From Mucilaginibacter sp. (lineage in GTDB: Bacteria; Bacteroidota; Bacteroidia; Sphingobacteriales; Sphingobacteriaceae): a stretch of 32,538 nt of DNA. Location of the stretch: positions 1 to 32,538 of the forward strand of contig JAQBOH010000022.1 in NCBI GenBank assembly GCA_028288125.1, in the 5' to 3' direction. This document shows, piece by piece, positions 1 through 32,538 of the stretch (position 1 is its first letter; each line of letters begins with the position of its first letter). A program made the position numbers and the translations under genes. Below the pieces are notes generated by a model. The model ran no database searches, was not told where the DNA came from, and saw only the letters and a program-made list of their open reading frames with translations.

Positions 1-261
1 ACCTATGAATAAGACGCTTCACCAGGACATGTAAAGGTTGAAAAAGGCTCTATATGTGTAAACGGTATCAGCTTGACGGTCGTTAATTCAAAAGCCAATA
101 GTTTTTCGGTAGCCATTATACCTTATACTTTTGAGCATACCAATCTTAAAAACGTGCGCGACGGATCCATTGTAAACCTCGAGTTTGATATTATCGGCAA
201 ATACGTTGCACGGCTGATGCAGCGTCAGCGGGCTAACTCACGTATTCGTCGTGCGGAGTAA
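1..261 (+). pseudogene. ribE: riboflavin synthase alpha chain, C-terminal part, with in-frame stop
   Basis: Riboflavin synthase dismutates two lumazine molecules to riboflavin in the cytoplasm. The visible part is the second lumazine-binding barrel: VEKGSICVNGISLTVV, then FSVAIIPYTFEHTNL and NLEFDIIGKYV, all typical of the family's C-terminal half. The homologous frame continues upstream to the window edge (DASPGHVKVEKGS), but a TAA at 10-12 interrupts it, with T-Y-E before it. The other two frames also have stops near here (TGA at 6, TAA at 32), so no frame enters cleanly. The part after the stop has no ATG; a TTG at 73 lies inside the conserved motif and is not a credible start. The 3' end overlaps the convergent TPR gene by 37 bp. 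The gene is cut by the window. It may be a real pseudogene or a base error in an essential gene. Family call is firm; broken status is uncertain. Confidence 0.75.
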
Positions 262-1370
262 GCTAGGTACGACTTTTGATCTTCGGGCGGCTGGCTTTTC
301 AAATATTTTTTATAATACCTGGCGGCCATATCTTTATTTTTCATTTCAGTATCGTACAAGTTGGCCAACGCATAATAGGTGAGGGGCATAACGCCATACA
401 ACAGACTTTTTTGATAAGCGCTTACCGCGTTTTTTAATTGATGCATTTTATCGAATGAGTCGGCCATTTCGCCGTAGTATGAGTTTGCATTTTCGGATAA
501 AGCTTCCTTTATAGCCTTATTGAAATAGCTTACAGCCCCGGCATGGTTACCCAGCGCCTTATAGCTCATGGCCGTATAATAGTAGGAGGTTTCGCTTGAT
601 GTTTTACTTTGCTCAAGCAGTTTAAAGGCGCTTATAGATTGGTTGTAATTTTTTAATTTGTAATAGGATGTGCCCAGCATGTTTATCACTATCCCGGTTT
701 GACTGCCCGAACGGATCAACTTATTACAAACAGTCACCGTTTCGGGAAAGTTGTTCAGGCGATAATCCGTTTCAGCCTTTGCAAACAGTAGCAGGAGGTT
801 AGCCGTATCGGCCCGCAGGGCCGTGGTAACCGTGGAATCCGCTTTGTTATAAAGTTTCAGGTTAATATAGAACGTAGCCAGGTCATAAGCTACATCCGGT
901 TCAACCGGGTTAAGCTTGTTTGCCTTTTGAAAATACAATATAGCTTCGCCGAAATTGCCGCTGCTGCGTGATAGCGTTGCCATTTGTTTGTACACGCTAA
1001 AGTTGGTGCTGTCCCGTAACAGTATTTTTTTGTAAAATGAAAGGGCCTTTACGTTGTCGCCTCTTCGCGCGTTAACACTACCCAGGCTAAAAAGAACAGC
1101 AGTATTGGTCGTATCAGCGACGTACAAACGCTGGTAATAATCGCCTGCTTCGGGTAACCGCCCCGCCATTGATGATGTGTATGCCAGGCTTGATAGCGCT
1201 TTTATGTCTGTAACAGGCTCGGGATATATCTTTTTAAGATAATCGGCGGCTTCCGCAAATCTTTGCGTTTGATAATAGTCAAGTAATAAGGCGCCATCCG
1301 GTTTTATTGATTGTCCAAACGCCATGGTTCCAATGGCGATAATAACAAGGAAAAGAAAGATAGACTTCAT
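225..1370 (-). CDS. secreted tetratricopeptide-repeat protein
   Basis: 381-residue protein with a cleavable-looking signal peptide (hydrophobic residues 4-17, then GQ at 19-20), so probably periplasmic. From about residue 30 to the end it is built of TPR-type helix pairs, recognisable from repeated A-x-x-Y/F and G-x-x-x-x-A spacing, for example VLFSLGSVNARRGDNVKALS near residues 93-112 and SYYTAMSYKALGNHAGAVSY near 263-282. TPR arrays are protein-binding scaffolds; no catalytic domain is visible and no partner can be named. It ends inside the tail of the convergent riboflavin synthase gene and is divergent from the coiled-coil gene at 1464. The 7-bp inverted repeat TAACTAA/TTAGTTA at 1372-1389, immediately upstream of the start, could be an operator. 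The gene call is firm; the role is unknown. Confidence 0.85.
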   Translation of the reverse strand: MKSIFLFLVIIAIGTMAFGQSIKPDGALLLDYYQTQRFAEAADYLKKIYPEPVTDIKALSSLAYTSSMAGRLPEAGDYYQRLYVADTTNTAVLFSLGSVNARRGDNVKALSFYKKILLRDSTNFSVYKQMATLSRSSGNFGEAILYFQKANKLNPVEPDVAYDLATFYINLKLYNKADSTVTTALRADTANLLLLFAKAETDYRLNNFPETVTVCNKLIRSGSQTGIVINMLGTSYYKLKNYNQSISAFKLLEQSKTSSETSYYYTAMSYKALGNHAGAVSYFNKAIKEALSENANSYYGEMADSFDKMHQLKNAVSAYQKSLLYGVMPLTYYALANLYDTEMKNKDMAARYYKKYLKSQPPEDQKSYLAYSARRIRELAR

Positions 1371-1463
1371 TTAACTAAATTATTAGTTATTAATGGAATA
1401 TCCAAATTTTCAAACATTTTAGGCGGAATAACGTTTTAACAGCATAAACAAACGAAGAACATT

Positions 1464-1754
1464 ATGGATAAGTTAAAGAAGTTTGGGCTAATGGAAAAAA
1501 TTGTCCATGAATTGGAAGACCTGAAAAACAGCCAGCAGGCTATCATTCAAAAACTGGCAAAAATAGAGGTGGATAATATAGACCTGGGGGATAAAAGGCT
1601 GGAAAAAGATTTGCCGGACATGCATCAGCGTGTTTCGGATAACCTGGATACTATCGCTGGGATATTAGAAGACTTTGCTACAAAGACCGATGAATATAAT
1701 AGCCAAAATAATATTACTGCTTTAAAGGAGCAAGACGCAATAGATAAGCTTTAA
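1464..1754 (+). CDS. small coiled-coil protein of unknown function
   Basis: 96 residues, highly charged, without signal peptide or membrane segment. Residues about 9-36 (MEKIVHELEDLKNSQQAIIQ onward) have heptad spacing of I/L/V and suggest a coiled coil; a second amphipathic stretch runs through residues 55-75. I do not recognise a named family. The ATG at 1464 follows a 93-bp divergent promoter region shared with the TPR gene. It is followed at once by a perfect 15-bp hairpin (1764-1796) that probably ends transcription before the convergent hscA-like gene. Probably cytoplasmic; a structural or adaptor role is only a guess. Confidence 0.7.
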   Translation: MDKLKKFGLMEKIVHELEDLKNSQQAIIQKLAKIEVDNIDLGDKRLEKDLPDMHQRVSDNLDTIAGILEDFATKTDEYNSQNNITALKEQDAIDKL

Positions 1755-1763
1755 GGATTTGTC

Positions 1764-1796
1764 AGACTTACGAAGTTTCAAAAACTTCGTAAGTCT
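1764..1796. repeat. REP-like perfect hairpin, probable bidirectional terminator
   Basis: Perfect 15-bp inverted repeat AGACTTACGAAGTTT / AAACTTCGTAAGTCT with a 3-base loop, between the convergent coiled-coil and hscA-like genes. Its 13-base core ACTTACGAAGTTT occurs again at the very end of the window (32521). A recurrent hairpin between gene ends suggests a dispersed REP-like element that may also act as a terminator or mRNA 3' stabiliser. Confidence 0.7.
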
Positions 1797-1816
1797 TTCA
1801 CCTTTCACCTTTCACT
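1796..1816. repeat. three-copy 7-bp tandem repeat
   Basis: TTTCACC, TTTCACC, TTTCACT in exact 7-bp tandem, starting on the last base of the REP-like hairpin and ending on the first base of the hscA-like stop codon. A different 7-bp tandem is present at 31224-31244. Such short heptad arrays look like slippage-prone filler; no function is evident. Confidence 0.6.
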
Positions 1817-3672
1817 TACTCAACGCTTTTGCCCTTCATGGCAACGCCAATGGCCTGGTCCATTAACCGCTCGGCAAACGGACGGGTAAATTCATTCAAT
1901 TCATCTATAGCCTTATGAATTCCGTCTTTATCACCTGTTGATAAGGTGTCTTTTAGTTTTTTGATCAGTTCGTTCGTTTCGCCAATCTCGGTTTCCGATA
2001 AAAAACTGCTGTTGTTTTGTAAAAACCGCTCAACAACATACACCATCTGCTCACCCTCTGTGCGGGCTTCTATGAGCATACGCTGGCTCACGTCATCTTT
2101 AGCATGGGTAATGCTGTCCATCAGCATTTGTTCCACCTGGTCGTCGGTAATGCCGTAGGTTGGTTTTACCTCCACTTCCTGTTTTACACCCGAGCGCAGC
2201 TCAACCGCCTGTATCTTCAAGATGCCGTCCGCGTTAAGCAAAAAATTGATATCCACTTTCGGGAAACCCGCAGGCATGGAGGGTATGCCTTTCAAATCAA
2301 ACTCGGCCAATTTGCGGTTTTCTTTGATGAGATCACGCTCGCCCTGGTAAACGGCGATTTTCATATTCACCTGCCCATCCACAGAGGTAGTATATTGCCT
2401 GCCGGCCTTGGTAGGTACTTTTGAATTACGCGGAATGATCACATCCATTAAGCCGCCCATGGTTTCGATGCCGAGCGACAGCGGCGTAACATCCAGCAAT
2501 AAAATATCCTTGCGGTTGCCGGCTAAAATATCAGCCTGTATGGCGGCGCCAAGCGCGACTACTTCGTCCGGGTTAACCTCGTCGTGTACGGCCCGGCCAA
2601 AAAATTCTGCGACCATTTTTTTGACAAGACCAGTGCGGGTAGAACCGCCCACCATGATCACCTCATCAATCTGGCCGACGTCCATATTGGCATCTTTCAA
2701 CGCGTTACGGCAGCAGTCGATCGTTTCCTGCACTTTGGGCAGTATTAACGCCTCAAAAACCTTACGGTCGATGGTACACCAAATATCACCGATCTTATCG
2801 TTCACCATACTTTGATGGGCGAATGCTTTTTTTGCTTCTTCCGCCTTCAGGCGTAATTGCTGGACCAGTTTGTGGTCGGCAAGCACTTCGGCCCTGTTGA
2901 GTTGGTTTTTTTCGATCCAGTAATCAACAATGGCACGGTCAAAATCATCTCCGCCTAAAAAAGTGTTGCCATTGGTTGCCAAAACTTCGAAAATGCCGTT
3001 TTGTATTTGCAAAATAGATACATCAAAGGTGCCGCCGCCCAAGTCGTAAACGGCGATGGTTTTTGTTTCATCAGGGTTTAACCCGATACCATAGGCAAGG
3101 CTGGCAGCGGTTGGTTCATTTACAATGCGTAATACATCGAGCCCAGCCAGCTTGCCCGCGTCGCGCGTGGCCTGCCGCTGCGAGTCGTTAAAATAAGCCG
3201 GAACGGTTATCACCGCGCGGTTTACCGGAGTTTTTAACGCGTGCTCGGCACGTGCTTTTAATTCTTTCAATATTAAGGCTGATAACTCGATAGGAGTATA
3301 AAACTTATCGCCCACCTTTATTTTGACGAGGCTTTCGGTATCGTCGTCGATAACCTTATATGAGAAAAAGTCTTTATAATTTTCAATGTCGTGATACGAA
3401 CGGCCCAGCAAGCGCTTTACCGAGAAAACGGTGTTCTGCGGGTCGGTTATCAAATAATCTTTCGCTTCGTTACCTATAGTAATCTCGCCTGCGTCACCAA
3501 AATGCACGACAGACGGCACCAAAACGCCCTTGCCGGTATCATTAATTACCTGCGGGTTTTTATCGGGATTGATAAAGGCCACCAGCGAATTGGTGGTCCC
3601 CAGGTCGATACCTACGATCAATTCTTCCTTTTGTATAGAGCCTGTTGCCAGGTTGATAGAGACTTTAGCCAT
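1816..3672 (-). CDS. hscA: Hsp70-family chaperone, HscA type
   Basis: 618 residues, the usual length of HscA and slightly shorter than DnaK. ATP-dependent Hsp70 chaperone of the cytoplasm; the HscA branch is known for helping transfer Fe-S clusters from scaffold proteins. Visible Hsp70 motifs: phosphate loop [10 protein letters not shown] (21-30), [19 protein letters not shown] (154-172), [11 protein letters not shown] (185-195), [13 protein letters not shown] (209-221), VGGSTRTG (341-348) and the interdomain linker [11 protein letters not shown] (391-401), followed by a substrate-binding beta domain and helical lid. The 15-residue extension before the nucleotide-binding fold (ATGSIQKEE) resembles HscA rather than DnaK. 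No hscB, iscU or fdx gene is next to it, so the Fe-S role rests on family resemblance only; a general DnaK paralogue is the alternative. Confidence 0.85.
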
Positions 3673-3753
3673 GATTTATTGTAACAACCGGCAAATGTAG
3701 GGAGTTTTAGGGGATGATGTGTCATTTAAGTGTTTGGTATTATTTGGGATGCC

Positions 3754-3799
3754 GGAATTTCAATTTCGGATTTATAGGGGCTTTTTTATTTGAAATTCC
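3754..3799. repeat. 10-bp inverted repeat in divergent promoter region
   Basis: GGAATTTCAA (3754-3763) and TTGAAATTCC (3790-3799) are perfect inverted copies with a 26-base spacer, in the 148-bp (to GTG 3821) divergent region between the hscA-like gene and the metallopeptidase-like gene. They could be an operator, or a hairpin in the leader of the downstream gene. No regulator can be assigned. Confidence 0.4.
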
Positions 3800-3838
3800 C
3801 GACTCCGATTCAGGCAATTTGTGCTTACTTTCACGCCG

Positions 3839-6670
3839 ATGAACTTCTTTCTGCGACAATTATCCCTGCTGCTACTTTTCACTACCACCGCCACTATAAC
3901 CAGAGCCCAGGAATTTGGCGGCAACCCTCCATCGATAAAGTGGAAGCAGGTGAATACGCCGGCTGCTAAGGTAATTTTCCCGGCGGGGCTTGATTCAGCC
4001 GCGATGCGGGTGGCTAATATCGTTGAGCAAATGAATAAGGCCATACAGCCGACCATCGGGTTTAAGCAAAAGCAGATCAGCATAGTATTGCAGAATCAAA
4101 CTACTATATCAAATGCCTATGTTGGATTGGCTCCATTCAGAAGCGAGTTTTTTTTAACGCCCGAACAGAATAGTTTTGATATAGGCAGCTTGCCGTGGCC
4201 GGAACAACTGGCCATACACGAGTTCAGGCATGTGCAGCAGTATAATAATTTCAACGTTGGTATGTCGCATGTGCTGAAAGTGCTTTTCGGCGAGGGCGGG
4301 CAGGCGCTGGGCAACGATCTTACTATACCCAACTGGTTTTTTGAAGGAGATGCTGTTTTTAATGAAACATACGTAAGCGGGCAGGGCAGGGGCAGGCTCC
4401 CCTGGTTTTTTAACGGTTATCGCGGTTTATGGGCAGCGGGAAAAGACTACAGCTATATGAAATTGCGCAACGGGTCGTACCTGGATTATATTCCTGATTG
4501 GTACCCGCTGGGTTATATGCTGGTTTCATACGGGCGCGAAAAATTTGGCGACGATTTCTGGAAAAAAGTAACGCACGACGCAGCTGCTTTCAAAGGAGGA
4601 TCTTATCCCCTGCAAAAGGCTATAAAAAGATATTCCGGAGAGAATTTTACACAATTCAGGAACGACGGTTTGAATTTTTATAAACAGCAATTCAATTCGG
4701 ACCAGGAATATTTACCGGCAAAAAAATCTTTAAAACTATCGTGGCATTTTGACGCCAACCGTGAATATCCGGCTTACATAAACGACAGTACGTTGCTGTA
4801 TATGAAAAGCACATATAACCATATACCGGTATTCGTCATGAAAACCGGGAATATTGAAAAGAAAATAGCGGTTAGAAGCGTTTCGCTGGATAATTACTTT
4901 GCTTATCATGATGGGAAAGTAGTGTATGCCACATACCGGCCCGACCTTCGGTGGAATTACCGAGACTATAGCGAACTTATGCTGCTGGATGTTAACACCG
5001 GCAAAGAACATCGTATCACAAAAAACACCAAATACTTTTCGCCCGACTTTAGCCCCGACGGTAAAACTATTGTAGCGGTACAGGAAGGCACTAATGGTAA
5101 ATGCGACCTTCATTTATTAAATGCCGCGGACGGTAAATTAATGGCAATTATCCCCAATAAGGGAAACCTGTTTTATACTTACCCTAAATTTTACGGGAAC
5201 AAGCTGGTATCAGCAGTGCGGAATAACGCAGGTAAAATGTCGCTGGCTTTGATTGATATTAAAACAGGAAATCCCGAATACTTGCTTCCGTTTTCAAATC
5301 AGCCGATTGCTTTTCCGGTTGTTAAAGATGATACGGTATATTTTTCAGCAGCATCCGGTATGAATGACCGTTTGTTTGCTATCGGTTTAAAAAGCGGTAA
5401 GCTTTATGAATTATATGATTATAACACAAACGGCACTATCGGCAATTATCAGCCGGCAGTCGCCGATAATAAGCTTGCTTGGGTTGGTTTTACTGCTTAT
5501 GGCTATAAGATTACAGAGGCTGGCAAAAACGAATTAAAGTGGAAAGAAGTTCCTGCCGTTATTCCCGGCGGACTTTCGGATATAGGCATAACCGCTTTAA
5601 AACGAAATAAAGCCGCCGATATGCTGGCAACTGTAAGAAACGATTCGCTGCCGGTTATCAAATACCGCAAATCATACCATTTATTAAATTTCCATAGCCT
5701 TATCCCAAACTTTAACGACCCGAATTATGAAGTGGCCCTTACCGGGGAGAACGTATTGAATACGCTGCAATCTCAGCTTTCATTTACTTATAACCGGGAT
5801 GAGGGTTATAAAAAATTTGGTTTCGACGCTATTTATGGCGCGTTATTTCCCTATATATCCGGCGGAGCGGATTATACGGTTAGCCGGCGTGGATATAATA
5901 ACGGCACAAATGTTTACTGGAACGAAACCGACCTGCATGGCGGTTTGGAGCTGCCGTTAAACTTTTCGTCGGGGAAGCATTTAACTGCTTTACAGGTTGG
6001 AAGTGATCTTTACTATACTCAAATTGCCTTTCAACCGGCGTTCCGGTCTTTATTCAGTGACAGGTCAATTTCATACAGTAATAATTACCTGATTTTTAGC
6101 AACCAGGTACAGCAGGCAAAGCAAAATATTTATCCGCACCTGGCGCAAAGCATCATCTTAAATTATAAATCTTCCATAAGCGGGGCAACTTCCGACCAGT
6201 TCCTGGCATCGGGGTTATTTTATTTCCCGGGACTGATGGTTAACCATAACCTGGTGATCAGCGCGGCGCATCAGCAAAAAAATAGAAACAGCGTGGCGGG
6301 CTATTCAAATGATTTTCCGTTTTCACGGGGGTACGTGGCCGAGAATTTATATGATATGAATAAAGCCGGGGTCAATTATCACTTTCCGATAGCATACCCG
6401 GACGCGGGCGTAGCCAATACATTTTATTTATCGCGGTTAAGGGGCAATATGTTTTACGATTATACCCATGCGACCGATTTTGATATCAATGGCAGCCAGT
6501 TTAAAGGGACTTTTCGTTCAACCGGCGCCGAATTGTATTTTGACGCGAAGCTGTTTAACCAGGCAGCGATCTCCTTTGGTTTCAGGTATAGTTATTTAAT
6601 TGATAACGATATTTTTGGCGGGGCAGGGCATAACAGGTTCGAGATCATCGTGCCGGTTACAATATTTTAA
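3839..6670 (+). CDS. secreted HExxH protein with beta-propeller and C-terminal outer-membrane barrel
   Basis: 943 residues from the ATG at 3839; a GTG at 3821 is in frame, but the ATG puts the signal peptide (FFLRQLSLLLLFTTTATITR, ending RAQ) at the N-terminus. Residues 20-290 resemble a gluzincin-type metallopeptidase: AIHEFRHVQQ supplies HExxH (His127, Glu128, His131), and WFFEGDA about 38 residues later could supply the third zinc ligand (Glu169). Residues about 300-600 carry PD40/TolB-like propeller repeats such as FSPDFSPDGKTI. The last 300 residues alternate polar and aromatic residues and end in Phe, typical of an outer-membrane beta-barrel. Known families pair such peptidase-like domains with propellers, but the exact family name is unclear to me, and substrate and activity are unknown. 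Convergent with cutC (17-bp gap). Confidence 0.85.
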   Translation: MNFFLRQLSLLLLFTTTATITRAQEFGGNPPSIKWKQVNTPAAKVIFPAGLDSAAMRVANIVEQMNKAIQPTIGFKQKQISIVLQNQTTISNAYVGLAPFRSEFFLTPEQNSFDIGSLPWPEQLAIHEFRHVQQYNNFNVGMSHVLKVLFGEGGQALGNDLTIPNWFFEGDAVFNETYVSGQGRGRLPWFFNGYRGLWAAGKDYSYMKLRNGSYLDYIPDWYPLGYMLVSYGREKFGDDFWKKVTHDAAAFKGGSYPLQKAIKRYSGENFTQFRNDGLNFYKQQFNSDQEYLPAKKSLKLSWHFDANREYPAYINDSTLLYMKSTYNHIPVFVMKTGNIEKKIAVRSVSLDNYFAYHDGKVVYATYRPDLRWNYRDYSELMLLDVNTGKEHRITKNTKYFSPDFSPDGKTIVAVQEGTNGKCDLHLLNAADGKLMAIIPNKGNLFYTYPKFYGNKLVSAVRNNAGKMSLALIDIKTGNPEYLLPFSNQPIAFPVVKDDTVYFSAASGMNDRLFAIGLKSGKLYELYDYNTNGTIGNYQPAVADNKLAWVGFTAYGYKITEAGKNELKWKEVPAVIPGGLSDIGITALKRNKAADMLATVRNDSLPVIKYRKSYHLLNFHSLIPNFNDPNYEVALTGENVLNTLQSQLSFTYNRDEGYKKFGFDAIYGALFPYISGGADYTVSRRGYNNGTNVYWNETDLHGGLELPLNFSSGKHLTALQVGSDLYYTQIAFQPAFRSLFSDRSISYSNNYLIFSNQVQQAKQNIYPHLAQSIILNYKSSISGATSDQFLASGLFYFPGLMVNHNLVISAAHQQKNRNSVAGYSNDFPFSRGYVAENLYDMNKAGVNYHFPIAYPDAGVANTFYLSRLRGNMFYDYTHATDFDINGSQFKGTFRSTGAELYFDAKLFNQAAISFGFRYSYLIDNDIFGGAGHNRFEIIVPVTIF

Positions 6671-6687
6671 TAAACGGTAATTGGTAT

Positions 6688-7440
6688 TTAGCTATTTGCC
6701 AGTTTTATTATTTTCTCTACCCGGTTTTTATCAGTTACATCTACACTGTACTCGTCCCCGTAGTTTTCACCCATAACAATACGGTCATTTTTAAACAGCA
6801 TTTGGCTTTGCGAGCGCTTCCGGGCGGAGGCGTGTATTTCTTTGGCCCCGGTATAATGTACCAGGTCGGCCACGTTGGTTTCGCTGATGCCGCATCCCGG
6901 CATAATAATGATGCGACCTGTTGCCTTTTTTATCAGCCGCGAAATAACACCCGCGCCCTCCATGGCCGAGCTTCTGCCACCCGAGGTCAATATCCGTTCG
7001 CAGCCTATTTCAATAGTATCTTCAAGGGACTGGAACAGATCGGCCGACAGGTCAAATGCCCGGTGGAATGTTACGCCCACACCATGTGGTTTAGCCAGCT
7101 CGACTAATTTTTTGCAGCGCTCTTTATCTATCGCACCATCCGGATGTAATATTCCGATGACAATGCCGTCGCAACCGGCTTCAATGCAATAGCGTACGTC
7201 AGCGGCCATTACTTCAAACTCGACATCCGAATATAAAAAATCACCGCCGCGCGGCCTTATGAGTACATATAGATTAATGTGGAGCAGTTTGCGGGCTATT
7301 AATATTTCGCCATACGAGGGTGTTGTGCCCCCTTCGTACAAGTTTTCGCAAAGCTCAACCCGCACGGCGCCGCCATCCTGTGCTGCCAATGCCGAAGTAA
7401 CTGAATTGGCACAAACTTCGAGTAAAACGGGATGATTCAT
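6688..7440 (-). CDS. cutC: CutC family protein
   Basis: 250 residues, matching the usual CutC length (about 248). A cytoplasmic TIM-barrel protein historically linked to copper tolerance; its biochemical activity is unsettled. Family signatures visible: LLEVCANSVTSALAAQDGGA at the N-terminus, RVELCENLYEGGTTPSYGEI, VLIRPRGGDFLYSD, GCDGIVIGILHPDGAID, VTFHRAFDLS and ERILTSGGRSSA. The 129-bp upstream region holds two palindromes (7500-7515, 7527-7543) that could bind a dimeric regulator. The neighbouring glycosylasparaginase gene is co-directional but separated by this region, so cutC probably has its own promoter. No copper genes lie nearby. Confidence 0.93.
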   Translation of the reverse strand: MNHPVLLEVCANSVTSALAAQDGGAVRVELCENLYEGGTTPSYGEILIARKLLHINLYVLIRPRGGDFLYSDVEFEVMAADVRYCIEAGCDGIVIGILHPDGAIDKERCKKLVELAKPHGVGVTFHRAFDLSADLFQSLEDTIEIGCERILTSGGRSSAMEGAGVISRLIKKATGRIIIMPGCGISETNVADLVHYTGAKEIHASARKRSQSQMLFKNDRIVMGENYGDEYSVDVTDKNRVEKIIKLANS

Positions 7441-7499
7441 TTTTTAATTAAGTAGCAGGTGATATAAATTCACGCTGTTATGCTTAAAATAGGGTATCA

Positions 7500-7515
7500 T
7501 AATAGATATCTATTA
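7500..7515. promoter_or_regulatory. perfect 16-bp palindrome upstream of cutC
   Basis: TAATAGATATCTATTA is a perfect palindrome 60 bp upstream of the cutC start codon. The size and symmetry fit a binding site for a dimeric transcription factor. No regulator gene is adjacent, so the assignment is inference. Confidence 0.45.
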
Positions 7516-7526
7516 CACGCCTTTGT

Positions 7527-7543
7527 GTAAATATACTATTTAC
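7527..7543. promoter_or_regulatory. second palindrome (7-3-7) upstream of cutC
   Basis: GTAAATA, spacer TAC, TATTTAC is a perfect 7-bp inverted repeat with a 3-base spacer, centred about 28 bp from the 16-bp palindrome at 7500-7515. Two adjacent palindromes in one short intergenic region make a regulatory role more likely than chance, though the AT-rich background favours such repeats. Confidence 0.4.
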
Positions 7544-7569
7544 CATTAAGCAATCCCTTGAAATTAACG

Positions 7570-8574
7570 TTAGTAAATGCTTTTTCCTTTGACTAGTAAG
7601 TCTTGTTTTTCTGTATTACATACTGCAAATGAAAACCCCGGCTGAATGGCATAAGCGCCATACCGGCCTTTTTTATTGATCGCTAAAAAACCAACCTGGA
7701 TATCTCTGGCAGTCTGCGGTTTCTTTTTGATAATGCGGTTAACCGCTTCCTTGCAGGCATCTTCGGGGCTGTAGCCCTGCCGCATCAGTTCAACGACCAG
7801 GAAGCTGCCGACATTGCGGATCACCTCCTCGCCAACACCGGTTGACGTTGCACCGCCGACTTCATTATCGACATACAAGCCGGCGCCGATGATTGGGCTA
7901 TCACCAACCCGGCCATGTAGTTTGAAGGCCATGCCGCTGGTTGTACAGGCGCCCGAAATATTTCCTTTTGCATCAATGGCCAGCATGCCGATGGTGTCAT
8001 GATTATATTGGTTGCCGGGTGCATGCTGTTTGTTCTCAATATTAATGACAGGCGAATATTTAGCGGTCTTAAGCCATTCTTTCCAGGCCTTTTCAGATTC
8101 GGGCGTGAGCAATTTTTCTTTTTTAAAGCCCTGCTCAACGGCAAACTGCGTGGCCCCGTCGCCAACCAGCATCACGTGCGGAGTTTTTTCCATCACCAGG
8201 CGGGCGACAGAAATGGGGTGTGCAATACCCTCCATAGCCGCTACCGACCCGCAGTTGCCAAATTCGTCCATAATGCAGGCGTCTAAAGTTACATGGCCGT
8301 CACGGTCGGGATAACCGGCCCTTCCAACCGTATGATTATTCATATCACCTTCCGGGATCTTAACGCCGGCTTCAACGGCATCCAACGCGCGGCCGCCTTT
8401 TTCAAGCGTTTTCCAGGCTTCTTTATTTGCAGCGATACCAAAATCCCAGGTTGAAATAACTATAGGAAAGCTATCGGCAGAATTTGAAACGCCCGAGGCA
8501 AATGAAGCGTTTGATAATGCTGCAAGCGAGGCGCCGGCAGCCGATACTTTTATAAATTTGCGGCGGCTATACAT
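7570..8574 (-). CDS. Tat-exported glycosylasparaginase (N4-(beta-N-acetylglucosaminyl)-L-asparaginase)
   Basis: 334-residue Ntn-hydrolase of the asparaginase 2 family, which cleaves the GlcNAc-Asn bond of N-linked glycopeptides. The N-terminus MYSRRKFIKVSAAGASLAAL is a twin-arginine signal (RR at 4-5), so the enzyme should fold before export to the periplasm. The autoprocessing site NHDTIGM places the nucleophile Thr at about residue 194, with cleavage expected after Asp193 to give alpha and beta chains. Further matches: ACTTSGMAFKLHGRVGDSPI and GAGLYVDNEVGGATSTG, both substrate-binding segments of the beta chain. The Flavobacterium enzyme has the same HDTIGM processing motif. Upstream lies a 665-bp gene-poor region. 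Function is well supported; the glycan source is unknown. Confidence 0.93.
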   Translation of the reverse strand: MYSRRKFIKVSAAGASLAALSNASFASGVSNSADSFPIVISTWDFGIAANKEAWKTLEKGGRALDAVEAGVKIPEGDMNNHTVGRAGYPDRDGHVTLDACIMDEFGNCGSVAAMEGIAHPISVARLVMEKTPHVMLVGDGATQFAVEQGFKKEKLLTPESEKAWKEWLKTAKYSPVINIENKQHAPGNQYNHDTIGMLAIDAKGNISGACTTSGMAFKLHGRVGDSPIIGAGLYVDNEVGGATSTGVGEEVIRNVGSFLVVELMRQGYSPEDACKEAVNRIIKKKPQTARDIQVGFLAINKKGRYGAYAIQPGFSFAVCNTEKQDLLVKGKSIY

Positions 8575-9239
8575 GACCGCTAATATAAAGATTAGGTGCT
8601 TAAAATCTAATGTAACTTAATTGATACAGAACGAGAAGGTGTATTTTTTGCCCGCTGTTATAAAAACAACTGGTTGGTATTATAAATTGACAAATTGCCG
8701 GCAGTCCTGCTGTATTTTCTACGGGCCCCGGCCTTCCTGCCTGGTATAACTGCCGCCGGCGCCGGGAATTTGCGCGTAAGCTTCGCACGAAATATTTTGA
8801 TTGCAAACCAGGACCGTAATTTTTTCATGATGGAACAGATCAATTATTCTGTAAAAATAAAGTCCGGCGTCATCATATCACACCGTGTTTTCACGGTATT
8901 TAGCTGGTGTTTTTACGGAGCGGCTCACCGGCTGGGGGCAATGCGGGTTGCAAACTCACGGAAGCGGGGAAAAGACCCGGAGAAATACCGTGAAAACACT
9001 GTATTTATTACCCGGGGCGCTTAACTTTATAAGACAGTAGCGGATAGCCGGGGATGCCGAATTGGCTGGGTTGATGAACCAAGAAGTACCTCAAGAGAGA
9101 AAAATCCATAAAAGAAAACATCTCAATAGGATATTTCAGCTCAATGCTGTAAAATGAACTGATTGTTTCTTTTTTATCTTGATTCGCGGCTCTAATATCT
9201 TTACTCTTGATTCACATCACTAAAATGATAACACGACTC
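8575..9239. other. 665-bp stretch without a convincing gene
   Basis: This region lies between the glycosylasparaginase start and the DUF983 stop. Open frames here, for example plus-strand 8695-9024, have no recognisable motif and run across inverted repeats, so I do not call them genes. It contains a GC-rich imperfect inverted repeat (GCCGGCAGT near 8696 against ACTGCCgccGGC near 8749), the 121-bp inverted-repeat element at 8882-9002, and a 67-codon stop-free minus-strand frame at 9008-9211 that lacks an early start codon. Two CTTGATTC motifs near 9178 and 9205 look like degenerate intergenic filler. Confidence 0.6.
8882..9002. repeat. 121-bp element with 20-bp near-perfect terminal inverted repeats and three GTGTTTTYACGG motifs
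   Basis: The arms ACCGTGTTTTCACGGTATTT (8882-8901) and AAATACCGTGAAAACACTGT (8983-9002) are inverted copies with one mismatch. Each arm is itself a palindrome or near palindrome (ACCGTG-TTTT-CACGGT on the left). GTGTTTTYACGG occurs three times: 8885-8896 and 8907-8918 on plus (22 bp apart, about two helical turns) and 8988-8999 on minus. The centre is GC-rich, with GCAA/TTGC pairing. It could be a regulator-binding array upstream of the glycosylasparaginase gene, a structured RNA, or a MITE-like insertion. Confidence 0.55.
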
Positions 9240-9647
9240 TTATGCGTCCTTATCACCACTCAATTCGGGGTGATAATGCAAACCGGGTGTTAGCCAATGG
9301 AGCAGCATTACCCTTGAATACCGAAAATTAAAAGGCGCGAGAATAACGCCTATCACGATAATAACAATCACGTACACCCATGGATTATTGCTCCCTGTTA
9401 AAACATGAATGGCTACTGCTAGTGTTATCATCTCGGCAACGAACATTGCATAGCTAATAAGCATCGAAACATAAAAATAGCCGGGTTCGCGTTCGTAAAC
9501 TAAACCGCAATGCGGGCAGGCCTTGTTCATCACCTGCGACTTAAAACTATACATCGGCGTATCAAACATATTGCCCCGACGGCAACGGGGACATTTGGCA
9601 TGTATGATTGCCGGCCACATTGTCAACGCGCGTTCCTGCTCTTCCAT
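9240..9647 (-). CDS. DUF983 family membrane protein with two CxxC pairs
   Basis: 135 residues. The N-terminus carries a zinc-ribbon-like pair, CPRC at 19-22 and CPHC at 44-47, followed by GLVYEREPGYFYVSMLISYA, the conserved DUF983 core. Two hydrophobic helices follow, about 56-80 and 87-108, so the protein should sit in the inner membrane with its zinc-binding part in the cytoplasm. DUF983 has no established function. The start is ATG at 9647; the VOC gene upstream ends 20 bp away, so the two may be co-transcribed. The family call is confident. Confidence 0.88.
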   Translation of the reverse strand: MEEQERALTMWPAIIHAKCPRCRRGNMFDTPMYSFKSQVMNKACPHCGLVYEREPGYFYVSMLISYAMFVAEMITLAVAIHVLTGSNNPWVYVIVIIVIGVILAPFNFRYSRVMLLHWLTPGLHYHPELSGDKDA

Positions 9648-9667
9648 ATTAATGTATTTATAGTAAC

Positions 9668-10144
9668 CTATTTTGCATCATTCACTTCAATCCAAAAGCC
9701 ATCGGGATCCTGGAAATAAAGTTGCCTGACATTGTCGGCACGCAGCTGAGTTTTTTTTGGCTCGCCAGTCCAATTGCCATATTTTACATTCAATTTATCG
9801 AGATGCTTAATAAAAGCATCAAAGTCCGGCACACTGAAACATAAATGGATGGCTATATCGTGCCTGTTCGTTGAACAGTCTCCTTGTATCACATGCAGGG
9901 CGGTGCCGTTTCCTATTTTAAACCAAACATGAAGTGTGTCGTTGAACGGATGATGTATTTTTTGAAGCTGCAATACTGTACTGTAAAAGTCGGCCGTTTT
10001 TCTGAGGTTTTTTGCACACAGGGCAAAATGATTAAACACCGGTTGATTACTGTTTTGCGCGTTACAAAACGACGGCAAGCAAAAGGCCAGGGCAAGTATC
10101 GCTAATTTTAATCCGGAAATATTCAGGGATGAGTGAGGTTTCAT
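9668..10144 (-). CDS. exported VOC (glyoxalase/bleomycin-resistance fold) protein
   Basis: 158 residues: an N-terminal signal (ISGLKLAILALAFCLPSFCN, then AQ) and one VOC domain. Family features are NHFALCAKNLRKTADFYSTV at the first beta-alpha unit, HVWFKIGNGTALHVIQGD in the middle, and a C-terminal LYFQDPDGFWIEVND that supplies the usual Glu metal ligand. VOC proteins are metal-dependent lyases, dioxygenases or binding proteins; the substrate cannot be told from sequence. Export to the periplasm is unusual for a glyoxalase and argues against methylglyoxal detoxification. It lies 20 bp upstream of DUF983 on the same strand. Confidence 0.83.
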   Translation of the reverse strand: MKPHSSLNISGLKLAILALAFCLPSFCNAQNSNQPVFNHFALCAKNLRKTADFYSTVLQLQKIHHPFNDTLHVWFKIGNGTALHVIQGDCSTNRHDIAIHLCFSVPDFDAFIKHLDKLNVKYGNWTGEPKKTQLRADNVRQLYFQDPDGFWIEVNDAK

Positions 10145-10227
10145 TTTGACACTGTTTTATAGCATCAAATATACAAGATATACCAGGAATAATGTCAATA
10201 TTTATAAGACTTCAGACGCCCCTATTC

Positions 10228-10461
10228 TTACCACGCAATAACCGGAACAAGGCTAAATTTTGCAGCCGGCCGGGTGACGGAATTGTGTTGATTCCAGTCG
10301 TCAATGTCAATAAGGCCGGCTACTGTTTGATAATGCCTATCATCGTTTGAACATTTAACAACATAACCAATATCGCTAACCGGCGCAACTACCGGACGAG
10401 CACCGCATTCTTTGCACCGTTTACAATAAATTGTTTGCGGAATGTTTATATACCCTTTCAT
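10228..10461 (-). CDS. small zinc-ribbon protein resembling Lar-type restriction-alleviation proteins
   Basis: 77 residues. CKRCKEC at 13-19 and a later Cys37 with His43 (KCSNDDRHY) form a likely single zinc site. A DIDDWNQHN segment follows, which resembles the AIEAWNRR ending of Lar-like zinc ribbons. Lar proteins of Rac prophage modulate type I restriction; no restriction or phage gene is nearby, so only the fold resemblance is claimed. The N-terminus MKGYINIPQTIYCK contains no signal peptide, so it should be cytoplasmic. It stands alone, 83 bp from the VOC gene and 99 bp from GH16, all on minus. Confidence 0.65.
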   Translation of the reverse strand: MKGYINIPQTIYCKRCKECGARPVVAPVSDIGYVVKCSNDDRHYQTVAGLIDIDDWNQHNSVTRPAAKFSLVPVIAW

Positions 10462-10560
10462 ATTAACAAGTACGGAGTTAAAATGAGAATGGTTTGCTGA
10501 CGACTATTTTTTTTTATTTATTGCAATAGCCTGAAGCCTGATAAATGATTATTGAACTAG

Positions 10561-11424
10561 CTAATTTGCCTTTCTTGTAACCAAAACCCAATCGACCAAA
10601 ATTTTCGCCTGGCCGGCCTTTATCCGGTTAACTGAATACTGTGATAAACCCGGGTATGGAGCTTTTATCTTGTTAACACCCTCAGGATAACCGCCACCGA
10701 GGGCAAAGTTGAGGATAATGAATTTTGGATTATCATAAGCCCACTTTCCGTAGTGCTCAACCATTGGGCGTGTTACTGAATAAGTCACCTTGCCATCTAC
10801 TTTAAAAATAAGGCTGTCGGCTGTCCAGTCTACTGAATAAACATGCCATTGGGTAACATCCTGCCCAGCCGGAAAAAAGGCACGATAGGCCAAAGGCGTA
10901 TTGCCAAAATACCCGGGGCCATGTAACGCGTTGCTGATCCATGAGGAATCGCCAACGGTTTCCATTATGTCAATTTCACCGCAATCGGGCCATTTGCCGT
11001 TACCCAGAGCCCAAAAGGCCGGCCACATACCCGCACCCGACGACATTTTCATCCGGGCCGAAGCAGTACCATATGTAAACTCCATTTTTTGCCTGGTATT
11101 GATCCTGCCTGATATAAAATCGTATTTTTTATTATTAATGGTGAATCCGGGCTGGTATACCGGCTTTAATACCAAGGCTCCATTTTTAGCGCCTTCGGCT
11201 GCGCGGCCATGTACGAGGTAAATAGTAGCTGCCGAATCTACATAAGCCTGCTGCTCATTGTTAACTGTATGTACCCTGTTCTCAACATTCCATTTGCCGC
11301 GATCAAGTGTTTTTTCATTAAAATCTTCAAAAAAGACGGTGTCAATTTTAGGATGATTGTTCTGCGCCTTAACCGCGGTAAGTGTTAAAAGCATGGCTGC
11401 GCTGGTAAAAAGAAAAAGTTTCAT
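10561..11424 (-). CDS. secreted glycoside hydrolase family 16 (endo-beta-glucanase type)
   Basis: 287 residues with a signal peptide (MKLFLFTSAAMLLTLTAVKA, then Q). The catalytic ExDxxE motif is present as GEIDIMETVG: nucleophile Glu150, Asp152, acid/base Glu155. This spacing, without the extra beta-bulge residue, needs checking against laminarinase and lichenase subfamilies. Supporting segments are AGMWPAFWALGNGKWPDCGE before the active site, HVYSVDWTADSLIFKVDGK, and the C-terminal FIILNFALGGGYP. GH16 enzymes hydrolyse beta-1,3 or beta-1,3-1,4 glucans with retention. It acts in the periplasm or on the surface. There is no adjacent SusC/SusD pair or regulator. Family is certain; the exact substrate is not. 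Confidence 0.93.
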   Translation of the reverse strand: MKLFLFTSAAMLLTLTAVKAQNNHPKIDTVFFEDFNEKTLDRGKWNVENRVHTVNNEQQAYVDSAATIYLVHGRAAEGAKNGALVLKPVYQPGFTINNKKYDFISGRINTRQKMEFTYGTASARMKMSSGAGMWPAFWALGNGKWPDCGEIDIMETVGDSSWISNALHGPGYFGNTPLAYRAFFPAGQDVTQWHVYSVDWTADSLIFKVDGKVTYSVTRPMVEHYGKWAYDNPKFIILNFALGGGYPEGVNKIKAPYPGLSQYSVNRIKAGQAKILVDWVLVTRKAN

Positions 11425-11487
11425 AATAACTGATAATTGGCGGTTTAAAAGTAGATTTATTTTCTGTGAAATTAAGTAAAAGCAGTG

Positions 11488-12324
11488 TTACAATTTATTT
11501 AACTCGGTTACCAATAGTTTGCTTACCGCATTAAAATAGCGCCGCACACCAAATCCCATAACAGTTTGAATGCCCCTGCCGGCATTTGTTAAAAACACCT
11601 CGTCGGCCTCATATAAAATTTCAGGATTGATCTGCGCCTCGGTAACCGGGATATTATTTTGCCTGGCAAGATTGATGACCACTTGCCGCATTACCCCTTC
11701 AACACAACCTTCGCTTAAAGCCGGGGTATATAAATGATTTTGATATAAAACAAAAATATTCGAACTGCCGGCCTCGCATAAAAAACCATTCTGGTTCAAT
11801 AAAAATACCTCATCCAGCTTGTTCTGTGTTTTATACAAGCCGGCCATCACATACACAAGCGCGTTACACGTTTTTATATTCGATAAGTAATTTGAGGGTT
11901 TGGGTATTTCCGTAAAAATATCCATTATCAAACCTTTTTCGTTCAGGAAGTAACGGGGTTCATCCAATGGCTGCATTTCCAGGCACCACCCGGCCTTATT
12001 TTGCGTCGGGGCGTACATGCCCTCCGAATCCCTGAATACGGTTAAACGCAGGCGGCCATGCTTTGCTTTGTTTCGCCGGGCAAGGTCTTCTGCCTTATCC
12101 TTCAGAAACCAGGTATCCAGCTGCGAATAGCCATCAATCTTAAGTGCTTTCATACCACGCTGTAAACGGTCGGCATGCATATCGGCAAACTTCAGCTGTC
12201 CCTTCATCATCCGCATACTTTCAAATAAGCCGTCGCCATACCTAAACGCCCTGTTGGTAACCGGCATCAGTTTAGCATCCTGCGGGTATATCTCACCATT
12301 AAAATTGATAAAAACCGGCACCAT
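11488..12324 (-). CDS. PLP-dependent aminotransferase class IV
   Basis: 278 residues of fold-type IV, the family of branched-chain aminotransferase, D-amino-acid aminotransferase and 4-amino-4-deoxychorismate lyase. The PLP lysine is Lys141 in LSNIKTCNALVY; other signatures are NRAFRYGDGLFESMRM near residues 24-39, RLRLTVFRD at 91-99, LCEAGSSNIFVL and EGCVEGVMRQVV. Cytoplasmic. The short length and FRYGDGLFES motif suit the PabC or DAAT side better than IlvE, but the substrate cannot be fixed. Upstream on the same strand is the RluD-like gene, separated by 156 bp, so they need not form an operon. Confidence 0.88.
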   Translation of the reverse strand: MVPVFINFNGEIYPQDAKLMPVTNRAFRYGDGLFESMRMMKGQLKFADMHADRLQRGMKALKIDGYSQLDTWFLKDKAEDLARRNKAKHGRLRLTVFRDSEGMYAPTQNKAGWCLEMQPLDEPRYFLNEKGLIMDIFTEIPKPSNYLSNIKTCNALVYVMAGLYKTQNKLDEVFLLNQNGFLCEAGSSNIFVLYQNHLYTPALSEGCVEGVMRQVVINLARQNNIPVTEAQINPEILYEADEVFLTNAGRGIQTVMGFGVRRYFNAVSKLLVTELNKL

Positions 12325-12480
12325 AGTTTAGCAAAGAGAGGTTGAATCAGGTTGCAAGATACAAGAACAAAATTTTACTGGTTATTTATTTGCTGTTAAA
12401 AATGCATCCTGTTGGTTCAGAGTACGATATTATTTTTTGTTTTTGACCCCACTATCCCGGCTGTTGATTCTGAACCTGTA

Positions 12481-13512
12481 TCAATGCTCCGATCCCGAAT
12501 ATTTTTGCCATTTATCTAAAACCATTTCAAAATCCGGCGGCAGCGGTGCTTCAAAAAGTAAATTCTTTTTTAGCGTGGGATGTAAAAACCCCAGGGTTTG
12601 CGCATGCAACGCCTGGCGTGGCATCAGTTCAAAACAATTTTCAACAAACTGTTTGTATTTACTAAAAACCGTCCCCTTTAAAATTTTATCACCGCCGTAA
12701 GTGGCGTCGCTGAACAAAGGGTGCCCGATATGCTTCATATGCGCCCTGATCTGGTGTGTGCGCCCGGTTTCCAGCTGGCATTCGATCAGGGTTACATAGT
12801 TCATTCGTTCCAGGACCTTATAGTGCGTTACTGACCATTTACCTTTTTCAGGATCATCATAAATTGACATCACCCGCCTGTCGTTCGCGCTGCGGCCAAT
12901 ATAGCCCGATACGGTGCCATCATTTTCAATGTCGCCCCACACCAGTGCCATATATTTGCGGGTAATGGTATGATCAAAAAATTGTTTTGCCAGCCAGGTC
13001 ATGGCCCGTTCATTTTTACTGATAAGCAGCAATCCCGACGTGTCCTTATCTATGCGATGCACCAGGCCGGGCCGTCCCTCGTTTCCGGGTAAAGTTGGCA
13101 GCTGCTGAAAATGGTAAACCAAACCGTTTACCAGGGTACCTGTATAATTATTATAACCGGGATGCACCACCATACCTGCCGGCTTATTAACTATTAATAC
13201 ATCATTGTCTTCATAAATAATATTTAGAAAAATATTTTCGGGATATACTTCTGTATCACGCGGCGGGTGCGGCAGTACTACCGAAATAACATCAAGCGGT
13301 TTAACCTTATAGCTTGCCTTTATAGTTTTATCGTTAACCAGTACATTTCCCAGCTCAACCGCGCTTTGTATCCGGTTACGCGAGGCATTTTCAACCCGAT
13401 GCATCAAAAACTTATCAATTCGCAACGGCGACTGCCCCTTGTCAACAATAATACGGAGATGCTCATACAGGTCTTGTTCCTCCTGCTCAATCAGGTCGTT
13501 CTCAGATGCCAT
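12481..13512 (-). CDS. rluD: RluA-family 23S rRNA pseudouridine synthase, RluD type
   Basis: 343 residues. An S4 RNA-binding domain covers about 28-85 (RIDKFLMHRVENASRNRIQ), preceded by an acidic tail. The RluA catalytic domain follows: VNKPAGMVVHPGY, then GLVHRIDKDTSGLLLISK with catalytic Asp155 in HRID, and ETGRTHQIRAHMKHIGHP. RluD isomerises uridines in helix 69 of 23S rRNA in Escherichia coli; the S4 domain plus full length supports this branch over RluA. The start codon at 13512 is divergent from the first DUF6588 gene, sharing a 78-bp promoter region. Cytoplasmic housekeeping enzyme. Confidence 0.9.
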   Translation of the reverse strand: MASENDLIEQEEQDLYEHLRIIVDKGQSPLRIDKFLMHRVENASRNRIQSAVELGNVLVNDKTIKASYKVKPLDVISVVLPHPPRDTEVYPENIFLNIIYEDNDVLIVNKPAGMVVHPGYNNYTGTLVNGLVYHFQQLPTLPGNEGRPGLVHRIDKDTSGLLLISKNERAMTWLAKQFFDHTITRKYMALVWGDIENDGTVSGYIGRSANDRRVMSIYDDPEKGKWSVTHYKVLERMNYVTLIECQLETGRTHQIRAHMKHIGHPLFSDATYGGDKILKGTVFSKYKQFVENCFELMPRQALHAQTLGFLHPTLKKNLLFEAPLPPDFEMVLDKWQKYSGSEH

Positions 13513-13541
13513 TCGGCAAAAGTACTTGTTTTTTCAGATTA

Positions 13542-13571
13542 TTGATTATTTACCAAATATGTATACATTTA
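13542..13571 (+). promoter_or_regulatory. Bacteroidota-type promoter of DUF6588 copy 1
   Basis: TTG at 13542-13544, a 19-base spacer and TACATTTA at 13564-13571, 20 bases before the ATG. This fits the known Bacteroidota pattern (-33 TTTG-like, -7 TAnnTTTG). The core AAATATGTATAYATTTA is repeated before the second DUF6588 gene, as expected if the promoter was duplicated with the gene. Confidence 0.5.
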
Positions 13572-13590
13572 TGTTTTAAACTTATCATAT

Positions 13591-14658
13591 ATGAAAAAAC
13601 CTTACTCACTATTAACAGCTGCAATTTTATTTTTAACTGCATTTACTGCACGTGCCCAAAGCAGTGGGGGCGGATTTGATCAATTAATCAAATCCAGTCC
13701 CGGTGATGTCACCAAACTTGTTCAAAACTACGCCGAGCCTTTATTCAAAGGTTTCGGAACAGGTTTAAATGGCGGCTGGAATAATACCGCTAAAACCAAG
13801 AAATTATTGCACTTCGATTTACGCATAACCGCCAGCGGCGCTTTTGTACCCACTATGGATAAAAGCTTTGATGTAACCAAGATCGGCTTATCAAGCCATG
13901 TTACACCTGCCGATCCGTCAAATATAATAGCGCCTACTATAGGCGGAGCTAAAACCGACGGGCCTATCATGAACATCAATGATGACAATGGCAAAAAGAT
14001 CAACAGCTTTACCATGCCCAAGGGCCAGTTGCCGCTTATTCCAGCCCCGAATATTCAGCTTACAGTTGGTATATTTAAAAATACGGATATTACCATACGA
14101 TCTACTCCTACCATCAACCTCGGGTCGGATGCAGGCTCAGTTGGTGTGATCGGCTTTGGCATCAAACACGATCTTATACAGGATTTTGCTTCCAAGAAAA
14201 AGATCATTCCTTTTGACCTGGCCATAGCTGTAAACTATAACAAAATCACTTATTCAAAAACGTTGAGTGTACAGCCCGATGCCGGCTCGCAGCCAGCGCC
14301 CGGAACCCAGGCGGCTGATTTTTCAACCCAGCATGTCGACGCCCACTTCAGCGGATTTAATGTACAAGCTATCATCTCTAAAAAATTACTATTCTTTACA
14401 CCGTTTTTATCGGTAGGATATCAGACTGCCAGCTCAACCTTTGGTATACTGGGTAATTATCCGATTACCTCAACCGCGCCCGGCCAGTCAGGCTACTATG
14501 TAACTGTTAGCAATCCGGTAACGATTAACGAAACCAGTATCGACGGTTTGCGTGCCGATGCAGGCTTTCAGCTAAATCTGGCTATTTTTCGTATCTATGC
14601 TTCATACAGCCTGGGTCAGTACCAGTCTTTTAACGGCGGTATAGGTCTTGGATTTTAA
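13591..14658 (+). CDS. DUF6588 family protein, tandem copy 1 (predicted outer-membrane protein)
   Basis: 355 residues with a signal peptide (MKKPYSLLTAAILFLTAFTA, ending RAQ). After a short linker (FDQLIKSSPGDVTKLVQNYA) the protein shows alternating beta-strand patterns such as LLHFDLRITASGAFVP, IIPFDLAIAVNYNKITYSK and IFRIYASYSLGQYQ. It ends in Phe, as do many outer-membrane beta-barrels. DUF6588 has no known function. It is gapless against the gene at 14865-15932 (both 355 residues, roughly three quarters identical by eye), so the two are tandem duplicates. The strongest shared blocks are the SFDVTKIGLSSHVTPA region and the C-terminal GLRADAGFQL. It is followed by a truncated relic of the PLP gene rather than an intact copy. 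Confidence 0.85.
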   Translation: MKKPYSLLTAAILFLTAFTARAQSSGGGFDQLIKSSPGDVTKLVQNYAEPLFKGFGTGLNGGWNNTAKTKKLLHFDLRITASGAFVPTMDKSFDVTKIGLSSHVTPADPSNIIAPTIGGAKTDGPIMNINDDNGKKINSFTMPKGQLPLIPAPNIQLTVGIFKNTDITIRSTPTINLGSDAGSVGVIGFGIKHDLIQDFASKKKIIPFDLAIAVNYNKITYSKTLSVQPDAGSQPAPGTQAADFSTQHVDAHFSGFNVQAIISKKLLFFTPFLSVGYQTASSTFGILGNYPITSTAPGQSGYYVTVSNPVTINETSIDGLRADAGFQLNLAIFRIYASYSLGQYQSFNGGIGLGF

Positions 14659-14667
14659 TTGATTAGT

Positions 14668-14784
14668 GGGGATATCGGCCCTGATTTTTTAAGCCCTGTT
14701 CATAAAATAATTTATTTATTTGATGAACAGGGCTTAACCGTTTTTATCAAACGCGACGGCCGTAACTCACTCATCATCATCGAT
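14668..14784 (+). pseudogene. truncated relic of the downstream ACC-deaminase-like gene
   Basis: Reading from 14671, DIGPDFLSPVHKIIYLFDEQ then GLTVFIKRD closely matches residues 2-31 of the PLP gene at 15941 (DIELDFLSPVHQIKTKLFDE, GLTVFIKRD). The start ATG is replaced by GGG, and homology stops before the PLP-binding lysine, so no enzyme can be made. The position after DUF6588 copy 1 matches the position of the intact gene after copy 2. The frame remains open to 14847 but is probably not translated. The relic contains the perfect hairpin at 14689-14737. Confidence 0.8.
14689..14737 (+). terminator. perfect 15-bp hairpin inside the relic, possible terminator
   Basis: TTAAGCCCTGTTCAT (14689-14703) and ATGAACAGGGCTTAA (14723-14737) pair perfectly over 15 bp. 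The 19-base interior can add AAATAA/TTATTT pairing after one mismatch. It is followed by CCGTTTTTA. The homologous stretch in the intact PLP gene (15962-16013) is only an imperfect palindrome. Placed 30 bp after DUF6588 copy 1, it could end that transcript before copy 2; the short T run makes intrinsic termination uncertain. Confidence 0.5.
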
Positions 14785-14819
14785 ATTACGATAAAAGAAC
14801 TTATTTTTCATAATTATCA

Positions 14820-14846
14820 ATTATCTATCAAATATGTATATATTTA
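14820..14846 (+). promoter_or_regulatory. duplicated promoter of DUF6588 copy 2
   Basis: AAATATGTATATATTTA here matches AAATATGTATACATTTA before copy 1. The -7-like box TATATTTA is at 14839-14846, 19 bases before the ATG. The upstream TTG of copy 1 is TCA here, so promoter strength may differ between copies. Confidence 0.45.
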
Positions 14847-14864
14847 GTCGTTTAATTATAATAT

Positions 14865-15932
14865 ATGAAAAAACCCTACTCACTATTAACAGTTGTCCTT
14901 CTATTTTTAACTGTTTTCACAGCACACGCTCAAAACGGTGGGGGCGGATTTTCTCAGTTAATTAAAGCTAGTCCCGGCGATGTTACCAAGCTGGTTCAAA
15001 GCTATGTTGAACCGTTATACCGGGGGCTGGGAACGGGGTTGAACAGCGGATGGAATAATACCGCAAAAACAAAGAAACGTTTGCATTTTGATTTACGCAT
15101 TTCGGGCAGCATCGCAATGGTGCCGGGAATGGATAAAAGCTTTGATGTAACAAAAATTGGCTTATCAAGCCATGTAACACCTGCAAATCCAGCAAATATT
15201 TTCGCACCTACTATTGCCGGCGCCAAAACAGCAGGCCCTACGATGTACATCAATGATGATAACGGCAACCATATCAACAACTTTATCATGCCGAAAGGAC
15301 AGGTGCCACTGGTACCGGCGCCAAATATTCAACTGCAGTTTGGTGTAATAAAAAATACGGATATAACGGTACGCGCTTCTCCTACTATTAACCTAAATAA
15401 CGGTGACGGTTCAATTAGTATGATCGGTTTTGGCATCAAGCATAATATCATCCAGGATTTTTCCACCAAAAAAAAGATCATTCCTTTCGATTTGGCCCTG
15501 GCGGTGAATTATAACAAAATCACCTATTCAAAACCGCTCGGGGTAACGCCCGCCACCGGCTCGCAGCCTGCTCCCGGCGACCCCGCTGCAGATTTTTCAA
15601 CGCAACGCCTCGATGCCGCCGTTAGCGGACTTGACGTGCAGGCAATCATTTCTAAGAAACTGCATTTCTTTACCCCATTTTTTTCAGTTGCATACCAATC
15701 CGCCAGTTCCACTACTAATATAAGAGGTAATTTCCCTATCGAATCAACCGCGCCGGGGCAATCCGGCTATTATGTAACTGTGAGCAACCCGGTAAATATT
15801 GACGAAAATAGTCTCAGCGGTTTACGTGCCGATGCAGGGTTTCAGTTAGATTTGGCCTTTTTTCGGTTATATGCCTCATATAGCGTAGGTAAATACCAGT
15901 CGGTAAACGGCGGTATCGGTTTCGGATTTTAA
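14865..15932 (+). CDS. DUF6588 family protein, tandem copy 2 (predicted outer-membrane protein)
   Basis: 355 residues, signal peptide MKKPYSLLTVVLLFLTVFTA ending HAQ, and the same beta-rich architecture as copy 1 with a terminal GFGF. The most variable segments between copies are residues about 80-90 (SGSIAMVPGM versus ASGAFVPTM), 175-185 and 225-260, the kind of places expected for surface loops. The PLP gene starts only 8 bp after the stop codon, so the two are probably co-transcribed. No function is established for DUF6588. Gene call firm; localisation inferred. Confidence 0.85.
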   Translation: MKKPYSLLTVVLLFLTVFTAHAQNGGGGFSQLIKASPGDVTKLVQSYVEPLYRGLGTGLNSGWNNTAKTKKRLHFDLRISGSIAMVPGMDKSFDVTKIGLSSHVTPANPANIFAPTIAGAKTAGPTMYINDDNGNHINNFIMPKGQVPLVPAPNIQLQFGVIKNTDITVRASPTINLNNGDGSISMIGFGIKHNIIQDFSTKKKIIPFDLALAVNYNKITYSKPLGVTPATGSQPAPGDPAADFSTQRLDAAVSGLDVQAIISKKLHFFTPFFSVAYQSASSTTNIRGNFPIESTAPGQSGYYVTVSNPVNIDENSLSGLRADAGFQLDLAFFRLYASYSVGKYQSVNGGIGFGF

Positions 15933-15940
15933 TTAGCTAA

Positions 15941-16828
15941 ATGGATATCGAACTTGATTTTTTAAGCCCTGTTCACCAAATAAAAACTAAATTATTTGAC
16001 GAGCGTGGCTTAACTGTTTTTATCAAACGCGATGATCTTATTCACCCCATCATTTCGGGGAATAAGTGGCGCAAGTTAAAGTACATTTTAAAGCAGGCCC
16101 GGGACGAAGAGAAAACCCGCCTGGTAACCTTTGGCGGAGCTTATTCAAATCATTTACTGGCGACTGCGGCTGCAGCGGCCAAATTTGGTTTTAAGTCGAC
16201 AGGCATTGTGCGCGGCGAACAGGTAAATAACGACACGCTTTTTCTCTGCCGTTTGCATGGGATGAATTTACTATTCACCGATCGCGAAAGTTACCGCGAC
16301 AAGCCAGCCCTCTTCAGAAAGTTTTTTAAAAATGATCCCGGCGCTTTTTTTATCGACGAAGGCGGCGCGTCGCCCCTTGGCGCCCGGGGCTGCAGCGAAT
16401 TAATCGGCGAGCTGCCCGAAACCTACGACCATATCCTCTGCGCCAGCGGCACCGGCACCACCGCCGCCGGTATCATTAACGGTATTACGGCACAGCATCT
16501 TCAAACCCAATTCCATGCCGTGCCGGTATTTAAAAACGGCGAATTCATTAAAAACGAGATCGACAAGCTGCTAATCACGCCTGCTGACTACCATTTGCAC
16601 ACCGCCTACGATTTCGGCGGGTACGGCAAGGCCGACGACCAACTCATCGAATTCGTTAAGCAATTCGTAGCCAATACCGGTATCCTTATCGAGCCTGTGT
16701 ACACCGGCAAAATGCTGTTTGCCCTGTACGATCTCGCCGCCAAAAACCACTTCACGCCCGGCAGCCGCATACTTGCCATACATAGCGGCGGCATCTGGGG
16801 ATTGCTTGGAATGAAGGAGCGGTTTTAG
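15941..16828 (+). CDS. 1-aminocyclopropane-1-carboxylate deaminase / D-cysteine desulfhydrase family PLP enzyme
   Basis: 295 residues of PLP fold type II. ISGNKWRKLKYIL places the PLP lysine at Lys42, matching GNKTRKLE of ACC deaminases; VTFGGAYSNHLLATA follows (Ser69, Asn70), then a phosphate-binding ASGTGTTAAG segment and a C-terminal AIHSGGIWGL. The family cleaves ACC to 2-oxobutyrate and ammonia, or D-cysteine to pyruvate, H2S and ammonia. The protein is shorter than bona fide ACC deaminases (about 338), so a D-cysteine desulfhydrase-like or unknown activity is more likely. It starts 8 bp after DUF6588 copy 2. A decayed copy of its first codons lies at 14668-14784. Confidence 0.88.
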   Translation: MDIELDFLSPVHQIKTKLFDERGLTVFIKRDDLIHPIISGNKWRKLKYILKQARDEEKTRLVTFGGAYSNHLLATAAAAAKFGFKSTGIVRGEQVNNDTLFLCRLHGMNLLFTDRESYRDKPALFRKFFKNDPGAFFIDEGGASPLGARGCSELIGELPETYDHILCASGTGTTAAGIINGITAQHLQTQFHAVPVFKNGEFIKNEIDKLLITPADYHLHTAYDFGGYGKADDQLIEFVKQFVANTGILIEPVYTGKMLFALYDLAAKNHFTPGSRILAIHSGGIWGLLGMKERF

Positions 16829-17051
16829 TATTAGAGATTAAAGATTGAATTGAACATCCGGGGCCTTTAGCCGGTGCCCGATCAGCACCCAACCAAACAC
16901 CTCTGTGGACCACCGTAAACTGCATCGTCAAATCGCCGGGCGGCTCTCTGGTATTTATGTGGGGATTACGTTAGGCCGAAAGCTTAAACCGTACACAGCC
17001 ACGAGTTACAAACCCCTGTGAGGGAGGGGTATCCGTACATCTGCACATTAA

Positions 17052-18887
17052 CTACCGGTATCCCATTGCCTGCAAATTAAACAGTTCGGCATAACGGCCG
17101 CCTTTAGTTATGAGTTCCGGGTGACTACCAATTTCGATAAGCTCACCTTTTTCGAGCACCAATATCCTGTCGGCCATGCGAACGGTGCTGAAGCGGTGTG
17201 ATATAAGCACCGCCGATTTACCTTTGGTCAATTCAGCAAAGCGCTCAAAAACCGTAAATTCCGCACGGGCATCCAAAGCCGAAGTAGGCTCGTCTAAAAT
17301 CAGCAATTGGGCATCGCGCATATAAGCACGGGCCAGGGCTACCTTCTGCCACTCGCCGCCCGATAGTTCAACACCCTGGGCAAAACGTTTACCCAGTTGC
17401 TGGTCATAAGCGCCGGGCAGTTTGGCAGCCAGTGTATCTGCCAGGCTTTGTTTAGCCGCTGCTTCAATTAAAGGACGGTTAAATTGCTGGCTGATATTTC
17501 CGACAGCTATGTTTTGGGCGAACGTCATCTGGTAACGCAGATAATCCTGGAAAATAATACCCACATTTAAACGGAGGTCTGCCAGGTCGTATTCACGCAG
17601 GTCAATCCCATCCAATAAAATACGCCCTTCCGTAGGGTCGTAAAGCCGGGCCAGCAGCTTTACCAGTGTGGTTTTTCCCGCGCCGTTTTCGCCCACCAAT
17701 GCAAGCTTTTCACCCGGATGCAAAGTAAAACTTAAATGGCGGTTGGCCCAGCGTTCCGAATTCAGGTAACGAAAGCCTACATTGTCAAATGTAAAGCCCT
17801 GTTGTATGATTTTTGGAAAGGGAAGCGGATGAACAGCGGGTTTTATCTTTGGCTCTATTTCAAAAAACTCAAAGAAATCGCGCAAGTAGATAGCGCCTTG
17901 TGATACCGCGGTAAACCTGCTTAAGATGCCCTCCAGCAATGTACGCAATTGCCTGAATGATCCTGCCAGAAAGGCGAGCTCGCCAATGGTCACGCTGCCG
18001 TCAACAGCTCTGAGGATAATCACCACATACGCGGCATAATATCCGATGCTGCCCATTATCGCGAATAAGGTGCCCCACAATGAGCGGCTGATGGACAATC
18101 GTTTGTTTTCAAGATAAAACTTGTTGGAAAGATGCCTGAAGCGGTCAATAATGAAGTCAGACAAATCGAATATTTTTACCTCCTTGGCCGTTTCATCGCT
18201 TGCGCCGAGATAGCGTACATAATCCAGCTCGCGGCGCTCGGGCGTTTGACCCCGTGTGAGCGCGTAACTCTGGTCGTTAAAGTACGACTCTCCTAAAAAG
18301 GCCGGTATAATGGCAATCAATAATAAAATGATCAGCCAGGGGTTAAAAGCCATCAATCCGGCGGCAAGAAAACCCATCGTAATTAAATCCTGCACCTGGC
18401 TCATTACCTGCGAAAGCAGCATGGTACGCCCGATGGTTTGCTGTCTTGCACGTTCCAGCTTATCATAAAATACCGCATCCTCAAACTGGTCAAGGTCGAG
18501 TGTAGCGGCGTGGGCCATTATTTTTACCGAGGTATGGTTACTGAAAAGGTCGCCCAATAACGCATCCATCAGGGTAATGGCCCTGCTCAATGCATCAGTT
18601 AATATCGCTAGTCCGAATTCAACCCCAACCAATTGCCACAAATAGGTCGTATCCGCGCTATGATGACGGGTTAAAAAGATAACCTGGTCAATGATCAGTT
18701 TACCAACGTACAGCAATGCAACCGGCATTGCCGAGCGGGCAATGCGCAATAAAGCATTCACAACGGTCAGCCCCGGGCTGGTTTCCCATACCAGTTTAAA
18801 AAGAGCTGGCAGGTTGCGTAGCGCGGCAAGACGTTCTTTTAAAGTTAATGGTTCGGTACGGGTATTTTTAGGGGGGCGGATATTCAA
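17052..18887 (-). CDS. ABC exporter, fused membrane and ATP-binding domains
   Basis: 611 residues, the usual size of a half-transporter that works as a dimer. Membrane domain about 40-330 with hydrophobic helices near 52-72, 83-100, 170-200 and 272-295. ATPase domain: Walker A GENGAGKT (399-406), Q-loop IIFQDY, signature LSGGEWQK (508-515), Walker B LLILDEPTSALD (528-539) and switch His564. It should sit in the inner membrane and export a lipid, peptide or drug; the substrate cannot be read from sequence. It stands alone: 223 bp of gene-free DNA separates it from the PLP gene, and it is divergent from the HAD gene. Confidence 0.92.
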   Translation of the reverse strand: MNIRPPKNTRTEPLTLKERLAALRNLPALFKLVWETSPGLTVVNALLRIARSAMPVALLYVGKLIIDQVIFLTRHHSADTTYLWQLVGVEFGLAILTDALSRAITLMDALLGDLFSNHTSVKIMAHAATLDLDQFEDAVFYDKLERARQQTIGRTMLLSQVMSQVQDLITMGFLAAGLMAFNPWLIILLLIAIIPAFLGESYFNDQSYALTRGQTPERRELDYVRYLGASDETAKEVKIFDLSDFIIDRFRHLSNKFYLENKRLSISRSLWGTLFAIMGSIGYYAAYVVIILRAVDGSVTIGELAFLAGSFRQLRTLLEGILSRFTAVSQGAIYLRDFFEFFEIEPKIKPAVHPLPFPKIIQQGFTFDNVGFRYLNSERWANRHLSFTLHPGEKLALVGENGAGKTTLVKLLARLYDPTEGRILLDGIDLREYDLADLRLNVGIIFQDYLRYQMTFAQNIAVGNISQQFNRPLIEAAAKQSLADTLAAKLPGAYDQQLGKRFAQGVELSGGEWQKVALARAYMRDAQLLILDEPTSALDARAEFTVFERFAELTKGKSAVLISHRFSTVRMADRILVLEKGELIEIGSHPELITKGGRYAELFNLQAMGYR

Positions 18888-19014
18888 CGGAGCCTTTTAG
18901 TTAATGAGCTGTAAAATTACCAAATAATTAAATGGCTTATGAACGGCCAAAGTTTTGTGAGGAACCGATGACAAAACCACTTCCAAATAAATTCTTCTAT
19001 TTTTGCCCGCAAAT

Positions 19015-19656
19015 ATGACAGCTTTAAAAAACAAATTTGATAGTATTGTTTTTGACCTCGATGGGACGCTCTGGGACAGTTCCGCGAATGTGGCCCTGGC
19101 GTGGCAGGCCGCGATTAACCAGGTTGACTACGTCGACGAGCTGATGACGCGCGAGAAAGTGCGCTCAATAACCGGCTTGGCTTACAATGTTATTTTTGAT
19201 ACGCTGTTCCCGTACCTTGATTTGGAAAAGCGGAACGAGCTAATGGCCATTTGCGCTAAAAGCGAACTCGAAGTGCTCTATAGCAAAGGAGGGGACCTTT
19301 ATCCCGACCTGGACGAGACGCTGAATTACCTGCTAAAAAAATACAAGCTTTTTATTGTAAGCAACTGCCAGAATGGGTATATCGAGGTGTTTTTTAAGAT
19401 CAGCGGCATGGCGCATTATTTTAGCGGGCACCAGTGTTACGGAACCAAAGGAACCCCGAAGGCCGAAAATATTAAAGATATCGTTAACGACCACCAGCTT
19501 ACCGCGCCGGTTTATATTGGCGACACTATTGGCGATTATAATGCCGCGACCAAAGCGGGTGTACCATTTATTTTTGCGAATTATGGTTTTGGCAAGGTGG
19601 AAAGCGGACAGATAGCGACAATAAATACATTTGGAGAATTAATAACCTTATTATAA
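19015..19656 (+). CDS. HAD-family phosphatase, phosphoglycolate-phosphatase-like
   Basis: 213 residues from the ATG at 19015. An in-frame TTG at 19003 is rejected because it lies within TATTTTTGC, which looks like a Bacteroidota -7 box, although no matching -33 element is obvious. HAD motif I is FDLDGTLWDS (nucleophile Asp14, Asp16), motif II VSNCQNG, motif III Lys in GTKGTPKAENIK, motif IV IGDTIGDYNAA. The helical cap between motifs I and II is C1 type, as in phosphoglycolate phosphatase and beta-phosphoglucomutase. Cytoplasmic. The physiological substrate cannot be decided. Confidence 0.88.
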   Translation: MTALKNKFDSIVFDLDGTLWDSSANVALAWQAAINQVDYVDELMTREKVRSITGLAYNVIFDTLFPYLDLEKRNELMAICAKSELEVLYSKGGDLYPDLDETLNYLLKKYKLFIVSNCQNGYIEVFFKISGMAHYFSGHQCYGTKGTPKAENIKDIVNDHQLTAPVYIGDTIGDYNAATKAGVPFIFANYGFGKVESGQIATINTFGELITLL

Positions 19657-19810
19657 TCGCGATCAGATTGTTTCAATTAAATACAAATATCAATCGTTAA
19701 TCCACCTCATAGAGAATCAGTTCGTGTAAGAAATCCAGCTATTTTCATTGGTTCATCACTTGAACTACCAGGGCGATTAGATTATTATAAATCAGATGAA
19801 AAGCTATCTA

Positions 19811-20143
19811 TTAAATTTTTACTTTTCTTGAAGCTTTGAAACTTGATATGCTTCTGCTGCTATGCAAAACATTTAATACTTCAATACGCCCGGGACTGAT
19901 CCGGTAAATCACCATGTAGCTGCCATGAATTAAATTACGGTACATTTTTGATTTGGTCGTAAGATACCTGCATTCCGGGTGTAAAAAATAGTTGATAGAA
20001 AGTTGTTCTATTCTATAGATGAGTTCTTCAATGAAAACCGTTGCAGCCAGATAAGCAAATGTTTCAATACCATACTCGTAAATTTGTTCAAGGCTTGTTA
20101 AAGCCATATCACTAACAACTACTTCGAGTACTTGGCTTTCCAT
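19811..20143 (-). CDS. RelE/ParE-family toxin of a type II toxin-antitoxin pair
   Basis: 110 residues with the ParE-type pattern: helical N-terminus (DMALTSLEQIYEYGIETF), an internal RIEQL helix, then beta strands carrying YRNLIHGSYMVIYRISPGRI and ending EVLNVLHSSRS, which is the family's typical I-x-V-L-x-V-x-H/R-x-x-R finish. ParE toxins inhibit gyrase while RelE toxins cleave mRNA; which applies is not decidable here. It overlaps the antitoxin gene by 25 bp, a common sign of translational coupling. The C-terminal extension after SSRS (ISSFKASRKVKI) is basic. Confidence 0.8.
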   Translation of the reverse strand: MESQVLEVVVSDMALTSLEQIYEYGIETFAYLAATVFIEELIYRIEQLSINYFLHPECRYLTTKSKMYRNLIHGSYMVIYRISPGRIEVLNVLHSSRSISSFKASRKVKI

Positions 20144-20283
20144 TTTGCCAGATCATTTTTGACTTTCTTCATCGTATGGAAAGGCCCGTTTTCAGCTTTT
20201 TTAATCATTTGTTCAAATTCCTGTTGATCCATAACATCCCCGGGGAAAGCAAAATTGATTTTGGCCGATTTAATCTTACTCAT
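20119..20283 (-). CDS. short antitoxin-type protein, partner of the ParE-like toxin
   Basis: 54 residues (MSKIKSAKINFAFPGDVMDQ ... KWKAKYSK), starting at the ATG read from 20283 and stopping with TAG at 20119-20121. It lies directly upstream of the toxin and overlaps its start by 25 bp. The acidic/basic helical layout, with DQQEFEQMIKKAENGPF in the middle, is typical of small Bacteroidota antitoxins that wrap around ParE-like toxins. No ribbon-helix-helix domain can be proven at this length. The sequence TATTTTTGAAT just before the ATG resembles a Bacteroidota -7 box, so this could be a near-leaderless transcript. Identification rests mainly on position. Confidence 0.7.
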   Translation of the reverse strand: MSKIKSAKINFAFPGDVMDQQEFEQMIKKAENGPFHTMKKVKNDLAKWKAKYSK

Positions 20284-20372
20284 ATTCAAAAATACGAAGT
20301 TTATAAGATTTAAATGTAAACCATCGCTTAAAACTTAAAAAAAAACTACTTTTATGTTGGTTAATTCATATT

Positions 20373-21485
20373 ATGGCATTATCAAATAAATTCTCCCGGC
20401 GCGCCTTTATACGTACAGGTTCCCTGGGCATTGGGGCATTGGCATTGGGCCCGGCGTTATCGTCGCTGGCAGCCGTGTCATCAAGGTCAGACAAAAAGCT
20501 AGGGATCGCTTTGGTCGGGCTGGGTAATTACAGTTACGGACAGCTTGCGCCCGCTTTGCAACATACGCAAAACTGCTACCTGGCCGGTTTAGTAACGGGC
20601 ACGCCGGCCAAGGCGGCTGACTGGTCAAAAAGATATAATATTCCCGAAAAAAACATTTATAACTATCGAACTTTCGACGAGATCGCGCACAATCCGGATA
20701 TTGATATCGTTTACGTGGTATTACCGGTTTCCATGCATAAGGAATATACGATAAGGGCAGCCAGGGCCGGTAAGCATGTGATCTGCGAAAAGCCTATGGC
20801 CCTCAATGCCAAAGATTGCGCGGACATGATAGCTGCCTGTAAAAAGGCCGGTCGTTTGCTTTCAATAGGCTACCGGCTGCATTTTGAACCGCACACCATT
20901 GAAGCCATGCGTCTGGGGCAGGGGCACGTATTTGGAAAAGTTACCCACCTGGATACTGGTAATGGGTTTACCTACCGCGGTGACCCTAATGCCTGGCGGT
21001 TAAAAAAGGCCATGGCCGGTGGGGGTGGTTTAATGGATATGGGTATTTATAGCATACAGGGAAGCCGTTACACTTTAGGTCAGGAACCTATCGCTGTAAA
21101 GGCCACGCAGGAAAAAACACGCCCGGATTTTTTTAAAGAAGTAGATGAAACTGTTTTTTGGGAACTAGAGTTCCCCGGCGGGTTTAAGACCACGGGCAAA
21201 TCGAGCTATAATCACGACTGGAGCTACCTGAAAGTTGAAGAGGAGCATGGCAAATTTGAACTTGGCCCGGCGTTTGGCTATGGCGGAATCGACGGCAGCG
21301 TTAATGGCAAACAAATGCCGTTCCCACAAATTATACAGCAAGCTGCCCAAATGGACGATTTCGCACAGTGCGTCAGGCAAAATAAAGTATCCCGCGTTCC
21401 GGGCGAAGAAGGGCTAAAAGATATGAAGGTGGTTGATGCGATCTATAAAAGCTTGGATTCCGGAAAATGGGAGAAAATCAGTTAG
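20373..21485 (+). CDS. Tat-exported Gfo/Idh/MocA-family oxidoreductase
   Basis: 370 residues. A twin-arginine signal (FSRRAFIRTGSLGIGALALG, RR at 9-10) sends the folded, cofactor-loaded enzyme to the periplasm, as for glucose-fructose oxidoreductase. The Rossmann fold begins GIALVGLGNYSYG (44-56), and the family motif CEKPMALN has Glu139-Lys140-Pro141. GGGGLMDMGIYSIQGSRYTL corresponds to the substrate-binding region, with the conserved Asp before the family's usual His position. NADP(H)-dependent sugar oxidation or reduction is likely; the sugar is not known. It is followed after 71 bp by DUF2851 on the same strand. Confidence 0.9.
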   Translation: MALSNKFSRRAFIRTGSLGIGALALGPALSSLAAVSSRSDKKLGIALVGLGNYSYGQLAPALQHTQNCYLAGLVTGTPAKAADWSKRYNIPEKNIYNYRTFDEIAHNPDIDIVYVVLPVSMHKEYTIRAARAGKHVICEKPMALNAKDCADMIAACKKAGRLLSIGYRLHFEPHTIEAMRLGQGHVFGKVTHLDTGNGFTYRGDPNAWRLKKAMAGGGGLMDMGIYSIQGSRYTLGQEPIAVKATQEKTRPDFFKEVDETVFWELEFPGGFKTTGKSSYNHDWSYLKVEEEHGKFELGPAFGYGGIDGSVNGKQMPFPQIIQQAAQMDDFAQCVRQNKVSRVPGEEGLKDMKVVDAIYKSLDSGKWEKIS

Positions 21486-21556
21486 CAGTTATTAGTTGGC
21501 AGCAGCAGTTGAATCCATCACCAGTTCACTAAATCAATAATTCACTAATTAAACCT

Positions 21557-22843
21557 ATGCTATTCACCGAAGATTTTTTACACTATGTATGGAAGTTTCG
21601 GTTGTTCAACCGCTTGAATCTCCGAACCGGCGATGGTGAAGAACTGGAAATATTTTCCGCAGGCCTGCATAACTCAGATGCAGGGCCGGATTTTCAAAAT
21701 GCGAGGATACGAATAGGCAATACGGTATGGGCGGGAAACGTTGAGATTCATCTCTCCTCATCCGATTGGCAAAAGCATGGGCATACAACCGATCACGCGT
21801 ACGAAAATGTAATTCTGCATGTGGTGTACCGCGATGACCAGCCGCTTGTATTGAACACCGGGCGTCGCGTGCCAACGCTTGAATTGCAAAGCCGTATTTC
21901 GGCCAATCTTTATAACCGTTATCATAACCTGGTTTTCGGCCATCAAACCATTATACCCTGCGAAGCTAATATTGCGTCAGTTGATAGTCTTACTATGCAA
22001 AACTGGCTTACCCGCGTATTGGTTGAGCGTTTGGAAAAGCGCTCGGCAACAGTTATTGCCGAACTTAACTTAAATCGCGGCGATTGGGAGGAAACCTTTT
22101 ACCAGTTTTTAGCAGCCAACTTTGGTTTTAAAATAAACGCGCTCCCTTTTGAATTGCTGGCTAAGTCATTGCCGCAAAATATCCTGGCAAAACATAAAAA
22201 CAATCCAATGCAAATTGAGGCATTGTTATTCGGGCAAGCCGGTTTTTTGACTGATAAGCTTAATGACCAGTATCCGCTAAAGCTAAAAAAGGAATATGAT
22301 TTTCTGCGGAAAAAATATAAGCTGACACCGGTTGAAAACCATTTATGGAAATTTATGCGGCTGCGCCCTCAAAATTTCCCGACCATTAGGCTGGCACAAT
22401 TTGCGGCGCTTGTAATGCAAGCAAACCATCTTTTTTCGAAGATATTGGAAATTAAAGAGGTAAAAGGGCTGCAAAATTTGTTTACGGATATTAAGCTAAA
22501 TAACTATTGGGAAAATCACTATCGTTTTGACACTGAATCTCCGCCTTCGTCAAAGAATTTGGGAAAAGCATCCATTGATGTATTGCTTTTAAATACCCTG
22601 GGATTATTTTTATTCAGTTATGGCAAGCATAATCAAATGCAGCGTTACATAGACCGTAGTTTGCAGCTATTGGAAAGTTTACCGAGTGAAAACAATAATA
22701 TTATAACAGATTTTGGTACCTTAGGGGTGAAAATAAAAACGGCTTTTGAGTCGCAGGCACTGCTGGAGTTAAAAAGTAGTTATTGTAATTATAAGAAATG
22801 CCTGCAATGCGGCGTTGGTAATAAGATTTTAAATTTGGGTTGA
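21557..22843 (+). CDS. DUF2851 family protein
   Basis: 428 residues, the usual length for DUF2851. The conserved N-terminal block is complete: LHYVWKFRLFN, LEIFSAGLHNSDAGPDFQNA, WAGNVEIHLSSSDWQKHGH and YENVILHVVYRDD. The pattern of acidic residues in GPDF and VEIH resembles a nuclease-like core, but no activity is established and I do not assign one. The C-terminus has CNYKKCLQCGVGNKIL, a CxxC-type pair. Cytoplasmic, without a signal peptide. It runs into the PspC-like gene with a 1-bp gap, so they should be co-translated. Confidence 0.88.
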   Translation: MLFTEDFLHYVWKFRLFNRLNLRTGDGEELEIFSAGLHNSDAGPDFQNARIRIGNTVWAGNVEIHLSSSDWQKHGHTTDHAYENVILHVVYRDDQPLVLNTGRRVPTLELQSRISANLYNRYHNLVFGHQTIIPCEANIASVDSLTMQNWLTRVLVERLEKRSATVIAELNLNRGDWEETFYQFLAANFGFKINALPFELLAKSLPQNILAKHKNNPMQIEALLFGQAGFLTDKLNDQYPLKLKKEYDFLRKKYKLTPVENHLWKFMRLRPQNFPTIRLAQFAALVMQANHLFSKILEIKEVKGLQNLFTDIKLNNYWENHYRFDTESPPSSKNLGKASIDVLLLNTLGLFLFSYGKHNQMQRYIDRSLQLLESLPSENNNIITDFGTLGVKIKTAFESQALLELKSSYCNYKKCLQCGVGNKILNLG

Positions 22844-22844
22844 T

Positions 22845-23066
22845 ATGTTGCAAAGGATAATTACTTTTTTCGAGAGATACTCATTCGGGGTATGTACTTA
22901 CCTGGGCGAAAAATTTAATATTTCTATCGGTAAGATCAGGTTATTTTTTATTTACTCGTCATTTTTGGCCGTTGGCTTTCCGCTGATATTTTACATATTC
23001 GCCGGTATCGTTCTTGATATACGCAACTATGTTAAAAAGGTACACACCAGGATAATGGATCTTTAA
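22845..23066 (+). CDS. small PspC-domain membrane protein
   Basis: 73 residues matching a single PspC domain: FGVCTYLGEKFNISIGKIRL, then a hydrophobic helix LFFIYSSFLAVGFPLIFYIF, then a basic tail. PspC proteins sit in the inner membrane and in enterobacteria take part in envelope-stress signalling; in Bacteroidota such solo domains are common and of unclear role. The start ATG is 1 bp after the DUF2851 stop, so coupling is likely. It ends immediately before the first of two inverted REP-like elements. Confidence 0.8.
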   Translation: MLQRIITFFERYSFGVCTYLGEKFNISIGKIRLFFIYSSFLAVGFPLIFYIFAGIVLDIRNYVKKVHTRIMDL

Positions 23067-23100
23067 GCCCCACCTAAATCCTCCCCGGTAGGGAGGACTT
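23067..23100 (+). repeat. REP-like element, copy 1
   Basis: GC-rich unit beginning GCCCCACCTAAAT, with a 7-bp hairpin TCCTCCC/GGGAGGA around CGGTA, starting right after the PspC-like stop codon. It matches copy 2 (23135-23168, opposite orientation) at 27 of 34 positions by eye. Several stem differences are compensated on the other side of the stem. Confidence 0.7.
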
Positions 23101-23123
23101 ATTCAAATAATATTTTAATGACG

Positions 23124-25142
23124 CTAGTTTTTAAAAGTCTCCCCCACCGGGGGAGATTTAGAGGGGGCCGGGTACAAATGCATTACCTGCCCGCCGCCCG
23201 GGGCAAGCAGTATACTTACTGCGGTCTCCCTGGTAATGTGCTTTATTTCTTTAACAAGATGGTTCAGGTTGGGGTCTGAAGATGGGGCATCGGCCCATAT
23301 TTCGGCTGTATAATCGCCCTCAGGCAAAAAATCAAATGTTTTATTGAGTACGCGGTCGGTATGATTTGTAATTGCTCCCACGTACCAGTCATTACCCTTT
23401 TTCCTGGCAATGGCTAAATACTCACCGGGTTTAGCATCAATTACCCGTGTTTCATCCCATGTGGTGGGCACCTGCTGTAAAAATTCGAAACCGGGTTGGC
23501 CAATATAGGCATCGGGATTATCGCAAACCATTCCTAACGCGTTTTCCAACACAACATACATCGCCAGCATGTGGCAGCGGGTACCCATAACAAACGGGCG
23601 GGTATAGTGTATTTTAAATTGTGACGGCGACGCTGCCCTGAAGCCCCCTAAATGGTAATCGGTGGAACCCGCAAGCAAACGGGTAAATGCTATATTAACA
23701 TCAGCATCGGGGGTTACCCAATTACTCCATTTATCATTTTCGTAGTTGAGCGTGCCCTCGCGTGTAAATTCATTTGGCCAGGTTCGGGCTTCGCCGGTTG
23801 GCTTATAAGCGCCATGAAACTGAATATGCAAATGATGCTGTGCCGCTTTTTGCAATATTTCTTCCTGCATGTTTACCATTTCCTGGTCATCGCGATCCAT
23901 AAAATCACACATCAAACCTTTAATGCCCCATTTTTCGTATTGGGCGAAGGTTTCATCCAGCTTAGGATATAATGCATAAAAATGCACCCACACGCGTATG
24001 CCAACGCCCTTTTTAGCAGCCGAGTCGCATAACTGCTGCATATCCAGACCCGGAACCGCCTTTGACGGATCAGCATGCGGGCCCGGCTGAAAACCCGCTC
24101 CGTCATTAACATACCACTCGTGTAAACCATATTCAACTACCGAGTGGTATTCAATGCCATATTTAGCGCAGAAATCAACATAGTACATGTTAGTTACATA
24201 GTTATTTCCCGGCGCGTTAATGGAATCCGGAACGACGTTCCCATTCCACCAGGGAAACGTTGTTTTGCCCGGCTTTAACCAAGAAAGGTCTTTGATTTTG
24301 CACGGCTCATTTAGGTTTGTAAGGATGTTTGATTCGATAAACGCGCCGGGTTTATCGCTGATCATCAGCACACGCCAGGGGCTGTTATGCGGAAGCGTAG
24401 CTTTTACTTTTATACCGGTTTGACGGGGTAGAGGCGAAAGGCGGCTTTCCAGCACATTGTTATGCTTCACCAGGTACATGCCGGCGTAGTCGTGCAAATT
24501 TGCTTCACTTATCGCCAAATAGAGCCCCTTCGGATATTCAAACAGGACGGGCATGTCCATTAATGTATCTGATTTTAGATCGTTAAGATTTACTTTTGTG
24601 TATAAGCCCTCGTGCGATGTGGTATAGTTTGCACGCAATAGCGCGGTTACTACCGGATTTTGAGTTAAGTTGAATGAATCAACTTCATCCGTAACATTAA
24701 CAACTGCTGCCCATTTATCCTGTTTGGGAATAACATACCTAAACGCCGCGCCGTCGTTGAAAACACGGATCTCGATATTCAGCATACGTTTAGCACCGCT
24801 TTGTTCAGTAACGGGAATAGTAACGCGGTTACATTCACTGTGCACTTTGCTGGCCTTGCCGGTTATCAATTCGTAATCTTCGGTTAGTTTTCCAGGGCGG
24901 GCTGACGAAATAATAAGATCATGATCAAAAGCGCCTCCTTCTTTAAAGCTGATTTTGAGCCGTGACCGATCGACCATTAAAACGCCTTTATAGGAAATTT
25001 TATAATACAAGCCATCTTTATCGGTGCTTAGCGAGAGTTTAATTTTGGCATCGGGAGAAGTGATGGCAACCTGTCTCGCGGCAAAAGCATTGGCCGAAAT
25101 CGACAAAAGCAGTACAATAAAAAAACGGGAAATGGCCGGCAT
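23124..25142 (-). CDS. glycoside hydrolase family 97 enzyme, probably retaining alpha-galactosidase type
   Basis: 672 residues with a signal peptide (ISRFFIVLLLSISANAFAA), so periplasmic. GH97 layout: N-terminal beta-sandwich to about 270, catalytic TIM barrel about 290-570, C-terminal beta domain. Typical segments are FPWWNGNV, YYVDFCAKYGIEYHSV, RVWVHFYALYP and GSTDYHLGGFRA. At barrel strand 4, KGLMCDFMDRDDQ puts Asp413 where retaining GH97 enzymes have their nucleophile, and HGAYKPTGEARTWPNEFTRE lacks the HE pair of inverting SusB-like enzymes, so a retaining alpha-galactosidase-like activity is inferred. The last residues APSKSPPVGETFKN are encoded by a REP-like repeat and are probably not ancestral. 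No SusC/SusD partner is adjacent. Confidence 0.92.
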   Translation of the reverse strand: MPAISRFFIVLLLSISANAFAARQVAITSPDAKIKLSLSTDKDGLYYKISYKGVLMVDRSRLKISFKEGGAFDHDLIISSARPGKLTEDYELITGKASKVHSECNRVTIPVTEQSGAKRMLNIEIRVFNDGAAFRYVIPKQDKWAAVVNVTDEVDSFNLTQNPVVTALLRANYTTSHEGLYTKVNLNDLKSDTLMDMPVLFEYPKGLYLAISEANLHDYAGMYLVKHNNVLESRLSPLPRQTGIKVKATLPHNSPWRVLMISDKPGAFIESNILTNLNEPCKIKDLSWLKPGKTTFPWWNGNVVPDSINAPGNNYVTNMYYVDFCAKYGIEYHSVVEYGLHEWYVNDGAGFQPGPHADPSKAVPGLDMQQLCDSAAKKGVGIRVWVHFYALYPKLDETFAQYEKWGIKGLMCDFMDRDDQEMVNMQEEILQKAAQHHLHIQFHGAYKPTGEARTWPNEFTREGTLNYENDKWSNWVTPDADVNIAFTRLLAGSTDYHLGGFRAASPSQFKIHYTRPFVMGTRCHMLAMYVVLENALGMVCDNPDAYIGQPGFEFLQQVPTTWDETRVIDAKPGEYLAIARKKGNDWYVGAITNHTDRVLNKTFDFLPEGDYTAEIWADAPSSDPNLNHLVKEIKHITRETAVSILLAPGGGQVMHLYPAPSKSPPVGETFKN
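23135..23168 (-). repeat. REP-like element, copy 2, forming the GH97 C-terminal codons
   Basis: On the minus strand the unit reads GCCCCCTCTAAATCTCCCCC then GGTGGGGGAGACTT, with the hairpin TCTCCCCC/GGGGGAGA. It lies inside the GH97 reading frame and, with the bases just downstream, encodes its last residues and leads to the stop at 23124. Same family as copy 1 but inverted, between two convergent genes. Confidence 0.7.
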
Positions 25143-25232
25143 GGTTTATCGAAAGGTTAAACAATAAATGTAAACTAATTTATTATTTAATACCATAAAA
25201 ATTATCGGAGAGCCATGAAGAATGGAATACGC

Positions 25233-25343
25233 TATCGCGGGAGCACCCGGCAAACCCCTAAAATGCAGGCACTGCAAGCTGACCACATATTTATTCGCTC
25301 TGCCCGCCTCGCGGCGGAAAGATCGCCGGGCATCCCCGCGATA
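25233..25343. repeat. 111-bp GC-rich element with 19-bp imperfect terminal inverted repeats
   Basis: Arms TATCGCGGGAGCACCCGGC (25233-25251) and GCCGGGCATCCCCGCGATA (25325-25343) pair over 19 bp with about three mismatches. Inside is a smaller hairpin, CCGCC-TCGC-GGCGG near 25300-25316. The element is much richer in GC than its flanks and lies in the 217-bp gap between GH97 and DUF1493, both on minus, about 90 bp upstream of the GH97 start. It may be a MITE-like insertion or a structured leader RNA. Confidence 0.5.
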
Positions 25344-25359
25344 ACCATAGCTGTAGCTA

Positions 25360-25719
25360 TTAAAGTAATTTTCCCGTTTTTACAGCATCCTGCAAATTGC
25401 TAACCCTGAATTTTGGCTTATAAATGCGTTGTGATAAACGTTTCACCCATGAAGATTGATAACCGAACAATGCCTTGATCACATTTACGCTTGCCGACCC
25501 TGTAGGATAACCATATTTGTACCAGCTGAATTTTGATTGGTCGATGCGAAATTGTTCGGCAAATTCGGCAATAAAAAGATCCATTTCGATATCGACAATA
25601 TCCAGGTCGAGGTCAATACTGGTATTAAGGGTTAAAGAACACGGGTCGACCTTCCGTATCCTATACTTCATACAGTAATCAATAATAAATTCCTTTAACT
25701 GCGGATGTATATCTTCCAT
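25360..25719 (-). CDS. DUF1493 family protein (acyl-carrier-like fold)
   Basis: 119 residues. The central LTLNTSIDLDLDIVDIEMDL then FIAEFAEQFRID pattern matches the DUF1493 core, which resembles the helix around the phosphopantetheine site of acyl carrier proteins but has no modifiable serine here (DLDLDIVD). The C-terminal VSNLQDAVKTGKL is also typical. Function unknown; probably cytoplasmic. It ends about 20 bp from the GC-rich repeat element and stands 62 bp from the GNAT gene on the same strand. Confidence 0.78.
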   Translation of the reverse strand: MEDIHPQLKEFIIDYCMKYRIRKVDPCSLTLNTSIDLDLDIVDIEMDLFIAEFAEQFRIDQSKFSWYKYGYPTGSASVNVIKALFGYQSSWVKRLSQRIYKPKFRVSNLQDAVKTGKLL

Positions 25720-25780
25720 TAAAATAAGGCGTTAAGATCAATCAATCTATGAGACGACAATATTCCCGGAAGGTTGCACC

Positions 25781-26305
25781 TTACTTACTGATATTTCCGA
25801 TATTTTTTTCCATCACGATGAGTTCGATGTGCTGCCTGGGCTCGCCAAATTTTTTACCATGATGAAAAGGTTCTATCTCGCCGGTTGCTTTAAAACCGCG
25901 CCGTTCGTACCATGCAATGAGTTCGTGGCGGGTGCTGATAACTGTCATTGTGAGGGTATGACAATTCAATTCTCTCGCGTAATCTTCTGCCGCCAGGAGC
26001 AGGGCACGGCCAATACCTTTATCCTGCAATTCCGGCGAAACGCTAAACATCCCGACATATAGTTTAGGCTCTCGCTCCTCGAGATATACACACCCGGTTA
26101 TCTGGCCGTCACTTTCGGTATTTTTGAGAATGATAATATGCGGGTCGGCAAAATAGCCGCTAAGTGTGCTCTCATCAATCCTGGAGCCATCGAGCAGATC
26201 TGCTTCAGTAGTCCAGCCTTTTTTTGAAGTTTCGCCGCGGTAGGCGCTGTTAACTAAAACATTTAGGGTAGGGACATCTGTCCGGTTAGCTTTTGTAATG
26301 GGCAT
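25781..26305 (-). CDS. GNAT-family N-acetyltransferase
   Basis: 174 residues with the GNAT core. Strand beta 4 is KLYVGMFSVSPELQ, followed by the acetyl-CoA pyrophosphate loop QDKGIGRALL (Gln94, Gly97, Gly99, motif Q/RxxGxG/A) and the C-terminal WYERRGFKATGEIEPFHHGK. Cytoplasmic; it transfers acetyl from acetyl-CoA to an amine that cannot be identified. Its start is divergent from the small secreted peptide gene at 26479, leaving 173 bp between them. Confidence 0.88.
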   Translation of the reverse strand: MPITKANRTDVPTLNVLVNSAYRGETSKKGWTTEADLLDGSRIDESTLSGYFADPHIIILKNTESDGQITGCVYLEEREPKLYVGMFSVSPELQDKGIGRALLLAAEDYARELNCHTLTMTVISTRHELIAWYERRGFKATGEIEPFHHGKKFGEPRQHIELIVMEKNIGNISK

Positions 26306-26478
26306 ATTAATAAAAAATTAAGGCTAAACTTTTGAAATGTATTGCAACGCTCCTAACAGTAAGTTGTAGGGTTACTTCGGGGCTTGATTGTAACAATTTC
26401 AACGGTAACCGCGAGTTAAGAAAACTATTCCATGAACAGGGTGTTTTTTATGTAAATCAACGTATAACTACTAAATTT

Positions 26479-26646
26479 ATGAAATATTTAAAAATCCTGG
26501 TAATTACAATCATTACCTTTTTTACAGTTGGAAGTGCCATGGCACAAGTTTCGATCAGAGCAAAAGTAGGCGGCGGCGACCGCCATCGCCGCCATTATCG
26601 CCACCATCGCGTATGGCATCCACGTCGTCACGATGACCGTCGCTAA
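26479..26646 (+). CDS. very small secreted His/Arg-rich peptide
   Basis: 55 residues from the ATG at 26479. A longer in-frame reading from 26332 is rejected because only this ATG puts the signal peptide at the N-terminus. MKYLKILVITIITFFTVGSA then MAQ is a clear signal sequence. The mature part of about 32 residues (VSIRAKVGGG, then DRHRRHYRHHRVWHPRRHDD) has eight His and about ten Arg. Such a peptide could bind metal ions or acidic polymers; neither is shown. A strong intrinsic terminator follows 6 bp after the stop, which supports real expression. Confidence 0.72.
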   Translation: MKYLKILVITIITFFTVGSAMAQVSIRAKVGGGDRHRRHYRHHRVWHPRRHDDRR

Positions 26647-26651
26647 TAGAA

Positions 26652-26686
26652 AGAAGCCTTGTTGTATCGACAAGGCTTCTTTTTTT
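26652..26686 (+). terminator. intrinsic terminator
   Basis: Perfect 11-bp stem AGAAGCCTTGT/ACAAGGCTTCT with a 7-base loop, followed by six T residues. It ends the small secreted-peptide transcript and lies just before the convergent cupin gene. Confidence 0.85.
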
Positions 26687-26700
26687 GCTGAAAGATCAAT

Positions 26701-27036
26701 TTAAAGTGATTTATAATCTTCTCTAACAGGGCTAAAAATATCGATCAGTTTACAGTCGGTAATGGCCGTACCGCCATGCCACACATTCGGCGGGATAATG
26801 GCGAACAAGCCAGGTTCTAACAGCTGTGGCACATCGTTAACGGTGAGCTCAAATTTCCCTTCAATCGCAAAAGCGCATTGCTCATTGATATGTTGATGAC
26901 GCGGCACCGAGGCCCCCGCCTTAACTTCAATAAAATTTATCGTGTTGGTATTGGTGTGGATCAATTTTGAAAGAAACCCGGGGGCAATTTCTTTGGTTTC
27001 GATATCGCTGAAGCGATGAAATATTGAAGTATCCAT
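26701..27036 (-). CDS. single-domain cupin protein
   Basis: 111 residues, one cupin barrel. Motif 1 is GASVPRHQHINEQCAFAIEG with His47, His49 and Glu52 as metal ligands; motif 2 is PGLFAIIPPNVWHGG with His87. Small cupins of this kind bind Fe, Mn or Zn and act as isomerases, dioxygenases or sensors; no specific role can be given. It has no signal peptide, so it is cytoplasmic. It is divergent from the cbpA gene across 156 bp and convergent with the small secreted-peptide gene. Confidence 0.85.
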   Translation of the reverse strand: MDTSIFHRFSDIETKEIAPGFLSKLIHTNTNTINFIEVKAGASVPRHQHINEQCAFAIEGKFELTVNDVPQLLEPGLFAIIPPNVWHGGTAITDCKLIDIFSPVREDYKSL

Positions 27037-27192
27037 ATGTATGGCAATGATTAAATTATTTGCTGTGAATTTAAATATTTATTGGAAATTTCAACCACGG
27101 GATGTTGCCGTGTTATTAGTAGTTTTACGGTTGTATAAAACCAAATAAGCTGAGATAAGTTTAAACATATAGCAGCAATACACCCTTTAACT

Positions 27193-28104
27193 ATGGCATT
27201 TATTGATTATTACCAAACTTTAGGCATTCATAAAACAGCCTCGGACAAGGACATAAAAAATGCCTATCGTAAGCTTGCGCGTAAATACCACCCCGACTTA
27301 AACCCCAACGATACAGAGGCCAACAAAAAGTTTCAGCAGCTGAATGAGGCCAATGAAGTTTTGAGCGACCCCGAAAAGCGAAAGAAATACGACAAATACG
27401 GTGAAAACTGGGAGCGTGGCGAGGAATATGAAAAGTACACGCAACAACAGCAGCAAAGCAGGCCACAGGGTAATTATGGAGGCCAACAGGGCGCCGGTTT
27501 TGAGGGGTTTGGCGGTGAAGATTTCTCGGACTTTTTTCAGTCGATGTTCGGGCAGGAAGGAGGAGGACAGGCGCGTGGGCGGCAGGCAAAATACCGGGGG
27601 CAGGATTACAATGCAGAGCTTCGGCTCAGTTTAAAAGAATCTGCAGAAAGCCACAAGCAAACACTCACCGTTAACGGCAAAAACATAAGAATAACTATAC
27701 CCGCGGGGGTAGAAAACGGCCAAACCATAAAAATTGCAGGCCACGGCGGCCCCGGTGTGAATGGCGGCCCGGCGGGGGATCTTTATATTACTTTCATCGT
27801 TGCTGACGACCCGCGCTTTAAACGAAACGGAAGCGACCTGTACGCCATAGCAAAACTGGATCTGTATGTTGCTGTTTTGGGTGGTGAAGTAACCGTCGAT
27901 ACACTCACCGGCAAAGTAAAAATAAAAGTAAAACCCGAAACACAAAACGGAACCAAGGTTAAATTACAGGGCAAAGGCTTGCCTGTTTATAAAAAAGAGG
28001 GCCAATTTGGCGACTTTTATATCACATATGATATCCAGGTGCCGGGCAATCTTACGGAAAGGGAGAAAAAGCTATTTGAGGAGTTAGCTAAAGAAAGAAA
28101 ATGA
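27193..28104 (+). CDS. cbpA: CbpA-type J-domain co-chaperone
   Basis: 303 residues. The J domain occupies residues 3-70 with the HPD motif at 33-35 ([10 protein letters not shown]), followed by a Gly/Gln-rich linker ([20 protein letters not shown]) and the two-part DnaJ C-terminal substrate-binding region ([40 protein letters not shown]). There is no CxxCxGxG zinc domain, which separates it from DnaJ and matches CbpA. It stimulates Hsp70 ATPase, plausibly that of DnaK or of the HscA-type protein at 1816. The CbpM-like gene follows after 49 bp. Confidence 0.92.
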
Positions 28105-28153
28105 CCCCGAACGGCCCGAACAAAAATGGACTGATGAACAAACCAACAGTAAA

Positions 28154-28438
28154 ATGGCACAGGAAAATTTAATCGCAGCAACAGAAATTTGCAAATATCA
28201 CGAAGTGGAATACACGTTTATTCATTCGTTAGAGGAAGCCGGTTTGTTGCAGATCACTGTAGTGGATCAAGCACCATATATCACGGACAGCGATCTGCAA
28301 AAATTGGAGCGGATGATCCGCATGCATCATGAGCTCGACATAAACATCGCCGGGATTGAAGCGATAAGTCATTTATTGCAGCGGGTTGAGCAGATGCGGG
28401 AAGAAATACGTTTGTTGAGAAACAGATTTCCGGTATAA
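28154..28438 (+). CDS. cbpM: CbpM-like chaperone modulator
   Basis: 94 residues of the CbpM/MerR-like helix family: ATEICKYHEVEYTFIHSLEE, then AGLLQ and YITDSDLQKLERMIRMHHEL, then a helical IAGIEAISHLLQRVEQMREE. In Escherichia coli CbpM binds the J domain of CbpA and inhibits it. Its position just after cbpA, in the same direction, strongly supports this pairing. Cytoplasmic. Its stop codon is part of the terminator stem at 28435-28455. Confidence 0.85.
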   Translation: MAQENLIAATEICKYHEVEYTFIHSLEEAGLLQITVVDQAPYITDSDLQKLERMIRMHHELDINIAGIEAISHLLQRVEQMREEIRLLRNRFPV

Positions 28439-28460
28439 CACAATCGGGGTGTTATTTTTT
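28435..28460 (+). terminator. terminator of the cbpA-cbpM operon
   Basis: Stem ATAACAC/GTGTTAT (7 bp) with a 7-base loop, then TTTTTT. It contains the stop codon of the CbpM-like gene and also overlaps the end of the convergent crotonase gene, so both coding ends share it. Only the plus strand has a T run after the stem. Confidence 0.65.
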
Positions 28461-29228
28461 ACCTTCTAAAAACCCTTGCAGTGCATGCTGGGTAAATTCA
28501 GATAATACCAATTCACCGCTGATCGCTGCGCGCTGGCTCAGCAACTCATCCCAATCTGCTGTACCTTCCCATAATATTTGCTTTAAACCGCTAAGCGCAT
28601 CCGGAGGATAGGACGCAAGCTTTTGCGTTAGTTCTTCAAGGGCGATATCCAAAGCGGCAATATCCGGGTAAACCTCATTATACAAACCTTTTTCCTTTGC
28701 CCATTGTGCCGTTTGGAAATCGCTTGCCCGGATAGTAAGCTGTGAAAACGCTGGCAAGCCGATTTTCCGGATTACAGCGGGAGAGATAACAAAAGGCCCG
28801 ATGCCGATAGCCAGCTCGCTTAATTTGATAGACGCGGCTTCGGTTGCCAGGCAATAATCCGCCGCCGCGGCTAAGCCAACCCCGCCGCCAACAGCTTTTC
28901 CTTGTAAACGGGCAATTATGATCTTCGGAGATTTACGGCAGGCATTGATTACTGTTGCAAAGCCTGAAAAAAATATGGCCCCTTCTTCTTTTGTTTTTAT
29001 TTGCAATAATTCATCAAAGCTGGCCCCGGCGCAAAAGGTGCGGTTGCCCTCACTTTTTAATATGATGATTCTTGTGCCTGATTCGCTTCCAGCCTCAATG
29101 ATTTTTTTTTCTAATTTATCCAGCAGGGCAGAAGGTAATGAATTTTGCGCGGGATGATAAAAACTGATGGTAGCAACACCTGTTGGACTTACTGACAGTG
29201 TTACATTTCCATTATCGGTTGCGGACAT
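28452..29228 (-). CDS. enoyl-CoA hydratase/isomerase (crotonase) family protein
   Basis: 258 residues, the normal crotonase length. NRTFCAGASFDELL (oxyanion hole, residues 62-75), LQGKAVGGGVGLAAAADYCL (second oxyanion residue near Gly115) and KLSELAIGIGPFVISPAVIR carry the family signature; Glu138 in SELAIGI aligns with a catalytic glutamate. A broad family acting on acyl-CoA thioesters (hydratase, isomerase, methylglutaconyl-CoA hydratase and others). No other acyl-CoA genes are adjacent, so the pathway cannot be fixed. Cytoplasmic. Upstream lies a decayed gene and 352 bp without an intact gene. Confidence 0.88.
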   Translation of the reverse strand: MSATDNGNVTLSVSPTGVATISFYHPAQNSLPSALLDKLEKKIIEAGSESGTRIIILKSEGNRTFCAGASFDELLQIKTKEEGAIFFSGFATVINACRKSPKIIIARLQGKAVGGGVGLAAAADYCLATEAASIKLSELAIGIGPFVISPAVIRKIGLPAFSQLTIRASDFQTAQWAKEKGLYNEVYPDIAALDIALEELTQKLASYPPDALSGLKQILWEGTADWDELLSQRAAISGELVLSEFTQHALQGFLEGKK

Positions 29229-29580
29229 ATATGTATGGATGAGATGGTAAATTTAACAATAATGGTTGATATAGAAACCGCACGGCAATTGCAATGGCCT
29301 TACCGGAAGGGCACGAGTGGGATTATTTCGTTGGCGCAAATTACCGTTTAGCTGGTAAAGGAAAGCCCATAGCAGATTTTATCAATAAAATTTAACTGTG
29401 GGGAAGGAGGTCGATGGGCCGATTTCATTGGCTTGAAATTAATTGAAGAAGTGGTTTAGTTGAATCAAATAGCATTTGTGCCTTAAAAAGGAAGCTAACG
29501 AACTTACTGCCATTACAGCGACTGGAAAAACAGCTAAAGCAAACCAAAAGAATAATAAATTTGAAATCGAATAGCCGAAA
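29229..29580. other. 352-bp stretch without an intact gene
   Basis: Between the crotonase start and the protease stop. It holds the decayed gene at 29262-29459 and about 120 bp of AT-rich DNA in which I see no motif. A hydrophobic minus-strand frame crossing 29439-29621 starts inside the protease gene and is not called. Confidence 0.5.
29262..29459 (+). pseudogene. decayed gene, probably MmcQ/YjbR family
   Basis: The ATG at 29262 starts MVDIETARQL; inserting one base after 29291 continues as AMALPEGHEWDYFVGANYRL then AGK, with a stop at 29393. The combined reading resembles the MmcQ/YjbR N-terminus (D-I-E-x-x-R-x-x-x-L-x-L-P-x-x-x-E-x-x-x-F then FRV-GK). A second piece in another frame, GGRWADFIGLKLIEEVV (29406-29459), could be the family's later WGKGGW-type segment after an internal deletion. 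The whole is about half the family's usual length. The frameshift reading is inference from motif spacing; the family name is moderately sure. Confidence 0.45.
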
Positions 29581-31176
29581 TCAGTTAATCGCTTCCACAG
29601 CCTTCTTAAAAGTACTGTCATTGCTATTTATTGTTTCAAAATAGGCGTTGTCGCCCCATTTGAAACGGCCGGCGAAGGCTTTGAGGGCTATTTTGATGGC
29701 CGGGCGGGATACAAGCAGTTCATGGGAGTCCATCTCCCTGATGGTTTGGGAGGCATAAAGGATAAAGTTGTCAAACTCATCATCGCTAACGGTATAGCGT
29801 TTTACAAAGTCGTCCGCGGAAGCGTACTTGCTTAAAACATGCTGCAGCTTGTCAATGGTGTAAGCAGTAAACAGTTCCTGGTCGCTCAAATCCTGTACTA
29901 GCTGTAAGCTTTCATTGGTTTCAGCGGGCACAAAAATATCGGGCATAATGCCGCCTCCGCTGAATACCTCGCGGCCTTTTAGCGTACGATAGGGTGAAGG
30001 CTTGTTGAAGCTGCTGTCCTTCAGGTTGTTTTGTGCCGAAAAAAGTTCGCCTTTGCGCATACGCTGCGCTATTTCGTTATGGTAATCGCCTACGCCGTTT
30101 TTGTACGACTTTTGAATTGACCTGCCCGAGGGTGTGTAATAACGCGCGATGGTTAAATTAACCGCTGATCCGTCGCCAAAGCCGAATTGCTCCTGCACCA
30201 ATCCCTTGCCGAATGAACGGCGGCCAACAATAGTGGCCCGGTCAAGGTCCTGCAAGGCGCCGGCCAGTATTTCGCTCGCCGAAGCGGAATATTCGTCTAT
30301 CATCACAGCCAATTTCCCTTCCTGGAACATACCCGAATCGGTAGAGAAATAATCCCTCCGTTCTTCATGCATGCCTTTGGTGTAAACGATCAGCTTGTTT
30401 TTTGTTAAAAATTCATCGGCAAGCGCCGTGGCCGCGTTGAGGTAGCCGCCGCCATTTTCCCTGATATCCAGTACCAGCTTTTTAAGGCCCCGCGCCTTGA
30501 GCGTGGTTAAAGCCGCACGAAAGTCGGCATCCGTAGTTAACGCGAACTTGCTGATCTTAATATAACCCAAGCCAGGCGAAACCATGTAAGCTGCATCAAG
30601 GCTGCTCAGGTCCACATAGCCGCGTTTTAGTGTATACAGTTTTAACGACGGAGTGTTCGGCGGCAATACAACCAATGCTATTTCTGCATCCTTATCGCCC
30701 CGGAAAGCTTTATCTATCCGGTCGGCGGTGAGCTTGGTTCCCGAAAACCTTTTGCCATCGATGTTAATTACCCGGTCGCCAGCCATTAGCCCTGCTTTAG
30801 CTGCCGGTCCGCCCGGATAAATTTGTGTGATCACCAGTGTATCGCGCAGCAGCTGGTAGCCCAGGCCAATGCCGTTAAAGCCACCCTCGAGACGCTCATT
30901 GATAGACTGTGCCTGTTGCGGCGGAAGATACATCGAATGCGGATCTAGATTTTGGAGCAGGCTGTTCACCGTTATACCCTCAACGCTGTCTACATTTACC
31001 GAATCGACATAGTTATGTTTCACCAGGGTTAAAACCTTTGATATTTTATCGTTCCCCGAAAGGGAAAACCCAAGGGCGCGGCCGTTAAAATTATTATCAC
31101 CGATCAGCAAGCCAATAGCTATTCCAAGCAACAGCAAGAAGGATGTCCTGAAAATAATAGCGGCCGTTTTTTTCAT
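29581..31176 (-). CDS. S41 family C-terminal processing peptidase (CtpA/Prc type)
   Basis: 531 residues. An N-terminal hydrophobic anchor or signal (residues 6-25) places it in the periplasm. A PDZ domain covers about 95-180 (GIGLGYQLLRDTLVITQIYP, GLMAGDRVINIDGK). Protease core: LVLDIRENGGGYLNAATALA, then EYSASASEILAGALQD with nucleophile Ser299 and RRSFGKGLVQ with general base Lys324; the 25-residue spacing equals that of Escherichia coli Prc. Such proteases trim C-termini of periplasmic and envelope proteins. It is divergent from the NagX-like gene across 200 bp. Confidence 0.93.
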   Translation of the reverse strand: MKKTAAIIFRTSFLLLLGIAIGLLIGDNNFNGRALGFSLSGNDKISKVLTLVKHNYVDSVNVDSVEGITVNSLLQNLDPHSMYLPPQQAQSINERLEGGFNGIGLGYQLLRDTLVITQIYPGGPAAKAGLMAGDRVINIDGKRFSGTKLTADRIDKAFRGDKDAEIALVVLPPNTPSLKLYTLKRGYVDLSSLDAAYMVSPGLGYIKISKFALTTDADFRAALTTLKARGLKKLVLDIRENGGGYLNAATALADEFLTKNKLIVYTKGMHEERRDYFSTDSGMFQEGKLAVMIDEYSASASEILAGALQDLDRATIVGRRSFGKGLVQEQFGFGDGSAVNLTIARYYTPSGRSIQKSYKNGVGDYHNEIAQRMRKGELFSAQNNLKDSSFNKPSPYRTLKGREVFSGGGIMPDIFVPAETNESLQLVQDLSDQELFTAYTIDKLQHVLSKYASADDFVKRYTVSDDEFDNFILYASQTIREMDSHELLVSRPAIKIALKAFAGRFKWGDNAYFETINSNDSTFKKAVEAIN

Positions 31177-31223
31177 ATAGTCTTACTACAAATCTAATAA
31201 ATTGTTTAGTCAGATATTGATAT

Positions 31224-31244
31224 GAGATGTGAGATATGAGATTT
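31224..31244. repeat. three-copy 7-bp tandem repeat
   Basis: GAGATGT, GAGATAT, GAGATTT in the divergent region between the protease and NagX-like genes. Same 7-bp period and copy number as the unrelated TTTCACC array at 1796-1816. No function is evident. Confidence 0.5.
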
Positions 31245-31376
31245 TTATTTGAAAATTTACACTTTGTAAATATTAATACGAATCTTCCCGCTGTTTTGAT
31301 ACAGTGTTTGTATTTGATTTCAATTAATCTCTTATATTGTACGTTATTTCCTTAGTAATTTAAACCTTACGTTAAA

Positions 31377-32510
31377 ATGGACAAAGCTGCTAACCGGTTT
31401 CTTTCGCTGGATGTATTTCGCGGGATGACGATTTGTTTTATGATCATTGTAAATACGCCCGGCAGCGGCGCCACAGCATTTTCGCCGCTTGAGCACGCCG
31501 CGTGGTTTGGCTTTACGCCCACGGACCTTGTCTTTCCTTCATTTTTATTCGCAGTGGGCAATGCCATGAGCTTTTCGATGAAAAAGTTTGACGGAATGAG
31601 CCCCGGCGCTGTATTTTCCAGGATATTGAAACGCGCGGGCCTTATATTTTTATTGGGGTACCTGATGTATTGGTTCCCGTTTGTGCGGCATGGCGCAAAC
31701 GGCTGGTTTATATTGCCCATAAGCCAAACCCGTATTATGGGTGTATTGCAGCGCATCGCGCTTTGTTACCTGTTTGCATCGCTTATCGTTTATTTCATAT
31801 CCTCAAAAAGGGCGATTATTGTTATCAGCGTATTACTGCTGGTGGGATATTGGATCATATTATTAACCTGTGGCGACCATGCCGATCCATATGGCATGCT
31901 CACCAACGCCGGTACCTACCTTGACAAATGGGTGCTTGGCGACGCGCACATGTATCACGGCGAAAAGGTGGCATTTGACCCGGAAGGCATTTTAAGCACC
32001 CTGCCGGCAATTGTAAATATTATCTGCGGCTACTTTGCCGGTAAATTTATACAGGAAAAAGGGAAGGGCTACGAAACCATTTCGCGGTTAATGTTGTGGG
32101 GCAGTTTGTTTGTTTTTCTCGCTTTATGCTGGAACATGGCTTTCCCGATAAGTAAAAAATTATGGACAAGCCCGTTTGTGTTATTGACCGTTGGTATCGA
32201 CCTGGTTATTATTTCAGGTTTGATATATGTCGTCGAAATACAAAAATGGAATAAAGCGAACTGGACGGCATTTTTTACAACGGTTGGTAAAAACCCGCTG
32301 CCCATCTATTTATTTTCCGAGCTTTTTGTGGTTGTGCTTTTTATGATAAAAGTACAGGGTACCAGTTTGTACGGCTGGGTAAACCAGGTGGCATTCCAGG
32401 TGATTGCGCCGGGGGCAATAGGGTCGCTATTGTTCGCCGTTTGTTATATGCTGGTTTGCTGGTTATTTGGGAAAGTTTTGGATAGGAATAAGATTTATTT
32501 GAGGGTGTAA
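31377..32510 (+). CDS. NagX-like membrane acyltransferase (heparan-alpha-glucosaminide N-acetyltransferase family, DUF5009)
   Basis: 377 residues, strongly hydrophobic with about ten membrane helices. The N-terminal RFLSLDVFRGMTICFMIIVN is the family hallmark, followed by SPLEHAAWFGFTPTDLVFPS, whose His40 aligns with the catalytic His of the human lysosomal enzyme HGSNAT, and SQTRIMGVLQRIALCYLFAS. HGSNAT moves acetyl across the membrane to terminal glucosamine; bacterial relatives are linked to amino-sugar use but are mostly uncharacterised. A role in acetylating periplasmic amino sugars is inference. It ends 10 bp before the REP-like hairpin that runs off the window. Confidence 0.88.
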   Translation: MDKAANRFLSLDVFRGMTICFMIIVNTPGSGATAFSPLEHAAWFGFTPTDLVFPSFLFAVGNAMSFSMKKFDGMSPGAVFSRILKRAGLIFLLGYLMYWFPFVRHGANGWFILPISQTRIMGVLQRIALCYLFASLIVYFISSKRAIIVISVLLLVGYWIILLTCGDHADPYGMLTNAGTYLDKWVLGDAHMYHGEKVAFDPEGILSTLPAIVNIICGYFAGKFIQEKGKGYETISRLMLWGSLFVFLALCWNMAFPISKKLWTSPFVLLTVGIDLVIISGLIYVVEIQKWNKANWTAFFTTVGKNPLPIYLFSELFVVVLFMIKVQGTSLYGWVNQVAFQVIAPGAIGSLLFAVCYMLVCWLFGKVLDRNKIYLRV

Positions 32511-32520
32511 AACTCAAAAA

Positions 32521-32538
32521 ACTTACGAAGTTTTAAAA
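32521..32538. repeat. REP-like hairpin, partial copy at window end
   Basis: ACTTACGAAGTTTTAAAA repeats the left arm of the hairpin at 1764-1796 (13-base core ACTTACGAAGTTT) and is cut by the window edge; the complementary arm should follow. It again lies directly after a gene end. Confidence 0.65.

What the first reader, a model, noticed from the sequence alone, without database searches (positions are those of the whole stretch)
14659..16060. Tandem duplication that left a truncated relic of the PLP enzyme gene between two DUF6588 paralogues
Two gapless 355-residue DUF6588 genes are each preceded by the same promoter core. The stretch after copy 1 reads DFLSPVH..LFDE.GLTVFIKRD in the same position and frame as the first codons of the intact PLP gene after copy 2. 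The unit that was copied was therefore promoter, DUF6588 and the 5' end of the PLP gene. The relic has lost its ATG (now GGG) and the PLP lysine region. The retained pair of membrane-type proteins, diverging mostly in loop-like segments, suggests the second outer-membrane copy was kept while the enzyme copy was not.
Basis: seen in the sequence. Interest (0 to 1): 0.62.

Follow-up and report, generated by a model that had tools for sequence, protein, structure and literature searches.

The report
Gene fragment kept as transcription terminator
A leftover piece of an enzyme gene between two duplicated membrane-protein genes is probably not debris but the stop signal for transcribing the first copy, a signal that in this bacterial genus usually sits inside the enzyme's own protein-coding sequence.

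Summary
In detail: 13518-14777 and 14793-16053 align collinearly, so promoter, DUF6588 gene and the first ~36 codons of the PLP-enzyme gene were tandemly duplicated. One other genome (G106, Mucilaginibacter) of 149 searched has the same pair. The reading of the fragment as a mere relic is only partly right. It holds a hairpin with 22-nt arms, 95% complementary, followed by CCGTTTTTAT. Between the two species the stem is 40/44 identical against 56/79 for non-stem parts, although the PLP frame is lost in G106. In single-copy relatives the hairpin lies inside the PLP coding sequence (nt 25-70), about 33 nt after the DUF6588 stop. It is stronger than synonymous codons predict in 54 of 64 loci with DUF6588 directly upstream, against 19 of 71 without it. 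Many other genera have an intergenic terminator at this junction. Best explanation: the hairpin is the DUF6588 terminator, embedded in the next gene; the duplicated unit was promoter-DUF6588-terminator, and the 'relic' survives as terminator 1. Termination itself was not measured.

The parts
13518..13571 (+). promoter-like stretch of copy 1; left end of the duplicated unit, next to the divergent RluD start codon
   Evidence: 80% identical to 14793-14846
13591..14658 (+). DUF6588 copy 1 (355 aa)
   Evidence: Pfam PF20230 E 4e-92; full-length twin in G106
14670..14777 (+). PLP-gene fragment ('relic') after copy 1; GGG in place of the start codon just before it
   Evidence: score 58 against shuffle maximum 15
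14689..14710 (+). 5' arm of the terminator-like stem inside the relic
   Evidence: 22-nt inverted repeat, 95% complementary; fold -27.0 kcal/mol, z -9.4; 20/22 identical in G106
14716..14737 (+). 3' arm of the terminator-like stem
   Evidence: 20/22 identical in G106
14741..14747 (+). T-run (TTTTTAT) 3 nt after the stem
   Evidence: sequence; 14737-14748 is 11/12 identical in G106
14778..14792 (.). junction between the two repeat units
   Evidence: 15 bp outside the self-alignment
14793..14846 (+). promoter-like stretch of copy 2
   Evidence: 51/54 identical in G106
14865..15932 (+). DUF6588 copy 2 (355 aa)
   Evidence: Pfam PF20230 E 3e-91
15941..16828 (+). intact PLP-dependent enzyme gene (PALP; nearest solved chains are ACC deaminase and D-cysteine desulfhydrase)
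15962..15983 (+). 5' arm of the homologous hairpin inside the intact PLP coding sequence
   Evidence: 77% complementary, -19.3 kcal/mol, z -5.5 against dinucleotide shuffles; against synonymous recodings only p 0.06 (L081)
15992..16013 (+). 3' arm of the hairpin inside the PLP coding sequence; T-run 16017-16021 follows

Best explanation
The fragment between the two DUF6588 genes is the transcription terminator of copy 1. In Mucilaginibacter the spacer between DUF6588 and the PLP gene is mostly 8-9 nt, and the stem-loop plus T-run that ends DUF6588 transcripts lies inside the first 25 codons of the PLP gene, where it is kept by codon choice and partly by amino-acid choice. A tandem duplication copied the whole transcription unit: promoter, DUF6588 and terminator, the last carrying the PLP 5' end with it. 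In the duplicate the PLP start codon and frame could decay, while the hairpin and T-run were kept and now insulate copy 2 from copy 1. Shown: duplication, hairpin, its conservation beside a broken frame, its association with DUF6588 directly upstream, covariation, intergenic terminator-like hairpins at this junction in other genera. Inferred: that the hairpin terminates RNA polymerase, that partial read-through or a separate promoter supplies PLP mRNA, and that insulation is why it was kept.
For: Relic hairpin z -9.4 in the window and -7.8 in G106. Stem 40/44 identical between the two species against 56/79 for the non-stem parts 14659-14688, 14711-14715 and 14749-14792 (gaps counted as differences; Fisher p 0.012) and 45-58% identity at fourfold sites of the flanking genes; G106 has no ATG and a shifted frame there. 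PLP 5' ends: DUF6588 directly upstream 54/64 stronger than synonymous recodings at p<0.05 (median z -3.9), DUF6588 46-271 nt away 5/6, none found upstream 19/71 (median z -0.9). Paired cells 77.8% against 59.7%; 36 double-change cells against 12.7 in shuffles. In 32 of the 39 rows of the commoner register, a silent proline codon predicts a later residue: CCT with Gln(CAG) 22, CCC with Arg(CGG) 8, mixed 2, Fisher 7e-6. On a tree of 135 rows DUF6588 adjacency changes at least 19 times; over 13 supported independent pairs the hairpin goes the same way in 8.6, the opposite in 0.2, no difference in 4.2 (sign test median p 0.008, range 0.001-0.125). Intergenic terminator-like hairpins at this junction in at least ten other genus codes. 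Of 5 DUF6588 loci without PLP behind them, 3 have their own terminator (L071, L075, L076; not L009, L029). Base rate at -18 kcal/mol: 0 of 134 other gene starts, 5 of 899 internal coding windows (related loci, not made non-redundant). Li et al. (PMC4824070; abstract and sections 9, 12, 14 read): in E. coli a terminator beyond about 30 bp after a stop codon, and inside the first 100 bp of the next ORF, works.
Against: No transcript data. The window's own intact PLP hairpin is only borderline against synonymous recodings (p 0.06, L081). T content of the T-run does not differ between loci with and without DUF6588 (5.75 against 5.54 of 9 nt), so the T-run may be set by the protein motif. 10 of 64 loci with DUF6588 directly upstream have no significant hairpin. 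Genus codes g21 and g3 have spacers of 7-52 nt and mostly no clear terminator (exceptions L205, L206), so it is not indispensable. Some loci without DUF6588 keep a strong hairpin (L151, L153, L088, L139). Rows without DUF6588 also show pairing and a covariation score above shuffles (0 and 3 of 500 shuffles reach them), though no excess of pairs changed on both sides. With a loose cut-off (-12) the terminator scan barely separates the classes (50/64 against 39/71, p 0.006). RNAalifold on all 64 rows gave no consensus, which I put down to two mixed pairing registers. The RluD-only tree gave 5 pairs and no significance. The Pro/Gln-Arg association rests on 4 supported independent pairs (3.6 same way, none opposite), too few for significance alone, and the Ser/Gly-Asp association is as strong without DUF6588.
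Confidence: 0.74

Rival explanations
1. Plain relic: the PLP 5' fragment is neutral debris of the duplication and the hairpin is only what the PLP coding sequence happened to contain.
For: Frame and start codon are lost; homology is as expected for duplicated DNA.
Against: Stem 40/44 and 14737-14748 11/12 conserved against 56/79 elsewhere and 45-58% at fourfold sites; relic hairpins (-27.0, -28.1) are stronger than the PLP copies (-19.3, -22.6). Only two species carry the duplication.
Confidence: 0.12
2. The hairpin acts after transcription: it protects the DUF6588 mRNA 3' end from nucleases, marks a processing site, or damps PLP translation, without terminating transcription.
For: Conservation tracks DUF6588 directly upstream, which such roles also predict; the T-run does not differ between classes.
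Against: Other genera have textbook terminators (GC stem plus T-run) at the same junction, and so have 3 of 5 DUF6588 loci without PLP behind them. A PLP translation damper should persist when DUF6588 is gone; it mostly does not.
Confidence: 0.2
3. Conditional attenuator: ribosomes re-initiating at the PLP start cover the hairpin and allow read-through, so PLP output follows DUF6588 translation; the relic, lacking the start codon, is a constitutive terminator. (Compatible with the best explanation.)
For: Spacing of 8-9 nt between the DUF6588 stop and PLP ATG in 46 of 64 loci; start codon lost in the relic.
Against: In E. coli a terminator 30 bp inside an ORF lost only about 10% efficiency through translation (PMC4824070 section 12). 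No alternative anti-terminator pairing was looked for.
Confidence: 0.25
4. The complementarity is a by-product of the conserved protein motif SPVHQI...LFDEQGL, not selection on RNA.
For: Loci without DUF6588 still pair in 59.7% of cells.
Against: Synonymous recodings that keep the protein fold worse in 54/64 loci; residues change along with silent changes at the pairing partner.
Confidence: 0.05
5. The 62-codon open frame 14659-14847 makes a small protein.
For: Open frame with TTG start.
Against: No Pfam match; the frame is shifted in G106 while the hairpin is kept.
Confidence: 0.03

Closest known systems
Intrinsic (Rho-independent) terminator
   Same: GC-rich stem, T-run close behind it, placed after an ORF
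E. coli construct W48 of Li et al. 2015 (tR2 terminator 30 bp inside a second ORF; PMC4824070, section 12 read)
   Same: terminator well behind a stop codon and inside the first 100 bp of the next ORF, still efficient
   Different: engineered plasmid; here a natural arrangement conserved over a genus
Attenuators inside leader-peptide ORFs such as pyrBI (named in PMC4824070 section 14, read)
   Same: terminator overlapping an ORF
   Different: the overlapped ORF is a full enzyme gene, and the conserved partner is the upstream gene; no regulation shown
ORF-internal 3' ends in E. coli (PMC7815308, passages read) and transcript ends inside neighbouring genes (PMC7154746, passages read)
   Same: transcript ends may fall inside coding sequence
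   Different: those were seen in RNA data; here the evidence is evolutionary only
Internal terminator between rpsU and dnaG in E. coli (recalled, from no call)
   Same: terminator between adjacent genes that would set unequal output
   Different: intergenic

Membership tests
Tandem gene duplication with truncated flanking gene | collinear homology of adjacent units with a breakpoint inside the flanking gene | tested here: met
Tandem gene duplication with truncated flanking gene | single-copy arrangement in relatives | tested here: met
   DUF6588 precedes PLP in 70 of 141 PLP 5' ends; two full DUF6588 copies side by side only in the window's genome and G106
Intrinsic terminator | stable GC-rich stem-loop | tested here: met
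Intrinsic terminator | T-run starting within a few nt of the stem | tested here: met
   3 nt in the relic; close behind the stem in relatives; T content not specific to the class
Intrinsic terminator | structure conserved by compensatory changes | tested here: met
   joint RNAalifold negative
Intrinsic terminator | ends transcripts in vivo or in vitro | not testable with these tools
   no RNA data
Regulated attenuator / riboswitch | alternative anti-terminator structure or ligand domain | not tested
   no Rfam match near its gathering score in 13000-17200; alternative folds not searched
Non-functional pseudogene fragment | no constraint beyond neutral decay | tested here: not met
   frame decays, but stem and T-run are conserved between two species
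D-cysteine desulfhydrase / ACC deaminase (PLP gene) | passes a curated NCBIfam cut-off | tested here: not met
   best TIGR01275 at 155.7 of 289.4 bits; the PALP superfamily cut-off is met

The most novel reading that the evidence does not exclude
A gene's transcription terminator has been held inside its neighbour's protein-coding sequence for the life of a genus, constraining codons and some amino acids of an enzyme. It tends to decay when the upstream gene is lost, and travels as part of the upstream gene's unit when that gene is duplicated, outliving the enzyme fragment's reading frame.
Probability: 0.66. Interest if true: 0.72.

Novelty: new variant of a known kind. Interest (0 to 1): 0.6.

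Why it matters
It shows how a fragment that an annotator would call a dead gene piece can be a working regulatory element. It also offers a natural experiment (at least 19 changes of the upstream neighbour) for measuring how far a neighbour's RNA signal can shape a protein sequence. Terminators embedded in the next gene's coding sequence are easily missed by searches between genes; here synonymous-codon tests and covariation reveal one.

Tried and rejected
Divergence of the paralogues mainly in loops: tested on the predicted model, not supported. Rfam search of 13000-17200: two matches, both far below gathering scores (snoRNA, miRNA), taken as chance. RNAalifold over all 64 or all 71 rows: no pairs; the two registers folded separately give -11.9 (39 rows) and -12.8 kcal/mol (18 rows), against -0.2 and 0 for the same registers without DUF6588 (16 and 12 rows). 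RluD-only tree: 5 supported pairs, not significant, followed by a concatenated tree. The simple terminator scan of the window did not list the relic hairpin; its stated rule wants the T-rich window within 2 nt of the stem. Coarse terminator cut-off of -12 does not separate the classes well. Covariation of the Ser codon with Gly/Asp was dropped as evidence because loci without DUF6588 show it too. A T-run difference between classes was expected and not found. Literature, in the held open-access library only: DUF6588 0 papers, intragenic terminator 6, related phrases 13, 8, 3, 18, 0, 0 and 2; by titles and abstract openings none describes this arrangement. I opened four of them.

Full report
1. 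The observation. The window aligns with itself in one collinear block, 13518-14777 against 14793-16053. The unit runs from 6 bp before the start codon of the divergent RluD gene, through a promoter-like stretch and a 355-codon DUF6588 gene, into about the first 36 codons of the PLP-enzyme gene. Both DUF6588 proteins match PF20230 over their full length and the enzyme matches PALP. The PLP ATG reads GGG in the first unit, and homology stops before the presumed PLP-lysine region.

2. Relatives. Of 149 genomes of the genus searched, 74 have a DUF6588 match; only the window's own genome and G106 have two full copies side by side (G101 has copies on separate contigs, and the other two-match genomes show partial hits). 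It has the same order: RluD, copy 1, PLP fragment, copy 2, PLP. The four DUF6588 copies form one clade (100/100) in which the two second copies pair (100/98), so one duplication preceded the split. dN/dS among the copies is 0.08-0.13.

3. The fragment contains arms 14689-14710 and 14716-14737, 95% complementary with 5 nt between them, followed by CCGTTTTTAT. It folds at -27.0 kcal/mol, z -9.4. The matching place in the intact PLP gene is a weaker hairpin (-19.3, z -5.5). In G106 the fragment has no ATG and a shifted frame, yet the hairpin is -28.1. Between the two species the stem is 40/44 identical, 14737-14748 is 11/12, the promoter-like stretch 51/54, the non-stem parts (14659-14688, 14711-14715, 14749-14792) 56/79, and fourfold sites of the three flanking gene pairs 45-58%. 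A single-copy relative, L007, has the hairpin in its intact PLP gene (z -6.1), so it probably predates the duplication.

4. The hairpin belongs to the DUF6588-PLP junction. I collected 141 distinct PLP 5' ends of the genus (five DUF6588 loci without a PLP 5' end were left out, and identical 5' ends were counted once). Each was tested against 300 synonymous recodings of the same peptide. With DUF6588 ending at most 30 nt upstream, 54 of 64 fold better at p<0.05 (median MFE -22.8, z -3.9); these 64 include the window's own intact gene (p 0.06) and that of G106 (p 0.01). With DUF6588 46-271 nt upstream, 5 of 6. With no DUF6588 found in the fetched upstream stretch (about 1.5-1.8 kb as a rule, 194 nt in L106), 19 of 71 (median -12.3, z -0.9). 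In the four genomes where DUF6588 lies elsewhere (PLP loci L087, L152, L162, L167), 0 of 4 are significant. The hairpin spans nt 25-70 of the PLP gene (medians over the 57 of 64 rows with a clear register) and starts a median 33 nt after the DUF6588 stop.

5. Covariation. For the 15-pair helix, 77.8% of cells pair in the rows with DUF6588 directly upstream (64 rows, 62 distinct), with 36 double-change cells against 12.7 in shuffles. In the 71 rows without it 59.7% pair; there the covariation score is also above most shuffles (3 of 500 reach it), but pairs changed on both sides are fewer than in shuffles (4 against 6.0) and double-change cells 29 against 23.5. Two registers exist, 39 and 18 of 64 rows, my explanation for the empty joint RNAalifold run. 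In 32 of the 39 rows of the commoner register the proline codon is CCT or CCC and the partner codon CAG or CGG: CCT goes with Gln (22), CCC with Arg (8), mixed 2; Fisher p 7e-6. Of 4 supported independent pairs, 3.6 go the same way and none the other, too few for significance by themselves. So a silent change predicts an amino acid 12 residues later. Another association (Ser codon with Gly or Asp) is equally present without DUF6588 and is not counted.

6. Phylogeny. On a concatenated tree DUF6588 adjacency changes at least 19 times among 135 rows (the 6 intermediate rows left out). With 'hairpin' defined as p<0.01 and MFE below -15, in 13 supported independent pairs the hairpin goes with DUF6588 in 8.6, against it in 0.2, no difference in 4.2 (sign test median p 0.008, range 0.001-0.125). 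A weaker RluD-only tree gave 5 pairs and no significance. The gene order RluD, DUF6588, PLP occurs in other genera of the family, so adjacency is probably ancestral and absence probably loss.

7. Function. In at least ten other genus codes the DUF6588-PLP spacer (41-142 nt) carries a terminator-like hairpin with a T-run; 32 of 55 non-genus loci score at or below -12 kcal/mol in the 130 nt after the stop, against 3-4 in shuffles. Of five DUF6588 loci without PLP behind them, three have their own terminator (L071, L075, L076; not L009, L029). In this genus the spacer is mostly 8-9 nt (46 of 64), too short for a terminator, and the hairpin sits in the next coding sequence instead. A scan of the first 100 nt of PLP at -18 kcal/mol finds 47/64 with and 11/71 without DUF6588; at -12 it finds 50/64 and 39/71. 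At -18, 0 of 134 other gene starts and 5 of 899 internal coding windows score (the loci used are related and partly overlap). Li et al. (PMC4824070, sections read) measured in E. coli that a terminator is repressed close behind a stop codon, works beyond about 30 bp, and works inside the first 100 bp of the next ORF. That matches the geometry here.

8. PLP supply. TANNTTTG (the Bacteroidetes -7 element, recalled) starts within 25 nt of the PLP ATG in 20 of 64, 4 of 6 and 13 of 71 loci, mostly exactly 12 nt before it, against 0.002-0.013 per locus expected from the upstream background. With a 9-nt spacer this position begins with the DUF6588 stop codon. So PLP may have its own promoter in some species; read-through is the alternative.

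9. Limits. Termination is inferred, not measured. The T-run is no richer where DUF6588 is present; genus codes g21 and g3 have spacers of 7-52 nt and mostly no clear terminator (exceptions L205, L206); ten rows with DUF6588 directly upstream lack a significant hairpin and some without it keep one. DUF6588 is modelled as a beta-rich protein (pLDDT 76) whose 50 listed PDB matches are by title outer-membrane barrels, at query-normalised TM 0.34 or less: fold class only.

10. Verdict. The duplication is real. The 'relic' is best read as the terminator of copy 1, copied as part of a promoter-DUF6588-terminator unit whose terminator overlaps the next gene in this genus.

Noticed in passing
L005, L007, L012, L018 and others, 12 nt before the PLP ATG: TANNTTTG, a Bacteroidetes -7-like element (recalled consensus), starts 12 nt before the PLP ATG in 17 of 64 loci, where with a 9-nt spacer it includes the DUF6588 stop codon, and in 10 of 71 loci without DUF6588: possible near-leaderless PLP promoter.
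   Followed up: partly
window 15941-16828: The PLP enzyme falls below the cut-off of all 8 NCBIfam models listed for it (best 155.7 of 289.4 bits); its substrate is unknown.
   Followed up: no
L151, L153, L088, L139: Strong PLP hairpins although no DUF6588 is found upstream; possibly recent losses or another upstream transcript.
   Followed up: no
L197, L200, L202-L218 (genus code g21): DUF6588-PLP spacers of 7-52 nt, mostly without a clear terminator, unlike other genera; may be a true two-gene operon.
   Followed up: partly
L033 and L034 (G101): One genome carries two divergent RluD-DUF6588-PLP loci on different contigs; at 5% contamination this may be a mixed bin.
   Followed up: no
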